DNA of 64,000 bases, taken from contig NZ_JAUYFF010000001.1 of NCBI RefSeq assembly GCF_030691015.1, forward strand, positions 496,001 to 560,000, written 5' to 3'. The notes beneath the pieces are model-generated. The model saw nothing but the letters and a program-made list of their open reading frames with translations. It searched no databases and had not been told where the DNA came from. The first letter of the stretch is position 1; each line of letters opens with the position of its first letter. The position numbers were made by a program, and so were the translations under genes. Shown here piece after piece: positions 1 to 64,000 of the stretch. The stretch is from Sulfuricurvum sp. (GTDB lineage Bacteria > Campylobacterota > Campylobacteria > Campylobacterales > Sulfurimonadaceae).

Positions 1-202
1 CCTGAGAAATAGTGAATAGTTCGCTGTCGCAATCAAGGGTGATCGTATCAGGAGTATAGGTTTGGAGCTTTATAGCATCGGCACCGGATTCTTTCATGGC
101 GGTAATTGTTTTGAGTGCCGTATCGAGGGAACCGTTGTGGTTGGCGGAGAGCTCGGCGATGATAAATACTTTCTCATCCGTATTATGGTGTCCGATGTTC
201 AT
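1..202 (-). CDS. pseI: Pseudaminic acid synthase PseI, N-terminal part (cut by window edge)
   Basis: Only the first 67 codons are present. The start ATG is at 202 and the frame runs off the left edge. The visible part reads MNIGHHNTDEKVFIIAELSA, followed by NHNGSLDTALKTI and GADAIKLQTYTPDTITLD, the N-terminal strand-helix region of the NeuB/PseI TIM barrel. PseI condenses the 2,4-diacetamido hexose released by PseG with phosphoenolpyruvate to give pseudaminic acid. The start overlaps the pseH stop by 4 nt (ATGA), so the two are translationally coupled. NeuB-type sialic acid synthases share this region, but the pse neighbours decide the call. Confidence 0.88.
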   Translation of the reverse strand, partial: MNIGHHNTDEKVFIIAELSANHNGSLDTALKTITAMKESGADAIKLQTYTPDTITLDCDSELFTISQ

Positions 203-660
203 TGATGCAGCTCCATTTTAATCATTTCTCTTTTTTCATACGCGGTTCGGTTTGTCTCTACAAAATCGAATTTTTCGTATAAATGTTTAGCCCTTTCGTT
301 ATCGGCAAAAACAGTGACGATCAGCGTTTTTACCTTGAGAGTTACAAATGCATAGTCGATCAGCGCTCTCATCAGCGTTTCCCCGACACCTTTCATCTTG
401 GGATTTGCATAAAGCCCTAGTTCGGCAGATTTTTCCGTTATATCCATAAAATCAATTACGCCGATATTTTTACCCTCTCGTTGAACCAAAAAATAGCGTC
501 TATCCTCTCTACGTTTTAGTGATTCGACAAAATGTAGATGCTCCTCCATAGAAATTTCATTCGGATGGAGCATCCATTCACGAATTTTCGGATGATTACG
601 CCACGATAACACTAATGTTAGCTGGTTTGTATCAAGCGTTGTAAAATCGAGTAATCGCAT
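199..660 (-). CDS. pseH: UDP-4-amino-4,6-dideoxy-AltNAc N-acetyltransferase PseH
   Basis: GNAT-fold acetyltransferase of about 153 aa that acetylates the 4-amino group of the PseC product, using acetyl-CoA. Seen: an N-terminal WRNHPKIREWM segment, FLVQREGKNIGVIDF, and the acetyl-CoA loop GLYANPKMKGVGETLM, all in the order found in Campylobacter PseH. In-frame starts lie at 660, 666 and 687. An AAGGAG sits 10 nt before 660 and 4 nt before 666. I chose 660 because homologues begin close to this point, though 666 is equally possible. The gene starts inside the end of pseG and ends in an ATGA overlap with pseI. Confidence 0.88.
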   Translation of the reverse strand: MRLLDFTTLDTNQLTLVLSWRNHPKIREWMLHPNEISMEEHLHFVESLKRREDRRYFLVQREGKNIGVIDFMDITEKSAELGLYANPKMKGVGETLMRALIDYAFVTLKVKTLIVTVFADNERAKHLYEKFDFVETNRTAYEKREMIKMELHQ

Positions 661-1495
661 CGACATTCCACTCCTTAAAAACGACATAGTTCTCTCTTTC
701 TAAATATTCAACCATATCTTCTTGATTAGTAGCGCTCTGGAGCGCAATAAAGGGAATTTCCATATAAAGAACTTCATGCACCATAACACTGGGGGTGATA
801 ATCGCTAAGCGACTTTGATGGAGAAGCTGTGCCACACGCGTTGAATTGATCTCTAACGTGATATTTTTTTTCTCTTTAACAAAGATTTCCAGTTCATTCA
901 GGTGGGGATTTCCGGATGTCGTCACGACACAGACACTCATATCATCACGCAGTGTTTTGAGAATATCCGGCGTCATATTGATCGGATCAGTGCCCCCCAT
1001 AGCGATAAAAATATCGTACAATTTTTCCCGTTTTATCTGTTTCTCTACCTTGAATTCATCCCGTATAAGGGTATAAAGACTTCCACATCGAACTTCACAC
1101 TGTTCAGGAACCAACCCTCTGTATCGCTCTTTATCGGCTGAGATATTATGATTGAGGAGAATATCACAATGGTGTTTTTGATAGGTATCGTCAAAGCAGA
1201 GGACAATAATCCCGCTCACCTCTTTAACTTTTTTCTCGAAAACAACATCGATACCATAGTGATCGAACACCACCATGTCGATATTTTGTTCCCTAATAAG
1301 GTCTATGAATTCTTCAGGGGTATCAGATAACAAAATATGAACGGTATAGGGAATACGATCGATCATATTTCCTACTAAATCCCGACATGCAAACGACACC
1401 CTGTCCCCAGAATAGTTCTTAGCGAGAACTAAATCCCGCATAATATGTCCCATGCCGATTTCACTTGAGGAATCGGCACGTATTAGAATATTCAT
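632..1495 (-). CDS. pseG: UDP-2,4-diacetamido-2,4,6-trideoxy-L-altropyranose hydrolase PseG
   Basis: GT-B-like hydrolase of 287 aa that removes UDP before the PseI condensation. The N-terminus MNILIRADSSSEIGMGHIMRD carries the glycine-rich GMGH motif, whose histidine (residue 17) is the catalytic base in the Campylobacter enzyme. A second nucleotide-binding region follows (FIAMGGTDPINMTPDILKTL). The open frame extends upstream to 1627, but that part overlaps pseF and is unlike the family, so I start at the ATG at 1495, which overlaps the pseF stop by 4 nt. The 3' end overlaps the start of pseH. Confidence 0.9.
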   Translation of the reverse strand: MNILIRADSSSEIGMGHIMRDLVLAKNYSGDRVSFACRDLVGNMIDRIPYTVHILLSDTPEEFIDLIREQNIDMVVFDHYGIDVVFEKKVKEVSGIIVLCFDDTYQKHHCDILLNHNISADKERYRGLVPEQCEVRCGSLYTLIRDEFKVEKQIKREKLYDIFIAMGGTDPINMTPDILKTLRDDMSVCVVTTSGNPHLNELEIFVKEKKNITLEINSTRVAQLLHQSRLAIITPSVMVHEVLYMEIPFIALQSATNQEDMVEYLERENYVVFKEWNVDAITRFYNA

Positions 1496-2178
1496 AGCTC
1501 TTGAAGTACTTTGTGCATCAACTCGGCGCGCATCCAATCTTCTAGCGTATCGATATCCTGCACCAAATGACGCGGCAATACAATTGTCGTCGCTGCATCG
1601 GAGAAAATAGGTTTCCCCTCCAACCATGCTTCACGAGTTCCCCAATAAAATTGCCCCACATCGTGATACGCTTCTTCGAGATCTTGAGAACGTGTTGCGA
1701 AATGTTCAGGGTAAAACATTTCGATATTTCCTTGCTCGTCACGCATCACTGCGCGCTGAATCGGAAACGGGAACGTCGTAACAGGAAAAGCGTACTGTTT
1801 GGTATGTGTGATAAGGGCGTTATAGGTATTTCGAATATCTTCTGCGCGGATAAACGGTGCTGTTGCATAGATACAACAAGCGTAATCGATAACCGAATCG
1901 TTTTGAAGTGTTTGGATGGCGTGCGCGATAACGGGGATGGTAGCGGTGTGATCGTCGCTCAACTCTTTGGGACGGATAAAAGGGACTTCCGCACCAAATG
2001 CTCTTGCGACATCGGCGATCTCTTCATTATCCGTCGTCACAACGATACGATCAAAAAGACCAGACTCCTGAGCTGCTTTGATACTGTATGCAATGATAGG
2101 AAGCCCGGCGAAGAGTTTGATATTTTTACGAGGTATCCGTTTGCTCCCGCCTCGAGCAGGGATAATCGCGACACGCAT
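1492..2178 (-). CDS. pseF: Pseudaminic acid cytidylyltransferase PseF
   Basis: CMP-sugar synthetase of 228 aa, the last step of the pathway: it activates pseudaminic acid with CTP for transfer to flagellin. The family signature ARGGSKRIPRKN is at residues 8-19, and a metal-binding VQDIDTLEDW segment is near the C-terminus. The length fits PseF/NeuA. It lies 10 nt after pseC and is coupled to pseG by ATGA. Confidence 0.92.
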   Translation of the reverse strand: MRVAIIPARGGSKRIPRKNIKLFAGLPIIAYSIKAAQESGLFDRIVVTTDNEEIADVARAFGAEVPFIRPKELSDDHTATIPVIAHAIQTLQNDSVIDYACCIYATAPFIRAEDIRNTYNALITHTKQYAFPVTTFPFPIQRAVMRDEQGNIEMFYPEHFATRSQDLEEAYHDVGQFYWGTREAWLEGKPIFSDAATTIVLPRHLVQDIDTLEDWMRAELMHKVLQEL

Positions 2179-2188
2179 TGAGTCTCCT

Positions 2189-3316
2189 TTAAAAACTGCA
2201 TCCGCGATGGGAATATTTTCCCATCACGTCAAGAACCGTATCGGCAACCATCACGGCATCTTCTAACGTCATTTTCTGATGACAGGGAATGGAAATTTCG
2301 GAGCGGTAAAAATGTTCGGTAGTACTCAGACGTTGCTCACCATAACGCTCTTTGTAAAAACTGTTTTGATAGATCGGTTTATAGTGAACCTGTACCCCTA
2401 TCCCACGAGATTGCAATTCGCTAAAAATTTCCTCTTTAACACAATGAAGTTCAGGATTCAGTAAAAGGGGATAAAGATGGCGTGCACTTTGTTCATTCGA
2501 ATCGATAGAAATTGTAGTGAAAAGTTTATATCCTGAAAAACGCTCATCATAATAGCGGCCGATCTGTTCACGTACTTGTAGAAAACGATCCAGTTTGTTC
2601 AGCTGAGAGAGTCCCAATGCGGCGGCAAATTCAGTTAAGCGAAAATTGTATCCTAAACTCACCATATCCGAATTCCACAACTCTTTTTTCATAATTCCGT
2701 GAGAGCGGAAAAGGCGAAGGGCGTTTGCATACGCTTCGTTATCCGTTACAACGGCACCACCCTCACCGGTCGTGATCGGTTTGATAGCATGAAAACTAAA
2801 GATCGTCATATCGGAAAAGGATCCGATTCTTTTTTCATCAACAGCACTTCCCAACGCGTGAGAAGAATCTTCGATAACGAGCAAATTGTGCTTTTGAGCT
2901 ATCTCTTTTATTTTCTCTATCGCAACCGGTTTTCCGGCAAAATCGACGGGGACGATTGCTTTTGTTTTTGGTGTAATCAATTCTTCGATAAGAGTTTCAT
3001 CGATATTTCCATCTCGTTTTACATCGCAGAAAATCGGTTTTGCCCCAAGAGCCATCGCCATATTTGAGGTTGCTACAAAGCTAATAGGGGTCGTAATGAT
3101 CTCATCATCTTCACCGATTCCGGCACTTGCATACGCCGCGTGCAATGCTGACGTAGCCGAATTAAAACTAACACAATATCGAGCCCCGACATACCGAGCA
3201 ATCGCTTCCTCAAATTCCTCGACTTTGGCTCCTTGAGTCAGATGGGAACCTTTTAGGATCTCAACCACCGCAGCGATATCATCCTCTTCGATAAACTGAG
3301 CCGAATACGGAATCAT
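2189..3316 (-). CDS. pseC: UDP-4-amino-4,6-dideoxy-N-acetyl-beta-L-altrosamine transaminase PseC
   Basis: PLP-dependent DegT/DnrJ/EryC1 aminotransferase of 375 aa that transaminates the 4-keto sugar made by PseB. Seen: SFHAIKP with the probable PLP lysine at residue 179, the glycine-rich TGEGG just after it, and the DFAGKP and EDSSHALGS segments typical of the family. The start at 3316 overlaps the upstream mini-ORF by ATGA, and a GAGGT ribosome-binding site lies inside that mini-ORF. No intact pseB, the enzyme that supplies the substrate, lies upstream in this window. Confidence 0.92.
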   Translation of the reverse strand: MIPYSAQFIEEDDIAAVVEILKGSHLTQGAKVEEFEEAIARYVGARYCVSFNSATSALHAAYASAGIGEDDEIITTPISFVATSNMAMALGAKPIFCDVKRDGNIDETLIEELITPKTKAIVPVDFAGKPVAIEKIKEIAQKHNLLVIEDSSHALGSAVDEKRIGSFSDMTIFSFHAIKPITTGEGGAVVTDNEAYANALRLFRSHGIMKKELWNSDMVSLGYNFRLTEFAAALGLSQLNKLDRFLQVREQIGRYYDERFSGYKLFTTISIDSNEQSARHLYPLLLNPELHCVKEEIFSELQSRGIGVQVHYKPIYQNSFYKERYGEQRLSTTEHFYRSEISIPCHQKMTLEDAVMVADTVLDVMGKYSHRGCSF

Positions 3317-3423
3317 ATTACCTCATTCTGTGTCAAAGTAATCTTTTTAATCAACGCTTCATAAGTACGCCAAAAGTGTGTCATCCGCTCATCTTGGATG
3401 AGAATATTTTTTCCGTTGAGCAT
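3313..3423 (-). pseudogene. Apparent pseB remnant with internal deletion (36-codon ORF)
   Basis: A 36-codon ORF reads MLNGKNILI and then immediately QDERMTHFWRTYEALIKKI. The first nine residues match the N-terminus of PseB dehydratases (M-x-N-x-KNILITGG). The second block resembles the internal PseB segment ITDxRMTRFW, which normally lies about 190 residues later. The simplest reading is one large in-frame deletion that removed the nucleotide-binding and catalytic core, followed by divergent sequence. The stop codon overlaps the pseC start (ATGA), so the ORF could still act as a translated leader for pseC. I align from memory of Campylobacter and Helicobacter PseB, so this is inference. A novel small gene or an assembly join are alternatives. 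Confidence 0.55.
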
Positions 3424-3456
3424 GACATTAACCCTTCTACACAGTTAATACTGTAA

Positions 3457-3472
3457 AGCAATTTTAATGCCA
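3457..3472 (-). promoter_or_regulatory. Sigma-54 promoter of the pse operon
   Basis: On the minus strand the sequence is TGGCAT-TAAAA-TTGCT. GG and GC are exactly 10 nt apart, matching the RpoN -24/-12 consensus TGGCAC-N5-TTGCW. It lies 34 nt upstream of the pseB-remnant start, in the 71-nt gap after fliD. RpoN drives middle flagellar genes in Campylobacterota, which fits control of the flagellin-glycan genes. Confidence 0.72.
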
Positions 3473-3494
3473 GAAAAATAATACAGAATTAGCG

Positions 3495-4883
3495 TTAGTT
3501 ACTATTCGCCATTGCATCAATTTGCATTTGAACGGCAGAAAACTGACTATTGAGTTTACTGATTATTGAGTCATACATGGCAAAGCGAGCCGTCATCGTA
3601 TCATAGCGTGCCGTCAAAAGGCTAGCTGCACGCGTTCTCTCATCTTTTAATGCTTTCGTCTCCGTTTTCGATCCGTCCAAAAGGTTACTCATCAAACCGC
3701 TTGAACTTGTATAGGAGTCAAGCAACGTATCGATATTTCCGAAAATGCCTTCGGTATATTCACCCGACTCACTTGTTGATCCGCTGAAAAAAGCCTCTAA
3801 GCCCGTAGCATCGCTACTCATTTTGGTATCGAATTCACTTTTGGTAAACGTCATCGTCCCATTTTCACTCAGTCCAATCCCATATTGTGCGAGTGAGTTT
3901 CCATCAGAACTCATTGAAGTTAACATTTTCGTTATTTCACGTTTAATGGACTTAATTGTATTATCACCGTTAAAAATCCCCACTTTTCCATTGTCGAGAT
4001 CCGCCAACGTCATCTCATCCAGTTGTTTCGTGAGGGTATTGTAACTCGTCACTAAATTGCTCATTTCATCACTGATAGCCGTAGTATTTTGAGAAATACT
4101 AATGTTGGTGCTTCCTGCATCTTGAAGTAAATTAATACTCACACCTATAATCAAATCACTAACACTATTCGATGCTCTGGTAATGCTGATTCCATTGTAT
4201 TTAAAGGAGGCATCACTGGCAGTTTGAATGCTTTGAACGCCTGTCGGGTTGGTTGATACGTCATACGTTTTCAACTCATTTTTCAATGTTCCGCCAACCG
4301 AATCTGAAAGAGTAATAGCCTGATTAGCACCTGTCGCTTTGGATGTCAATACGAGATGGTACTCATTCGCCCCTGTTTGCAAAATAGACGCTGTTACTTT
4401 CGCTCCGGCCTTTGTATTGATTGCCTCTTTGAGATCGGTTAACGTGGTACTGCCGGTGTAATCGATATTAAAGGTCTCACCGTCAATCCCCAAAGACATA
4501 GTCCCTGCTCCGCTTGATACCGTCGCTGTTGTAGATGAAAATGATCCTGATTCGAGGATGCTTTTTTTAGCCATTACCGTATCGGTGATCGAAAATGACT
4601 GAATAGCACTTCCGGATAAGGCACTCACGCTCACCGCATCCGTATTCCCCGAAACGGTTCTTTTTTGATACAGCGTATCATCAGACAAACTGCTGACACT
4701 TGATTTGAAAGAGCCCAAAAGGCTACTTAATAAATCTAACGCACTCCCTTTTTGGGATTGAAGTGTAATTTTATTATCAATCGGAGTAACGATATTGGCA
4801 GTATCTGCGGCTTTTAGCTTATCAATAACATCCGCCGTCAAAACATTTGAACCGATACCGAGTGAGCTTACAGTCCCTGCCAT
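3495..4883 (-). CDS. fliD: Flagellar filament cap FliD (HAP2)
   Basis: Filament capping protein of 462 aa, exported by the flagellar secretion system and needed for flagellin polymerisation at the tip. The N-terminus MAGTVSSLGIGSNVLTADVIDKLKAAD and the amphipathic C-terminal coil (LTARYDTMTARFAMYDSIISKLNSQ) form the usual D0/D1 ends, and the middle is Ser/Thr-rich. There is one cysteine-free ordered core and no signal peptide, as expected. It is preceded by a sigma-28 promoter. No fliS follows; the next genes downstream are the pse operon. Confidence 0.93.
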   Translation of the reverse strand: MAGTVSSLGIGSNVLTADVIDKLKAADTANIVTPIDNKITLQSQKGSALDLLSSLLGSFKSSVSSLSDDTLYQKRTVSGNTDAVSVSALSGSAIQSFSITDTVMAKKSILESGSFSSTTATVSSGAGTMSLGIDGETFNIDYTGSTTLTDLKEAINTKAGAKVTASILQTGANEYHLVLTSKATGANQAITLSDSVGGTLKNELKTYDVSTNPTGVQSIQTASDASFKYNGISITRASNSVSDLIIGVSINLLQDAGSTNISISQNTTAISDEMSNLVTSYNTLTKQLDEMTLADLDNGKVGIFNGDNTIKSIKREITKMLTSMSSDGNSLAQYGIGLSENGTMTFTKSEFDTKMSSDATGLEAFFSGSTSESGEYTEGIFGNIDTLLDSYTSSSGLMSNLLDGSKTETKALKDERTRAASLLTARYDTMTARFAMYDSIISKLNSQFSAVQMQIDAMANSN

Positions 4884-4913
4884 TACAAATCCTTTTGTAT
4901 ATTAGTATAATCT

Positions 4914-4940
4914 ATATCGACCGAAACGGTCAAATCTTTA
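4914..4940 (-). promoter_or_regulatory. Sigma-28 (FliA) promoter of fliD
   Basis: The minus strand reads TAAAGATT, an 11-nt spacer, then GTCGATAT, close to the FliA consensus TAAAGTTT-N11-GCCGATAA and the Campylobacter -10 CGATAT. The promoter begins 57 nt upstream of the fliD start. A small dyad GACCG-TTT-CGGTC (4919-4931) fills the spacer. Confidence 0.75.
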
Positions 4941-4972
4941 GCTCATACCCCTAAGCAAAAAAGGTTCCTCTA

Positions 4973-5659
4973 CTATTTTTTTGTTATTCCGAATCGCTGA
5001 GAACGAATCGTGATTTCGGTCACACATATCCCCTCTCGCATATCAAGAAGATATTGTACCGCTTGAGAAATATCGGAGGTGAGAAGTTTGGTGTCATCTT
5101 CTTTTCCCACACCGAATCTAAACCCGTCAAAAAACGGTGTTTCGGTCATATCAGGATTAATCGTAACCACTTTAACCCCGCTGTTACGGGTCTCTTCAAA
5201 AAGGGTCAAACCGAATGCACGCAGACCCGCCTTGGTTGCGCTGTAGAGGGCGGAAAATTTGGAGTGGCGGGTCGCTTCGATACTGGTGATGTTAAGGATC
5301 ATCCCTTTGGACTTTTTCAGAGGACGCATCAATGCATTGGCGAGTAAAATCGGGGTGGTGAGATTAAGGGCAATCATATCGGTTATGGTTTTAGAACTGA
5401 GTTCTTCATGCGGTTCAAACCGTCCGAATCCGGCAGCATTGACCAAAATTTCCAGATCTTCAATCTCTACTAATTTTTTTTGGAGAATATCGACCACCGC
5501 CAGATCACTCAGATCACACGGTAAATGCTCGAAAAGAGGATGATGGATATCTCCTCTGCGACGGCTTAGTCCGATAACGTTATATCCGTTTAGTAGCAAT
5601 ACCTGCGCTATCGCTTCACCGATCCCTGAACTCGTTCCCGTTACGATTGCCGTTGCCAT
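4973..5659 (-). CDS. Short-chain dehydrogenase/reductase (SDR)
   Basis: Classical SDR of 228 aa. The cofactor motif TGTSSGIGEAIA is at residues 7-18, NAAG follows the third strand, catalytic Ser is in NITSIE, and YSATK supplies the Tyr and Lys. The substrate cannot be told from sequence. It overlaps the end of the upstream radical SAM gene by 19 nt, so the two are probably cotranscribed with the nucleosidase gene further upstream. Confidence 0.85.
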   Translation of the reverse strand: MATAIVTGTSSGIGEAIAQVLLLNGYNVIGLSRRRGDIHHPLFEHLPCDLSDLAVVDILQKKLVEIEDLEILVNAAGFGRFEPHEELSSKTITDMIALNLTTPILLANALMRPLKKSKGMILNITSIEATRHSKFSALYSATKAGLRAFGLTLFEETRNSGVKVVTINPDMTETPFFDGFRFGVGKEDDTKLLTSDISQAVQYLLDMREGICVTEITIRSQRFGITKK

Positions 5660-6660
5660 GTTCGGATCCTCTCTTTCGGTAGATACTGCGTTGCTTTTGC
5701 CAATAATGTCTCTAAAATATGGGTTTCAATTGCTTCCGGGTAGGTTGCCATCTCATCACGTACAATATAGGGGTAAAAGGCGACATCACTGCGGCGAAGT
5801 TTTTTAAGGGAACGAAGATGGCTTTGTGACATACGAAAACTCCCCAATGTGAGATGTTCGATTGCTTCGGGATCGATGGTTCTAAATATCTGTTCAATCA
5901 GTTCAGGGTAGAGTATAGCAAACTTCTCTGTATAGATAACAGGGTCGATGCAAAGTCGTACTTTCCAGCCTAATGTGATCGCTTCTGCCACCGCTCCCAG
6001 CCGTTTTTCGAGACTTGGGGTAGCGTGTTCGTAACGATCAACAATCTCTTGCGGAGAGAGAGTCCATGCCAGTGTTACCCTCGGATTTGGGAAAATCGAT
6101 CTAAGGGACTTGATATTAGCACTTTTAGTACGGATTTCAAGATAAAGATTTTCATACTGATCTGCAAAATCTAACCACATTGAAGTTTGGTGTGTTAGCG
6201 ATTCGATGGCAAGGGTATCGGTATCATAAGAGGTCGCTACAAGAGTAACTTTCCCTAAATAGGGGCGTAGTTGTTCAAACACATCTTCGAGGTTGACGAA
6301 TAACACCGTGTTAGCCGAGGGGTAAAGCCCCTGCAAATAGCAGTAATCACAGTCATACAAACACCCCTTAACGCTGGAGGCATAAAAAAACTGTTCATGT
6401 CCGAAGCCGTCGCTGTATTGGCTCCCTTCATGCAAAAACTTCCCCTCTTTTCGGGCGAGAATTAGTTTTTTAGAATGGCTTTGCGCCGCAAAACTTTGTG
6501 AGGGTCGGTTAAACACCTCTTTGTAATGATCAATTAGTATAACCTGCGAGTCGGCAAATTTTCTCCGAATCATTTGGCTCTGCGGGTGATCCAGCACATC
6601 TCGTTCGATGTAGAGATGAGAAAAAAGCTTAGGCGGTGAGGGTTGCGATGAGTTCTTCAA
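5641..6660 (-). CDS. Spore photoproduct lyase-like radical SAM protein
   Basis: SplB/SPL-family protein of about 339 aa. It has the radical SAM cluster GCLYDCDYCY (CxxxCxxC), and the family N-terminal signature HLYIERDVLDHP. SPL enzymes repair the UV photoproduct of stacked thymines, in spore-formers. A GTG at 6678 would give 345 aa. I prefer the TTG at 6660 because AAAGGAG lies 8 nt before it. Either start overlaps the upstream nucleosidase gene. The cysteine that donates hydrogen in Bacillus SplB appears to be replaced by tyrosine in the block before ESLTHQ, so the true reaction may differ. The only later cysteine I see is in RLCIDPV. Confidence 0.75.
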   Translation of the reverse strand: MKNSSQPSPPKLFSHLYIERDVLDHPQSQMIRRKFADSQVILIDHYKEVFNRPSQSFAAQSHSKKLILARKEGKFLHEGSQYSDGFGHEQFFYASSVKGCLYDCDYCYLQGLYPSANTVLFVNLEDVFEQLRPYLGKVTLVATSYDTDTLAIESLTHQTSMWLDFADQYENLYLEIRTKSANIKSLRSIFPNPRVTLAWTLSPQEIVDRYEHATPSLEKRLGAVAEAITLGWKVRLCIDPVIYTEKFAILYPELIEQIFRTIDPEAIEHLTLGSFRMSQSHLRSLKKLRRSDVAFYPYIVRDEMATYPEAIETHILETLLAKATQYLPKERIRTWQRQS

Positions 6661-7414
6661 GCAATAAGCTCCTTTCACGTTTGGAGTTAGGAATCAGAAG
6701 ATTTAGGGGGGGAAATTTCCCTTTGTTTCTGAATCGAAAATACGTGAGCGCATCTTCGAGAGCGTCTCCTTGGCTTTTCGTAAAACGAGTCTTAAAAACA
6801 TCGATTGTATCCCGTTCATCTGCGGAAAAGAAAGACGACTCTTTCTGTATAGCGCGCAATCTTGAGATAAGGGTATCCAAGGTATCCACGTGAGAACGGA
6901 GAAGTTCCATAACCCCCTCTTTCGTCACGAGTTCGGGAGTACAGTGATCGGAGACAATTTTAAGAAATGCCATTTGATGAAGCTTGAAAAAACGGGATGC
7001 GGCTTGAAAAATCGCACTGCTCTCCATATCAACCGGATAGTCGCCGCATAGTGATTGGGGGGTATCGACACACCTCATCGACGTTTCACGGAGAAGATGG
7101 GAGTAAAGAATATCGGGATAATAGCGTCGATCTCCATCCAAAATTTGATGGATCAGCAACGCTTCGCCGATTCTGTATTCTAAAGGTGCTCCGCAGATTC
7201 CGATATTGATCAAAATATCCTTATCTTCGGGAATCCGCCATCCCAACAACGCGCTCAATGCCATCAGTGCATTCGTTCTCCCCATTCCGCTCACCAACAA
7301 CACCATCTCTTCGCTTCGATAGAGGGTGTAGGGGAGCGACGTATCGCGTTTAAGACGATAATATTCACACAAAGGTCTCGCTTCGGCATCGAGTGCAGTG
7401 ATAAGGTAAATCAT
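6629..7414 (-). CDS. Nucleoside phosphorylase / MTA-SAH nucleosidase-like protein
   Basis: 261-aa protein of the PNP/UDP family: MIYLITALDAEARPL at the start, GMGRTNA and INIGICGAP in the phosphate/ribose region, and DMESSAIFQAA, the ribose-binding ME motif. It could split methylthioadenosine, adenosylhomocysteine or another nucleoside. The C-terminal 80 residues, rich in Arg/Lys and phenylalanine, are less conserved. Head gene of a three-gene minus-strand cluster with the SPL-like protein and the SDR. Confidence 0.72.
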   Translation of the reverse strand: MIYLITALDAEARPLCEYYRLKRDTSLPYTLYRSEEMVLLVSGMGRTNALMALSALLGWRIPEDKDILINIGICGAPLEYRIGEALLIHQILDGDRRYYPDILYSHLLRETSMRCVDTPQSLCGDYPVDMESSAIFQAASRFFKLHQMAFLKIVSDHCTPELVTKEGVMELLRSHVDTLDTLISRLRAIQKESSFFSADERDTIDVFKTRFTKSQGDALEDALTYFRFRNKGKFPPLNLLIPNSKRERSLLLEELIATLTA

Positions 7415-7434
7415 AGGTTTATTATATCACCATC

Positions 7435-7463
7435 TTGCATTTGCAGGTTTAAACGGCTATAAT
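7435..7463 (+). promoter_or_regulatory. Sigma-70 promoter of the SRP RNA
   Basis: TTGCAT at 7435-7440, a 17-nt spacer, and a perfect TATAAT at 7458-7463. The RNA starts about 7 nt later. Confidence 0.7.
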
Positions 7464-7470
7464 TCGCCAA

Positions 7471-7570
7471 CTCTTCTAGACCTGTGCAAGGGCATGGATG
7501 GACATCGTGTCAGGGTAGGAATACAGCAGCACACCCGTCCATGTTTTGTGCCGCAGGTATCTGGGAGAGC
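7471..7570 (+). ncRNA. ffs: Signal recognition particle 4.5S RNA
   Basis: The core GTGTCAGG...AGGAA...CAGCAGCACAC is the symmetric and asymmetric loop region bound by Ffh. Flanking arms pair: ACCTG with CAGGT, CATGGA..GG with CC.TCCATG, and the outer CTCTTC with GGGAGAG. The hairpin of about 100 nt is the short bacterial type without an Alu domain. It lies between divergent and convergent neighbours in an otherwise empty gap, with its own promoter. Confidence 0.88.
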
Positions 7571-7578
7571 CACTTCAT

Positions 7579-8106
7579 TTAACTTCTTTTTACTTTATCC
7601 CCAAAATTCTTCATAAATTTTTCAATCTTTGGTGCAATCACGACATGACAGTATCCTTGCGTCGGATGTTCACTGTAATAATTTTGATGATACCCCTCTG
7701 CCTCATAAAATTCAGGAGCAGGCGATAGCTCGGTCACGATAGGAGTACTGAGCGATTTTTGCGCCTTTGCCATAGAGTATTCTGCTTTTTCTTTTTGCTC
7801 TGCATTGTAGTAATAAATGACGGAACGATATTGTGTCCCACGGTCAGCTCCTTGGGCATTAAGGGTGGTCGGATCATGAATCGCCCAAAAAATATCTAAA
7901 ATTGCTTCATACGAAATAATCTTGGGGTCATACGTAATCTCAACGACCTCCGCATGCCCCGTAGCTCCACTGCACACTTGCTCATAACTAGGGTTCTTAC
8001 GCGAGCCTCCGGCATAACCGCTGAGTGCGTGCTGAACCCCCTCAAGACGATTATAGACCGCTTCGATACACCAAAAACATCCGCCGCCCACTAAAGCTTT
8101 TTCCAT
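7579..8106 (-). CDS. msrA: Peptide methionine sulfoxide reductase MsrA
   Basis: MsrA of 175 aa reduces the S-epimer of methionine sulfoxide in oxidised proteins. The catalytic GCFWC motif is at residues 9-13 and YAGGSRKNPSYEQVCSG follows, as expected. It ends shortly after the SRP RNA on the opposite strand. No MsrB domain is fused. Confidence 0.95.
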   Translation of the reverse strand: MEKALVGGGCFWCIEAVYNRLEGVQHALSGYAGGSRKNPSYEQVCSGATGHAEVVEITYDPKIISYEAILDIFWAIHDPTTLNAQGADRGTQYRSVIYYYNAEQKEKAEYSMAKAQKSLSTPIVTELSPAPEFYEAEGYHQNYYSEHPTQGYCHVVIAPKIEKFMKNFGDKVKRS

Positions 8107-8201
8107 GGTTCCCGCTCTTTCTCTTTTTTGGAGTGATTATCTACCCATTCCACTGTAAGGGTGTTGAATAAAGAGGATTGCTTTGAGCCTTTAAGTTACC
8201 G

Positions 8202-8216
8202 TTCCGTAACGATTCA
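8202..8216 (+). promoter_or_regulatory. Putative response-regulator box 1
   Basis: TTCCGTAACGATTCA. It matches 12 of 15 positions with a box at 8393-8407. It ends 17 nt before a -10-like GTAAAT (8234-8239) and 42 nt before the 26-codon ORF start. The overlapping GTTAC-N6-GTAAC at 8195-8210 is a small dyad. Function is inference from the repeat and the matching spacing. Confidence 0.5.
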
Positions 8217-8257
8217 CCGATAAACTGCCGTTTGTAAATCTAAAGAAGGAGAACCCA

Positions 8258-8338
8258 ATGGAAAAAATGACACCGTTAGAAAAAACCCTTGTCAAAAAAT
8301 TACGCCGATCCAAACGCGCCAGCTGGATGGTTGACTAA
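8258..8338 (+). CDS. Small cationic ORF, 26 aa
   Basis: Starts MEKMTPLEKTLVKK and ends SKRASWMVD. It has five Lys and three Arg against three acidic residues (net about +5), a single Trp near the end and no hydrophobic membrane span. AAGAAGGAG lies 7 nt before the ATG, a strong ribosome-binding site. It sits alone in a 342-nt gap between msrA and the response regulator and shares with the latter an upstream box at identical spacing. I do not recognise it. Translation is inferred only. Confidence 0.5.
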   Translation: MEKMTPLEKTLVKKLRRSKRASWMVD

Positions 8339-8347
8339 AACTCTTTT

Positions 8348-8364
8348 TTGCTCACAGTGAGCAA
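8348..8364. repeat. Perfect 17-nt palindrome between the small ORF and the response regulator
   Basis: TTGCTCACAGTGAGCAA, 8-nt arms around one base. It starts 10 nt after the small ORF stop and 85 nt before the response regulator. It lacks a downstream T-run on either strand, so it may be an operator or a weak terminator of the small gene. Confidence 0.45.
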
Positions 8365-8392
8365 TAACCCCTCCCAAATGCCACCCTTTCCC

Positions 8393-8407
8393 TTCCGTTA
8401 ACATTCA
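8393..8407 (+). promoter_or_regulatory. Putative response-regulator box 2
   Basis: TTCCGTTAACATTCA, followed 17 nt later by a -10-like GATAAT (8425-8430), and 42 nt before the ATG at 8449. The same layout occurs at 8202-8239. It occupies the -35 region, as expected for a class II activator site; autoregulation by the downstream regulator is inferred. Confidence 0.5.
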
Positions 8408-8448
8408 TTACGTCATACTTTCAGGATAATACCTTTATAGGACTACCA

Positions 8449-9114
8449 ATGCTTCAAGCCCTCATGGTCGAAGATGATCCGGATATCACAACTTTATTAG
8501 TTAACTACCTCAAAAATTACGGAATTGCACTCAATGCCGTTTCCACTCCATCGGAGGGTTTACGTCTATTAGATAGCGATCATTTTGATCTCATTATTTT
8601 GGATTTGACGCTGCCCCAGATGGATGGATTGGAGCTGTGCAAAATGATCCGTCAAAAAACCGATATCCCTATCCTCATTTCAAGTGCGCGAAGCGATATC
8701 AATGATAAAGTGATCGGACTGGAGTACGGAGCGGACGACTATCTCCCCAAACCGTATGAGCCGCGTGAGCTGATTGCACGGATCAAAAGTGTTCTACGCC
8801 GTTATCGTCCTACAATGGAGAAAAAAAATAAACTCTTTATTCTTAACGAAAAAGAGCAGAGCATTCTCTATAACGGCTCGTCCCTTTCCCTCACACGTGC
8901 TGAATACGAGCTATTATCCCTCTTTATCCTCCGTCCCAATCAGACACTAAGTCGTGACTTTCTCTCTAATAATTCTGAAGCAATTTCCTATGAAAGTTCA
9001 GCACGAACGATCGATGTCATTATTAGCCGTTTACGACAAAAAATCGAAAAAGATCCAAAAAATCCCCGCTTCATTCACTCTATTCGGGGAAGCGGCTATC
9101 GGTTTTCAGGATAA
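8449..9114 (+). CDS. OmpR-family response regulator
   Basis: 221 aa. Receiver domain (about 1-115): acidic pocket EDD near residue 8, phosphorylated Asp in LIILDLTLPQMDG, conserved Ser in ISSAR, and Lys in LPKPYEP. The C-terminal winged helix (about 130-221) contains LTRAEYELL and RTIDVIISRLRQKIE...IRGSGYRF. Four nt separate it from the kinase gene, so they form one operon. The sequence layout resembles the ArsRS pair of Helicobacter/Campylobacter, but the signal is unknown. Confidence 0.92.
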   Translation: MLQALMVEDDPDITTLLVNYLKNYGIALNAVSTPSEGLRLLDSDHFDLIILDLTLPQMDGLELCKMIRQKTDIPILISSARSDINDKVIGLEYGADDYLPKPYEPRELIARIKSVLRRYRPTMEKKNKLFILNEKEQSILYNGSSLSLTRAEYELLSLFILRPNQTLSRDFLSNNSEAISYESSARTIDVIISRLRQKIEKDPKNPRFIHSIRGSGYRFSG

Positions 9115-9117
9115 GTA

Positions 9118-10374
9118 ATGACGCATAGTATTTTTCTCCGTATTACCCTCTTTTTTCTCGTCACCTTTATCGCGATGGGATTAGGTTTTGTTCTCTTGCA
9201 ACAAAAACTGGCCCAAGAGTATACCCATAGATTAGAAAGTGAAGCGGGTAATATCCTTTTGGTTTTACGCAAAAGTGTCCCGCTCGCTCCCCCTATGCGC
9301 AGATCCTATTTGCAAGAGCACGGTTACAGCGTTGCCGAACCTCACCCTGATTTAATCAAAACACTCAAAAATGCCCTTACCGTTATCCCCAAAAACTATC
9401 CTGAGGAGATTAAATCCTCACTCCATGAGGGACGAATACAAATTTTGAGAGATGAGAATCATCTCTACATTTACTTAACAAAAGCCTCACCGCCTCTGTT
9501 GGTCATCAAAACTGATGCGGCAAAACAATCCCATTGGAGTGAAGCACTTTTGATCTCCTTGATAGTGGCGCTACTGCTTCTGTATTGGTTCATCATTAAA
9601 ACTCTTTTTCCTCTAAAAACCATCACCCAAGGAATAGCACAGTATGGTGCATCGGGGATTTATACCCCTATGCATAGCAAAAAGAAGGATGAAATCTCTC
9701 TCGTTTCCCGCGCACTGGACAGTGCCATGGAGAAGAATCAAGCCCTGCTCGAAGCACGCAAGCTCTTTTTACGTAACATCATGCATGAGTTAAAAACTCC
9801 GATCACCGTCGGTAAACTTTCTCTTCCGTTTATAAAAAAGTCTGAAGAGAAATCGATTTTGGAGCGGGCATTTTTTCGGATGGAACACCTAATCGCAGAG
9901 CTGGTTCGCTTAGAGCAGATCACATCGGGCGCACTCGCTCCCCATCTACAAACATGCGATCCTAAAGTTCTTCTTGAGAGGGCAAAAGCGTTGCTTTTTC
10001 TACACGATGACCCCATCGATCTCTCATTAGACGGAACACTTATTGTCGCCGATTGCGAGGTCATGGTTACCGTCTTTAAAAACCTCATCGATAATGCCAT
10101 TAAATACAGCTCTGAGGGGAAAGTGAGTGTTCTCCAAAAAGGAGAGAGGTTTCTTTTCTCTAATTTGGGAGAACCTTGGGGAGAGGAGTGTACGCTGGAG
10201 ACATTGAGCGAACCGTTTTTGCATCATCATGAAAATACGAACAGTTTCGGATTAGGACTCTATATTATTAAATCTATCATCGATGCCCACAACTTCACCC
10301 TCAACTATCGGTATGAGAACGGGAGTCATTGCTTTGAGGTGGTATGCTTGAACCCCCTTTTATCTCTCGATTAA
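9118..10374 (+). CDS. Sensor histidine kinase, partner of the upstream regulator
   Basis: 418 aa. First membrane helix at about 7-26, a periplasmic domain of about 115 residues, and a second helix around 142-162 (LLISLIVALLLLYWFIIKTL), then a HAMP-like linker. The phosphorylated His is in MHELKTPITVGK. The ATPase domain shows FKNLIDNAIKYSS (N box) and FGLGLYIIKSI (G box). The 3' end overlaps by 74 nt, tail to tail, with the convergent sensor kinase gene. Confidence 0.9.
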   Translation: MTHSIFLRITLFFLVTFIAMGLGFVLLQQKLAQEYTHRLESEAGNILLVLRKSVPLAPPMRRSYLQEHGYSVAEPHPDLIKTLKNALTVIPKNYPEEIKSSLHEGRIQILRDENHLYIYLTKASPPLLVIKTDAAKQSHWSEALLISLIVALLLLYWFIIKTLFPLKTITQGIAQYGASGIYTPMHSKKKDEISLVSRALDSAMEKNQALLEARKLFLRNIMHELKTPITVGKLSLPFIKKSEEKSILERAFFRMEHLIAELVRLEQITSGALAPHLQTCDPKVLLERAKALLFLHDDPIDLSLDGTLIVADCEVMVTVFKNLIDNAIKYSSEGKVSVLQKGERFLFSNLGEPWGEECTLETLSEPFLHHHENTNSFGLGLYIIKSIIDAHNFTLNYRYENGSHCFEVVCLNPLLSLD

Positions 10375-12892
10375 GACGGATTTCAAAACAAGCTCCCTTG
10401 AGAGTATTATAGACACTCAGTTTTCCTAAAAAGTGTTTTTCAATGATCGTTTTGGCCATATACAAACCGATACCCGTCCCTTGAGATTCAAATTTCGTCG
10501 TAAAATAGGGGTCAAAAATTTTATCGATAATCGATGCATCAATGCCCCCTCCCGTATCTTCGATGGCAATCGTACAGTAACGCTCATCCGTAGTACATCG
10601 GATACGGATAAGACGCTCTTCTCCACGATGGTGTTCTATCGCTTCACGCGCATTATTGACCAGATTAATCAAAACTTGCTTGAGCTCGTTAGGGTAAACC
10701 AAAACTTCTATTTCGGGATCAATTTCTCTCTCTATTGTGATCTTTTTACGAATTAACAAAGGGCCTAGCAATGCTTCGACATCATTAACCATACCATTAA
10801 TGTTGACCGGAATTTGGCTGCGATCTTGTTTGAAAAAATTACGGAAATCATCGATAGTCTGTGACATATATTCAATTTGTGCTTCAGCAATCTCGATCAC
10901 TTTTGTCGATTCACCCTTCCCCCCCATGGCACAGCTTAGATTGAGCCGTGTCATTGAAAGTCCTAAAATATTCAGCGGTTGACGCCACTGATGGGCAATG
11001 GATTCGAGCATAGAACCGATCTCCGCCATTTTAGCCTGTTGCATAAGAAGTTTTTCCTGCTTCCGATTTTTCTCAACCGCTTTTTCAATCTCTTCTTGGA
11101 GGCGCTGGTTAAACGTTTCAAGTTCTGTAGTACGTTGACGTACGAGCACATCCAATCGGCGATTTTTATACGCAACCAACAGAAATAATATCGCCATAAA
11201 TCCGGCAATGCCCCAGACCAAATGATAATTGATCGGATCATGCTGTTCCATCGCAAGCCAACGCCCGTGTATCTCTTCATATTCTTCAGAAGTAATTGAG
11301 GCGAGAACCTTATCAGAGATGGAGGCCAACATGCCCCAGTCATTACGAAAGGCAAATGCGAGTTCATATCGAAACGGCGTCTCTCCTACCACTTTGATAT
11401 TGTTAAGATTGTGTCGCTCAATCAAATAACTCGCAACACTTAATCCCTCAACGCACGCATACACATCACCGGAAGCCACTTTTTGAAGTGCTTCAAGCGA
11501 CGTATCGGCCAAAACCGGAATAATGTTTGGGTAATGGGTGCGTAAAAACTCCTCACTCGCATAAGAGCGGACGACGGCCACTTTTTTTCCGCTGAGATCA
11601 TTTAAATCATTGATATATCCGACCCTTGAGTTGGTAATGATGACCATTGACTGCTTTAAAAAAGGACGGCTGAATACTAAACTCTCACGTCTTTTATCCG
11701 TAACCGCTGCGCCGGAAAGCATATCAAGCTCTTTGTTTTTAACGGAGAGGAGTGAATCGCTCCAGAGCTTCCGACTGTAATCAACCTCGAAACGGACTCC
11801 CAACCGTTTTTCAAGAAGGCTCAAATACGAAGCACTAATCCCTGTATGTCTCCCTTTTTCATCTACCGATTCAATGGGAGGCCAGTTATGATCTATTCCT
11901 ACACGGATCACAGGATGTGCTTTTAACCAGGCTCTCTCCTGGATACTTAGCCGTAACCCGTTATGCTTATACAGTAACGGTTCAAACGAGGGGATTGCTC
12001 TAATTACCCCCATCAGTCGATACCCCTGCGCAATCATCTCCAAACGTTCCGGATCAATCGAACCGAAAGTCGTATTGGGAAGCAATGCGAGTTCTTTAAG
12101 CACGTTCCCCTCATAAATCAAGGCATCCAGTGACTTATGCTGCGGATTATAGTTACGATAAATGATCTCCGCCGTCTCTTCGATATGATCAAATGCCCAC
12201 AACCATCCGCGAATCGATGCATCATAAAATGCTTCCGCTCGTTCAGGATGCAGCGCCGTCTCTGCTTTCGTAGTAAATAGGATATCACTGTAATAATCAA
12301 ACCCATGCTCTTTCGGATGGATTGCATGAGTCTCTATGCCTGCTTTTTTAAGTACATAAGGCTCATTGGATACATAGGCGAGCATCGCATCGGTTTCGCC
12401 GCGAGCTAAAGACATCGGATCAAAACTATGCGCCTGTACCTTAAAATCATGGGTACTCAATCCGACACTTCGAAACATCGTCTGCAGCTCTGCACCTTCA
12501 ACAGTGTCATCTGTCAACATAATCCGCTTATTTTTTAATTCAGAAACAGTATTGATATTGGCATCTTTACGGGTAAGCAACATCATCGGCGAAGATTGGA
12601 AAACCGCCGCCATAAGAACGATCGGCGTCCCGTTAATATAATCGACAATCAACGAAGAGCGTCCGACGCCATATTGCGCCTTATTTTTTAACACCGCATT
12701 TAATGGGGGTTGCTTATTGTGCGCATCTAAAATCGTAACATCTAACCCCGCATCAGAGTAATACCCTTTGTGTTTAGCCACATAATATCCGGCAAATTGA
12801 AACTGATGTAGCCACGGGAGCTGTAGGGTCACAGACTCTTTCGACCATACCAATGTTAGAAAGAAAAGAGATAATAAGAGCAGTTTTTTCAT
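10301..12892 (-). CDS. Hybrid sensor kinase: NMT1/THI5-like and SBP_bac_3 sensor domains
   Basis: About 863 aa. Signal peptide MKKLLLLSLFFLTLVWS; an NMT1/THI5-like domain (about 20-250, with LPWLHQFQFAGYYVAKHKGY, typical of pyrimidine or ABC-type binding proteins); a second binding domain of the SBP_bac_3 type (about 320-550, VIRVGIDHNWPPIESVDEKG); a membrane helix (HLVWGIAGFMAILFLLVAY); a coiled coil; HisKA with SIAHQWRQPLNIL; and a HATPase with QVLINLVNNAREAI and GTGIGLYMAK. It has no receiver domain. A TTG at 12910 is possible, but I chose the ATG that begins the signal peptide. No response regulator is adjacent, and metH starts divergently 101 nt away. Confidence 0.87.
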   Translation of the reverse strand: MKKLLLLSLFFLTLVWSKESVTLQLPWLHQFQFAGYYVAKHKGYYSDAGLDVTILDAHNKQPPLNAVLKNKAQYGVGRSSLIVDYINGTPIVLMAAVFQSSPMMLLTRKDANINTVSELKNKRIMLTDDTVEGAELQTMFRSVGLSTHDFKVQAHSFDPMSLARGETDAMLAYVSNEPYVLKKAGIETHAIHPKEHGFDYYSDILFTTKAETALHPERAEAFYDASIRGWLWAFDHIEETAEIIYRNYNPQHKSLDALIYEGNVLKELALLPNTTFGSIDPERLEMIAQGYRLMGVIRAIPSFEPLLYKHNGLRLSIQERAWLKAHPVIRVGIDHNWPPIESVDEKGRHTGISASYLSLLEKRLGVRFEVDYSRKLWSDSLLSVKNKELDMLSGAAVTDKRRESLVFSRPFLKQSMVIITNSRVGYINDLNDLSGKKVAVVRSYASEEFLRTHYPNIIPVLADTSLEALQKVASGDVYACVEGLSVASYLIERHNLNNIKVVGETPFRYELAFAFRNDWGMLASISDKVLASITSEEYEEIHGRWLAMEQHDPINYHLVWGIAGFMAILFLLVAYKNRRLDVLVRQRTTELETFNQRLQEEIEKAVEKNRKQEKLLMQQAKMAEIGSMLESIAHQWRQPLNILGLSMTRLNLSCAMGGKGESTKVIEIAEAQIEYMSQTIDDFRNFFKQDRSQIPVNINGMVNDVEALLGPLLIRKKITIEREIDPEIEVLVYPNELKQVLINLVNNAREAIEHHRGEERLIRIRCTTDERYCTIAIEDTGGGIDASIIDKIFDPYFTTKFESQGTGIGLYMAKTIIEKHFLGKLSVYNTLKGACFEIRLNREIKGGSSIPPQSNDSRSHTDS

Positions 12893-12993
12893 GTTTATGA
12901 GTGTATCCAAAGAATTATATTTTCATACTTAGAACCCTTTAGGCTACACTTCGATAAAATCGCATATTATTTTTATTGCATAAGGTCTCTACG

Positions 12994-15900
12994 ATGTCGC
13001 TCAAGCACACACTTCTTGAAATTATTTCCAAACGCCCGCTTATCATTGACGGTGCTATGGGGACTCAGCTTCAGGAGCGTGCCGACAAAATTCCTGATAT
13101 CGCGTGGGAGGGGTTAGAGGGGTGTAACGAACTCCTTAATGTCACCTGCCCTGAAGTGATGAGCGATATTTTTCACGCCTACCTCACGGCAGGAGCCGAT
13201 CTTATCACCACCAATACTTTCGGTTCTTTTAGCTGGGTTTTGGACGAATACGGGATCGGACACCGCTCGTACGAGCTCTCCCGTGCAGGTGCGGCGGTAT
13301 GTAAAACGGAGTGTGACAAATTCTCCACACCCGAACATCCCCGATTCGTCCTCGGTTCCATCGGACCGGGAACGAAACTCCCCTCTCTAGGACACATTCA
13401 CTACGATGAAATGTTTACGGGATATTTGGAGTGTTGTTTAGGACTCATCGACGGCGGATGTGATATTTTTCTTTTAGAAACCTGCCAAGACCCGCTCCAA
13501 ATCAAAGCGGCACTCCATGCCTGCGAAGCGGCAAACCGTGAGCGAGGAACTGAGCTTCCTATTATGGTCTCTGTTACCATCGAGCTTGCGGGAAGTATGC
13601 TCATCGGAACCGATGCACAAACGATTGCTACCATCTTGGAGCCCTTTGACATCATCAGCCTCGGATTTAACTGCGGGACGGGACCGGAGCAATACGGCAA
13701 ACATGTTCGTACCCTCTCAGAAGTGTGGGCTAAACCGATCTCCGTCCACGCCAATGCGGGGCTCCCTCAAAATCGCGGCGGTTACTCGTACTACCCGATG
13801 GGACCCGATGAGTTCGCACAACTCCAATGCGACTTTTTAAACTACGATGGAGTAAGTTTTCTCGGCGGATGTTGCGGAACGACCCCTCAACATATCCGCG
13901 CATTAGTCGACAAAGTCTCTTCTATCGCCCCGAAAAAACCAAGCGGAGCAATGAAACCCTCTATCGCATCACTCTTTAATAGTGTCGAGCTGATCCAACA
14001 ACCCGCACCCCTCTTGATCGGAGAGCGCTCTAACTCAACGGGATCAAAAGCGTTTCGCGAACTCATCATCGCGAGTGATTACGAGGGGACACTCAGCGTA
14101 GGTCAGGCACAAGTGCGTGATGGCGCGCACTGCCTCGATGTCAACGTCGAGTTTGCGGGGCGTGATGGTGCCGTCGATATGGCGCATGTAATGAGACTCT
14201 ACAACCAAAAAATCCCCCTCCCCCTCATGCCTGACGCGACGCGGGTCAACACGATGGAAGAGGCACTCAAATGTATCGGCGGAAAACCGATCATCAACTC
14301 GGTCAACCTCGAAGACGGTGAAGAGCGGCTCGATGCGATCTGCTCCCTCGCCAAAAAATTCGGAACGGCACTTGTTTGTCTCGTCATCGACGAAAAAGGG
14401 ATGGCAAAAACGACGGCAGATAAAATGCGCATCGCCGATCGGATCTATGATCTGTGTGTCAACCGCCACGGCATCAATCCTAGAAACTTGATGTTTGATA
14501 TGCTCACCTTTACGGTCGGAAGCGGTGATGTGGAGTATCGAGATGCCGCGATCCAAACCCTCGAAGCGATACGTCAACTTCACGCCAAATATCCGAACGT
14601 CGGCTCGACACTGGGGCTTTCGAACATCTCGTTCGGTCTTAGCATGAATGCCCGTGTCTTTTTGAACAGCGTCTTTTTACACCATTGTATCGAAGCGGGA
14701 ATGACCTCGGTCATCATCAATGTCAAACACATCGTACCGCTTGCCAAAATGTCAGAGGAAGATCGCTCTATCTGTGAAGAGCTACTGTTCCATCCCGATG
14801 ATCAGTCCCTCTTTAAATTTATCGGTCATTTCAGTGACAAAACTATTGATAACGGCAAAAACGACGAAGCCTATGAGGCGATGAGTGATGAGGAAAAAAT
14901 TGCCCAACTCCTCCTCGATGGAGATAAAGAGCGGATGATTCCTTTGGTAGAAAAAGCGCGTCATACCATCAATCCCGACCGCATCGTTAATGAGATCCTC
15001 ATCGATGCGATGAAAGTGGTCGGTGAGCTTTTCGGATCGGGAAAAATGCAACTGCCTTTTGTTCTGCAAAGTGCCGAGACGATGAAAACAACCGTCGATT
15101 ATCTCAACCCTTATCTCTCGAAACAGGAAAAAGATACCGATACTACCCTCGTGATCGGCACCGTCAAAGGTGATGTCCACGACGTAGGAAAAAATCTTGT
15201 CGATATTATCCTCTCCAATAATGGCTTCAAGGTAATCAATATCGGGATCAAAACGGAGCTTGAAGAATATCTCGACGTTATGAAAGAGAACGATATCCAC
15301 GCCATCGGTATGTCGGGATTACTTGTGAAATCGACCCAAGTAATGAAAGACAATCTCGAAATCATGGCTTCCCGTGGGATTACGACACCGGTATTGCTGG
15401 GCGGTGCGGCGCTCACCCGAAGTTTCGTCGATGACTTCTGCCGACCGATCTACGGTGGAGCAATCTTTTACTGTCGCGACGCGTTTGACGGCGTTATCGC
15501 AATGAGCCGCATCGAAAAATACAACGCCGATCCGAGCGTAGGACTTGATACCCGCCTCGGCGGCGATATGATTGAAAAACCTGCCAAAGAGGTGATCGAT
15601 ATTGTGATCCCTCCATATCATGAGCTAAAAATGCCAAGCGAAGTAAAAATTCCGACCCCTCCGTTTTGGGGACGGCGCGTATTGCGCAAAGAGCAGCTCG
15701 ATTTTGATATGGTATGCGAATGGATCAATAAACGGAGCCTCTTTAAACTGCACTGGGGATACAAACGAGCCGGTATGCCGGTAGAAGAGTATAAAAAACT
15801 TCTAGAGACAAAAGTCTATCCGGCGTATGAGCGGATCAAACGTGAAATTGTAAAACGAGGATTGTTTGATCCTACGGTGATCTACGGATACTATCCGGTA

Positions 15901-16491
15901 CGAAGTAGCGACCGCGAACTATTGATTTTCGATGAGAGCTGTGGATGGAATATCGATGCAAACGCTAACCGCCAAAATCTCGAAGAGGTGATCGGGAATG
16001 CCAAATATGTGTTTGAATTTCCGCGCCAGCGCAAAGCACCGCACCGCGCCCTAAGTGACTTCTTCACCCACACCCGTGATGATGTGTTGCCGCTAACGTG
16101 TGTTAGCGTAGGAGACAAATTTAGCGAGTATGAACAAGAGCTTTACGCCAATAATGAATATCTAGAATACAATCTGGTTCACGGGTTCGGGGTAGAACTT
16201 GCCGAAGCTTTAGCCGAAGTGGCACACAAACAAATCCGCCTCGATCTTAACATCGCACACAATGACGAGGGCTTTAGCTTACGTGATGTCCGTCTGAACC
16301 GTTATGCAGGGGCACGATACAGTTTTGGCTATCCCGCTTGTCCTGATTTGGAACCGAGTCGAATTATTTTTGATTTGCTCAAACCCGAAGAGTTTGGAAT
16401 CACCCTCTCTGAGACATTCCAAATCCATCCTGAACAAAGTACGACGGCACTTGTCGTGCATCATAAAGAGGCGACGTATTACAATATCTAA
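12994..16491 (+). CDS. metH: Cobalamin-dependent methionine synthase MetH
   Basis: Full-length 1165-aa enzyme that transfers the methyl group of methyltetrahydrofolate to homocysteine via B12. Domains in order: homocysteine binding (IDGAMGTQLQ; Zn ligands in GFNCGTG and GGCCGTTP), pterin binding (about 340-600, IGERSNSTGSKAFREL), B12 cap and binding domains (KGDVHDVGKNLVDII gives the axial His; GMSGLLVKST), and the reactivation domain (RYSFGYPACPDL). An ATG at 12994 has TAAGG upstream; a TTG at 12976 is a weaker option. The late cobalamin operon lies at 56-64 kb. I saw no B12 riboswitch in the short leader. Confidence 0.97.
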   Translation: MSLKHTLLEIISKRPLIIDGAMGTQLQERADKIPDIAWEGLEGCNELLNVTCPEVMSDIFHAYLTAGADLITTNTFGSFSWVLDEYGIGHRSYELSRAGAAVCKTECDKFSTPEHPRFVLGSIGPGTKLPSLGHIHYDEMFTGYLECCLGLIDGGCDIFLLETCQDPLQIKAALHACEAANRERGTELPIMVSVTIELAGSMLIGTDAQTIATILEPFDIISLGFNCGTGPEQYGKHVRTLSEVWAKPISVHANAGLPQNRGGYSYYPMGPDEFAQLQCDFLNYDGVSFLGGCCGTTPQHIRALVDKVSSIAPKKPSGAMKPSIASLFNSVELIQQPAPLLIGERSNSTGSKAFRELIIASDYEGTLSVGQAQVRDGAHCLDVNVEFAGRDGAVDMAHVMRLYNQKIPLPLMPDATRVNTMEEALKCIGGKPIINSVNLEDGEERLDAICSLAKKFGTALVCLVIDEKGMAKTTADKMRIADRIYDLCVNRHGINPRNLMFDMLTFTVGSGDVEYRDAAIQTLEAIRQLHAKYPNVGSTLGLSNISFGLSMNARVFLNSVFLHHCIEAGMTSVIINVKHIVPLAKMSEEDRSICEELLFHPDDQSLFKFIGHFSDKTIDNGKNDEAYEAMSDEEKIAQLLLDGDKERMIPLVEKARHTINPDRIVNEILIDAMKVVGELFGSGKMQLPFVLQSAETMKTTVDYLNPYLSKQEKDTDTTLVIGTVKGDVHDVGKNLVDIILSNNGFKVINIGIKTELEEYLDVMKENDIHAIGMSGLLVKSTQVMKDNLEIMASRGITTPVLLGGAALTRSFVDDFCRPIYGGAIFYCRDAFDGVIAMSRIEKYNADPSVGLDTRLGGDMIEKPAKEVIDIVIPPYHELKMPSEVKIPTPPFWGRRVLRKEQLDFDMVCEWINKRSLFKLHWGYKRAGMPVEEYKKLLETKVYPAYERIKREIVKRGLFDPTVIYGYYPVRSSDRELLIFDESCGWNIDANANRQNLEEVIGNAKYVFEFPRQRKAPHRALSDFFTHTRDDVLPLTCVSVGDKFSEYEQELYANNEYLEYNLVHGFGVELAEALAEVAHKQIRLDLNIAHNDEGFSLRDVRLNRYAGARYSFGYPACPDLEPSRIIFDLLKPEEFGITLSETFQIHPEQSTTALVVHHKEATYYNI

Positions 16492-16502
16492 CTGGAAGAA
16501 GA

Positions 16503-17681
16503 TTAACTTTCTCTTCCCCCCCACACCTTCTCTATCCACTCGCCCATCTTTGCTTCATACCCACTGTTTTTAAACTCGACAAACTTGAGCGGTTTTGAGA
16601 GATACTTTTGCTCTACCCATCCTCCGAAGTCATGCGGATACAAATACCCTTTATGCTGTTGACGTAATGACTCGGGAATATCGAGGATCACTCCATTTTT
16701 CACCGCACTTTGCGCCGCATTGATCGCATTGTACGCCGTATTCGATTTTGGCGAAGCGCATAGATAGATCACCGCTTGAGCGAGGATAATTCGCGATTCA
16801 GGATAGCCGATCATTTTGACACTTGTCATCGCAGAGGTGCAGAGTGTCAATGCTTGAGGATTCGCATTTCCCACATCTTCGGAAGAGAGGATCACTAGCC
16901 GTCGTGCAATAAATTCGGGCGGTTCTCCCCCCTCGATAAGGCGTGCAAGGTAATAGATCGCCGCATCGGGATCGGAGCCTCGGATACTTTTGATAAGGGC
17001 GGAAGCGAGATCGTAATGGACTCCCGCCTCAGAACTCCCCAAACTCTGTGCTGCAGGGCGAAGCGATTTGAGCAATGCGAGGGTTATCGGTTTATTCAGC
17101 GCGGTGGAAACTTCGAGAAGTTTGAGCATAGCACGTGCATCACCACCCGAGCTGGCGATCAAATACTCTCGTGCTTCCTCATCCATTTCAACCGAGGTAC
17201 GGACTAACAAATCTTCTAACGCGTCAAAACCGATGGAATGGAGTTCAAACAGCAATGAGCGTGAACGCATCGCCGCAGTAAGGCTGAAATAGGGATTTTC
17301 TGTCGATGCCCCGATCACTAACACACTGTTTTTTTCCATAACGGGGAGTAACACCTCTTGCTGGTTCTTCGCGAGACGGTGCACCTCATCGATAAAAATG
17401 AGCGGTTTTGTCAAAGAGCCTTCGTATTGATCGAAAATCTTTCGCAAATTTTCGATTTTTAAAGAAGTTGCATTAAATTCATAAAAGGGGAGTCCCATTA
17501 CCTCAGCGATAATCCGAGCCAGTGTCGTCTTGCCGCATCCGGGAGGGCCGTAGAAAAAAGAGTGGGTAAGATTGCCCCCCTCGCAAAGAGATCGCAAAGG
17601 TGCATCAGGTGAGCAAAGGTGATTTTGACCTACTACATCGTCAAATTTTTTCGGACGAAGCAGATAGGTAAAATCAGCCAT
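16503..17681 (-). CDS. rarA: Replication-associated recombination ATPase RarA (MgsA)
   Basis: AAA+ protein of 392 aa acting at stalled replication forks. Walker A GPPGCGKTT at residues 45-53, Walker B FIDEVHR, sensor 1 GASTENPYFSL, and the C-terminal tetramerisation domain with EDVGNANPQAL and the YLYPHDFGGWV signature. It is the last gene of kdsD-rluB-yjbQ-rarA, 2 nt after yjbQ, and converges on metH with an 11-nt gap. Confidence 0.95.
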   Translation of the reverse strand: MADFTYLLRPKKFDDVVGQNHLCSPDAPLRSLCEGGNLTHSFFYGPPGCGKTTLARIIAEVMGLPFYEFNATSLKIENLRKIFDQYEGSLTKPLIFIDEVHRLAKNQQEVLLPVMEKNSVLVIGASTENPYFSLTAAMRSRSLLFELHSIGFDALEDLLVRTSVEMDEEAREYLIASSGGDARAMLKLLEVSTALNKPITLALLKSLRPAAQSLGSSEAGVHYDLASALIKSIRGSDPDAAIYYLARLIEGGEPPEFIARRLVILSSEDVGNANPQALTLCTSAMTSVKMIGYPESRIILAQAVIYLCASPKSNTAYNAINAAQSAVKNGVILDIPESLRQQHKGYLYPHDFGGWVEQKYLSKPLKFVEFKNSGYEAKMGEWIEKVWGGRES

Positions 17682-17683
17682 TA

Positions 17684-18082
17684 TTAGCCTGCAATAACTT
17701 TGATAATTACTTCACGCTCTTGACGCGGGCCGTCAAATTCACCGAAGAAAACGCCCTGCCATTTTCCGAACATCGGGCGGCCGTCATGAACGGGAATAGA
17801 GACCGAAGCCCCCATACGGGATGATTTGAGATGAGCTGCCGCATTACTGCCGACGTGCGCATAGGGAGCATCACTCGGAATGACTTTCGAGAGGGCGGAG
17901 AGAAGATCACGGCGGAGATTTTGGTCTGCATTTTCAAACAAAAAGACACTTCCTGTCGTATGGGGAGTGAAAACGACACAAATCCCCTCTTTAATGCCCG
18001 AAGTAATAACGGCCTCTTTCACTTCAGAACTGATATCCATCAGTTGTGTTTTATGACTGGTTGGGAATTTGAGTGTTTTCAT
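17684..18082 (-). CDS. YjbQ/UPF0047 family protein
   Basis: 132 aa. Family marks: FTPHTTGSVFLFENAD, the HVGSNAAAHLKSS block with conserved histidines, and GKWQGVFFGEFDGPRQER at the end. Members show weak thiamine-phosphate-synthase activity in complementation assays; the true function is unsettled. It is coupled to rluB by a 4-nt overlap. Confidence 0.88.
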   Translation of the reverse strand: MKTLKFPTSHKTQLMDISSEVKEAVITSGIKEGICVVFTPHTTGSVFLFENADQNLRRDLLSALSKVIPSDAPYAHVGSNAAAHLKSSRMGASVSIPVHDGRPMFGKWQGVFFGEFDGPRQEREVIIKVIAG

Positions 18083-19023
18083 TTTTTACCACCTTTTGAA
18101 AATTTAGAATCAGGCTTATATTTGTTGGTACTAAAAGGCTCATTGCTAGGCTTCGCTTTAGCTTTTGCCTTATCTTTAGTAAATGTTTTTGCCGGTTTAT
18201 GTTCCGGTTTCCCCTCTGCTCTTGGGGGTTTTTTCTCATTTTTTAATTTCTGTTTTTCCGCTTTTTCAACCGCATCTAAAAACTCACGTAAATTGGAATA
18301 CTCACTTCGCTCCAAAAAGCGTACTTTTCCGGTCGGGAGGTTGTTAAGCTCTATCCCGCCGAAACTAAGCCGTTTCAAATCCACGATTTCAGCACCAAAA
18401 TGGGCAAAGAAACGGCGTAATTCACGGTTCTGCCCCTCTCCGATGGCGACTTTTAGGATCGAATAATCCCCTTGGTCTTTCTGCACCTGATAGGCGTAAA
18501 AAGGGGCAAAGCTCATAGGACCCGCATCTGCGTGTTCATGGGCTCCGGCACTCGCATCTTCGAGTTCCAATCCCTCTCCCATAGCGATTTTCATCCCCTC
18601 GGTTACAGGACCCTTGATCTTAATCTTATAGACCCGCTCCATCTTAGAGGTCATCAGTGCCGTTGCAACACGAGACGCATCTGTGAGAAGCAATAACCCC
18701 TCAGATGCAAAGTCGAGCCGCCCGACCGGGATATAATGGCGATACTGTTTTGCAAGAGAATCGTAAATAGTTTTACGCCCTTGAGGATCTTTTTTCGTCA
18801 CCAGTTCACCGCGCGGTTTGTTATAGACAATAACGGTAAATTGGTCACTCGGAACAATCTTGTTTCCGCTAATCATGACATTGGCATTACGCTCGTCTAC
18901 CTGTATCGCAGGATTGGTTTCAACTTCACCGTCAATTCGGACATAGCCATCCAAAATAGCCTGATCGGCTTCACGGCGTGAATAAGTCGAGTAGTGGGCA
19001 ATATATTTATTAAGTCGCATCAT
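18079..19023 (-). CDS. 23S rRNA pseudouridine synthase, RluB/RsuA family
   Basis: 314 aa. N-terminal S4 RNA-binding domain (MMRLNKYIAHYSTYSRREADQ), then the synthase domain with the catalytic Asp in VGRLDFASEGLLLLT and RELRRFFAHFG. About 60 residues at the C-terminus are Lys-rich (KKPPRAEGKPEHKPAKT...), a disordered basic tail likely to bind RNA. The exact target uridine is not decided by sequence. Overlaps with kdsD and yjbQ by ATGA. Confidence 0.88.
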   Translation of the reverse strand: MMRLNKYIAHYSTYSRREADQAILDGYVRIDGEVETNPAIQVDERNANVMISGNKIVPSDQFTVIVYNKPRGELVTKKDPQGRKTIYDSLAKQYRHYIPVGRLDFASEGLLLLTDASRVATALMTSKMERVYKIKIKGPVTEGMKIAMGEGLELEDASAGAHEHADAGPMSFAPFYAYQVQKDQGDYSILKVAIGEGQNRELRRFFAHFGAEIVDLKRLSFGGIELNNLPTGKVRFLERSEYSNLREFLDAVEKAEKQKLKNEKKPPRAEGKPEHKPAKTFTKDKAKAKAKPSNEPFSTNKYKPDSKFSKGGKK

Positions 19024-19988
19024 GAGATACCTGCTTCCACGAGTGTATGAAGATGCAATGCACCTCTAATGAGGCCGGAGGAATCGGTCACCACCAGCAA
19101 CTGAATTTTTTTGGTCTCGATCAACACCAACGCATCACTGGCCAACATCGTCGCATCGTCAATGACGAGTGGATTTTTCGTCGCGTACTCATACGCCGAA
19201 GTATCTAAAGAAAAGGTCTCACTCAAAAGAGCACGACGAATATCACCGTCACTCAAAAGACCGGATAGTCTCCCCGATCCATCGGTGAGCATAACCGTCC
19301 CCAGTCGCCCCTCGCTGAGAGTCAAAAGTGCCTCTTTAAGGGGAGTGTTTTCATTGACGATCGGTAAGTTCTCCGTGCGCATCAAATCGGACACTTTCAC
19401 AAATAACCGTTTACCGAGTGCTCCGCCGGGATGAAAGGAGGCAAAATCCTCTTTTTGAAAATTCCGCGCCTTCATCAAACACACTGCCAAAGCATCTCCC
19501 AAAGCAAGGGTCACCGTCGTCGAACTGGTAGGGGCGATATCAAGCGGACATGCTTCGAGCGTGACATTAATATTGATCACCTCATCGCTGTAGCGTCCAA
19601 GTGTCGAGGCAGCGTTTCGTGTCATCCCGATCAAAGGGATATCAAAACGTTTGATATGAGGGAGGATGGAGCTGAGTTCCGGACTCTCTCCGCTGTAGCT
19701 GATGGCGAGAACCGCGTCCTCACGACCTATCATCCCCAAATCGCCGTGCAACGCTTCGGTAGGGTGGAGAAAAAAACTCGGAGTTCCAGTGGAAGCAAGC
19801 GTTGCGGCGATTTTGGCACCGATAAGCCCCGATTTTCCTACTCCGGTAATAACAAGTTTTCCTTTACACGCAAGAATGATCTCTACGGCACGAACGATCT
19901 CTTCCCCAAGTCGCTCTGAGGCCTCGCGAAGTGCGTCCGCTTCAATTTCAAGTGTGTTTTTGGCTATTGCGATATAATCGTTGTTCAT
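19020..19988 (-). CDS. kdsD: D-arabinose 5-phosphate isomerase (KdsD/KpsF type)
   Basis: 322 aa. SIS domain (about 30-175; VITGVGKSGLIGAKIAATLASTGTPSFFLHPTEALHGDLGMI region, with the SYSGESPEL phosphosugar loop), then two CBS domains (about 205-322). It interconverts ribulose-5-P and arabinose-5-P for Kdo in lipopolysaccharide. First gene of the kdsD-rluB-yjbQ-rarA chain, divergent from nnrE/D with a 45-nt gap. Confidence 0.92.
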   Translation of the reverse strand: MNNDYIAIAKNTLEIEADALREASERLGEEIVRAVEIILACKGKLVITGVGKSGLIGAKIAATLASTGTPSFFLHPTEALHGDLGMIGREDAVLAISYSGESPELSSILPHIKRFDIPLIGMTRNAASTLGRYSDEVININVTLEACPLDIAPTSSTTVTLALGDALAVCLMKARNFQKEDFASFHPGGALGKRLFVKVSDLMRTENLPIVNENTPLKEALLTLSEGRLGTVMLTDGSGRLSGLLSDGDIRRALLSETFSLDTSAYEYATKNPLVIDDATMLASDALVLIETKKIQLLVVTDSSGLIRGALHLHTLVEAGIS

Positions 19989-20033
19989 AAAAGTTATTAT
20001 AGCTCAATAACCCTTTAAAACTGGTGCCTGTTT

Positions 20034-21425
20034 ATGCAAAACCTTTATCTTGACGTATCTCATCTCGATCAACGCAGTGTCACAAAATTCGCTCTCAGCG
20101 AAGAGGTGATGATGGAACATGCCGCAATGGCTATGGCACATTTAATCCGTTCACGTTTTGCTCTCGATTCCTCCGTTCTTATTGTCTGCGGCAGCGGTAA
20201 TAACGGGGCTGATGGCTTAGCGCTTGCACGATTGCTCAGGGGAGAGTATCATGTAAGTATCCATATCCCTTTCGGCGCAAGTTCACCGCTGGCGCATTTA
20301 CAGCGAGAACGTGTTGAAACTTTAGGATTGAAACACTCATCCCTAGAAGGGAAATATGACGTTATTGTCGACGCACTGTTCGGATCGGGTTTAAATCGCC
20401 CCCTCGGCCCTACCGCAATAGAGGTATTGGTATCGATGAACCGAATGAGCGGATTTAAAATCGCGTGCGATGTTCCCAGCGGCCTTTATGCCGACGGCAC
20501 CTTTGATGAGCCTATTTTCCAAGCCGATATCACCCTCACGATGGGCTCACTGAAACGAGGTTTATTCAGTGATGCGGCCAAAGAGATCGTAGGTGAAATC
20601 ATTGTGAGCGAGTTGGGAATCAATCGTAGTTACTATGAAATACCCTCATCGTGGCAGTTATTAGAACAAACCGATTTGTCTCTCCCCTACCGCGTCCACA
20701 CCTCAACCAACAAAGGAAGTTACGGTCATTTAGCGGTTCTTTGCGGTGAAAAAATCGGCGCATCGGTCATCGCCGGCTCAGCAGCACTTCGCTTCGGAAC
20801 GGGATTGGTCAGCCTTATCAGCAATGAAAACGTAACGATCCCCTACGAGCTGATGCAAAGCCATTCCCTCCCCTTGAGTGCTACTGCTATCGCATTGGGC
20901 ATGGGGCTAGGGGTAGAGTTTTGCGATGATGAACTCTCCTCCTTGCTCGACAATACACTTCCTCTTGTTTTAGATGCCGATATTTTTTACCATCCGATGT
21001 TTGGCAAACTCTTAAAGCGTGAGAGCATTGTTCTCACCCCGCACCCAAAAGAGTTCACCCAAATATTACGTGTCTGCGGTATTGCCGATATCGATGTCAC
21101 CACATTGCAAAATAGCCGATTTGCCTATGTAGAGCAATTTTGCGCGGCCTATCCTAACGCGGTGTTAGTGCTAAAAGGCGCTAACGTCATCATCGCGCAA
21201 GGAGAACAATTTTTTATCAATCCACTCGGAACCGTTGCATTGGCAAAAGGGGGCAGCGGTGATGTTCTCAGCGGCCTTATCGGGGCACTGCTGACGCAAG
21301 GATATACACCGCTCATCGCTGCACTCCAAGGCTCACTAACCCATACCCTTGCAGCACGAAAGTTTGATAAAAATAACTATGCGCTCACCCCATTTGATTT
21401 AATCGAAAGACTCACCTGTTTATGA
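20034..21425 (+). CDS. nnr: Bifunctional NAD(P)H-hydrate repair enzyme (epimerase + dehydratase)
   Basis: 463 aa. The N-terminal half is the YjeF/NnrE epimerase (CGSGNNGADGLALARLL, DALFGSGLNRP, CDVPSGLYADG). The C-terminal half is the ribokinase-like NnrD dehydratase (LTPHPKEF, LKGANVIIA, GSGDVLSGLIGALL). Together they repair damaged NADHX and NADPHX. It overlaps purN by 4 nt. Confidence 0.94.
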   Translation: MQNLYLDVSHLDQRSVTKFALSEEVMMEHAAMAMAHLIRSRFALDSSVLIVCGSGNNGADGLALARLLRGEYHVSIHIPFGASSPLAHLQRERVETLGLKHSSLEGKYDVIVDALFGSGLNRPLGPTAIEVLVSMNRMSGFKIACDVPSGLYADGTFDEPIFQADITLTMGSLKRGLFSDAAKEIVGEIIVSELGINRSYYEIPSSWQLLEQTDLSLPYRVHTSTNKGSYGHLAVLCGEKIGASVIAGSAALRFGTGLVSLISNENVTIPYELMQSHSLPLSATAIALGMGLGVEFCDDELSSLLDNTLPLVLDADIFYHPMFGKLLKRESIVLTPHPKEFTQILRVCGIADIDVTTLQNSRFAYVEQFCAAYPNAVLVLKGANVIIAQGEQFFINPLGTVALAKGGSGDVLSGLIGALLTQGYTPLIAALQGSLTHTLAARKFDKNNYALTPFDLIERLTCL

Positions 21426-21976
21426 AAAAAATTGTAGCTCTTTTCAGCGGGGAGGGAACAAACCTCGCCAACTTGATCGAAAAAATCCATCTCAAACATG
21501 CCGCTATCGTCTGTGCTATTACCAACAATCCCGACGCGGGAGGAATACTCAAAGCCAGAAATGCGGGAATTCCGGTTGAAATACTCGATCATCGCGACTA
21601 TGAGAGTCGTGAAGCGTATGATGGCGCGCTGGTTGAAATGATTCAAGAATACAATCCCGATCTTGTCGTCCTCTGCGGATTTATGCGGATTCTAACCCCC
21701 GTCTTTACTTCACATATCCGCTCCATCAACCTCCATCCCGCACTCCTCCCCGCATTCAAAGGGGCACGTGCGATTGAGCGAAGCTTTGAAAGTGACGAAA
21801 AAATCTGCGGAGTCAGCGTTCATTGGGTCACAGACGAACTCGACGGCGGTGAGATAATCTTGCAAAAAAGTTTTACCAAAAATTCCTCCGATACTTTAGA
21901 AGAATTTTCGGCTAAAATTCGCGAAATTGAGCATGAAATTTTGCCTCTAAGCGTGATTAAAATTCTAAAGGATTAA
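21422..21976 (+). CDS. purN: Phosphoribosylglycinamide formyltransferase PurN
   Basis: 184 aa. [12 protein letters not shown] at the N-terminus (phosphate loop), [27 protein letters not shown] (catalytic Asn/His region) and [14 protein letters not shown] with the catalytic Asp. It transfers formyl from 10-formyl-THF in purine synthesis. It lies between nnr and thiG in a three-gene operon. Confidence 0.95.
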
Positions 21977-21981
21977 CCAAA

Positions 21982-22758
21982 ATGCATACTTTACAAATCG
22001 GAAAATATACCCTAGGAAGCCGTCTTATCGTCGGAAGCGGCAAATACGACTCGTTTGAAACGACCAAAGCGGCAACACTGGCAAGCGGGTCTGAATTGAT
22101 AACCGTTGCGGTGCGCCGCCTCAATATCACCAATCCCAATGAACCGAATCTTCGCGATACGTTTGCGGGGACGAACGTGAAATTTTTGCCAAATTCAGCA
22201 GGGTGTACAACAGCGGAAGAGGCGATCACCCTTTTTCGCCTCACCCGTGAAGCGACGGGAATCGACTTAATCAAACTCGAAGTGATCGGCGATACCCAAA
22301 AGACTCTCTATCCTGACGTATTAGAGACGATCAAAGCATGTGAAGTGTTAGCCAAAGACGGATTTACGATTATGGCCTATACCTCGGATGATCCGATTAT
22401 GGCACGCCGTCTCGAAGATGCGGGAGCTCACGCGATTATGCCTCTTGCCGCCCCGATCGGAAGCGGTCTTGGGGTACAAAATCGTTATAACATCGTGTTT
22501 GTCCGTGAAGCGGTCAAAGTGCCGATTATTGTCGATGCAGGGATAGGATGTGCTAGTGATGCGGCGTTAGCAATGGAGTTAGGTGCGGATGGAGTTCTCA
22601 CTAACACCGCGATTGCGCAAGCGCAAAATCCGATGCTGATGGCGGAAGCCATGAAGAATGCGGTAATCGCAGGAAGACTCAGTTATTTAGCAGGACGTAT
22701 ACCGAAACGTCCGTATGCTACGGCTTCATCTCCAGTTGATGGGATGATCCAGTTTTAG
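21982..22758 (+). CDS. thiG: Thiazole synthase ThiG
   Basis: 258-aa TIM-barrel enzyme that forms the thiazole ring of thiamine from DXP, dehydroglycine and ThiS thiocarboxylate. Seen: [23 protein letters not shown], the active-site Lys in [28 protein letters not shown] and [14 protein letters not shown]. Other thiazole genes (thiS, thiH, thiF) are not in this window. Confidence 0.96.
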
Positions 22759-22779
22759 TAAAATCCCCGTGATCTTTTG

Positions 22780-22807
22780 GTGCTTTTCTGACTAAACAGA
22801 AAAGTAC
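22780..22807. terminator. Bidirectional terminator hairpin between thiG and the MFS gene
   Basis: GTGCTTTTCTG, a 6-nt loop ACTAAA, then CAGAAAAGTAC: an 11-bp stem with one G-T pair. It fills the gap between convergent genes, and the T-rich and A-rich stem sides serve both strands. Confidence 0.65.
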
Positions 22808-22808
22808 C

Positions 22809-24032
22809 TCAAGCCTCGATATAGTCCAAATCCTCATGAAACGTCTCACGGGTATAATAGAGTGCAATCAATGCAATCGAAAATGTTACGCCACCGACGA
22901 TTGCGGCAGAGCCCAAAACTCCCATACTCTCTTTTAAAAGCATAAAACTCGACGTAATCGGAACGACCGAACCGCGAACGAAATTGGGAACCGTCGTTGC
23001 GACAGTCGCACGGATGTTGGTTCCGAACTGCTCTGCCGCCATCGTGATAAAGAGGGCCCAGTAACCACAGAACACACCCAGTAAAAAGACCGCGACATAA
23101 AACGATTGTGCCGTTGCACCTGATAGGGTGAAATAGTATAGGACACTCACGACGGAGAGTCCCATAAAAATGGTATACGCCCGTTTACGGCTTTGCATCT
23201 GTTGTGACAAATATCCGCTCGCTAAATCACCAACCGATAACCCGATATAGGTATACATCAGTGCCTGACCCGCTGTTACTTCCCCTATGATATCGAGTGC
23301 TTTGGCAAACTCAGGGGAGAACATCACCAAAACGCCGACAACATACCACAGCGGCATCCCGATCACGATCGCTTTAATGTATTTACTGAAAAGCTTCCTG
23401 TGGGTAAAGAGGGCAAAGAAGTGTCCCCTTTTAATATCATCGCTGACATGGTGCTGAAACATTTCCGATTCTCGAACACGGAAGCGTAAAATCAACAGTA
23501 AAAAGCCCAACACTCCTCCGATAATATAGGCGTTCCGCCATGCAAAATTTTCAGCGACGATATTTGCGGCAACGACTCCGAGAACACCGAATGCCGCAAT
23601 ACTCATGACCCCGTATCCTCGCAGCTCTTTAGGGAGGATTTCAGCCACTAGCGTCACTCCGGCGCCTAATTCACCCGCCAATCCAATGCCGGCAATAAAT
23701 CGTAACAGTGCGTACTGCTCGACATTGGTCACAAAGGCATTCAACAAATTCGCCACCGAATACAGGATAATCGAGGCGAACAACACAGAGAGCCGCCCTT
23801 TTTTATCCCCGAGAATCCCCCAAAGAATTCCGCCGATCAGCATCCCTCCCATTTGGGCATTAAGGATAATCGATCCCCACAGAGTAACGCCATCTTTATC
23901 CAGCCCCAGTTCGGTCAAACTCTCAACCCGCACGACTCCGAATAAAATCAGATCGTAAATATCGACAAAATACCCCATCGCAATAACAATAACAGGGAGA
24001 GTTAAAACTTGACGCCATACCGATACTGCCAT
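22809..24032 (-). CDS. MFS transporter (metabolite:H+ symporter-like)
   Basis: 407 aa with about 12 hydrophobic helices. The loop 2-3 motif is GDKKGRLSVLF (MFS motif GxxxDxxGR), and IAGIGLAGELGAGVTLVAE is the helix 4-5 region typical of the sugar/organic acid symporter class. The substrate is unknown. A GTG lies one codon before the ATG used here. The start overlaps the upstream permease stop by one nt (TGATG). Confidence 0.82.
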   Translation of the reverse strand: MAVSVWRQVLTLPVIVIAMGYFVDIYDLILFGVVRVESLTELGLDKDGVTLWGSIILNAQMGGMLIGGILWGILGDKKGRLSVLFASIILYSVANLLNAFVTNVEQYALLRFIAGIGLAGELGAGVTLVAEILPKELRGYGVMSIAAFGVLGVVAANIVAENFAWRNAYIIGGVLGFLLLILRFRVRESEMFQHHVSDDIKRGHFFALFTHRKLFSKYIKAIVIGMPLWYVVGVLVMFSPEFAKALDIIGEVTAGQALMYTYIGLSVGDLASGYLSQQMQSRKRAYTIFMGLSVVSVLYYFTLSGATAQSFYVAVFLLGVFCGYWALFITMAAEQFGTNIRATVATTVPNFVRGSVVPITSSFMLLKESMGVLGSAAIVGGVTFSIALIALYYTRETFHEDLDYIEA

Positions 24033-25399
24033 CACTCAGCCTTCGATCGTTTAGCACCGTAAAAGGCATAAATCAACATCCCGATTATAGACCAGCCGAT
24101 AAATCGCAGCCACGTATCAAACGGTAATCCTGCCATCATAAAAATGATCAAGATAAAATTAAGCGGCATAAGAATCTTAAACGCAGGGACTTTAAATACC
24201 GGCTGAATAATATTTTGTCGTCGCAATACGATAATCGCTACCGCGACCATTAAATAGGCGAACAGTGTTCCGATATTAACCAATTCTGCCAACGTTTTCA
24301 GAGGAATAAGTCCCGCCATAATACTCAAAATGGCACCGCCGATAAGGGTCGCTTTGAAAGGGGTATTATATTTTGGATGAATTTCACTCAATGTTCTAGG
24401 GAGCAGCCCATCACGTGCAAGAGCGAAAAAAATACGGGTAAATCCTAGTCCCATAACTATCATAACCGTTGTAATCGTAATAACGGCTCCCAACGCAATA
24501 ACATTTGCGGCAAAAGGTTCATTCACTCTATACAGAGCAAATGCAAGAGCATCTGGGACATTCAGTTCTTGATAGGGGACGATTGCGGTAAGGGTAAAAC
24601 TTACGAGGATAAAAAAGACAACGCTCAAAGCCAATGAGAGCATCAATCCCAACGGGATGTTACGGGTAGGATTTTTAGTCTCTTCAGCCACTGTACTGAT
24701 CGCATCAAATCCGAGATAGGCAAAAATGATCAGCGCAGCTCCATGCCAAACCCCTTCCCATCCAAAAGGTAAAAAATTCGATAGATTATTAAAATCAACA
24801 TGAGGCAATCCGACAACAACAAAAACGATCAGAACCGCCAGCTTAATAAATACAATGGCCGTATTAACCTTTGCGCTCTCTTTAATTCCTATCGCGAGAA
24901 GGAGAAAGATCGCTAAAATAATCCCAAATGCACTGATATCGATATAAGTTCCCGCACTCGGATTATATGCACCGCTCAGAGCCAGTGGAATTTCGACCCC
25001 AATGCTGTTTTCTAAAAAACGGCGTAAATACCCTGACCATCCAGTTGCAACCGCAGCTGTTGCAACCCCATATTCAAGAAGCAGGTTCCATCCTACAAAC
25101 CAAGCAAACACTTCCCCCAAAGAAGCAAATGTAAAACTATAGGCACTTCCGGCTACCGGGTAAGCAGAGCTAAGTTCCGCATAAATCAAAGCTGTAATAC
25201 CGATCATAACCGCACCCAGCAAAAATGACAATACGATCGCAGGTCCAGCCATCGTTGCCGCTGCTTGACCCGTAATTACAAAGATCCCCGCTCCGATGAC
25301 TGCACCGACACCGATAAACGTCACATCCATAAGCCCCAATTTCCGTTGAAACTCTCCGGTTGCACCGGACATATCTTTTTTACGAAAAATACCTTTCAT
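24032..25399 (-). CDS. APC-family amino acid permease (cationic amino acid transporter type)
   Basis: 455 aa, about 12 membrane helices. GVGAVIGAGIFVITG is the unwound helix 1 of the APC fold, AGPAIVLSFLLG helix 2, and FAYLGFDAISTVAEETKNPTRNIP is the helix 6 region characteristic of the CAT/YfnA group. GGAGGGG precedes the ATG, a strong ribosome-binding site. Coupled to the MFS gene downstream. Confidence 0.87.
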   Translation of the reverse strand: MKGIFRKKDMSGATGEFQRKLGLMDVTFIGVGAVIGAGIFVITGQAAATMAGPAIVLSFLLGAVMIGITALIYAELSSAYPVAGSAYSFTFASLGEVFAWFVGWNLLLEYGVATAAVATGWSGYLRRFLENSIGVEIPLALSGAYNPSAGTYIDISAFGIILAIFLLLAIGIKESAKVNTAIVFIKLAVLIVFVVVGLPHVDFNNLSNFLPFGWEGVWHGAALIIFAYLGFDAISTVAEETKNPTRNIPLGLMLSLALSVVFFILVSFTLTAIVPYQELNVPDALAFALYRVNEPFAANVIALGAVITITTVMIVMGLGFTRIFFALARDGLLPRTLSEIHPKYNTPFKATLIGGAILSIMAGLIPLKTLAELVNIGTLFAYLMVAVAIIVLRRQNIIQPVFKVPAFKILMPLNFILIIFMMAGLPFDTWLRFIGWSIIGMLIYAFYGAKRSKAE

Positions 25400-25545
25400 T
25401 TCCCCTCCTCGCCTTACAACTGCAGTACACAGTACACTGCTTCTAATAAGTCTCTATTATACATTAATTTATCACGCTCTTTGTAGTTTTTAGTCTCGTC
25501 ACAGACAAAAGATACCCCGATCGTTTAACATTGTTACTCTGTGCC

Positions 25546-25574
25546 TTGACAAAACTCATATTTTCGACTATAAT
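25546..25574 (+). promoter_or_regulatory. Consensus sigma-70 promoter of the tRNA cluster
   Basis: Perfect TTGACA (25546-25551), 17-nt spacer, perfect TATAAT (25569-25574). It lies 44 nt before tRNA-Pro. A full consensus is rare and fits high stable-RNA expression. Confidence 0.82.
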
Positions 25575-25618
25575 TTCGCCTCACTAATTAGCTCACTTGA
25601 GTTAACTTAGATGAAGGT

Positions 25619-25696
25619 CGGGGCGTAGCTCAGTCTGGTTAGAGTACTTGGTTTGGGACCAAGGGGCCGGAGGTTCGAGTCCTCTCGCCCCGACCA
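25619..25696 (+). tRNA. tRNA-Pro (TGG)
   Basis: Acceptor CGGGGCG pairs with CGCCCCG. The anticodon loop TTTGGGA reads TGG, flanked by CTTGG/CCAAG. CCA is encoded. Confidence 0.95.
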
Positions 25697-25745
25697 TGTT
25701 TTTTTCTTTTTTTGTATTATTTCAAACAGATTCTTTATAATAGAT

Positions 25746-25823
25746 GGTGGGTGTAGCTCAGTCGGTTAGAGCATCAGGTTGTGGTTCTGAGGGTCGTGGG
25801 TTCGATCCCCATCACCCACCCCA
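25746..25823 (+). tRNA. tRNA-His (GTG)
   Basis: Acceptor GTGGGTG pairs with CACCCAC. The extra G at the 5' end (25746) faces the C discriminator, the tRNA-His identity pair. Anticodon loop TTGTGGT; CCA encoded. Confidence 0.95.
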
Positions 25824-25876
25824 TTTGTTTCTGGTTTGAAACACCTTTGATACACGATGTTTTAGAAGGCGATTGT

Positions 25877-25953
25877 GCGTTCGTAGCTCAACTGGATAGA
25901 GTAACGGACTTCGGATCCGTAGGTTATAGGTTCGAACCCTATCGGGCGCACCA
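25877..25953 (+). tRNA. tRNA-Arg (TCG)
   Basis: Acceptor GCGTTCG/CGGGCGC with G-T pairs. Anticodon stem ACGGA/TCCGT with loop CTTCGGA. CCA encoded. Confidence 0.94.
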
Positions 25954-25964
25954 TATACACTCAT

Positions 25965-26041
<77 letters not shown>

Positions 26042-26058
26042 CCTTAGACTTTTAGTGC

Positions 26059-26143
26059 GCGGATGTGGTGAAATTGGTAGACACGCCAGACTTAGGATCT
26101 GGTGCCGCAAGGTGTGAAGGTTCAAGTCCTTTCATCCGCACCA
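26059..26143 (+). tRNA. tRNA-Leu (TAG)
   Basis: Acceptor GCGGATG/CATCCGC, anticodon loop CTTAGGA between CCAGA and TCTGG, and a long variable arm (class II). CCA encoded. Last of five tRNAs. Confidence 0.95.
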
Positions 26144-26308
26144 TCGAAAAACCCCTATTATATGGGCTTCGGTATACTTCTCTTCTTCAATAAATTCATG
26201 TAATCATATCAAAATCATTGAATCACTCTATCTGTAACAATTTTAAGTATGTATTTCTTATTTTTTCATTGTTAGGAAGTATTTTTACGCTCCAAGAGGA
26301 GCATAGAT

Positions 26309-26866
26309 TTAATTTTTAACCAACGCTTTAAAGCGAGGATCAGTAATTATTTTATTGACCAATGCTTGAACAGCTGGTAAATATGAGCGCTGCATTTCAC
26401 TGCAAGCGGAGTATGCAGAAAAACTTGATTCATAATCATATCGTGACATAATTTCCATACTTTGTCCGTTTGTCGAAGTCAATTTTAATGTATGTTCCCA
26501 ATACGCATTTCCTAAAACTGTACTCCCATAAACATTTTCTAGACTACCGGAAATAATAGTTTTTGCTTTAGGGTCAATCATATCCCCCATTTCAAGTTCA
26601 ACAGCCAAAGCATCTTCTACATATTTAGCGAATGTCATGCCATCAGGGGTGCCTACCGGAGTTGCTAATCGACACATAACTTTCGATTCACCTTCATTTT
26701 TAGCCTTAAAGGTGGCTATATTTACGGTCGCTTTTTCTTCTTTTTGTAGATTTTTGACTGCACGTATATTTTGGGGAGAATTCGAGTAATTCGGAACTTT
26801 ATTGGCACATCCTGAAAACAAAAGTAAACTGGAGATTGCCAACGACGATAAAATGAAACTTCGCAT
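26309..26866 (-). CDS. Lipoprotein of unknown function
   Basis: 185 aa with a lipoprotein signal peptide, lipobox LFSGC (Cys19). After it come a short polar linker and a compact mixed domain. Key features are a VMCRLATPVGTPDG block and a SACSEMQRSYLPAVQALVNKII segment near the end, with two further cysteines that could form a disulfide. I do not recognise the family. Its upstream region is very AT-rich and includes a GAAATATT-AA-AATATTTC palindrome at 26889-26906. Confidence 0.78.
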   Translation of the reverse strand: MRSFILSSLAISSLLLFSGCANKVPNYSNSPQNIRAVKNLQKEEKATVNIATFKAKNEGESKVMCRLATPVGTPDGMTFAKYVEDALAVELEMGDMIDPKAKTIISGSLENVYGSTVLGNAYWEHTLKLTSTNGQSMEIMSRYDYESSFSAYSACSEMQRSYLPAVQALVNKIITDPRFKALVKN

Positions 26867-26998
26867 ATAAACCCTTCAAATTTAATTTGAAATATTAAAA
26901 TATTTCTTATATTAATTTTATCTGGATTCACTTTAACCAAAGTTTAAAAGTATTTATACACATAATTTAATTTTAAAAATTACTAGACTAAATTTTGA

Positions 26999-27214
26999 CT
27001 ACCCTCTGATATCCAGAGTCAGCCCTTTTCCACTCGTTTGCGCCGAAATCACCGCAGCATTTTCTTGAAAGCTGCTGTTGTTTTTTTGTATTTCTTTTGC
27101 ATTAAAGTCTAAAACCGCATCATTGACAGAACGATTAGTCTGAAGAGCAGATTGTGCAATTTGGGTTGACTCCATTGGAGATGGAGACTGTAGGGAACTA
27201 TTCACTATAACCAT
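26999..27214 (-). CDS. Small protein of unknown function, 71 aa, sigma-54 driven
   Basis: 71 aa starting MVIVNSSLQSPSPMESTQIAQ. It is polar, Gln/Ser/Asn-rich, with no signal peptide or membrane helix, and ends TSGKGLTLDIRG. AAAGGAAAAAG directly precedes the ATG. The frame is open upstream to 27259, but that part overlaps the sigma-54 -12 element. Its promoter class and composition (resembling secreted flagellar or flagellar-coexpressed small proteins) suggest a flagellum-linked role. This is inference. Confidence 0.68.
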   Translation of the reverse strand: MVIVNSSLQSPSPMESTQIAQSALQTNRSVNDAVLDFNAKEIQKNNSSFQENAAVISAQTSGKGLTLDIRG

Positions 27215-27254
27215 CTTTTTCCTTTTATAAGTTTTATAAGTACGTTGTTCCAAA

Positions 27255-27270
27255 AGCATTACTTGTTCCA
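27255..27270 (-). promoter_or_regulatory. Sigma-54 promoter of the 71-aa protein
   Basis: Minus strand TGGAAC-AAGTA-ATGCT: GG and GC are 10 nt apart, and TTTTG follows. GGAAC...GCTT matches the Campylobacter/Helicobacter RpoN style. It lies about 40 nt upstream of the start codon. Confidence 0.68.
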
Positions 27271-27384
27271 GCCAGGTGGCAAAAGCATCCGATTTTTAAG
27301 AGAACTACATTCATCTTCGTATCGTAATTTAAAAGTGTTGCAAATCCGTTGCATGTCTGAAGAAAAGTCTATTAATTCTTCAGG

Positions 27385-28605
27385 TTACTCCATCGCTTCA
27401 TCAAACTGATTCACTTTTTCCATAGCTGATGCGATTAACGGTTCCAATACCTCATGTTTCAAAGAGTGCTTCTGTAAAAATCTCTCGATACCTTCCGTAT
27501 CAAGCATCTCAATAGCACGCACCATCCCTAGTAACTCCCCGTAAAATCCGTCTCCCTCGAAGAGTGCCCGCTCGATTTCAGGTGCAACATTCAGCCGTTT
27601 TAGTACTTCCCGATGCGGAATGTGAAATAGGAGATGAATCAACGATAACATCCCTACAAAATAAGCCGTTGCCTTTTGGGATTTTGTCGCGTTCGGGTTA
27701 ATGAGGTCTAACAGCTGTGTCATCAATTCCGTTCGATTCACAACCATTAGCATTAAGGGGATCGTATTTTGACTCGAGCCTTGAGACTCCGAAAACATCA
27801 AGAGCATAATCCAATGCGCAAGAGGCTCACGACCTACCAAGGTTAAAACGTGGCGAACAGAAGAGACCGGATTTGGGAGCGAAAAAACGGCGGAATTGAT
27901 AAATCGGATCAATTTTAAACTCACCATATGATTTAGCTCAAACGCTTTTACCAATTGATCGATATCTGCCTCACATTGAAGCATATTCCACAACTGAATA
28001 ACAGCTTCTTGATCAATGGAAAACGAGGGGTTTTCAAGAATCTTCGGCTTAGAGATAAAATACCCTTGAAAATAGGTGAACCCTTTTGCAACACACTCGG
28101 CATGAATATCATGGGATTCTATTTTTGCCCCGATAACAATCAACCCTTGTTTTTTAAGTTCCTCAACATCTTCCTGTTTAATCCGTCTACTTCGGGTTAT
28201 ATCTACTTTAACAAACTCTAAATAGGGGAAAATAGGGGAAAATTTTTCTATGTTTTCAGGGGTATAGGCAAAATCGTTAAGGGCGAAACGGTACCCTTGC
28301 TCTTTGAGTTTTTTTAAATGTTCACTCAGCGCATTATCAACTACATTCTCCTCGAGTAATGCGTAAATAACTCTCTCTTTCGGAAACAATCCGAGTAGAT
28401 CATGAAAAATAAACTGATCATCAATACGGATAAATCCGACCCGTTTCCCGAGAATCTGATCGATTCCGAAAGCACTTTGCAGATCGTTAATGAGGGTAGC
28501 CGTTGCATGCTCCCCATCCTTTTGCGCAGAGGAAAAAAGATCATACGCGAAAAGTGCGCCCCGTTCATTGACAATAGGTTGACGACCGATATAACTGCTT
28601 CCCAT
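27385..28605 (-). CDS. EAL-HDOD signalling protein with degenerate EAL domain
   Basis: 406 aa. The N-terminal EAL-like fold (about 1-200) has YIGRQPIVNERGALFAYDLF where catalytic EAL enzymes have the ELL/EAL residues, and lacks the metal-binding motif, so it should not hydrolyse c-di-GMP. The C-terminal HDOD domain (about 205-400) has FELNHMVSLKLIRFINSAVFSLPNPVSSVRHVLTLVGREPLAHWI, the family signature region. This architecture (YuxH/CdgJ type) is linked to motility control elsewhere; the partner is unknown. Confidence 0.87.
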   Translation of the reverse strand: MGSSYIGRQPIVNERGALFAYDLFSSAQKDGEHATATLINDLQSAFGIDQILGKRVGFIRIDDQFIFHDLLGLFPKERVIYALLEENVVDNALSEHLKKLKEQGYRFALNDFAYTPENIEKFSPIFPYLEFVKVDITRSRRIKQEDVEELKKQGLIVIGAKIESHDIHAECVAKGFTYFQGYFISKPKILENPSFSIDQEAVIQLWNMLQCEADIDQLVKAFELNHMVSLKLIRFINSAVFSLPNPVSSVRHVLTLVGREPLAHWIMLLMFSESQGSSQNTIPLMLMVVNRTELMTQLLDLINPNATKSQKATAYFVGMLSLIHLLFHIPHREVLKRLNVAPEIERALFEGDGFYGELLGMVRAIEMLDTEGIERFLQKHSLKHEVLEPLIASAMEKVNQFDEAME

Positions 28606-28741
28606 TATTCTCTTTCTTTAATTCTTCTCACTGTCAATATAAGTTTTTATAGTAACATATAATGGATAAGAAAACCGCTAAAACAAGTTTCAAACCCCTT
28701 AATGTTACAATGCTGTTTACACTAAAAAGAGAGGGAGAAGT

Positions 28742-29587
28742 ATGCGTCTACTGATTGGTTTGTGGTTTGGATTTTTAATGCTCTGGGGAGCGGAGGGGTA
28801 CAACGGTAAAAGCCTCATTATTACTCTCCCCTCACCCTCAGGAATAATCGTGACCAAAGAGAGCAATATCAGTGTTCTCTCTCACCCCGCCAATCCTCAG
28901 CAAGGCTACGCGATTCTCCCTATCGACTATTATTCCCCAATGGGGGAGAGCAACCTGACATGGAGTGCGCCGGGAAAAATACTCTCCTTTCCTATCACGA
29001 TTCAAAGTGCATCGTACCCCACCGAAACACTGAGCGTTGACCCCTCTAAAGTTACTCCCCCTCCCGAAGCCCTTGAGCGGATAGAGCGCGAGCGGGCAAA
29101 TGCCGAAAGAATCTATACCCATTTTACCCCCATACGCTACTGGAACAAACCGTTTATTCAGCCGCTGGATACATTTATCACCAGCGAATACGGTTCGGCA
29201 CGTACCTACAACGGAAGCTTGAAAAGTTATCACGGCGGAGTCGATTTTAGAGCTCGCACCCCAATCTCCATTCAAGCTGCGAATGACGGTATCGTCGTTC
29301 TAGCCGAAGATCGCTATTATGCGGGAGGGACAATCATCATCGATCACGGTGAGGGAATGTACAGCTGTTACTTTCACCTCAGCCGATTCGACGCAAAAGT
29401 CGGTGATTATGTCAAACAAGGGGATAGTATTGCCCTCAGCGGTGCGACAGGACGTATCACCGGCCCCCATTTGCATTTTGGGATGATGGTACACGGGGTC
29501 CAGAGCGATCCGCTCGATCTTATCGCCAAAATAAATGCTTTATTTGAAACACCTAAGGAAACTTATGCCTCGATTTCTGTTTATTAG
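28742..29587 (+). CDS. M23 zinc metallopeptidase (LytM/peptidoglycan hydrolase)
   Basis: 281 aa. Signal peptide MRLLIGLWFGFLMLWGAEG; a beta-rich N-terminal domain; then the peptidase domain (about 150-260) with zinc ligands in HGGVDF (HxxxD) and HLHFG. SCYFHLSRFDAKVGD is also typical. It probably cuts peptidoglycan cross-links in the periplasm, as Csd3-type cell-shape enzymes do in related species. GAGGGAGAAG precedes the ATG. It overlaps the next gene by 23 nt. Confidence 0.9.
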   Translation: MRLLIGLWFGFLMLWGAEGYNGKSLIITLPSPSGIIVTKESNISVLSHPANPQQGYAILPIDYYSPMGESNLTWSAPGKILSFPITIQSASYPTETLSVDPSKVTPPPEALERIERERANAERIYTHFTPIRYWNKPFIQPLDTFITSEYGSARTYNGSLKSYHGGVDFRARTPISIQAANDGIVVLAEDRYYAGGTIIIDHGEGMYSCYFHLSRFDAKVGDYVKQGDSIALSGATGRITGPHLHFGMMVHGVQSDPLDLIAKINALFETPKETYASISVY

Positions 29588-30260
29588 TACCCTCTTAGCA
29601 GCTACATTATCCGCTTTTTCAACGACAAACATCCAATATCTCTACGGAGAGTTTGAAGGGGAGACATTTATGGATACCCAAAGCGGCGCCAAACATACCC
29701 TAACCGCAGAGCATTATCGGACTTTGGAATACGGTGATCTTTTTATGTTTGCCGATTACGCCTACACCCACGAAGGGCTGCAATTCACCGATAAAAAAAA
29801 TGACCTCTACGGTGAAATTTCTCCCCGCCTGAGCTTAGATAAAATCAGCGGCTTTTCTACTTCGTGCGGAATACTCAAAGAGAGTTACCTCTCATTTCAA
29901 TACAACCGATCCGATACCTATCATGCATGGCTCTATGGTGTAGGGGCTGATTTAAATATACCGGGATTCAGTGTTTTTGGACTTAATATCTATAGAAAAC
30001 ATCAAAACGTCGGCGATCATACCTATCAGCTCTCATTAAACTATTATGCTCCGCTGAGTGATCGATGGCATTTCGAAGGGTTTACCGACTGGAGTGGACG
30101 TGATATTTTGAGTCAAAATCAACTGCTTTTCGATCTCTCGCAAATGATAGGAATTAAAGAGGGGAAACTCGAAGTGGGAACCGAATGGCACTATTACCAT
30201 GAAAACAGTTATCACACTGATAACGATGTTTTTCAGGCAATGCTAAAATATACGTTCTAA
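29565..30260 (+). CDS. Tsx-like outer membrane channel protein
   Basis: 231 aa. Signal peptide MPRFLFISTLLAATLSAFS, then NIQYLYGEFEG and amphipathic beta strands with aromatic girdles (FMFADYAY, YGVGADLNI, LSLNYYAPL), ending in MLKYTF with the C-terminal Phe of beta-barrel proteins. It resembles the nucleoside-specific channel (Tsx) superfamily. The start at 29565 has TAAGGAAACTT upstream and lies within the peptidase gene end; an earlier start at 29535 lacks one. Confidence 0.72.
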   Translation: MPRFLFISTLLAATLSAFSTTNIQYLYGEFEGETFMDTQSGAKHTLTAEHYRTLEYGDLFMFADYAYTHEGLQFTDKKNDLYGEISPRLSLDKISGFSTSCGILKESYLSFQYNRSDTYHAWLYGVGADLNIPGFSVFGLNIYRKHQNVGDHTYQLSLNYYAPLSDRWHFEGFTDWSGRDILSQNQLLFDLSQMIGIKEGKLEVGTEWHYYHENSYHTDNDVFQAMLKYTF

Positions 30261-30352
30261 TCCTTTTTGAGGGCGGCCCAAATAAAGCCGCCGAGACCGA
30301 TACCGACTACGATCACTAAAAACCCGACTTGAAACCAATCCATCCCCGACAT
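30257..30352 (-). CDS. 31-aa single-span membrane protein coupled to rlmN
   Basis: Starts [17 protein letters not shown] and ends LGGFIWAALKKD: a short polar end, one hydrophobic helix with G-rich IGLGG spacing, and a Lys-Lys-Asp tail that predicts an N-out or N-in single span. The ATG shares one A with the rlmN stop (TAATG), so it is translated by coupling. The stop overlaps the stop region of the convergent Tsx-like gene. It is too short for default gene calling. Family unknown. Confidence 0.68.
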   Translation of the reverse strand: MSGMDWFQVGFLVIVVGIGLGGFIWAALKKD

Positions 30353-31425
30353 TACACACCCTCGCTTAATTCTTTTTCTTTTAACTGACCGCACGCCGCA
30401 CTGATATCGAGCCCTTTGGAATCACGGATAGTACACAATACTCCGTGTTTGATCAGATACTCCTGAAATGCCACCATATCCGCGCGCGTCGGACGCTGAT
30501 AATCAGACCCCTCATACGGGTTAAAAAAGATCAGATTCACTTTTGCCTTGATCCCGTGAAGAAGTTTGACCAATTTTTTTGCCGAAATCAAATCGTCATT
30601 TTTATTTTTGATGACGAGATATTCAAACATCACCCGTTTACGGGTGTCAATCGGAAACCGTTTTACCGCATCAATAATCGAAGCGATGTTATAGGCTTTA
30701 TTCATAGGAATGAGTTCAGACCGTAGTTCATCATCGACAGCGTGGAGCGAGATGGCGATATGAACCCCTAAATCCATCTGCCCCAGTTTGTCGATCTTCG
30801 AACTCAATCCGCTGGTAGAGACGGTTTGGCGTTTTCCTGAAATCGACAGCCCCTCTTCATCTTTAAGAATCGTGATCGCTTTCGCGAGATTCTCAAGATT
30901 ATCAAGCGGCTCCCCCATCCCCATATAGACGATATTAAGACGGCGATGAGCGGCAAGGCCGTTATCCATCTTCACCGCTAATACTTGCGCCACGATCTCT
31001 CCCGCACTCAGGTCACGGGTAAAGCCCCCTTTAGCTGTTAAACAGAATGAGCACCCCACTTTACACCCCACCTGCGTCGAGACACAAACGGTAAAACGGG
31101 CCTCGTGCTCGATGTTCCCCTCTTCATCGATGGACTCATCTTTCATCTTGAGCCACACGGTTTCAACCGTTTTGCCGTCACTCAGTTCGAAGAGATATTT
31201 GATCGTTCCATCGTTGGAGCACTCTTTTCGAGCGATTTTCAGGGGCATAATTTCATAGGTTTGATCTAATTCTTCGCGCATCGCTTTAGGGAGATTCGCC
31301 ATTGTTTCAAAACTCGTCGCATATTGGTGGTAAATCCACCCCCAAATCTGTTTGGCACGAAACGAGGGTTTCACCATGGAAGCGAGTTCCGCTTTGGTGT
31401 AATCCAAAATAGATTTTTTAGCCAT
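30352..31425 (-). CDS. rlmN: 23S rRNA A2503 / tRNA A37 methyltransferase RlmN
   Basis: Radical SAM enzyme of 357 aa. Cluster GCSFC within [18 protein letters not shown] (CxxxCxxC), [16 protein letters not shown], the catalytic Cys near the end (SAACGQL), and the N-terminal [16 protein letters not shown]-binding part. It acts on the ribosome and tRNA. In operon hisF-PNP-rlmN, overlapping the previous gene by 8 nt. Confidence 0.96.
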
Positions 31426-31954
31426 GGATCAACCCTTTTTCTTTCAAATGTTCACGCAACAGCACTTTAGCAAACCCGTGATTAGCGATAAAATCTCGGT
31501 GGGCATTCGTATCGCAGTAATTGGTGATGCAAAAGACCCCGCCTGCAGGGATGCCGAAAACCTGCGCCACTCGCATTACCGTGAAAAATTCCATATTTTC
31601 AATCCCCATCCCCAAAACTCTCATTTGCTCCATCGCCCGCTCACTCGTCGTGATGTAGTTCGAGGAGTTAACGATAACATCTTTGACATTTTCCGTTTGT
31701 GCAGAGACGACGTTGTCAATCGGCGTATAGGCACTTTTATCCAAAAAGCCTAACTCGATGTTAGCCGCTGTTTTAGACTCGATGATCTCGTTTATTTTGT
31801 GTTCACCGTAACTTCCAGCACTCCCGACGAAGAGGAGAAATTCGGGCTTGTGAACCAAACAATGGCGGGTGAGATTGATTGCACTGTCGATCAGCCCCAC
31901 CCCTATCGGTGTCGCAAAATCAAACGTTTCATTGTTACCGGCGCAAAGAATCAT
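31418..31954 (-). CDS. Purine nucleoside phosphorylase-like protein
   Basis: 178 aa, a short member of the PNP/UDP family. [25 protein letters not shown] begins it, followed by [11 protein letters not shown] (phosphate loop), [14 protein letters not shown] (ME ribose motif) and CITNYCD. It is shorter than typical PNPs (about 235-280 aa) and begins directly at a strand usually further in, but campylobacterotal orthologues of this size exist in my recollection. Coupled to hisF by 4 nt and to rlmN by 8 nt. Confidence 0.72.
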
Positions 31955-32712
31955 AATCGTACCGGAATCCCGTTAGCCGATAGATAGCGTTTGAGATCCA
32001 AAATATCGATCTCTTTGTAATGGAAAATACTCGCCGCCAATGCCGCATCGGCACCGTGCTCAAATGCTTCGCGGATATGTTCCATCGTCCCCGCACCGCC
32101 GCTGGCGATCACGGGGACGTTGACGGCGCGGCTGATCTGCTCGGTAATAGAGAGATCAAATCCTGCTTTGGTACCGTCGGCATCCATCGAAGTGAGGAGA
32201 ATTTCCCCCGCACCACGATCCACAACCTCTTTTGCCCACTCAAAGGCATTAATCCCCGTATCGACCCGACCGCCGTTGAGATAGACGTTGTATTGATCCC
32301 CTGTTTTTTTCACATCGATGGCGACAACAATACACTGAGAACCGAACCGCTTTGCCCCCTCGTTGATAAACTCAGGACGTTTGATCGCTGCAGAGTTGAT
32401 ACTCACTTTGTCACACCCGACGGCAAGAAGTTTGTAAATATCATCAAGGACTCGTATTCCTCCCCCGACCGTAAGAGGGATAAAAACCTCTCTCGCCACC
32501 TGTTCGACGATATGAACAATCGTGTCACGCTCTTCATGGGATGCGGTAATATCGAGGAACGTCAGTTCATCCGCCCCCTCTTCGTTGTACCGTTTTGCCA
32601 CTTCGACGGGGTCTCCGGCATCTTTTAGACCGACGAAATTAACACCCTTTACGACACGGCCGTCTTTCACATCCAAACAAGGAATGATCCGTTTTGCAAA
32701 AAAATTATCCAT
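31951..32712 (-). CDS. hisF: Imidazole glycerol phosphate synthase cyclase subunit HisF
   Basis: 253-aa TIM barrel. [19 protein letters not shown] holds the first catalytic Asp, VGGGIR and SINSAA the phosphate loops, [10 protein letters not shown] the second catalytic Asp, and ASGGAG the C-terminal loop. It cyclises PRFAR with ammonia from HisH in histidine synthesis. HisH is not here. First gene of its operon. Confidence 0.97.
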
Positions 32713-32830
32713 TATTTACCTTGAATACTATCATTATGTAAGTATAACTTCGATTACCAAAAGTAACGATAAAGGGGGGCAATTTATTTTTTAATAGATG
32801 ATTTACTCTTTATTGGGTACAATAGTTGTA

Positions 32831-33610
32831 ATGCAACAAGATCGTGCCAAAATTGCCAAGAAGAAATTTGGCCAAAATTTTCTAAAAGATGAAGCTGTTT
32901 TAGCTCAAATCATCCAATCGATGCCCGATACCCCTCATCGTATCGCTGAAATCGGGCCTGGATTAGGTGATTTAACTAAGTATTTAGTTGATGTCAAAAG
33001 TGTTACCGCTTTTGAGGTCGATACCGACTTGTGCAAGCATTTGAAGCACCAATTTGCCGATGCTATCAGTACCAATACTCTTGAGCTCCGTTGCGGAGAT
33101 GTGTTAGAGCATTGGAAGAGTGAGCTTTTGGATGAACCGTACGATTTAGTGGCAAATTTGCCCTATTATATCGCGACCAATATCATCCTAAAAGCCCTCG
33201 CCGATCCGGCGTGCCGAAACTTGCTTGTCATGATACAGCGTGAAGTGGCAGAGAAATTCTCTGCCGCACCTGGAGAGAGAGCTTTTGGAGCGCTCAGCGT
33301 AATTACGCAGAGTGTAGGTGAAGCGGAGATCGTGTTACACGTTCCCCCCACCGCATTCGAGCCAGCTCCCAAAGTCGATTCGTGCGTACTGCTCATTTCT
33401 AAACGCACAAATCGTAATGATGAAGGGTTTGAAGACTTTTTACGAACGGCCTTTACACAGCCCCGTAAAACCCTCCACAAAAATCTCTCCTCACGCTATG
33501 ATGGAACTTCTCTGATTGAAGCGTTTGAAACGCTTGAGTTGGAGCGATCCATCCGACCTCATCAGCTTGACACCTCTGACTTTCACCGGCTCTACACCCT
33601 TATAAAATAA
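32831..33610 (+). CDS. rsmA: 16S rRNA dimethyladenosine transferase RsmA (KsgA)
   Basis: 259 aa. KKFGQNFLKDEAVL, AEIGPGLGDLTKYL (SAM site), FEVDTDLC, and NLPYYIATNI (NLPY catalytic motif). It dimethylates two adjacent adenosines of 16S rRNA. An earlier start at 32798 exists; the ATG at 32831 fits the family. A TACAAT -10 lies at 32817-32822, so the leader would be very short or the mRNA nearly leaderless. Confidence 0.95.
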   Translation: MQQDRAKIAKKKFGQNFLKDEAVLAQIIQSMPDTPHRIAEIGPGLGDLTKYLVDVKSVTAFEVDTDLCKHLKHQFADAISTNTLELRCGDVLEHWKSELLDEPYDLVANLPYYIATNIILKALADPACRNLLVMIQREVAEKFSAAPGERAFGALSVITQSVGEAEIVLHVPPTAFEPAPKVDSCVLLISKRTNRNDEGFEDFLRTAFTQPRKTLHKNLSSRYDGTSLIEAFETLELERSIRPHQLDTSDFHRLYTLIK

Positions 33611-33689
33611 TTTTTTTTAGGGTATTTTAGAGCATCCAAACATAACAATACATACATTTAACGCCCTCGTGCGTACAGAAGGAAACACT

Positions 33690-35816
33690 ATGTCCGATGA
33701 ACAAACAGAAGCCCCAGCACAGCCCCAAGGTGAGAATCGTCAACGCCGAAATAACCGCCGTCCTTTCCGCAGTCGCAATGCAAATGCTCCAGTAGGTACA
33801 GATGCAGCAACTGCGGAGCGTCCTAATACTGAAGCTCGCGAAGATAACAGACCTCCGCGTCAAGACAACCGTCCTCCACGCACCGATAACAGACCTCCGC
33901 GTACTGACAATCGCCCACCGCGTACTGATAACCGTCCTCCGCGCCAAGACAATCGTCCACCGCGTACCGATCGTCCTGAGGGGGCAGAAAATACTGCAAC
34001 GGATGCTGAACCTAATCGCGGCGGTCGTGATCGCGGTCGCGGCGGTCGCCGTGGAAGCCCAAGTACACCGATTGACAACAATTTGCGTGACTTTGTCCTC
34101 AAAAATCAAGACGCACATAAAAATCGTCTTAACCCACACTTTAAACTTAATCTCGATAATAATGAAAAAGTCCGCATTACTCCACTAGGAGGACTCGGAG
34201 AGATCGGTGGGAATATCACCGTTATTGAAACCGAAAATGAAGCGATTATTATCGATATCGGGATGAGTTTTCCGGATGAAGAGATGCATGGTGTTGATAT
34301 CCTTGTTCCTGATTTCACCTACTTGCGCGAAATTCGTAAAAAGATCGTAGCTGTTATTATCACTCACGCCCATGAAGACCACATCGGCGGCGTACCGTAC
34401 CTTTTCAAAGAGATGCAATTTCCGATTTACGGAACACCATTGCCGCTTGCCATGATCGGTAACAAATTCGACGAGCACCATATGCGTGATTTCCGCCGCT
34501 ATTTCAATCCGATCGTTAAGCGTCAAGTCTACCGTATCGGAAACGATTTTGATATCGAATGGATGCATATGACCCACTCGATCATCGATTCATCCTCTTT
34601 GGCGATTACTACCAAAGCGGGTACGATTATCCATACGGGTGACTTTAAAATCGACTTTACTCCGGTAGATGGCTATACGGCCGATATCCACCGCCTTGCC
34701 CATTACGGTGAAAAAGGGGTTTTATGTCTCCTTTCCGATTCAACCAACTCCTACAATAAAGAGTGGACACCGAGTGAGCTTACCGTTGCTCCGGGGTTTG
34801 ACCGTATCTTCTCAAAATCAGAAGGTCGTATCATCATGTCGACATTCAGCTCAAATATCCACCGTGTCTATCAAGCGATTTTAGCTGGTGTCAAATACAA
34901 CCGTAAGGTATGTGTTATCGGCCGTTCTATGGAACGTAACCTCGAAGTGTGTATGCAATACGATTACATTAAACTTCCGAAAAATATCTTCATCGATGCC
35001 GAAGAGGCAAACCGTATGAGTGATAAAGATGTATTGATCGTCACCACGGGAAGTCAGGGAGAACCGAGTTCAGCCCTTTTCCGTATGGCAATCGGTGAAC
35101 ATCGCCATATCAAAATCAAACCGACCGATTTGATCGTCCTCTCTGCCCGTGCAATTCCTGGGAATGAGGGTTCAATTTCGGGGATGCTCAATTATCTCCA
35201 ACGTGCGGGTGCACGCGTTGCTAATGATCGTGATATCCATGTATCGGGACATGCGAGCTTGGAAGAGCAAAAATTAATGCTTCGCCTCACTAATCCTAAA
35301 TTCTTTCTTCCGGTTCACGGTGAATACAACCACATCATGAAGCACAAAGATACCGCAATTGCTTGTGGCGTTCCTGAACGTAACATCCTCCTTATGAGTG
35401 ATGGCGACTCTATCGAAGTCAACAGTAAAATGATGCGTAAAGTTAAAACCGTTAAAACTGGTAAAACCTATATCGATAACCAAAACAATCATCAGATTGA
35501 AGACGATATCGTTATCGATCGCCAGAAAATGGCATCAGAGGGAATGGTTATGTTGGTGGCTCAAGTGAGTGCCGCAGAATCACGTCTCCTCTCCAAACCT
35601 CTCGTAACGAGCTTCGGACTCGTAGCCGATCGCAACGACAAAGCGTTTGCCCAAGAGATGGAAGATGTACTAGAGCACTTCTTGATCAACCTCAAACCGG
35701 GGCTTATCGAGAATCCTAAAGCGATAGAGAATGATTTGCGTCAAGTGGTACGTAAACATATCTACCGCAAAATGAAAAAATATCCTCTTATCGTTCCTCA
35801 CGTATTTGTTATGTAA
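33690..35816 (+). CDS. rnj: Ribonuclease J
   Basis: 708 aa. About 130 residues of disordered Arg/Pro/Asn-rich N-terminal arm, then the beta-CASP metallo-beta-lactamase core with THAHEDHIGG (HxHxDH), HTGDFKID, SGHAS and LPVHGEYNH, and an RNase J C-terminal domain. RNase J replaces RNase E as main mRNA decay nuclease in this phylum, and an extended arm is also known in Helicobacter RNase J. AGAAGGA precedes the ATG. It follows rsmA by 79 nt. Confidence 0.96.
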   Translation: MSDEQTEAPAQPQGENRQRRNNRRPFRSRNANAPVGTDAATAERPNTEAREDNRPPRQDNRPPRTDNRPPRTDNRPPRTDNRPPRQDNRPPRTDRPEGAENTATDAEPNRGGRDRGRGGRRGSPSTPIDNNLRDFVLKNQDAHKNRLNPHFKLNLDNNEKVRITPLGGLGEIGGNITVIETENEAIIIDIGMSFPDEEMHGVDILVPDFTYLREIRKKIVAVIITHAHEDHIGGVPYLFKEMQFPIYGTPLPLAMIGNKFDEHHMRDFRRYFNPIVKRQVYRIGNDFDIEWMHMTHSIIDSSSLAITTKAGTIIHTGDFKIDFTPVDGYTADIHRLAHYGEKGVLCLLSDSTNSYNKEWTPSELTVAPGFDRIFSKSEGRIIMSTFSSNIHRVYQAILAGVKYNRKVCVIGRSMERNLEVCMQYDYIKLPKNIFIDAEEANRMSDKDVLIVTTGSQGEPSSALFRMAIGEHRHIKIKPTDLIVLSARAIPGNEGSISGMLNYLQRAGARVANDRDIHVSGHASLEEQKLMLRLTNPKFFLPVHGEYNHIMKHKDTAIACGVPERNILLMSDGDSIEVNSKMMRKVKTVKTGKTYIDNQNNHQIEDDIVIDRQKMASEGMVMLVAQVSAAESRLLSKPLVTSFGLVADRNDKAFAQEMEDVLEHFLINLKPGLIENPKAIENDLRQVVRKHIYRKMKKYPLIVPHVFVM
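33843..33968 (+). repeat. Six 21-bp tandem repeats inside the RNase J arm
   Basis: Six in-frame 7-residue units of DNRPPR followed by Q or T. Order of the last residue: Q, T, T, T, Q, T. The DNA units differ at third positions, so expansion is not very recent but copy number could vary between strains. Confidence 0.9.
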
Positions 35817-35837
35817 GGTGTGCTTCCGCACACCTTA
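35814..35837 (+). terminator. Terminator-like hairpin after rnj
   Basis: TAAGGTGTGC, TTCC loop, GCACACCTTA: a perfect 10-bp stem that includes the rnj stop codon, followed 7 nt later by a five-T run. Confidence 0.75.
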
Positions 35838-35896
35838 CTCTCCGTTTTTAAACTCTTCTTCGCTATACTCTCTCAAACTCTAACAAAGATACTGCC

Positions 35897-36523
35897 ATGA
35901 AAGTAACCCTACATCACTATACACCACTTGTAATTTGTTCCGATGCTATCCGAACGTGTTGGCAAAGTTTTGATAAAAGCGATAACGGCGGCGAAGTAGA
36001 CCGCGCCCTTATCGATCGTGTCGGCAATAAATTCAAGCATGCCTCCACGCTGGAACATATCGTCTATAACTTCTACGTAGAGGGGGTCAGCCGTGCATTG
36101 CTCCAAGAACTCGCACGACACCGAATGGCCTCATTAAGCGTCAAAAGTACCCGGTATACCCTCAAAGAGCTCAAAGACGAAGAACCTTTTAGTATCGATC
36201 ATCAAGAGCGTGCGGAAAAATATCTCGTTATGAGCGGCGTAGAGATGGTGGATGAAATGAGCATCAGAGCCCTTGAAAACCTTCGTGCCGTATTAGTTGC
36301 AGGGATCAGTAACGATCGTGCAAAATACTGTCTTCCTGAGAGCTATAAGACGGAGCTTACGTGGTCGATTAACGCCCGAAGCTTACAGAACTTTATTTCG
36401 TTGCGCAGCGATAAAGCAGCTCTGTGGGAAATTCGTGATTTGGCTAAAATAATCTATGAATCACTTCCGCAAGATCATCGTTACCTATTCGAAAATTCAC
36501 TCAAAGAGGATCATCACTCATGA
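35897..36523 (+). CDS. thyX: FAD-dependent thymidylate synthase ThyX
   Basis: 208 aa. The ThyX motif appears as RHRMASLSVKSTRY (RHR-x7-S-x-RY type). Also HASTLEHIVYNFYVEGVSRALLQELARHR and QNFISLRSDKAALWEIRDLA. It makes dTMP with FAD, methylene-THF and NADPH; no thyA is in the window. Overlaps the lipoprotein gene by ATGA. Confidence 0.96.
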   Translation: MKVTLHHYTPLVICSDAIRTCWQSFDKSDNGGEVDRALIDRVGNKFKHASTLEHIVYNFYVEGVSRALLQELARHRMASLSVKSTRYTLKELKDEEPFSIDHQERAEKYLVMSGVEMVDEMSIRALENLRAVLVAGISNDRAKYCLPESYKTELTWSINARSLQNFISLRSDKAALWEIRDLAKIIYESLPQDHRYLFENSLKEDHHS

Positions 36524-36762
36524 AAAAAATTCTATTTCTTACCCTTACTGCCGCAACACTCCTTATCAGCGGATGCGCTCAAAAACAAATGTCATTCAAT
36601 GGAATGATCTGCCCTGCAGGAAAAACTGAAGATCTCATCAAAGCCGATTTTCAAGAGTGCCGCTATTATGATCTAAAAGCCGCAACAGAAGCATCAAAAG
36701 CTCCGATTACCGTAGAATGCCAACAATGTTTGGAAAACAAAGGGTATAAAATCGAGCAATAA
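36520..36762 (+). CDS. Small lipoprotein, 80 aa
   Basis: Signal peptide MKKILFLTLTAATLLISGC with lipobox LISGC (Cys19). The mature part has four cysteines (MICPAG, FQECRYY, VECQQCLEN) in a small domain, able to form two disulfides or bind a metal. No recognised family. Coupled to thyX. Confidence 0.78.
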   Translation: MKKILFLTLTAATLLISGCAQKQMSFNGMICPAGKTEDLIKADFQECRYYDLKAATEASKAPITVECQQCLENKGYKIEQ

Positions 36763-36767
36763 ATTAG

Positions 36768-36783
36768 TATTCCTTCGGGAATA
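36768..36783 (+). terminator. UUCG hairpin after the thyX operon
   Basis: TATTCC-TTCG-GGAATA, 6-bp stem with the very stable UUCG tetraloop, 6 nt after the lipoprotein stop. No immediate T-run. Confidence 0.45.
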
Positions 36784-36858
36784 GTAGAGAGTTATTTACG
36801 GTTTTAAAAATGGTTGAGAAGAAATATGTGAGGATAAGACCCTTTCGGGCCCTATTAT

Positions 36859-37212
36859 TTAGAGTGCTGCTTTAGCTAGAGCGGTGAGGGCAGTAAATGC
36901 CGCTGCGTCGTTCATTGCCATATCAGCAAGGATTTTGCGATCAAGTTCGATGTTGGCACGTTTAAGGCCGTTCATGAATACTGAGTAGCTCATTCCGTTT
37001 AAGCGACAAGCCGCATTAATACGGATAATCCACAATTTACGGAATTCACGTTTTTTCTGTTTACGGTCACGGAACGCGTATACGAGTGAGCGCTCGAGTT
37101 GCTCTTTCGCTTTACGGAAATGTTTGTGGCGTGCACTGTAGAAACCACGTGCGAGTTTCAATACTTTTTTATGACGTCTGCGTCTTACGACACCAGTTTT
37201 TACTCTTGGCAT
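36859..37212 (-). CDS. rplT: 50S ribosomal protein L20
   Basis: 117 aa, very basic: [23 protein letters not shown] and [21 protein letters not shown] are L20 signatures. Binds early in 50S assembly. Last of thrS-infC-rpmI-rplT. In other bacteria L20 represses the rpmI-rplT part of this operon. Confidence 0.97.
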
Positions 37213-37260
37213 TTTTTTCCTTTCTTGACCCGGTTCACTTCAAATATAAATGACGGGGTG

Positions 37261-37293
37261 CCGCTATGCGGACTTGCCCAGCAATAGCGCTGG
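37261..37293 (-). promoter_or_regulatory. Hairpins in the rpmI-rplT spacer
   Basis: On the minus strand CCAGC-GCTATT-GCTGG (37278-37293) then CCGC-ATA-GCGG (37261-37271), about 50-80 nt before the L20 start. They may be processing sites or a translational control element; not proven. Confidence 0.35.
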
Positions 37294-37307
37294 AGGGTTA
37301 ATAGGTT

Positions 37308-37502
37308 TTAGCCTACGATCATCTTTTTGATGTTTTTAACATCAACAGCTGCAACCACTTTTGGTGCATTTTGCCCGCGACGAGTTCCTGCATCTTGTTT
37401 AGTCAAAATATGACTACGGAATGCAGAACCACGTTTAACAGTGCCGTTTTTCTTTACTTTGAAGCGTTTAACCGCCCCTTTTACTGATTTCATTTTTGGC
37501 AT
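37308..37502 (-). CDS. rpmI: 50S ribosomal protein L35
   Basis: 64 aa, basic: [30 protein letters not shown] and the [18 protein letters not shown] end are the L35 pattern. AAAGGATC lies before the ATG. A likely promoter of its own is at 37544-37549. Confidence 0.96.
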
Positions 37503-37543
37503 CGGCTTGATCCTTTCGCAAAAATTCTCTAAACGAGACGCGG

Positions 37544-37549
37544 ATTATA
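37544..37549 (-). promoter_or_regulatory. Likely internal promoter -10 before rpmI
   Basis: Perfect TATAAT on the minus strand, preceded by ATGG and a T-rich stretch, about 42 nt before the rpmI start. It follows a CATGCA-AA-TGCATG hairpin (37593-37606). Suggests that rpmI-rplT can be transcribed apart from thrS-infC. Confidence 0.5.
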
Positions 37550-37629
37550 CCATAAAAAAGCTTATTACTGATTGATACTAGATAAAGATACCCATGCAAA
37601 TGCATGAGCATAAAGAGGAAAAGCGAGAG

Positions 37630-38157
37630 TTACTTTTTATCGTCTTTTTTCGGATGGACCATCATATTACAATAGCGCCCTTCCATGGCAGGTGTTTTAT
37701 ACATCATACCGATATCTTCAACCATTGGCCAAACACGCTGGAGAACAGCAACTGCGGCTTCAGGATGTGCCATCTCACGTCCGCGTAAGAATACGCGAAA
37801 ATGGACATGTTTCCCCTCTTCGAGGAACTCACGGGCATGTTTTACTTTATAGCTAACATCGTTTTCAGCAATTTTTACCGAAAGCTTGATCTCTTTGACC
37901 TCAACTTTGGTTTGCTTTTTACGTGCCTCTTTTTTCTTTTTCTCTTCTTGATAATGAAACTTACCGTAGTCCATGATCTTCGCGACCGGAGGTTTTGCAT
38001 CCGGAGAGATCAATACGAGGTCAAGCCCCAGTTCGTTGGCTTTAGCCATAGCCTCTTGAATCGTAATGATCCCTAATGCTTCACCACCATCTACTACACA
38101 ACGTACCTCAGGAACGCGGATATCCTCGTTCATTTGGACTCGGTCTTGTTTCTTAAT
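37630..38157 (-). CDS. infC: Translation initiation factor IF-3 with a rare start codon
   Basis: IF-3 (about 175 aa): [60 protein letters not shown] and [12 protein letters not shown] are family landmarks. No ATG lies at the expected start. The codons are TTG (38160) then ATT (38157), followed by [13 protein letters not shown]; the first ATG (38133) would remove conserved residues. I use ATT by analogy with the AUU start through which IF-3 represses itself in enterobacteria; TTG is the other option. It overlaps the end of thrS. Confidence 0.93.
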
Positions 38158-39965
38158 CAAAAATGTACCTCATTAATTTTTTGTTTTACCATTGCGAGGA
38201 AATCCTCTTCGCTCAGGTTGTATTGCTCGCGTGATCTGCGATCACGTACGGCAATACTTTTGTTGTTTACCTCTTCATCGCCCAAGACGATGATCATCGG
38301 CACACGTCCTTTTTCCGCTGTACGAATCCGTTTATTGAGACTTTCATTTTTATCGAAAATTTCAAAATCGGCACCCAAATCGATCAGTTTATCGGCCAAT
38401 TCACGTGCGTACGCTTCGTGTGTAGGGGCAATCGGAACGATCGCGACCTGCGTCGGAGCGATAAACATTGGGAACTCCCCAGCGTAATGCTCCGTCAATA
38501 TACCAACAAATCGCTCAAAAGAACCTAAAATTGCACGATGAATCATTACCGGCTGTATTTTAACGTTCTCTTCGCCGTTGTATTCGAGTTCAAAACGCAT
38601 CGGAAGGTTGAAGTCGAGTTGGATCGTACCGCACTGCCATTCACGTCCGATAGCATCGGTGATCTTGATATCGATTTTAGGACCGTAAAACGCTCCGCCC
38701 CCCTCATCGATCTCATACGCTAGGTTATTTTTGTCCATCGCCGTCTTAAGTGCGTTGGTTGAAATCTCCCATACCGCGTCATCCCCGACCGCTTTTTCAG
38801 GCTTGGTCGAGATCATCATTTTGTAGTTAAACTCAAATGTTTTCATGATTTTATCAACGAAGTCAACCACTTCGATAATCTGTTGCTCAATCTGATCGGC
38901 CGTACAGAAGATATGAGCATCGTCTTGAGTAAATTCACGTACACGGAACAATCCGTGAAGTGCACCCGTCATCTCATGACGATGAACGACCCCGTATTCG
39001 AAATATTTGAGAGGAAGGTCACGGTAAGAGTGCAAATCATGCTCGTACACTTTGATATGACCGACACAGTTCATCGGTTTAACCCCGAATTCGAGTTCAT
39101 CAATGTTGGTGAAATACATATTTTCACCGTAGTTTTGATAATGCCCCGACACTTTCCATAAATCGCTTCTGAGCATCTCAGGGCCGCGTACCGGCTCATA
39201 CCCACGTTTGCGGTGTGCTTTGAAAAGCAATTGCTCCAAACGTGAGCGCATACGTGCACCCGCAGGGAGCCAAATAGGGAATCCCGCACCGACCTCTTCA
39301 CGGAACGTAAAGAGTTTCATCTCGGCACCGATTTTACGGTGGTCACGTTTTTCCGCTTCCGCCATTTGATCAAGATACGCTTTGAGGGATTCTTTATCGG
39401 CAAATGCGATACCGTAAATACGGGTAAGCATCTCGTTTTTACTATCACCACCGAGATACGCACCGGAGATTTTGGTCAATTTGAAATAACGGATCAAACC
39501 AACACTCGGTAAATGAGGCCCTCGGCAAAGATCTTCAAACTCGCCTTGTTTATAGATCGTTACGGTTTCGGATGGAATACGATCCATAACCGCTTGTTTC
39601 AAATGATCATTTGCAAATTTTGCGCGAGCTTCCTCTTTCGTGATTTCGTATCGGGTAATCTTCTCTTTGCCTTTGGCAATATCGAGCATCTTTTTCTCGA
39701 TCGTTTTAAGATCTTCTTCATTTAACGTCTCATTGACTTTAAAATCGTAATAGAAGCCCTCTTTAACCGTCGGACCGACGAAAAATTTAGCATCGGTATA
39801 GAGTGCTTTGATCGCTTCTGCCATCAAGTGCGCACAAGAGTGGCGAAGAACTTCGAGAGAATCGGGAGAATTATCGTAAACGATCTCTTCACCCGTAATT
39901 CCAAGTGCTTCTGCCGTTTGTAAATCGATTATTTGATCATCATGCTTAAGTGCAATAATATCCAT
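38157..39965 (-). CDS. thrS: Threonyl-tRNA synthetase
   Basis: 602 aa, class II synthetase. Editing domain with [16 protein letters not shown] and a [10 protein letters not shown] zinc-like block; catalytic core with motif 2 [25 protein letters not shown] and motif 3 near [16 protein letters not shown]-terminal anticodon-binding domain ([15 protein letters not shown]). The N-terminal TGS region is reduced, as in related bacteria. First gene of the translation operon. Confidence 0.97.
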
Positions 39966-40061
39966 AAGGGTGTCCCTCGTTGAGAAAATATCGCGGATTA
40001 TACGGGATTGTTGATTGGTTTACGATTAAATAAATAAATTTTGAGGAAAATTAAGGAGAAA

Positions 40062-40137
40062 TGGTGGTCCCAACAGGACTCGAACCTGTGACCACTACCT
40101 TGTCGAGGTAGTGCTCTACCAACTGAGCTATAAGACC
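40062..40137 (-). tRNA. tRNA-Val (GAC)
   Basis: On the minus strand GGTCTTA pairs with TGGGACC. Anticodon loop TCGACAA between CTACC and GGTAG. CCA encoded. Lone tRNA between lspA and thrS. Confidence 0.95.
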
Positions 40138-40189
40138 ATCACGATTAATGCAAGAGCGAAATTATATCCGCGTGGAAGTTAAAAGACAC

Positions 40190-40633
40190 TTAACTCTTAC
40201 ACGACTGCGGACGAAAGTTTAAAATCAATAACCATACTACGGCGACATCGATCATCACATCGGCTGCGTTAAAGACAGCGAAGTTAAATCCGCAATGCCA
40301 ATAGACGTAATCGACAACCCCTCCGTGGATAAAGCGATCATACACATTTGAAAAGCCCGCACCTACCATGATACCGACCGGAAGGATAAAACAGTTCTTT
40401 CTGAGCCAAAGGGTATACCCGATCACTCCCGCTAAAAGGACAATCTGAATCCATTTAAGCGCCTCTTCCAAAAAGGCGAACATGGAAAAGGCTACGCCGC
40501 GATTGTACACGAGGATAAGATCGATACACTCGGTGTAATAGCGAAATCCCTCAACAAAAATCCATTTGATGTTTTGATCGACGATGAAAACGCCCAGCGC
40601 CGCTAAAATGAGAATAATAGAGGATTTAAGCAT
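40190..40633 (-). CDS. lspA: Lipoprotein signal peptidase LspA
   Basis: 147 aa, four membrane helices. VDQNIKW at the start of the catalytic fold, [10 protein letters not shown], and the two aspartates in [10 protein letters not shown] and FNAADVMID that form the active pair. It removes signal peptides of prolipoproteins such as those at 26.3 and 36.5 kb. Overlaps glmM by 8 nt. Confidence 0.95.
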
Positions 40634-41966
40634 TCAACGCTTTCTCGAAAAAGCTGACCAGTTTTTCCATAGCTCGCTCCATCACTTTGCCATCTTTCCC
40701 CTCTAAGAGAATACGGAGTTTATTCTCCGTACCCGAATATCGGATCAGATGACGCATGTGCTGGGATTCTACCGCTTCAAGTTCGGTTGAGAGACCCTCG
40801 ATTTGATCGAGCGGTTTTTTCACTTTTACTTTAATATTGACCAGTTTTTGAGGATAGAGGCTAAAGGGACGGAGCACTTTGCTCGCTTTCTCTCCCGTAG
40901 TAAGAAGGAGTGCCAAGATTTGAAGAGCGCTCACCAATCCATCACCTGTTTTGGCGTAATCGTGCATAATAATATGACCGCTTTGCTCTCCCCCGAAGTT
41001 AATACCGTTTTCACGCATCACTTCCAATACGTATTTATCGCCGACATTTGAGCGAAAGAGTTTAAGACCATTCTCACTCATCGTATCCTCGAGTGCTTGA
41101 TTGCTCATAACGGTAGCGACGATTCCGTCCCCTTTGAGCTGTCCGCTTTGGTGTAAAAAGAGCCCTAATGCCCCTAAAATCTGATCACCGTCTACTTCAT
41201 CTCCGTTTTCATCAACAACGATAAGGCGGTCGGCGTCTCCATCAAGGGCAAGCCCTATATCGGCGCGATACTGTTTCACCGCTTCACGCAGATCTTTGGT
41301 ATGAAGCGCTCCGCACCCCTCATTGATGTTAAATCCGTTGGGCTTGTCGTGCAATACGATTACTTCAGCCCCAAGCTCTTCAAGTACGGTCGGCCCTACT
41401 TTATACCCCGCACCGTTGGCGGTATCTAAAACGATACGAAGCCCTTGAAGGGTAAAATCACGGCAGAACGAATTTTTGAGCTGAACGATATAGCGACCGA
41501 TTACGTCATCGATCCGTTTTGCGCTACCGATCTTTTTCCCTGTCACTTGCCCCTCTTCAAGACGGGCCTTATTATGGGCTATCGCTTCGATTTGTGCTTC
41601 GATATCTTCGGAAAGCTTATTTCCGTGGGCATCAAAAAATTTAATTCCGTTGTCTTCATACGGATTATGGCTTGCAGAGATCATAATCCCCGCATCACAA
41701 CGCATATTTTCCGTCAAAAATGCGATGGCAGGGGTAGGCATCGGACCAATTTGCACCACATCGTATCCCACTGCGGTGAGTCCGGTGACAATTGCATTTT
41801 CGATCATATAACCGCTTCGTCGAGTATCTTTTCCCACTAAAATCTTTTTGGTTCGTGAGTGGGCACTAAAATAAATACCTGCCGCCATCGCTACCCGCAT
41901 CGCCAATTCTGCCGTTAAAAATGAGCCCGCTTCTCCGCGTACTCCGTCGGTTCCAAAAAGTTTCAT
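40626..41966 (-). CDS. glmM: Phosphoglucosamine mutase GlmM
   Basis: 446 aa. [12 protein letters not shown] at the N-terminus, the phosphoserine loop [14 protein letters not shown], metal loop DGDADRL, and GGEQSGH; the C-terminal [12 protein letters not shown] binds the phosphate. It makes glucosamine-1-P for peptidoglycan and LPS. Confidence 0.97.
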
Positions 41967-42091
41967 AAAATTTTCTTCCTTTTAGAAATTAGTTTTTCTT
42001 TTTTATTTCAGATTCTATAAATTTTAACTTAAATTTAATTCTCTTTAAGGTAGTATTCTACCCTAAAAAAAATTCGACAAGGATAAATGCC

Positions 42092-42358
42092 ATGGCAAAC
42101 CATAAGTCAGCATTAAAACGTATCCGTCAGACGGAAAAGCGCACTGAGCGTAACCGATTCTATCGTACACGTATTAAAAACATTGTTAAAGCAGTTCGTA
42201 CTGCCGTTGAAGCCGGAAACAAAGATGAAGCGAAAGCTGCTCTTGTTATCGCTAACGCTAACCTTCATAAATATGTCAGCAAAGGTGTCTTGAAAAAAGA
42301 GACTGCTGCACGTAAAGTTAGCCGTCTTCACCTCGCTGTTAACGCTATAGCAGCTTAA
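42092..42358 (+). CDS. rpsT: 30S ribosomal protein S20
   Basis: 88 aa: [27 protein letters not shown] opening and [15 protein letters not shown] end are S20 signatures. Followed by a hairpin terminator. Own transcription unit before prfA. Confidence 0.97.
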
Positions 42359-42380
42359 GCCTAACCCTTCGGGGTAGCTT
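42357..42380 (+). terminator. Terminator after rpsT
   Basis: AAGCCTAACCC-TTCG-GGGTAGCTT: stem with two bulges and a UUCG-type loop, then TCCTTCTTTT. Confidence 0.65.
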
Positions 42381-42423
42381 TCCTTCTTTTATTTTCTCAA
42401 AACGCCTCTTTTAGGACACACCC

Positions 42424-43491
42424 ATGTTATCCGACAAACTTACCCCTTTTATCAACCGTTACAACGAATTGACCGAACTTCTCAGTTCTCCCGATATCGG
42501 CAATGACATCAAACGGATGACCGATCTCTCAAAAGAACAATCAGCAATCCAAGCTATTGTCACCAAAGCAACCGAATACAAAAAACTCCTTGACGATATC
42601 GAAGAGAATAAATCACTCGCGTTTGACGCGGAGCTCGGGGAGCTTGCCAAAGAGGAGATTAGGACACTTGAACCGCTCGTTGCACCGCTCGAAGAGGAGA
42701 TCAAAAAGCTCCTTATCCCTTCTGATCCGAACGATAAGCGAAATATTTATATCGAACTACGTGCCGGTACGGGTGGAGATGAAGCGGCAATTTTTGTCGG
42801 CGATTTGTTTAATGCCTATGTCCGTTATGCGGATGTTAAGGGGTGGAAAATCGAGCTTATGAGTACCAGTCCCTCTGATGCAGGGGGCTTTAAAGAGATT
42901 ATCGCCCTTATCAAAGGGGAACAGGTTTATTCACGGCTCAAATACGAAGCGGGAACCCACCGTGTTCAGCGTGTCCCTGCAACGGAATCCCAAGGACGGG
43001 TTCACACCTCCGCCATTACCGTCGCCGTGATGCCCGAAGTGGATGATGTTGAGATCAATATCAATGAAAGCGATCTTAAAATTGACGTAATGCGCTCAAG
43101 CGGATGCGGCGGGCAAAGTGTCAATACGACCGACTCCGCCGTACGGATTACCCATATCCCAAGCGGTATCGTCGTCAACAACCAAGACGAAAAATCGCAG
43201 CATAAAAATAAAGATAAAGCGATGAAGATCCTCAAAGCCCGTTTGTATGAGATGCAGATGCAAGAGGCAAAAGAGAAAGAGATGAATGAGCGTAAAGAGC
43301 AAGTGGGAACGGGGGATCGTTCAGGGCGTATCCGAACGTACAACTACCCTCAAAACCGTATCTCCGATCACCGCATCACCCTCACCCTCTATCGTCTTGA
43401 AGAGATTATGCAGGGGGGATTGATGGATGATATTATCGATCCCCTTATCGCGGATGCTCAGGCACAGATTATGGAGAGAGCCGGACTATAA
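42424..43491 (+). CDS. prfA: Peptide chain release factor 1
   Basis: 355 aa. The GGQ peptidyl-tRNA hydrolysis motif is in [17 protein letters not shown], with [11 protein letters not shown] and [18 protein letters not shown] before it. The stop-codon reading loop is TYN-type [17 protein letters not shown]. Terminates UAA/UAG. Confidence 0.97.
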
Positions 43492-43492
43492 A

Positions 43493-43510
43493 AAAATCGC
43501 AAGCGATTTT
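43493..43510 (+). terminator. Hairpin after prfA
   Basis: AAAATCGC-AA-GCGATTTT, perfect 8-bp stem starting 2 nt after prfA. A second stem GGG.TTCC / GGAA.CCC follows at 43511-43533. Sits between convergent prfA and dapF. Confidence 0.6.
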
Positions 43511-43572
43511 GGGCTTCCTGCCGAAGGAAACCCAGTGTTAACGTAGCCAATCGGGACGCGTTCCGATGGCGT

Positions 43573-44322
43573 TTAAAATCTCCAGTACGTCTCGAAAACC
43601 CCTTTGACTTCCCCTTTGAACGTAATCGTCCCCTCTTCTAACCCAAGATAGAGAGTCTCTCCGCTTTTCGGATAGACACGAGCATTCTCGGTAACCAAAT
43701 TCTCAATCGATGCACGATAAAAACATGCCGCCATTCCCGTTCCGCACGCTAACGTCTCATCTTCAACACCGCGTTCATAGGTTCGTACCCGCATACTTCC
43801 ATCCGCATTCACCGTTGCGATGTTCACATTGGCATTGTACTTGTGACGAAGCTCGCGCGCCATCGCAATATCAAAATGTTCCATACCGGCATCAAAAGTG
43901 ACCAAATGAGGAACCCCCGTATCGATCAGCCACCATCGCATCTCATGCTCTAAAATGGCATCATTAATAACAAGCGGAGGGGTCAAATCGCTTTGAACCA
44001 TATCTCCCTCGATGGAAGCTTTTATCAGCCCCGCACCCGTTAAGAACTCCATCTTCTCCTCTGCTAATCCAAAACGATGTGCATAATGGGCGCACGCTCG
44101 GCTTCCGTTTCCGCACATCGACGCGGTAGAGCCGTCGGCATTATAGAATTCCCATTCAAAATCGTGGCTCTCATGAGGGATCAGCACAATCAGACCATCG
44201 GCTCCGATACCGTTTTGACGATCGCAGAGAGTTCGGGCAAGGCCTGAACGATCCGCTCCATGAAATGTATGAAAGATAACGAAATCGTTGCCGCTGGCAC
44301 AGTATTTAGCGATTTGAAGCAT
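43573..44322 (-). CDS. dapF: Diaminopimelate epimerase DapF
   Basis: 249 aa. First catalytic cysteine in MCGNGSRACA, second in ETLACGTGMAACFY; NDFVIFHTF and GVPHLVTF are also conserved. It makes meso-DAP for peptidoglycan and lysine. Downstream in the speE-like/coaE operon with a 32-nt gap. Confidence 0.96.
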   Translation of the reverse strand: MLQIAKYCASGNDFVIFHTFHGADRSGLARTLCDRQNGIGADGLIVLIPHESHDFEWEFYNADGSTASMCGNGSRACAHYAHRFGLAEEKMEFLTGAGLIKASIEGDMVQSDLTPPLVINDAILEHEMRWWLIDTGVPHLVTFDAGMEHFDIAMARELRHKYNANVNIATVNADGSMRVRTYERGVEDETLACGTGMAACFYRASIENLVTENARVYPKSGETLYLGLEEGTITFKGEVKGVFETYWRF

Positions 44323-44354
44323 GGGGTAACCCTTTGGATTGATAATAGCGGTAA

Positions 44355-44960
44355 TTATACCTTAGGAGCGGGATAGAGTAATTTAATAGTATCGACAAAC
44401 TCTTCACACTCTTGTTGCAAATGTTTGAGGTTTAAAGAGTTGTCAATGACCCAAGTAGCACGAGATTTTTTTTCATCTATATCCATCTGACTCTCGATAC
44501 GTCGCAAGGACTCTTCTTCGGAAAAACCGTTGCGCTTCATAAACCGCTCCAACTGTAGTGCTTTGGGTGTATAAACAACGACGGAATTTTTGATCGGATA
44601 GGATGATGTCTCAAAAAAGAGGGGAATATCGATCAGATAGGGATATTTGAGGCGATCTTGTTTTTCACTTTGCTCTTCGATGGCGGCACGGATTTTCGGA
44701 TGGAGAAAACTTTCCAACTCTTTTTTCGCTTCCGGATCGGCAAAAATCTTTTTTCCCAAAAGGGGACGATTGACTTTCGAACCGCTAAGGAATTCTGCAC
44801 CGAAATGTTCGACTACCCAAGCGCTATTTTCATCCAAAATACGGTGCGCTATCGTATCGGCATCGATAATACGAAGACCGTTTAAGCCCAATAAAGAGGC
44901 GACAGTACTTTTCCCGGTCGCGATCCCCCCCGTGAGTGCTATAGCGTATTCGAACGCCAT
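44355..44960 (-). CDS. coaE: Dephospho-CoA kinase CoaE
   Basis: 201 aa. P-loop LTGGIATGKSTVASLL at residues 9-24, then IDADTIAH and IDIPLFFE. Last step of coenzyme A synthesis. Its ATG shares one base with the upstream gene's stop (TAATG). Confidence 0.95.
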   Translation of the reverse strand: MAFEYAIALTGGIATGKSTVASLLGLNGLRIIDADTIAHRILDENSAWVVEHFGAEFLSGSKVNRPLLGKKIFADPEAKKELESFLHPKIRAAIEEQSEKQDRLKYPYLIDIPLFFETSSYPIKNSVVVYTPKALQLERFMKRNGFSEEESLRRIESQMDIDEKKSRATWVIDNSLNLKHLQQECEEFVDTIKLLYPAPKV

Positions 44961-45514
44961 TAGTTGCGGATGATGCCCAAATAATTTTTGCGAATATATT
45001 GCGGCATGGCAAATGCGGCGATATGGACGTCGCAGTTATAATAGTGATGCCCTTCCAATAAATCACTACGCTGCAAAATTAGATCGGCAGTCGGATGGTA
45101 CTCTTTGGAACATAGAAGCAATGTTGAACCGTCTTCCAAATGGTATGGCATAATAATTTTGAAATAGTTCCCCAAAATCTGCATTAAATTTGTATTCGCG
45201 GTGACATCATTCAAATCAGGGTGGTTGCACACCATCAGAGCATCTTCTTTCAAAAGTCGATTGATATGAGCGAATACCGCACCATCATCACTTAACGTAT
45301 CCAAAAGTAACACGTCCACACTCTTGTCACTGCCTCCGCGCAATGCTCCAAGAAGATCATCGGCTCCCGCATACTCTGCATCTGTTTCACGATAACGTCC
45401 CATTTCTATTTTAAGGGGATCGGGCTGATGGGTGAGAACCATAACGGAACGGGGACTTTTATGGGTACACATCGCAACGTGTACCATCATTTCAGGTGTG
45501 ATAAATGTTTTCAT
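44960..45514 (-). CDS. Spermidine synthase-like protein, shortened and probably non-canonical
   Basis: 184 aa, against about 260-290 in true SpeE. The C-terminal HYYNCDVHIAAFAMPQYIRK matches the SpeE ending (Y-x-DIHxAAFALP). VDVLLLDTLSDDG corresponds to the segment that carries the catalytic Asp. The N-terminal tetramerisation domain and the glycine-rich GGGDG loop are missing; MVLTHQPDPLK stands in that place. It may be a diverged enzyme or an inactive paralogue. Coupled to coaE. Confidence 0.68.
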   Translation of the reverse strand: MKTFITPEMMVHVAMCTHKSPRSVMVLTHQPDPLKIEMGRYRETDAEYAGADDLLGALRGGSDKSVDVLLLDTLSDDGAVFAHINRLLKEDALMVCNHPDLNDVTANTNLMQILGNYFKIIMPYHLEDGSTLLLCSKEYHPTADLILQRSDLLEGHHYYNCDVHIAAFAMPQYIRKNYLGIIRN

Positions 45515-45676
45515 TAAGTGTTTCTCTTCTCATTTGTTTGGGGAATTTTTCAGCGATTGTAACACGCAGAGATTAAAACGCATTGAATATTCCATTTCGT
45601 ATACAAAGATTAAAGAAAAGGAGAAAAATATTCGTTATAATTTAGTCAAATTTATATCACAAACTGGAGTTGTCAA

Positions 45677-45877
45677 ATGTGTGCTGAAAAAATCCAACGT
45701 TTTTTGATGGCAATGGTATTGACCGTTGCTCTGTTTTTATTTGCCGATGGACAAATGCTCTACGCCATGATCCTTCAAACCCTTGTGATCGTTATGGTGA
45801 TCGTATGGGCTTTATTTGATTTCTGCCCTTCATTATGGGTTTTCAAAAAAGTTTTCGGATCTTGTTACGAAAAATAA
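45677..45877 (+). CDS. DUF2892-type small membrane protein
   Basis: 66 aa. Two hydrophobic helices separated by a short FADGQMLYA turn, then DFCPSLWVFKKVFG, the DUF2892 ending with a conserved Cys. Function unknown; the family often accompanies rhodanese or sulfur genes, but none is adjacent. A TATAAT at 45636-45641 is its likely promoter; a GGAG lies before the ATG. Confidence 0.78.
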   Translation: MCAEKIQRFLMAMVLTVALFLFADGQMLYAMILQTLVIVMVIVWALFDFCPSLWVFKKVFGSCYEK

Positions 45878-45934
45878 ACTTCCCCTAACTCTCCCTTCGT
45901 TATAATTCCCTCATTACAACAGATGAGGGACTTC

Positions 45935-46930
45935 ATGAGTCAAATCAGCTATAAAGATGCCGGTGTCGATATCGATGCGGGTAACAGTTTTGTCGAAAAC
46001 ATCAAACCACTTGTTAAGTCAACAGCTATTCCCGGTGTACTCGGCGGAATCGGTTCATTCGCAGGGGCATTTGAGCTTCCGAGCGGGTACCGTGAACCGG
46101 TCATGCTCGCGGCAACAGACGGGGTCGGTACAAAACTCAAACTCGCTATCGATTCGGGTATTCACAACACGGTCGGGATCGATTTGGTCGCGATGTGTGT
46201 CAATGATTTGATCTGTAATTTCGGAACACCCTCATTTTTCCTCGATTATTATGCGACCGGAAAACTCGATGTCACTGCCGCAACGGCAGTTGTCAGCGGT
46301 ATTGCGGAGGGGTGCCGTCAAGCTGAATGTGCCCTTATCGGCGGTGAAACGGCTGAGATGCCGGGAATGTATCACAGCGATGATTACGATCTGGCGGGAT
46401 TTGCCGTCGGTATCGGCGAAAAAAGTGAACTTGACCGCTCTGATAAAGTAGAAGCGGGTGATATCCTCATCGCATTACCGAGTTCAGGACTCCACTCTAA
46501 CGGATTCTCATTGGCACGTAAAGTGTTGTTTGAAAAAATGGGGATGAAGTTCGAAGACGAATTCGAAGGAAAACCTTTGATCGAAACTCTTTTGACTCCG
46601 ACACGCATCTACGTCAAAACATTTAAAGCGCTCAAAGATAAAATCCAGGCTCTCGCCCACATCACGGGTGGCGGAATCGTCGAAAACTTCCCACGTGTCC
46701 TCCCTGAGGGGTTACGTGCGGTTATCACCGAATCCTCTATCCGTGTTCTTCCTATCTTCGAATTGATCGGTCAGCACGTTGAGCGTCACGAGATGTTCCG
46801 TGCGTTCAATATGGGGGTCGGAATGATCCTTGTCGTCAAAGAAGCGGACGTTGCCGATGTATTAGCGTCAACGGACGGATACGTTATCGGTCATCTCGAA
46901 GCAGGCAAACGCGAAGCGGTACTCGTTTAA
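45935..46930 (+). CDS. purM: Phosphoribosylformylglycinamidine cyclo-ligase PurM
   Basis: 331 aa. SYKDAGVDIDAGNSFVE start, DGVGTKLKLA, GGETAEMPGMY and SSGLHSNGFSLAR are family motifs. It makes aminoimidazole ribotide. I start at the ATG at 45935, 5 nt after GAGGGA; four codons upstream another ATG exists. TATAAT at 45901-45906 is a probable promoter. Confidence 0.96.
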   Translation: MSQISYKDAGVDIDAGNSFVENIKPLVKSTAIPGVLGGIGSFAGAFELPSGYREPVMLAATDGVGTKLKLAIDSGIHNTVGIDLVAMCVNDLICNFGTPSFFLDYYATGKLDVTAATAVVSGIAEGCRQAECALIGGETAEMPGMYHSDDYDLAGFAVGIGEKSELDRSDKVEAGDILIALPSSGLHSNGFSLARKVLFEKMGMKFEDEFEGKPLIETLLTPTRIYVKTFKALKDKIQALAHITGGGIVENFPRVLPEGLRAVITESSIRVLPIFELIGQHVERHEMFRAFNMGVGMILVVKEADVADVLASTDGYVIGHLEAGKREAVLV

Positions 46931-46942
46931 TCTGATGTTACA

Positions 46943-46988
46943 CACTAAAACGGATACATCCGTTTTAGTGGCAGGGACAAATGTCCCT
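46943..46988. terminator. Double hairpin between purM and dgt
   Basis: Stem 1: CACTAAAACGGA-TACA-TCCGTTTTAGTG (46943-46970), a perfect 12-bp stem. Stem 2: AGGGACA-AA-TGTCCCT (46973-46988), a perfect 7-bp stem. Between convergent genes, so likely a bidirectional terminator, perhaps also an intergenic repeat. Confidence 0.6.
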
Positions 46989-47011
46989 ACAACCCCCTAC
47001 AGTTTATTTTT

Positions 47012-48112
47012 CTAACCCTCTCTCCCGTATAACTCATTATATAACTCCATCGCATACCGATCCGACATACTCGCGATATAGTCACTGATAACACGATGGG
47101 TATTGCGTCGATCACACTGCTCCAAATAATAACGCGGCAACATCTTCGGCTCTTCCATCAGAGCATTAAACAATCCGATAATCGCCTGTTTTCCCGCAAA
47201 CATTTTACGCATAATGTGTTTGTGCTGATAGAGTTCCTGATAGAGAAGCTTTTTGAGTTTTTTGATCTGCGTTTCTAATGCAGGTTCAAACCCGATAACG
47301 ATAGGTTCCGATGCAGGTATAACCGAAGCTAACACACGGCTGTTATCGATTTTATCACGGGAGTGTTCAAGGAGCGAGTAGACGAGATGGTTGATAAGGT
47401 GGGAGCTAAAACGGTAACGAAACATCTCGTCTTCATCTTCATGAATCCCCTCATCGTACACTTTTTGCAAAATGGTCTGAATCAGTTCGGAGGATTGGAG
47501 AGTTTCAAAGCTAATCAATCCCGAAGCAACCCCGTCATCAATATCGTGGCTGATATAAGCGATCTCATCGGCACGATCCACGATCATCGCTTCGATGCTG
47601 GGATGGGTATCGAGAGCAAATGCGTCTCGTATCTCTTGGGGTAAAAATGATTTGTTATACGGATAGGAATGCTTTAGTATCCCCTCCAATGTCGCATAGG
47701 TGAGGTTAAGTCCTAAAAATGCCTTATAGCGCTGTTCCAGTTTAGTCACCACCCGAAAGCTTTGGAAATTATGCTCAAATCCGCTCTCAAATCCGCGTTC
47801 CTTCAAACAAACATCAAGAGTATCGCCACCGATATGGCCAAAAGGGGTATGCCCCAAATCATGGGAAAGGGCGATGCTCTCGGCTAGTGATTCTTCGAGT
47901 CCCAAATGAGAGGCAATGGAGCGGGCGATTTGGCTCACCTCGATGCTATGGGTAAGACGGGTACGAAAAAAATCCCCCTGAGAATTCAAAAACACCTGCG
48001 TTTTATACTCAAGACGGCGAAAACTCCCCGAGTGGATAATACGGTCACGGTCACGGGCATACGGAGAGCGAAAATCATCACTGATCGGATAAAAACGTTG
48101 ATGTGAGAGCAC
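47012..48112 (-). CDS. dgt: Deoxyguanosinetriphosphate triphosphohydrolase-like protein
   Basis: 366 aa, HD-domain dNTPase. RRLEYKTQVF, TRLTHSIEVSQIAR, ALSHDLGHTPFGHIGGD (HD metal motif) and the later MIVDRADEIAYISHDIDDG are conserved. It probably balances dNTP pools. GTG start at 48112. The upstream gap holds repeated CGAA-rich sequence. Confidence 0.9.
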   Translation of the reverse strand: MLSHQRFYPISDDFRSPYARDRDRIIHSGSFRRLEYKTQVFLNSQGDFFRTRLTHSIEVSQIARSIASHLGLEESLAESIALSHDLGHTPFGHIGGDTLDVCLKERGFESGFEHNFQSFRVVTKLEQRYKAFLGLNLTYATLEGILKHSYPYNKSFLPQEIRDAFALDTHPSIEAMIVDRADEIAYISHDIDDGVASGLISFETLQSSELIQTILQKVYDEGIHEDEDEMFRYRFSSHLINHLVYSLLEHSRDKIDNSRVLASVIPASEPIVIGFEPALETQIKKLKKLLYQELYQHKHIMRKMFAGKQAIIGLFNALMEEPKMLPRYYLEQCDRRNTHRVISDYIASMSDRYAMELYNELYGREG

Positions 48113-48216
48113 GAAAACCCTTTTTAAAATTATGATATGCCATTATATCGTGACTCTTTACACAAAATTAACACTTCTTTTCTACAATGGTGTTTCGATT
48201 CTCCTTCGATAGTTTG

Positions 48217-48248
48217 ACCGAAACGCTCCTCCTTCGTGTTTCGGTTTT
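48217..48248. repeat. Inverted repeat with direct sub-repeats in the dgt/tRNA-Ser gap
   Basis: ACCGAAAC, 13-nt loop, GTTTCGGT, then TTT. Just beside it (48190-48212) lies a second, similar block with TTTCGATTCTCCTTCGAT, so motifs CGAAGGAG and CGAAAC occur twice on the minus strand. No gene in this 228-nt gap. Confidence 0.45.
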
Positions 48249-48340
48249 CTATACTCCCGTCTCTTGAATAATCATCCTCTTAGACCCGATGATACTAATA
48301 CTTAAGCTATCTTTGGTACAATTTCACTCTCTCAAAAAAT

Positions 48341-48428
48341 GGACAGCTGGCCGAGTGGTCGATGGCGCACGCCTGGAACGCGTGTGTAGGGCAACCTACC
48401 TAGAGTTCGAATCTCTAGCTGTCCGCCA
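48341..48428 (+). tRNA. tRNA-Ser (GGA)
   Basis: GGACAGC pairs with GCTGTCC. Anticodon loop CTGGAAC between CACGC and GCGTG. Long variable arm (class II). CCA encoded. Confidence 0.96.
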
Positions 48429-48477
48429 TTACATCTTGAATTTCCCCTATTTATACATCAACAAAAATACACTTTTT

Positions 48478-49728
48478 CTATACCATCATCAGTGCCGTAG
48501 CAGCAAATGCACCTATCGAAATCAGGTAATACATTACAACCAGTCGGAAAAGTCCCATTTTTCCAAAAAAGAGAACCAATGCCGCTTTCGTAAAGCTATT
48601 ACTAACAATAGCAATCAAAATAGCGTATTGTGCCGTCGTGGGATTAAGCGAGTTACGTGCCAATGAAGAGAGGGAGAGGATAATCGCATCAACATCGGCG
48701 ATTCCTGAAACGAAAGCGACTGTGTATACCCCCATATCACCGATATAGCGATTGGAAAGGGAGATAAGTGCGAGGGTAACCCCAAACACAATTCCCATTA
48801 TGAGCGCTTCTTTAAGATCAAACGGATTTTTAAATTCGATGTTTTGGGGGATATTTTCTTTTTTTGAGGTGAAATAGAGCATGGCAATGTACCCATACCC
48901 TGCGAGCGATCCTACAGCAATCGGAATAAGAAAGGGGCGCGTCAAGGAAGGATTGATAACCCACATCTCGATTCCCGCACGGATAAGCATCATCGACGAG
49001 GCCAGAGCAATCCCCAGCGCAAGATTTTTCACTAAAAGCCCATTTTCATGTACTTTGCGCGCCATACTCATCGCCACCGCCGTCGAAGAGACCAAACCGC
49101 CGAAGAGTCCGGCAACCCCTATTCCATGGGTAGCACCTAAAATACGGATGGCGATGTACCCAAAAAAAGAGATCCCCGCGACTAAGACCACCATAATCCA
49201 AATCCGATACAAATTGACAAGCCCCATAGAGTCGATCGCTCTATCAGGGAGAATCGGAAGAATGACGAAAGTCATGATCAAAAACAAAATCGCAGCACTG
49301 AGATCTTTTTTGGTAATGGTTTGTTCATACTCTTTGACGGTATCTTTTATGTTAAGGACGAAAAGGACAATTATCGTGATAAATACCGCAAATATGGGAA
49401 GAGAAAAACTGAGAATCCCCCCAATGACAAATGTCACGAGTGCGGCAAATTCGGTTGTTGCCCCTTTTTCAGCGATCGAAACACTGTTGACGATATAGGC
49501 GGCAATGAGCAATAACCCGATAACGACAGCGGAAATGAGGAAAAAGTAGGGGAAAAACGTACTGCTCCATGCGGATAAGTATCCAAAGAGGGCGATCATC
49601 GAAAAGGTTCTAGCCCCTCCGAAATCTTGAACTTTGTGCGAATAGATAGTGTGCATTTCCCTCTGCAAACCGATCAAAAATCCTAAAACCAAAGAGAGAA
49701 TACTATTTTGGATAAATAACGGGTCCAT
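48478..49728 (-). CDS. MgtC/DUF4010 family membrane protein
   Basis: About 416 aa with about 12 helices. The N-terminal third is MgtC/SapB-like (LVLGFLIGLQREM; GGARTFSMIALFGYLSA), the rest DUF4010 (GLFGGLVSSTAVAMSMARK; FVSGIADVDAIILSL). Function unknown; Mg2+ or phosphate homeostasis is often proposed for MgtC domains. A GTG at 49746 is the other start; I prefer the ATG behind GGGATGG. Confidence 0.83.
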   Translation of the reverse strand: MDPLFIQNSILSLVLGFLIGLQREMHTIYSHKVQDFGGARTFSMIALFGYLSAWSSTFFPYFFLISAVVIGLLLIAAYIVNSVSIAEKGATTEFAALVTFVIGGILSFSLPIFAVFITIIVLFVLNIKDTVKEYEQTITKKDLSAAILFLIMTFVILPILPDRAIDSMGLVNLYRIWIMVVLVAGISFFGYIAIRILGATHGIGVAGLFGGLVSSTAVAMSMARKVHENGLLVKNLALGIALASSMMLIRAGIEMWVINPSLTRPFLIPIAVGSLAGYGYIAMLYFTSKKENIPQNIEFKNPFDLKEALIMGIVFGVTLALISLSNRYIGDMGVYTVAFVSGIADVDAIILSLSSLARNSLNPTTAQYAILIAIVSNSFTKAALVLFFGKMGLFRLVVMYYLISIGAFAATALMMV

Positions 49729-49788
49729 GCCACCATCCCATCGCACAATTTTAATCCATTATAGCGTTAGAGTGGTAAAAAAAATCCT

Positions 49789-51054
49789 TTAGATTTGTTC
49801 GAACCGCTTCCCATGAGAGAGGGTATATCGGTAGAGTTTATAGGCTTTTATCAGGTTAATGAGCAAAAGAGTGAACATTGCCGCACCAATGAGAGCAGAA
49901 AGTGCAAAAAATTCTATATAAAATACTCCGACAATAGACGTAAATGAGGTAAGTATGAAAAGGGTAAACACCCCTTTCGCCCGAGATTGCGGAATGATAT
50001 TGGACATAAGGGGAGTATCCATATACCCTGCTGAATTCAGGTGAAACCACACTAAAAAAGGGACTATTTTCCCCATCATCCCTAAAATAACAGCTAACGC
50101 AAAGAGGCCGAAGGCGATGAGTGAAATACTTTGAGATTGGGGATACCCATTCGACAAAGAGACCATATGTGCCACAACGGCCAATGAAAGCAAAATTATC
50201 CCCGAACTCCAAAACCAAATACTCACATCACTAACACGCCGTTTTCGCATCTTTAATCGCTTTGCCGTGGTGGTGACAAAACCGATCAATAACGCCCCTA
50301 TGACAAGATCAAACACCCAAACATAAGGGAGGGTAGTGAAAAGCCAAATGATTTTGAGAAACAGTGAAACGGCAATAACCTTGAAAGCGTTGCGTTTGCA
50401 CCAAGGGCTGTAGGGTGTTGAAACATAGAACATCTCGACCACTTGAAACGCTACCGCAATGATAAGTATGGCAATCCATCCGACAAGCCCCAGCGAATAG
50501 TGTACGGATCGGATGACAGCATGGAATGCACTAAAAGAGAGGTTGGCATATTCGCTCGCCATAACAATTCCCAAAATAGCGGTGAGGGAGAGGGCGATAA
50601 GAGCAAGCCGCATTCCTCGAAGCGTATCGTGGGGTGTACCGACGAAGAGCAAAGGGAGGATGAGCGTGGCAACATAGAGAATCGATCCGCCTAAAAATAC
50701 CGATGCAATAATAAAAAGTTCAGGGGTTCCCAATACAAATGCGCCAGAGAGGGAAAGTACCCCGATCACCAAGAACAGATGGATTAAAAATGCGTTACCC
50801 AAAACAGAAGGGATAGGACGTCCGCCTAAAACACTTTGCATCTGAAACAATGCTCCGAACATACTCATGGTGATGATTCCTAAAAACATCACATGGATAG
50901 CTGCGAGGGAAATTGGATGGGTTGGCGTCAACACGTCGTGAGGATAAAAAAATACAATCAAAGCGAGCAGTATCCCGAATACGGGAACCGTAAAAAAGAA
51001 ACGCAAGACTACCGAAATAGGGGGAGCCTGATCGAGTGAAAGTCCGTTATACAT
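49789..51054 (-). CDS. NnrS-like multispan membrane protein
   Basis: 421 aa with about 12 helices. Histidines within or near helices (LAAIHVMFLGIITMSMFGALFQM; FHAVIRSVHYSLGLVGW; VVAHMVSL; FLVWFHLNSAGYMD) suggest heme or metal binding as in NnrS and distant heme-copper-like proteins. NnrS is tied to nitric oxide tolerance. Overlaps the DUF2249 gene by 8 nt, third gene of an FNR-boxed operon. Function is inferred from context. Confidence 0.65.
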   Translation of the reverse strand: MYNGLSLDQAPPISVVLRFFFTVPVFGILLALIVFFYPHDVLTPTHPISLAAIHVMFLGIITMSMFGALFQMQSVLGGRPIPSVLGNAFLIHLFLVIGVLSLSGAFVLGTPELFIIASVFLGGSILYVATLILPLLFVGTPHDTLRGMRLALIALSLTAILGIVMASEYANLSFSAFHAVIRSVHYSLGLVGWIAILIIAVAFQVVEMFYVSTPYSPWCKRNAFKVIAVSLFLKIIWLFTTLPYVWVFDLVIGALLIGFVTTTAKRLKMRKRRVSDVSIWFWSSGIILLSLAVVAHMVSLSNGYPQSQSISLIAFGLFALAVILGMMGKIVPFLVWFHLNSAGYMDTPLMSNIIPQSRAKGVFTLFILTSFTSIVGVFYIEFFALSALIGAAMFTLLLINLIKAYKLYRYTLSHGKRFEQI

Positions 51055-51289
51055 GGGTGTGCTCCAACTCTAGGGTTGAACTGCGGGTGATATAGATATG
51101 CCAAAGGTTTTCCCCTTCCATGACACTTAGATATCGACCGCCGTTTTTCGTAATAATCTCAAAAAGGGGGATCGGTTCACGTCGGTGAATCATATGGATC
51201 ACCTCATCACCCGTAAGTTTTTTAAATGCCGCCACCGCCATCTCCAAGGGAACGGGGTGATCGAGTTCACGGGTGTCAAGGAGGATCAT
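51047..51289 (-). CDS. DUF2249 domain protein
   Basis: 80 aa. LDTRELDHPVPLEMAVAAFKKLTGDEVIHMIHRREPIPL is the DUF2249 (SirA-like fold) pattern. Often fused or adjacent to hemerythrin domains and linked to nitrate or NO metabolism. Coupled on both sides (ATGA with hemerythrin; 8-nt overlap with the membrane protein). Confidence 0.82.
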   Translation of the reverse strand: MILLDTRELDHPVPLEMAVAAFKKLTGDEVIHMIHRREPIPLFEIITKNGGRYLSVMEGENLWHIYITRSSTLELEHTHV

Positions 51290-51720
51290 TTCTCCATGTC
51301 CTTTAGGGTTTGAATCATCAATGCACCGTCATCACCTAATGTACGGTCAATCATAGGATAGAGCATCTGTTCCTCTTTCATATTGTGCTGCTGGAGCATA
51401 ATCATCATAGATTCACCGATTCCAAAGAAATCATCAGTGCGATTTTCTAACAACGCCAAACGCATTGATTCAAGCTGACTGCGAAGCTGTTGGTGTTCAT
51501 AGCGCATCATTTGAGTCGGCCCCCCCATCATCCCTGTCCGTTTTTCAAAGGTAAGAAAGAGCTCGCGCTCCTCCATATCAAAATGGTGATTGGTAGCGCG
51601 ATAAAACAACTCAAATAGTTCTTTAGCTTCCTCTGTTTTTTTTGCCGCTAGCGCATTTTCAGCTTCGCTGTAAAAATGGTCGCACGCTCGATGATCATCT
51701 CGCATAAATTCTAAAATCAT
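51286..51720 (-). CDS. Hemerythrin-like (HHE) di-iron protein
   Basis: 144 aa, four-helix bundle. Iron ligands: RDDHRACDHF (His, first helix), HHFDMEER (His, Glu), RYEHQQLR, and QQHNMKEEQMLYP. Candidate sensor or scavenger of oxygen or NO, or iron-centre repair. First gene of the operon hemerythrin-DUF2249-NnrS-like, behind an FNR-like box. Confidence 0.88.
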   Translation of the reverse strand: MILEFMRDDHRACDHFYSEAENALAAKKTEEAKELFELFYRATNHHFDMEERELFLTFEKRTGMMGGPTQMMRYEHQQLRSQLESMRLALLENRTDDFFGIGESMMIMLQQHNMKEEQMLYPMIDRTLGDDGALMIQTLKDMEK

Positions 51721-51751
51721 AGCTCTTCCTTTAAGGGGTTTGTTTCATGAC

Positions 51752-51793
51752 AGTATAAAAGGCTCAAGAAGACTCCCTCTTGACCAAAATCAA
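51752..51793 (-). promoter_or_regulatory. FNR/CRP-type class II promoter of the hemerythrin operon
   Basis: Minus strand TTGATTTTGGTCAA (51780-51793) differs from the FNR box TTGAT-N4-ATCAA at one base. The -10 TATACT is at 51752-51757. Taking +1 at 51745, the box centre falls at -41.5, the classic activating position. ATG at 51720 follows a GGAAGAG. Confidence 0.68.
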
Positions 51794-51796
51794 GAA

Positions 51797-54625
51797 TTAT
51801 CTCTTTTTCGGTAGGTTATGCGGAAGAAAATCATGAAAATCTTTGATATAGACAGCATTGATCCCCTGCCCCAGTTCATGAATATCCGCATCCAAGCGAA
51901 GCCAACGGTTGAGAGAGTATTGGACGAGGACACTCGAGACGGTATCGTTTTTATACAAAATTCTCAAATCTTTGTTAAGGCGGGTTCCCACCTCAAACCC
52001 CATCCCCCCCTCAGCGGTAGTAAGAATATTCATCGTGTCTATCTGGAGCTTCGTCACACCGTTTATGAGCCCTTTTAGCCCGGCACCCAGCATAAAGTTA
52101 GTAGCATCCGCGCGGACGGTCGAGGTAGAGCTATCACCTCCTGAGGGTGTATTAGCCGGGCCTCCGAAGAGGATATAGCTCATAATATCGTTTTGACTCA
52201 TCACCGGATCGGAGCTGAAGAGGAAAATCGGCGAATCGAGGGTGTGCGTCACATAAATAAGGATTTTTTTGTAATCGACCTCATGCCCTATCGTTAGATT
52301 GAGATAGGGGTTAAGGGGGACATCTCCGCCAAAATAGATTTCACTGGGTTTAATCGAAAATAGTTTTCCTGATGTGGTTGCACTTCCCGAGGGGATACTC
52401 ACCATCCCTAAAATTTGCATCGCATCAGTCGGGTCTTTCCAGAGGGTTATGTCGGGATCGATCCCCAAATCAAGCTCTTTCGTTTTAAAGCGAATCGGCT
52501 GTGCGGCAGTAATATGGAGGTTCATAGAGAGTTTTGCACTGCTCGGAGGGCGTACGTCTTGGACAATGATAATGTCATCGTCCATTACTTTAAATTCCTG
52601 AAGCGGCAAGTAGGTGACAGTCGCATCAAGAATATTCAACACCCCTGAAAGGTTTTGGTTCGCATCACGATCTCGCTCGTAAACTATATCGGCAGAGGCA
52701 TGTGCGCTCCCTTCCGGCCCTTGATAACTGAAGCGATTTGAACGCAACCGAAGCGTAGCACTAAGATCCGACTCGATGATTCCTGTGAGTAAAAGGGTAT
52801 CAAATATCCACACCTCATCAATGACAACATCTCCCTTGGCATTGAGATGCAAATAGGATGTTTTATCTGTCGTTATAGCGTGGTTGGCAATTTCAAAACG
52901 GTAGTTATCCACCGTAATGTTCCCGTCACGGTACGCAATACTAACACTTCCATCCGTCCCCCCATACGCCCGTTTAGAGTCAAGGACGGCAGCATACCAC
53001 GGTATCTTTATATCACTTTTAATAGTAAGGGTGTCGCTGAGTGTGATCCGACTTTTGGTACGAATTTCAGCATCGTAGTATTCCCCTTTGTGCAATTCTA
53101 TAGGACGCAGTTTCGATAGCGTAGCGAATACCGAGGGGGTCAGGGTATCAATATCGATACGGCTTAAATTCGAGGTAAGCGATCCGCTCATTTCAAAAAA
53201 GGTACCCAGATAGTTGCCGCTACCTTGGAGTTTTTCACCCGACACGGCCGCCCAGAGTGCCAACGAATCGCCGGAAAGATTGAGCCGTGTCGCATTCATC
53301 TCATCACGTAACGAGAGAACAAGATGTTCCGGCGGTTTATGTTCCCAGCTTTTCCACATCGGGGCATCGCTCGGAAGGGTAAGATTCCCATCCAATGCGT
53401 GATGGCCGTTTTGGGTTGAAAAGGACCCCTTAAAAAGGGCATGGTCGTTCAAAGCATCGATGCTCCCTTTTAGCGAATCGGTACCAAGGGTGTACATTCC
53501 CTCACCCTCAACCCGAAGTGCTCCGCTTCGGATAGCCTCAGGTAGAGAGGGGATAAAGGAGAGATTTTTATGAGCGCTCAGGAGTTTCCAACCAAAACGA
53601 TCGTAATCTTTACTGGCAAGATGTAGGATACTCCCATCGAGGGTGAGCTTTCCGATCAACCCCTCAGCATCATCACTAAACTCTCCGCGCAGCAGATTGG
53701 AAGGGAGGGGATGAATCGAGGAGATTTTCCCCTCAAACTCCGTAGTGGTTCGTCCCTCTAATGCGTAACGAAGATGGTGCTTGGTTTGCATCGTATCTGC
53801 GCGATGGATGAGAGTATAAAGGGCGTTGATATCAAAATAGCCGTTTTCATAGAGGTAATTAAAATCAAGGGTAATCGCTTTAGCCTGAATCTCAGAGTTT
53901 TGTTTGGAGTGCAACGCAGCAATATTCGTCCGTAAAATCGCTTTTTCATCGGAGAGCTCCGCAATGTTCACACGAAGGACTCTCGGAAGTGTCGTAAATC
54001 GTCCGCTATAAGGAGCCAGTTCAGCAACATTGGGATAAATGTCACTCACTCCCGTGAGGGCATTGTTACGGACAACACCGTGAATCGCTCCGCTCGCATA
54101 ACGGGATTTCAAAGTTGCGTCCAACGAAGCGAAGCTCAGGTTGTCCCCGTCGTACGTCCCGTTTTTCCCATAGATGTCGAGTTCAATCGGGTACGAACTG
54201 ATAAGCTGGAGATTCGTGATCGATACCTCACGGAGCTTAAAGGTCGGAAACGGCCAGAGGGATTCCTCATCGCTGATAAAGTCGTCCAAATGGAGGCGCA
54301 ATCCGTCGATTTTCACCGAATCGATCGTGTGTTCCCCCTTCAGCATTTTGACGAGGTTGTATTTGAGAAGAAATGTTTTGGCTTCACTTTTATCGCTTCG
54401 GACGTTATGAAGAGTGAACCCCTCTAGCAACGACCCCTCCGCGTGGGAGTAGTGAATATCCAGCGGTTTGAGAAAATAGGTATTGACTATATCAAGACTG
54501 TCGGGACGAAAAGCGATATACAGCGCCCCCGAAAGAAGCAGGATAATAGTGTAGAGGAGAAAATGAAACGCTACAAAAAAGTGTTTAAACCATTTCCACC
54601 ATGGAAGGGATCGTAAACGTTTCAA
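51797..54625 (-). CDS. tamB: Translocation and assembly module protein TamB
   Basis: 942 aa. One N-terminal signal-anchor helix (FFVAFHFLLYTIILLLSGALYIAF), a long repetitive beta region, and the C-terminal DUF490/TamB domain (MSYILFGGPAN, GLINGVTKLQIDTMNIL, GMGFEVGTRLNKDLRILYKND). It bridges inner and outer membrane with TamA, in outer-membrane assembly or lipid transport. Overlaps tamA by 4 nt. Confidence 0.88.
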   Translation of the reverse strand: MKRLRSLPWWKWFKHFFVAFHFLLYTIILLLSGALYIAFRPDSLDIVNTYFLKPLDIHYSHAEGSLLEGFTLHNVRSDKSEAKTFLLKYNLVKMLKGEHTIDSVKIDGLRLHLDDFISDEESLWPFPTFKLREVSITNLQLISSYPIELDIYGKNGTYDGDNLSFASLDATLKSRYASGAIHGVVRNNALTGVSDIYPNVAELAPYSGRFTTLPRVLRVNIAELSDEKAILRTNIAALHSKQNSEIQAKAITLDFNYLYENGYFDINALYTLIHRADTMQTKHHLRYALEGRTTTEFEGKISSIHPLPSNLLRGEFSDDAEGLIGKLTLDGSILHLASKDYDRFGWKLLSAHKNLSFIPSLPEAIRSGALRVEGEGMYTLGTDSLKGSIDALNDHALFKGSFSTQNGHHALDGNLTLPSDAPMWKSWEHKPPEHLVLSLRDEMNATRLNLSGDSLALWAAVSGEKLQGSGNYLGTFFEMSGSLTSNLSRIDIDTLTPSVFATLSKLRPIELHKGEYYDAEIRTKSRITLSDTLTIKSDIKIPWYAAVLDSKRAYGGTDGSVSIAYRDGNITVDNYRFEIANHAITTDKTSYLHLNAKGDVVIDEVWIFDTLLLTGIIESDLSATLRLRSNRFSYQGPEGSAHASADIVYERDRDANQNLSGVLNILDATVTYLPLQEFKVMDDDIIIVQDVRPPSSAKLSMNLHITAAQPIRFKTKELDLGIDPDITLWKDPTDAMQILGMVSIPSGSATTSGKLFSIKPSEIYFGGDVPLNPYLNLTIGHEVDYKKILIYVTHTLDSPIFLFSSDPVMSQNDIMSYILFGGPANTPSGGDSSTSTVRADATNFMLGAGLKGLINGVTKLQIDTMNILTTAEGGMGFEVGTRLNKDLRILYKNDTVSSVLVQYSLNRWLRLDADIHELGQGINAVYIKDFHDFLPHNLPKKR

Positions 54626-56316
54626 AACAATTCTCCGATTCGAAAATGGATTGCATATTGACCCATATCATCGGGATCAAATCCCACATCTATCGCAACC
54701 GGACCGACAGGGGTAACGTAACGCAGTCCTGTCCCGACTCCCAAATACCCCTCATTGGCGTAATCAGGGATAGTTTTTTCAGAGGCAAATGTGAGATCAC
54801 TGAATATTACCCCTCGGAACTCTCCTACTATCGGAAAACGGTATTCTAGTGTCCCTTCGATGAGCGATGAAAATCCGATAGGATCGCCACTGCTGTTTTT
54901 AGGCCCCAAATCGCGATAGGTATAGGCACGGTTGGAGTTCATCCCCCCTGCGTAAAAACGGTACGAAGAGGGGAGCTCTCCGTCGTATAACCGCAGGGTT
55001 CCCCATTTGAGCTTCGCGCCGAAGACATGCTCGCCGATACTGGTGATATAAGCACTCGAGAGGAGACTTTTAAAATAGGTGGCATCTGAAACAACAACCG
55101 ATTGGAGCGATCCGCTTAGGCGGGCATTGAGCCAATACCCTTTTGTCGGTTCCAGCGGTTTGTCGCGGGTATCGAGGTTGATCTCCCCTAAAGGTGAAGT
55201 GATAAAGAGTACAGAATCGGGAAATGTGTTCTGATCGTGTGAATCATACGTTTCAACCTCATCAAATAACACCCCAACCATGGCAGAAGCAGGGGAATCT
55301 TGGTATTTTGCCGTGAGCTTTTCATAGGTGCTTTTCGTTTTATAGCCGTCAAATAGTTCATTGGAATACCCGATTTCTCCCCCCAATAATCCTCGGTTAC
55401 GGAGCGGATACGCAATACTCCCTGACGCCTCTTGTTTGATCTGCGAATAGCGGGCATCGAGAGAGAGCGTTTTGAGATCGCCGAAAAAGTTGCGGTGTTT
55501 AAGTCCTGTTTGTGCCGCAAGCCCCTGATCACTGCTGTATCCCACACCGGCGGTAAATCGGATTGGACGTTCCGCCTCTTCGATACTGAGATTGATCGGA
55601 ACCACACTGCCGTTTCGCTCATTGTCGTTGATAACCACACGGGCAATCCCCTCTTGGCCATAAAGGGCTTCGTAACTGAGCCGAATCGCTTCGACACTGT
55701 AGGGATCTCCCTCCTCAAACCGAAGCATCGAAGCGGTGAGATTCCCGTCGATATTGGGGGTCGAGGCAACACTGATGGCTCCGAAAGTACACGGCTCTCC
55801 CGGTGTCGCCTCGAAGAGGAGATAGGCACGGTCGGTTTCGATATCGACCCATGCTTTGGTGTTGAACTGCGCATTACAATATCCCGATTCACCGTAGCGT
55901 TTTTTAATCGCCGATTTGGACTCGGAAAAAGCCTCCTGATCAAACAACCCCTCCGTGCGAAGCGAAATAGCCGATTTAATATCCAAAAGGCTGTTAATCT
56001 GAATATCTCCGATAAGGATGGGATCGTTCTCCTGAATCTTGAAAACAACCTCTTTTTCATTTGTCTCGGAGGTAATACGGGCGTGATAGTATCCTTTGGA
56101 TTTATAGAAACTGGTGAGAGCCGAAACACTTTGTGTAATCGCGATAGAGTCAATAACAGGCTGATCTTCCCATACTTCGATTGCATAAGGTTTGCGAAGT
56201 CCCAAGGTCGCATACAGCTGATTGGAGGCTATTTTTTCATTCCCGACAAAAGTGATCGGAAGGGGAGCACTCATCAGTGCCGTACAAAGCAACACTATTA
56301 TGAGAGTATATCGCAT
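54622..56316 (-). CDS. tamA: Omp85-family outer membrane protein TamA
   Basis: 564 aa. Signal peptide MRYTLIIVLLCTALMSAP, POTRA-type repeats (FVGNEKIASNQLYATLGL...), and a C-terminal 16-strand D15/Omp85 barrel (GYSNELFDGY; FYAGGMNSNRAYTYRDLGP; GVGTGLRYVTPVGPVAIDVGF) ending in FRIGELF. I start at the ATG at 56316, 5 nt after AAGGGG; a GTG lies two codons earlier. 24 nt after cobC, so it may be read through from the cobalamin operon. Confidence 0.9.
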   Translation of the reverse strand: MRYTLIIVLLCTALMSAPLPITFVGNEKIASNQLYATLGLRKPYAIEVWEDQPVIDSIAITQSVSALTSFYKSKGYYHARITSETNEKEVVFKIQENDPILIGDIQINSLLDIKSAISLRTEGLFDQEAFSESKSAIKKRYGESGYCNAQFNTKAWVDIETDRAYLLFEATPGEPCTFGAISVASTPNIDGNLTASMLRFEEGDPYSVEAIRLSYEALYGQEGIARVVINDNERNGSVVPINLSIEEAERPIRFTAGVGYSSDQGLAAQTGLKHRNFFGDLKTLSLDARYSQIKQEASGSIAYPLRNRGLLGGEIGYSNELFDGYKTKSTYEKLTAKYQDSPASAMVGVLFDEVETYDSHDQNTFPDSVLFITSPLGEINLDTRDKPLEPTKGYWLNARLSGSLQSVVVSDATYFKSLLSSAYITSIGEHVFGAKLKWGTLRLYDGELPSSYRFYAGGMNSNRAYTYRDLGPKNSSGDPIGFSSLIEGTLEYRFPIVGEFRGVIFSDLTFASEKTIPDYANEGYLGVGTGLRYVTPVGPVAIDVGFDPDDMGQYAIHFRIGELF

Positions 56317-56340
56317 TGGCACCCCTTCAAATATTTGACT

Positions 56341-56844
56341 CTATTTTACCGTAACAATCGTATACTCTAGGTAACCGAGCCTTTTAGGTTCACTTTTTAA
56401 GAGGGAAAGAATTTCCCGAATTGTCCCCGCATGAGAACAGACTAAAATATTTTTATCGAGAGGAAGTTCTTCTAAAAATATTTCGATCCGTCGGCGAAAA
56501 TGTTCAATACTCTCTTCGCAAATAAAGGTATGCCAGCACTCTTGGGATTCCAAAAAAGAGGGGTGATACTCTTCCATCTTCTCGATCTCCTCAAAGCTTT
56601 TACCCTCAAAGTGCTCTTTAAAACGGACTTCCCGCAAACGTTCGTCTGTTCTAAAATCAGAATACCCGAGGGCTTCGAGGCTCTGGGTGCATCGGCGCAA
56701 ATCCGAAGAGTAGATAGCATCATAAGAACGAGAAAGCGCTGCAGAGCCAAACAGCCGAGGATCGATCGGGATATCGGTATGACCGATAGTGCGTCCGTGA
56801 TACTCCGCAGAGGGAGCCGCATGGCGCAGGAGTGTCAGTACCAT
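56341..56844 (-). CDS. cobC: Histidine phosphatase, probable alpha-ribazole phosphatase
   Basis: 167 aa. LTLLRHAAPSAEYHGR holds the phosphohistidine (RH), the acid Glu is in LREVRFKEHFEGKSFEEIE, and VCSHAGTIREIL gives the second His. In the cobalamin cluster it would dephosphorylate alpha-ribazole-5'-P or adenosylcobalamin-5'-P. Overlaps cobS by 10 nt. Confidence 0.8.
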   Translation of the reverse strand: MVLTLLRHAAPSAEYHGRTIGHTDIPIDPRLFGSAALSRSYDAIYSSDLRRCTQSLEALGYSDFRTDERLREVRFKEHFEGKSFEEIEKMEEYHPSFLESQECWHTFICEESIEHFRRRIEIFLEELPLDKNILVCSHAGTIREILSLLKSEPKRLGYLEYTIVTVK

Positions 56845-57581
56845 ACTAACAGCACCGTTAGTATCAGTATCAGTTCAGAACCCTCCAGCGACATCCCCAG
56901 AACGTCACCGTTGATAAAGCCGAGTCCTTTTTTCGCGAGGGAGAAGAGGAGAAACGCGGTGAGAACCCCCACGACAAAGAGGAGAAAAACGTTCCACGAG
57001 AGGAGATAAAATCCTAACGCACCGAACAAACCGATCACTAACACGAGGGGAAATATACGGAGATTCGCATGAAGCTGTGAGACAAACGACGAGCGAAAAT
57101 CGTAGGTACGGATCAAGATGAGAAGCCCCAGACGGCTGATAACGGCAATAACAACAAAAGGGAGAAACAGATGGTGCATCAGCAGTGTCGAGAGGGCGGC
57201 GATTTTGAGGAGGGTAAAACTCACTCCATACAGCACCCCCATCGCCCCGACGGTGGGATCTTTGATAATGACATAGGGATCTTTGCCGCTGTGGGCGGCG
57301 TATAGCGCATCGGCAACATCGATCACCGCTTCGGTGTGGATAAATCCATACAGCACCATATACGCCACGGCGGCGATCAATGCCCCCAACCACCCCAGCG
57401 ACTCCAACCCCATAAACAGAGCAATAGAGAGCCCAGAGAGCAGTGCCCCGACAAACGGGAGGCTTAAGAGCATCGATTTGAGTACACGAGGATGGGAAAG
57501 ATCATCCTCGGCGTCAAAGCGGATAGGGAGGATTGTAAAATAGCTCAGGGCAAATTTGATCCCCAAATAGATTTTATTCAC
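56835..57581 (-). CDS. cobS: Adenosylcobinamide-GDP ribazoletransferase CobS
   Basis: 248 aa, about 6 helices. ALSYFTILPIRFD, GFIHTEAVIDVADALYAAHSGKDPYVIIKDPTVGAMGVLYG (metal-binding cytoplasmic loop) and NGDVLGMSLEGSELI match CobS. It joins the nucleotide loop to cobinamide-GDP. GTG start at 57581. Confidence 0.93.
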   Translation of the reverse strand: MNKIYLGIKFALSYFTILPIRFDAEDDLSHPRVLKSMLLSLPFVGALLSGLSIALFMGLESLGWLGALIAAVAYMVLYGFIHTEAVIDVADALYAAHSGKDPYVIIKDPTVGAMGVLYGVSFTLLKIAALSTLLMHHLFLPFVVIAVISRLGLLILIRTYDFRSSFVSQLHANLRIFPLVLVIGLFGALGFYLLSWNVFLLFVVGVLTAFLLFSLAKKGLGFINGDVLGMSLEGSELILILTVLLVWY

Positions 57582-57996
57582 AGGGTACCTCTTTCATGAT
57601 GGTGAGCCAGTTTCGATCAAACACTTTGCGGATATAGCTCTCACGGTGGGGAACGATGCACCCTGCGCAGTTTTGGTGGATCGCCTTTTCACTCACATAG
57701 CGATCTCCGTCGGGACTTTCGATAGAGCAGGTACTAAAGAGGGTTCGTTCCCCCTCCTGCGCGAATCCCCCTTCGTTAAAACGAAAATTAGGGCAGGCGC
57801 AGAGGTAGCAGTTGAGCTCTTCGGTGTCGTGGCACTTTTTATTCTCTGCAAAAAGGGGGCAAAAATCGCTCTCGTGTTGAACCATGTTTTCAAACCGAAA
57901 ATACGTAATCACCTCCTCATCGCTTAGGTGGGTGAGGCGGTTCATAATCGCTTTGTGTTTTTGGGCATGGGCGTCGAACCATTTTTTATACGACAT
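57574..57996 (-). CDS. Cysteine-rich small domain protein in the cobalamin operon
   Basis: 140 aa with ten cysteines: FCPLF, KKCHD, NCYLCACPNF, STCSIE, HQNCAGCIVPH and a C-terminal VPCE. The spacing suggests two Fe-S or zinc sites. It matches the cysteine-rich small domain found near cobalamin genes in some anaerobes. Function is unknown; a redox role at cobalt or in corrinoid reduction is only a guess. Overlaps cobQ and cobS. Confidence 0.78.
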   Translation of the reverse strand: MSYKKWFDAHAQKHKAIMNRLTHLSDEEVITYFRFENMVQHESDFCPLFAENKKCHDTEELNCYLCACPNFRFNEGGFAQEGERTLFSTCSIESPDGDRYVSEKAIHQNCAGCIVPHRESYIRKVFDRNWLTIMKEVPCE

Positions 57997-59326
57997 GTTT
58001 CAAAATCCTCTCCATATCAATCTCGTCTCTCATCGTAGCGATAAAATCATCGATCGTTTTTTTCTTATAGGCTTCAAACGCCTCATCCTCAAAAATCCCG
58101 TGGACAAACGTCCCTTTGATATGAGCTTTTTCATAGGAGAGCGGATATTTACCACTCACCCCGTGATGGATTTCAAAACCGTTTATCGTTTTCCCGAAGA
58201 TCGAATATTCACCTTTTGTAAGCACTTTCTCTTTTTGAAAGAGAATCACATCGTCGATAAATCCGAGCGCTTCTTCCCGACTCGGTTCTGAGGTTTCGAC
58301 ACACTCTTCATCTATGATCGATTCAAACATCATCTGATACCCGCCGCAAATCCCCAGTATCTCTTTGTGTCGCGCTTTGAGTGCGTCGAATAGCCCCGTT
58401 TTTTTGAGCCACCGCAAATCCTCGATCGAGCGTTTGCTCCCGGGGAGGATGATGAGATCATAGTTTTCCAACGAAACATTGGAAGTGATAAACTCGACAA
58501 AGATGGTCTCATCGGCGATGAGGGGTTCGAAATCGTTGTAGTTGCTCATCGTGGGGTAGTTGATAATCCCGATTTTTTTCGCGGGGTGAGGTTTGTTTTG
58601 GACGAAGTTTTTCAGGCTTTGAGAATCTTCGAATCCGAGGTTGAGGCTAAGATAGGGGAGAATACCGAGGACGGGGATACCAAAACGCTCTTCGATAATC
58701 TTCACCCCCTCATCAAAGAGACTCCGATCACCCCGAAATTTGTTGACGATCACCCCGATGACATTGGCGCGCAAGGCTTCGGGAAGGAGATTATAAATCC
58801 CCCAGATCGAGGCGAACACACCCCCTTTTTCGATATCGGCGACGAGGATGATCTTCGTGTTGTATTTTTCGGCGATATAGATATTGGAGAGGTCTTTGTC
58901 CATCAGGTTCAGCTCCACGGGACTCCCCGCCCCCTCACAAACGACACACTCGTACCGCTCACTCAGGTATTCAAAGCACTCGTCCACGGCGGGTTTTAGA
59001 GAATCGAGGTCGCGGTAGTAGTCGCGAACCTCTTTGTCTGTGACCACTTGCCCTTTAACGATCAGTGAGGCGCTGTTGCCGTGCCCCGATTTAAGGAGGA
59101 TCGGATTGAGGTGATAGCTCGTCGGAAGTCCCAGCACCTCCGCCTGAAAATACTGGGCGATAGCGATTTCGGACCCGTCGTCGCAGACGCGGGAGTTGTT
59201 AGAGACGTTTTGGGCTTTGAACACCCCGACATTGATCCCTCTCTCTTGCAAAAGCCGTCCGATCACAAACGTGAGGGTCGATTTCCCCGCATCCGATGAC
59301 GTGCCAAAAATTGAGATCGATCTCAT
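57986..59326 (-). CDS. cobQ: Cobyric acid synthase CobQ (CbiP)
   Basis: 446 aa. ATP site FGTSSDAGKSTLTFVI at residues 6-21, ENGAGSP-like CEGAGSPVELNL, and class I glutamine amidotransferase parts LGICGGYQMM (nucleophile Cys) and HHGVSGKYP...VHGIFED. Amidates four side chains of the corrin. The frame is open to 59563, but the upstream part overlaps cbiB; the ATG at 59326 overlaps it by ATGA and fits the family. About 40-60 aa shorter than enteric CbiP. Confidence 0.94.
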   Translation of the reverse strand: MRSISIFGTSSDAGKSTLTFVIGRLLQERGINVGVFKAQNVSNNSRVCDDGSEIAIAQYFQAEVLGLPTSYHLNPILLKSGHGNSASLIVKGQVVTDKEVRDYYRDLDSLKPAVDECFEYLSERYECVVCEGAGSPVELNLMDKDLSNIYIAEKYNTKIILVADIEKGGVFASIWGIYNLLPEALRANVIGVIVNKFRGDRSLFDEGVKIIEERFGIPVLGILPYLSLNLGFEDSQSLKNFVQNKPHPAKKIGIINYPTMSNYNDFEPLIADETIFVEFITSNVSLENYDLIILPGSKRSIEDLRWLKKTGLFDALKARHKEILGICGGYQMMFESIIDEECVETSEPSREEALGFIDDVILFQKEKVLTKGEYSIFGKTINGFEIHHGVSGKYPLSYEKAHIKGTFVHGIFEDEAFEAYKKKTIDDFIATMRDEIDMERILKHVV

Positions 59327-60186
59327 ACTATAACTCCCGCCGCTAATACGATAATCACAAGGGTATCGAGTTTCCACTGAAGAGCCAATGCGCGCTGAAC
59401 ATCCGCCGCCGTAATCTCCCGCTTCCCCTCCCCGAAATAGGGTTTCTCTTTCATCTTGCCGAAATACGACGTCGCCCCTCCGAGTGATACATCGAGTGAG
59501 AGAGCCATCGCCGCAATCGGGTATCCCGCGTTGGGACTCTCGTGCAATGCGCCGTAATGCCATGTTTGTCTGAGCTTTCCAAGTTTTCCGAAAAGGGTCA
59601 CTATCAGCACCGCCGTGATACGGGAGGGGATGTAATTGGCGATATCGTCCAACCGTGCGGCTACTTTGCCGAACTTCTCGTATTTTTCACTCCGATACCC
59701 CACCATCGAATCGAGGGTGTTAACCGCTTTATAGAGAAACAGCCCTACTAAACCAAACACTAACAGATAAAACAGCGGGGCGATTACCCCATCACTCAGA
59801 TTTTCGGCATAGGTCTCGATCGCGGCTTTGTTGATATCGCTCTCGCTGAGGTTTTCGGTGTCGCGGCTGACGAGGTAGCGGATCGATGAGGGGTCGCTTA
59901 GCACCCCTTGCACGCTCGTGTAGAGCATTTTACCCGCGATCCCCATCGAGGCGATGATTCCTAAAATCCATGGATTGTCGATCAAGGTGATCGGAGTGAC
60001 GAGGGCTAACACGGTGGCTAACAACCAAAACACAAGCCAGAATCCGCGCACGATGCTGTCACGATAAAACCGCTTTTCAAAAGCGCTGATAAAATCGCCC
60101 ATCAGCACTACGGGGTGACGAATGAATTTGAACTCGCCGAAGATGCGGTCGGTGATGTAGGCGATGAGGGCTATCTCAGCGAACAC
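59323..60186 (-). CDS. cbiB: Adenosylcobinamide-phosphate synthase CobD (CbiB)
   Basis: 287 aa membrane protein. RHPVVLMGDFI, SESDINKAAIETYAENLSDGVIAPLFY, NTLDSMVGYRSEKYEKFGKVAARLDDIANYIPSR and HESPNAGYPIAAMALSL are CbiB landmarks. It attaches aminopropanol phosphate to cobyric acid. GTG start at 60186, 16-nt overlap with the decarboxylase gene. Confidence 0.95.
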   Translation of the reverse strand: MFAEIALIAYITDRIFGEFKFIRHPVVLMGDFISAFEKRFYRDSIVRGFWLVFWLLATVLALVTPITLIDNPWILGIIASMGIAGKMLYTSVQGVLSDPSSIRYLVSRDTENLSESDINKAAIETYAENLSDGVIAPLFYLLVFGLVGLFLYKAVNTLDSMVGYRSEKYEKFGKVAARLDDIANYIPSRITAVLIVTLFGKLGKLRQTWHYGALHESPNAGYPIAAMALSLDVSLGGATSYFGKMKEKPYFGEGKREITAADVQRALALQWKLDTLVIIVLAAGVIV

Positions 60187-61178
60187 AACGCCTCCTCAAA
60201 TCGCATTAATACTTTGATATCTTTCACCGCGATCCGCACAGTCCGCTCATTCAAAAAATCAAAGTTAGAACAATCTCTCACCATAATGCGGTACGGAATA
60301 AGCTTCTCCTGCAACTTCCGTGCGTTCATCGACGCGAGACGAACAAGGAAAAAGTTCGCATCGCTCTCAAATACTTTTTCAAAAAGGGGAGAATGATCAA
60401 GGAGAGTTTTCAGATAGGTTTTTGCCTCTGCGTTCAACAAATGCGATTGTGTACGAAACGGCTCATCTTTGAGTGCGGTGATGAGAAAATGGCAATCAAG
60501 TGCTGAGATTTTCCATAGCGGCTCTTTGGCTCTGAGAGCGCAGATATTCTCACCCGAAGAGAGAACGATCCCGACCCTCACCCCTGCACAGCCGTAAAAT
60601 TTCGTTTGCGATTTTAAAACATAGAGTTTGTCATAGGTTAGGAGGTAGCGGGTTGCCGATTCACCCCCGCAAAACTCTAAAAATGACTCGTCGATAAGGA
60701 TCGTGCAGTTTTTGCCTTTCCACATCTCCATCAGCGTCTCGATCTCGTAATAACGCCCATCAGGGGTGGAGGGGTTGACGAAGATGACGAGGGAGCTCTC
60801 CTCGACCTCCGTATCCATCGCCTCAAAGCGGTTGATGAGACACACTTTTTTACCGTGAAGGTGTGCGGCTTTTTTGTATTCTAAATAGGCTGGGGAGTAG
60901 ATCGTACAAGTCGCGTTATCGAAAAATCGGAGCAATGCAAAAATCGCCGCCGAACCGCCGTTGAAAAGCTCTAACTCCTCCGACGTGACACCGTAGTGCT
61001 CAGCTAACGTCTCCGTTAGTCTCTCATAGCTCGGATAGGCGTTGAGGGTCACACTGCTAAAATCGACCGAGGGGGAAATGAAGTTGATGTTAGAGGAGAG
61101 ATCAATCACCTCTTCATGTGCGCAGCCGCAGTGCGCGGCAAAGCTGTTCACATCTCCTCCATGGGCGTAGTCCGTCAT
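60171..61178 (-). CDS. L-threonine-O-3-phosphate decarboxylase / aminotransferase-like (CobC/CobD type)
   Basis: 335 aa, PLP fold type I. HGGDVNSFAAHCGC is the family start, LFNGGSAAIFALLRFF binds the cofactor phosphate, FVNPSTPDGRY, IDESFLEF and SQTKFYGCAGVRVG with the PLP lysine. In this cluster it should make aminopropanol phosphate for CbiB. Histidinol-P aminotransferase is a related alternative. ATGA overlap with cobU. Confidence 0.88.
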   Translation of the reverse strand: MTDYAHGGDVNSFAAHCGCAHEEVIDLSSNINFISPSVDFSSVTLNAYPSYERLTETLAEHYGVTSEELELFNGGSAAIFALLRFFDNATCTIYSPAYLEYKKAAHLHGKKVCLINRFEAMDTEVEESSLVIFVNPSTPDGRYYEIETLMEMWKGKNCTILIDESFLEFCGGESATRYLLTYDKLYVLKSQTKFYGCAGVRVGIVLSSGENICALRAKEPLWKISALDCHFLITALKDEPFRTQSHLLNAEAKTYLKTLLDHSPLFEKVFESDANFFLVRLASMNARKLQEKLIPYRIMVRDCSNFDFLNERTVRIAVKDIKVLMRFEEALCSLR

Positions 61179-61666
61179 TTGAGTCGCTTCTCCAAACCCA
61201 GTTTCACTTCGTAGACCTCATCACAGAGACGTGCCAATGTCTGACCGATGATACCGCTGAGATCGACGTAACGGCGGCTGATAGGATCATTTGGGATCAC
61301 TCCACTGCCGACGTCGTTGAGAACAAACACGATGTTAGCGTCGATCTCTCCCAAAGCCTCTATTTCAGCAACCAGCGCCTCTTCGCTCTCATCGAGACGG
61401 TTAAGTATCCACATCGAGATGCAATCAACGAGGTAGGTTTGGTGTGGTTCGATCACACGTGAGAGATTTCGGGTCTCTTCGAGAGTGATAAACTCTTCTC
61501 CGCGAGAAGAGCGGTGTTTGCCGATCCGTTCCCCCATCTCGCTGTCGCCGAAAGAGTGGTCGTAGGTGGCGAGGTAGGTGGGTTTAGCGGTTGCTATGGC
61601 GAGTGCCTTTGCCTCCGCAAGAGAGCTTTTCCCCGATTTCTGTCCGCCGAAGTAAAGTATTTTCAT
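61175..61666 (-). CDS. cobU: Adenosylcobinamide kinase / GTP guanylyltransferase CobU (CobP)
   Basis: 163 aa. Walker A FGGQKSGKSSLAEAKAL at residues 5-21, ERIGKHRSSRGEEFITLEE and LNDVGSGVIPNDPISRRYVDLSG, all CobU signatures. Activates cobinamide-P with GTP. ATGA overlaps at both ends. Confidence 0.95.
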   Translation of the reverse strand: MKILYFGGQKSGKSSLAEAKALAIATAKPTYLATYDHSFGDSEMGERIGKHRSSRGEEFITLEETRNLSRVIEPHQTYLVDCISMWILNRLDESEEALVAEIEALGEIDANIVFVLNDVGSGVIPNDPISRRYVDLSGIIGQTLARLCDEVYEVKLGLEKRLK

Positions 61667-62724
61667 CCTAAAAAACTCTCCACTTTGCGGGTGATCTGCT
61701 CTTTCGTGATGCCGTTTAAAAGGGCATAGACCAGTGCACCCCCCGCGCCGACTCCCTCTTTTGCTTCCCCCTCATCGTAGAGTTTGAGGGCGGTATGATC
61801 GGTGAGGGAGAAATCGAAATCGGCGTAATAGGCGTTGATACTGAAATCGTTCATCTCCAAGAGAGCTTTGATATCGCTCTGCGCATCTTCGGCAACCCAT
61901 TTGGTCGTACAGAGGGCAATCTTGGAACTCTCCAGTTCCCCCTCCATCATCTGCAAAATACGATTAATCACGAGGAGAACACACGCCATCTGCGTCCCCC
62001 CTGCCAAAATAATCGGAATGTCGCGGTTTTGCAGACCCAACAGCAATCCGGCATTAAAAATCAGCATATTATCCCCCACGTTTGAGAGGATGTCGAAAAG
62101 ATCATCGCTCTCATTCACATGGGAGAGGGCTTGATCGATAACACGCGCTCTGATCCCCTCAGGGGCATTTTTAAAACTGCTGCTGAACTTCTCTCGTGCA
62201 TCGTACCCCAACGCCAACGCCGTGGCAAGTGCCGTTGTCGTCCCTGCGGGAACCGATTCGCCTAGGATGATGTAATCCCCTGCTATGGATAGCTCCTGCG
62301 CAAACTGTACCCCTTTTTCAAATATCTCTTCGGCGGGGATACAAGCCCCCTGCTCAATCGAGTTGCTAGGAGTAATCCCGAAATCGTGGAGGGTAAAATA
62401 CTCCATCGACGGGGCAATCTCCAACCCGAGGTTCAGAAGCTCAATCTCTCGAAACGGGTGGAGCAGATGGACGGCACGGGTGAGGAGGGCGGGGGTGGGA
62501 ACCCCTTTGGGTGTTTCGGCGATGGAACCCAGACTTCGCACCTCTCCGATGGTTATAAACTCCGCATCGAGCGTCGGGGTGAGATGGAGGAGCCCCGGAA
62601 TCCCTGCTTGGGTAATCCCCTCGATATTTGCCGTTGCCGTGTTGCTCATACACAGGAGAAAGCTAGCCCGCTTCCCCCGTAGACTCTCGATAAAATCCCG
62701 CTTTCCCGTAATCGTTTTGATCAT
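61663..62724 (-). CDS. cobT: Nicotinate-nucleotide-dependent phosphoribosyltransferase (CobT, TIGR00303 type)
   Basis: 353 aa. LCMSNTATANIEGITQAGIPGLLHLTPTLDAEFI, IILGESVPAGTTTALATALALG, PIILAGGTQMACVLLV and KEGVGAGGALVYALL. This is the archaeal/campylobacterotal branch rather than the classical CobT. It forms alpha-ribazole phosphate from nicotinate mononucleotide and dimethylbenzimidazole, which bluB upstream makes. Confidence 0.85.
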   Translation of the reverse strand: MIKTITGKRDFIESLRGKRASFLLCMSNTATANIEGITQAGIPGLLHLTPTLDAEFITIGEVRSLGSIAETPKGVPTPALLTRAVHLLHPFREIELLNLGLEIAPSMEYFTLHDFGITPSNSIEQGACIPAEEIFEKGVQFAQELSIAGDYIILGESVPAGTTTALATALALGYDAREKFSSSFKNAPEGIRARVIDQALSHVNESDDLFDILSNVGDNMLIFNAGLLLGLQNRDIPIILAGGTQMACVLLVINRILQMMEGELESSKIALCTTKWVAEDAQSDIKALLEMNDFSINAYYADFDFSLTDHTALKLYDEGEAKEGVGAGGALVYALLNGITKEQITRKVESFLG

Positions 62725-63485
62725 ACTAACTTCTCCAATAGTTCTTGATAATTTCCGCCGTTAAGGTAGCGGTTGACGCTGTAAAAGAGGGTCGCATATT
62801 CACGGTAAGGGCGAAACGCCTCTAACGTGATCGTTGCACCGTAGCTCTCCAACAGAGCCTCTGTTTTTTCGTCGCTGTCGCACCACGAGAGACCCGCGAC
62901 GGCAAGATCGAAGAGAAAATCGCCGTTACACGCCTGAGTGAAATCGATGACGCACGAGAGTCTTCCCCCCTCAAAAAGGGCGTTATCCAAAAAGAGATCG
63001 CCGTGAATGATCCCGTCGTTGCGCAATGTCAGATCGATTTTTTTGAATAGCGTATCGAAAATTTCAACGTTGCTCTCTTCGATCAACCGCTTCAGCCTCG
63101 ATCTCTCAAATAACGGCTCGTTCGTGCTCTGCCGTGCCGCTGTTAGGGTATGAAAAGCCTGTAAAAATGTCCCGATTTGTCGTATCTGACCCACTTCGGC
63201 ACTCTTCAGACTTTTCCCCTGACATCGATGATAGATAAGGGCGGGTTTGTTACGGATGTGCAACACTTTACCCAGAGGCTTGGCGATAGGGAGCATTCTG
63301 CAATAGGCGAGAAGATTTAACTCCTCGGTTACGGTATCCTCGTTTGCGTTTTCAAATAGTTTCAACACACGATCATCATCCAGAAAATAGACGCTGTCCA
63401 TCACTCCGTCCATACTCGCTTCAAGGGAGGTGATTTCTAATGATTGCGGTAAATCTGCCAGCGTAATAACGGTTTTCACACCCAT
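62721..63485 (-). CDS. APH-family phosphotransferase in the cobalamin operon
   Basis: 254 aa, aminoglycoside-phosphotransferase/choline-kinase fold. HGDLFLDNALF (catalytic HxDxxxxN) and VIDFTQACNGDFLFDLA (metal Asp). The substrate is not decided by sequence. Homoserine kinase II is a relative. In context it could make O-phosphothreonine for the decarboxylase two genes on, or phosphorylate a ribazole. Overlaps cobT by ATGA and bluB by 10 nt. Confidence 0.78.
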   Translation of the reverse strand: MGVKTVITLADLPQSLEITSLEASMDGVMDSVYFLDDDRVLKLFENANEDTVTEELNLLAYCRMLPIAKPLGKVLHIRNKPALIYHRCQGKSLKSAEVGQIRQIGTFLQAFHTLTAARQSTNEPLFERSRLKRLIEESNVEIFDTLFKKIDLTLRNDGIIHGDLFLDNALFEGGRLSCVIDFTQACNGDFLFDLAVAGLSWCDSDEKTEALLESYGATITLEAFRPYREYATLFYSVNRYLNGGNYQELLEKLV

Positions 63486-64000
63486 TCGACCACCTCATTC
63501 AGTGTCTTTTTCTCTTCCCATCCCAGTTTCAGCAGTTCGGGTTCATTGAGAAATTCGCTCACATACCCCATCGTCAAATAACCGATGAGTTTGTACTCAC
63601 TGGAAATTCCCAAAATCTTTTTCACTTTTTTAGGACGTAAAATACTCACCCACCCTACCCCGATGTTATAAGCCCGTGCCATCAGCCAGAGGTTTTGGAT
63701 CGCGCAGACGACACTGTACTCTCCCATCTTTTTCTGGGTCGTTTGACCGAGAACGGCTTTGGTCGGTTTTTGGTACAGCACGGCGATATTGAGGGGGGAC
63801 TCTTTGATCCCTTCGAGTTTAAGGGTCGGATAAAGGGAGTTATCTCCGAACTTTTTGGACGCTTTGGCATTTTCAGACACAAACTCGTTATAAATTGCTT
63901 CCCGCTTTGCGTCGTTTTGGACGATGAGAAACTTCCACGGCTGCGAAAAACCGACCGAGGGGGCGGAGATCGCCGCTTCCAGAATCTTCCTCAACACCTC
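63476..64000 (-). CDS. bluB: 5,6-dimethylbenzimidazole synthase BluB, N-terminus beyond the window
   Basis: The last 174 codons are present; the frame is open at the right edge (EVLRKILEAAISAPSVGFSQPW). SAPSVGFSQPWKFLIV, LGQTTQKKMGEYSVVCAIQNLWLMARAYNIGVGWVSIL and YLTMGYVSEFLNEPELLKLGW are BluB-type nitroreductase features. BluB breaks down FMNH2 with O2 to make the lower ligand DMB. The need for O2 fits a microaerophile. Confidence 0.88.
   Translation of the reverse strand, partial: EVLRKILEAAISAPSVGFSQPWKFLIVQNDAKREAIYNEFVSENAKASKKFGDNSLYPTLKLEGIKESPLNIAVLYQKPTKAVLGQTTQKKMGEYSVVCAIQNLWLMARAYNIGVGWVSILRPKKVKKILGISSEYKLIGYLTMGYVSEFLNEPELLKLGWEEKKTLNEVVEWV

Follow-up and report, generated by a model that had tools for sequence, protein, structure and literature searches.

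Organization of the locus

Within the window, the 64,000-nt stretch of Sulfuricurvum DNA analyzed here, a 26-codon ORF (MEKMTPLEKTLVKKLRRSKRASWMVD plus stop; positions 8258-8338, forward strand) lies between msrA (7579-8106, reverse strand; TIGR00401, 199 bits), which is transcribed divergently from it, and a two-component system. Upstream of the small ORF, all on the forward strand, are a Pho box (GTTAC-CGTTCC-GTAAC, 8195-8210) with two half-sites in 11-bp register, the conserved -10 hexamer TAAACT (8221-8226) exactly 10 nt 3' of this box, and the strong ribosome-binding site AAGGAG (8246-8251), which is AAGGAG/AGGAGG-like in nearly all genus copies. A hairpin (TTGCTCACAGTGAGCAA; 8348-8364, forward strand; -7.4 kcal/mol) directly follows the ORF; its stem is retained despite base changes in several relatives (z of about -2.3 to -3.4 in five genomes), and no U-run was found behind it. 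The two-component system, also on the forward strand, consists of an OmpR-family response regulator that is not PhoB (8449-9114) and an ArsS-family sensor histidine kinase (9118-10374; NF038389, 312 bits, cut-off 250), preceded by a promoter element at 8398-8419 in which TTAACAT is followed by the -10 hexamer CATACT (8414-8419), 11 nt past TTAAC. On the far side of msrA, between it and the gene at 6629-7414, a bacterial small SRP RNA is encoded at 7473-7570 on the forward strand (RF00169, 60.4 bits). Within the genus, msrA adjoins the small ORF at most loci and is its commonest neighbor; the msrA of the window has its nearest named relatives in Sulfuricurvum. In several other genera (loci L053, L054, L055, L062 and L067), a gene resembling sulfide:quinone reductase, a DUF6858-like gene or both are found close to the small ORF, and msrA is absent within 1.5 kb.

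The original prediction for this locus was built on two 15-mers, TTCCGTAACGATTCA (8202-8216, box 1) and TTCCGTTAACATTCA (8393-8407, box 2), read as sites of one activator serving both the small ORF and the regulator. Both are present and agree at 12 of 15 positions, each is separated from its ATG by 41 nt (the A of the ATG being the 42nd base), and GTAAAT and GATAAT are located 17 nt after boxes 1 and 2, respectively. The description of the ORF (26 aa, net charge +5, AAGGAG just 5') and the placement of the regulator ATG at 8449 were likewise accurate.

A conserved family of tiny basic proteins

The small ORF is intact and free of stops in 41 of 41 Sulfuricurvum genomes, with identities of 56-100%, and members were identified in 60 of 228 genomes, spanning 8 of the 18 genera of the taxonomic family to which the window genome belongs. 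The encoded proteins are 25-46 aa long and share the consensus MxKxSxLEKxxLKKLRxSKRASWMVx, in which Leu, Trp and Met are invariant beyond the start Met. Differences fall mostly in third codon positions (3891, 2203 and 7249 at first, second and third positions, respectively), and pN (0.16) is well below pS (0.55; pN/pS 0.29), a codon pattern indicating that the small ORF is under purifying selection acting at the level of the protein. Judged by its sequence, the small ORF is a genuine gene; its product is one of a group of tiny basic proteins, found in Sulfuricurvum and its relatives, that form a family not named before.

In these proteins a short predicted helix (LEKxxLKKL) precedes a basic stretch and the invariant Trp-Met. 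The window copy has a net charge of +5 and an amphipathic stretch. Most members checked have net charges of +5 to +9, and the helical moment is in most cases no higher than that of shuffled sequences. An AlphaFold model of a 40-aa homologue contains a single short helix at residues 16-27 (mean pLDDT 77) and is not large enough for a fold search to be informative. Sequence searches of Pfam, NCBIfam and PDB with the small protein returned no convincing match, the Pfam profile of DUF1127 matched none of 27 members at E values up to 10, and the best hit of the family profile outside the taxonomic family of the window genome was partial (E of about 0.002) and was treated as noise. No published description of the small protein was found in the freely readable text covered by our search, which excludes most subscription papers.

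A Pho box precedes the small ORF

Pho boxes have been defined as two direct repeats of 11 bp (PMC4415409). Box 1 constitutes the second half of such an arrangement, which together with the -10 hexamer reads GTTAC-N6-GTAAC-N10-TAAACT (8195-8226); the Pho box, an activator box of the OmpR-family type, overlaps the first part of box 1. The layout GTWAY-N6-GTAAY-N10-TANNNT was found 5' of the small ORF in all 41 Sulfuricurvum genomes, compared with 0.006 in sequences shuffled in two-base blocks, and the 10-nt gap from box to -10 is constant in all 41. Among 19 homologues from outside the genus, collected by protein similarity alone, 17 have the layout with at most two half-site mismatches (0.2 in shuffles) and nine have it without a mismatch; in two of the non-genus copies (L194 and L197) the -10 is missing at the expected distance. 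When the window was scanned with a matrix derived only from pstC and PiT sites, leaving out the small-ORF sites, positions 8195-8210 ranked first of 127,970. Counting against a place in the Pho regulon, the small ORF is usually located away from Pho genes, and two draft genus genomes (G022 and G039) keep the ORF and its box but show no clear pstC.

The same repeat precedes established phosphate genes of these bacteria. It was identified upstream of pstC at 29 of 30 genus loci and upstream of PiT at 12 of the 14 loci whose start was located by script. A pattern search of the window genome recovered eight sites, including those of the small ORF, PiT (PF01384), a porin-like gene beside pstS, pstC and olsF (NF052615, 622 bits). 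With a pattern allowing GTTAY as the second half-site, further sites were found for pstS (GTAAT CATTTC GTTAC CCGAGGCTTC TACAAT) and for phoU-phoB-phoR (GTAAT CTCACG GTTAT AAACCATTGG TATAAT). These regulon sites come from pattern searches only and the list is incomplete. Across the whole genome, the bare pattern showed no enrichment over a reversed control (eight sites versus seven); thus, the case is carried by position and conservation. The small ORF has both tandem 11-bp half-sites like those preceding recognized Pho genes in its own genome and a fixed distance from box to -10.

The genome also encodes the corresponding regulators. At 619-626 kb of contig C4, phoU and the genes for a PhoB-like regulator and a PhoR-like kinase lie together with pstC, pstA and pstB; the top match of this regulator is TIGR02154 (PhoB), at 195 bits, below the model cut-off of 296. 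A regulator near PiT on contig 1 was considered as PhoB and rejected as KdpE-like.

Several genes elsewhere in the genome carry similar sites. Three 11-bp Pho half-sites precede the gene for an OlsF-type ornithine lipid synthase (L075, C4:640007), from which phosphate-controlled replacement of a membrane lipid is likely in this genome. The arrangement GTTAC-N6-GTAAC-N10-TAATCT upstream of a peroxiredoxin gene (L070, C4:312616) may reflect chance or an additional member of the Pho regulon. Beside pstS, a 473-aa protein with a signal-like start (L101, 6710-8131, reverse strand) is preceded by a Pho box and gave no Pfam or NCBIfam match; it is a candidate phosphate porin.

Box 2 and the neighboring two-component system

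Box 2 has different properties. No GTAAY-like half-site is present 11 bp upstream of it, and its best score with the Pho matrix is -9.7. In the 11 genomes in which the small ORF and the regulator are adjacent, the regulator promoter keeps TTAACAT, with CATAMT 10-11 nt past TTAAC. The two boxes agree at 12, 11 and 10 of 15 positions in three closely related genomes and at 4-8 of 15 in the other eight, and the box-to-ATG distances of the two boxes diverge among relatives. Box 2 is not a Pho box but an element in its own right, belonging to the gene of the response regulator, and may be an autoregulatory site of that regulator. In five further genomes (L007, L009, L010, L012 and L019), the starts of the small ORF and the regulator are about 520 nt apart with coding-like extra sequence between them, and TTAACAT is missing within 100 nt of the regulator.

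These comparisons leave a divided picture of the original prediction. Its view that an activator-like box lies upstream of each gene is borne out for box 1, part of the Pho box of the small ORF; box 2 is a different element. The proposed -10 hexamers, GTAAAT and GATAAT, are unconserved, the conserved ones being TAAACT for the ORF and CATACT for the regulator. That the shared layout exceeds chance is true of the window itself, where the in-register match has a probability of about 3e-5 (about 8e-4 for any equal-distance 15-mer matching as well), both values referring to two random ATG upstream regions of the window before the number of gene pairs scanned is counted; the match between the two boxes is not conserved in most relatives. 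A genome scan for the 15-mer, suggested as a check, yielded no further mismatch-free copy and two one-mismatch copies, both within coding sequence, and the 15-mer was rejected as a regulon motif. Conservation in relatives, another check, was found for the ORF and box 1 (41 of 41 genomes) and not for the placement of the ORF beside the regulator, an orthologue of which is present in only 18.

Alternative explanations

A single regulator acting on both genes, namely the adjacent one activating its own gene as well as the small ORF by way of a common 15-bp box with the peptide serving the adjacent kinase, would account for the 12 of 15 match and equal spacing in the window genome, and for the proximity of the two genes (adjoining in 11 genomes, with starts about 520 nt apart in five more). 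We nevertheless consider it very unlikely. The regulator orthologue is absent from 23 of the 41 genus genomes, whereas the small ORF and its Pho box are present in all 41, and in regulator-free genomes the ORF mostly remains divergent to msrA. As a target of an ArsS-type system the small ORF therefore lacks both co-occurrence with the regulator (41 versus 18 genomes) and a conserved box common to the two genes (4-8 of 15 in most relatives), while box 1 is the same as the element before pst, PiT and olsF. Moreover, PhoB is encoded elsewhere, and the window response regulator is its distant paralogue (about 32% identical to the PhoB of the pst locus). Independence of the small ORF from the adjacent two-component system is strongly supported by these sequence comparisons. 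Slightly less remote, yet still improbable, is that the Pho box serves divergent msrA, or that the transcript is a small RNA with an incidental ORF. The frequency of msrA as divergent neighbor in the genus and the conserved hairpin behind the ORF are in keeping with this idea; the fixed order of box, -10, ribosome-binding site and ATG toward the ORF, the persistence of the box with the ORF in other genera lacking msrA within 1.5 kb, and a codon pattern of protein-level selection all argue against it. Least credible of all is an untranslated ORF with an accidental motif: the ORF is short, and one genome alone would not settle the matter, but the protein, ribosome-binding site and box are conserved over 60 genomes and 8 genera.

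A more serious contender, to which we give somewhat less than even odds, concerns only the target of the small protein and shares the promoter reading favored here. In this case a Pho-regulon protein would act on RNA, the ribosome, polyphosphate or the membrane surface instead of Pho signalling, for example by slowing translation or aiding life with fewer phospholipids. The strong basic charge of most members, the amphipathic stretch of the window copy and the same box before olsF (ornithine lipid) are consistent with such a role, against which stand a net charge of only +1 in the g11 member L057, a helical moment that for most members checked does not exceed that of shuffles, and the lack of a sequence match to RNA-binding families.

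Proposed function in the phosphate response

The reading that we prefer, with a probability of roughly 85%, is that the product of the small ORF is a cytosolic Pho-regulon protein, short and basic, whose gene is switched on by PhoB at low phosphate. The box, its likeness to the boxes of known Pho genes, and the conservation of ORF, box and spacing are strongly supported by the genome comparisons; PhoB binding and induction at low phosphate we infer. According to this model, phosphate shortage would activate the PhoR-PhoB pair encoded in phoU-phoB-phoR-...-pstCAB. Phosphorylated PhoB, by analogy with what is known of this regulator, would then occupy the tandem 11-bp half-sites GTTAC-N6-GTAAC at the place of the -35, 10 nt before the -10, and recruit sigma70 polymerase, leading to a short transcript of the small ORF that is induced in low phosphate. 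Since its promoter has the same switch as the phosphate-uptake genes, the small protein is probably a phosphate-starvation product, made when phosphate is short and untied to the neighboring two-component system.

In the final step of the model, the product would bind PhoR, PhoU or Pst, the partner being acidic or associated with the membrane, and trim the activity of that partner, much as DUF1127 proteins act on PhoR; resting on analogy, this step is tentative and on balance doubtful, and a target in RNA, the ribosome or the membrane is about as likely as a partner in the Pho machinery. Slightly more doubtful still is the full proposal, in which an undescribed family of 25-46 aa, expressed from a Pho-box promoter, would set the response gain to phosphate in sulfur-oxidizing Campylobacterota by binding to PhoR, PhoU or the Pst transporter. 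The small protein is a candidate, open to experiment, for the control of phosphate signalling by small proteins in bacteria for which we found no paper on the subject. A small protein that is strictly conserved and falls into no known family can now be assigned to a defined physiological response, and the consensus GTAAY-N6-GTAAY-N10-TANNNT for Sulfuricurvum and its relatives offers a means of finding the remaining members of the regulon.

Comparison with known systems

In the related campylobacterotan Campylobacter jejuni, the phosphate two-component system PhosS-PhosR controls pst genes (Wosten 2006, as cited in PMC3197622), resembling the system proposed here; the small-protein family, in contrast, was not found outside the taxonomic family of the window genome. 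The small-ORF promoter shares with described Pho regulon promoters (PMC4415409) an 11-bp-period repeat that replaces the -35 and a fixed distance to the -10, as well as a box common to pst genes, the phoBR operon, PiT and olsF. The half-sites differ, being CTGTCAT in E. coli and GTAAY here, with GTTAC as the first half-site in the window.

The closest functional parallel is with the small basic DUF1127 proteins, which in Agrobacterium and E. coli are reported to bind PhoR and damp the Pho response (PMC12501420). Like E. coli YjiS and the Agrobacterium SDPs, the proteins described here are short (DUF1127 proteins often have fewer than 50 aa), basic, helical and linked to phosphate control. However, sequence comparison connects the family to no known PhoR-binding protein and none of 27 members matches the DUF1127 profile, so the likeness is one of functional analogy only. 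DUF1127 comprises two arginine-rich helices, whereas a single short helix is predicted for the small protein, which has Trp-Met at its end, and its gene, unlike those of the DUF1127 small proteins, itself carries a Pho box. If the small protein does bind a Pho-signalling partner, it would represent an independent counterpart of the DUF1127-PhoR connection.
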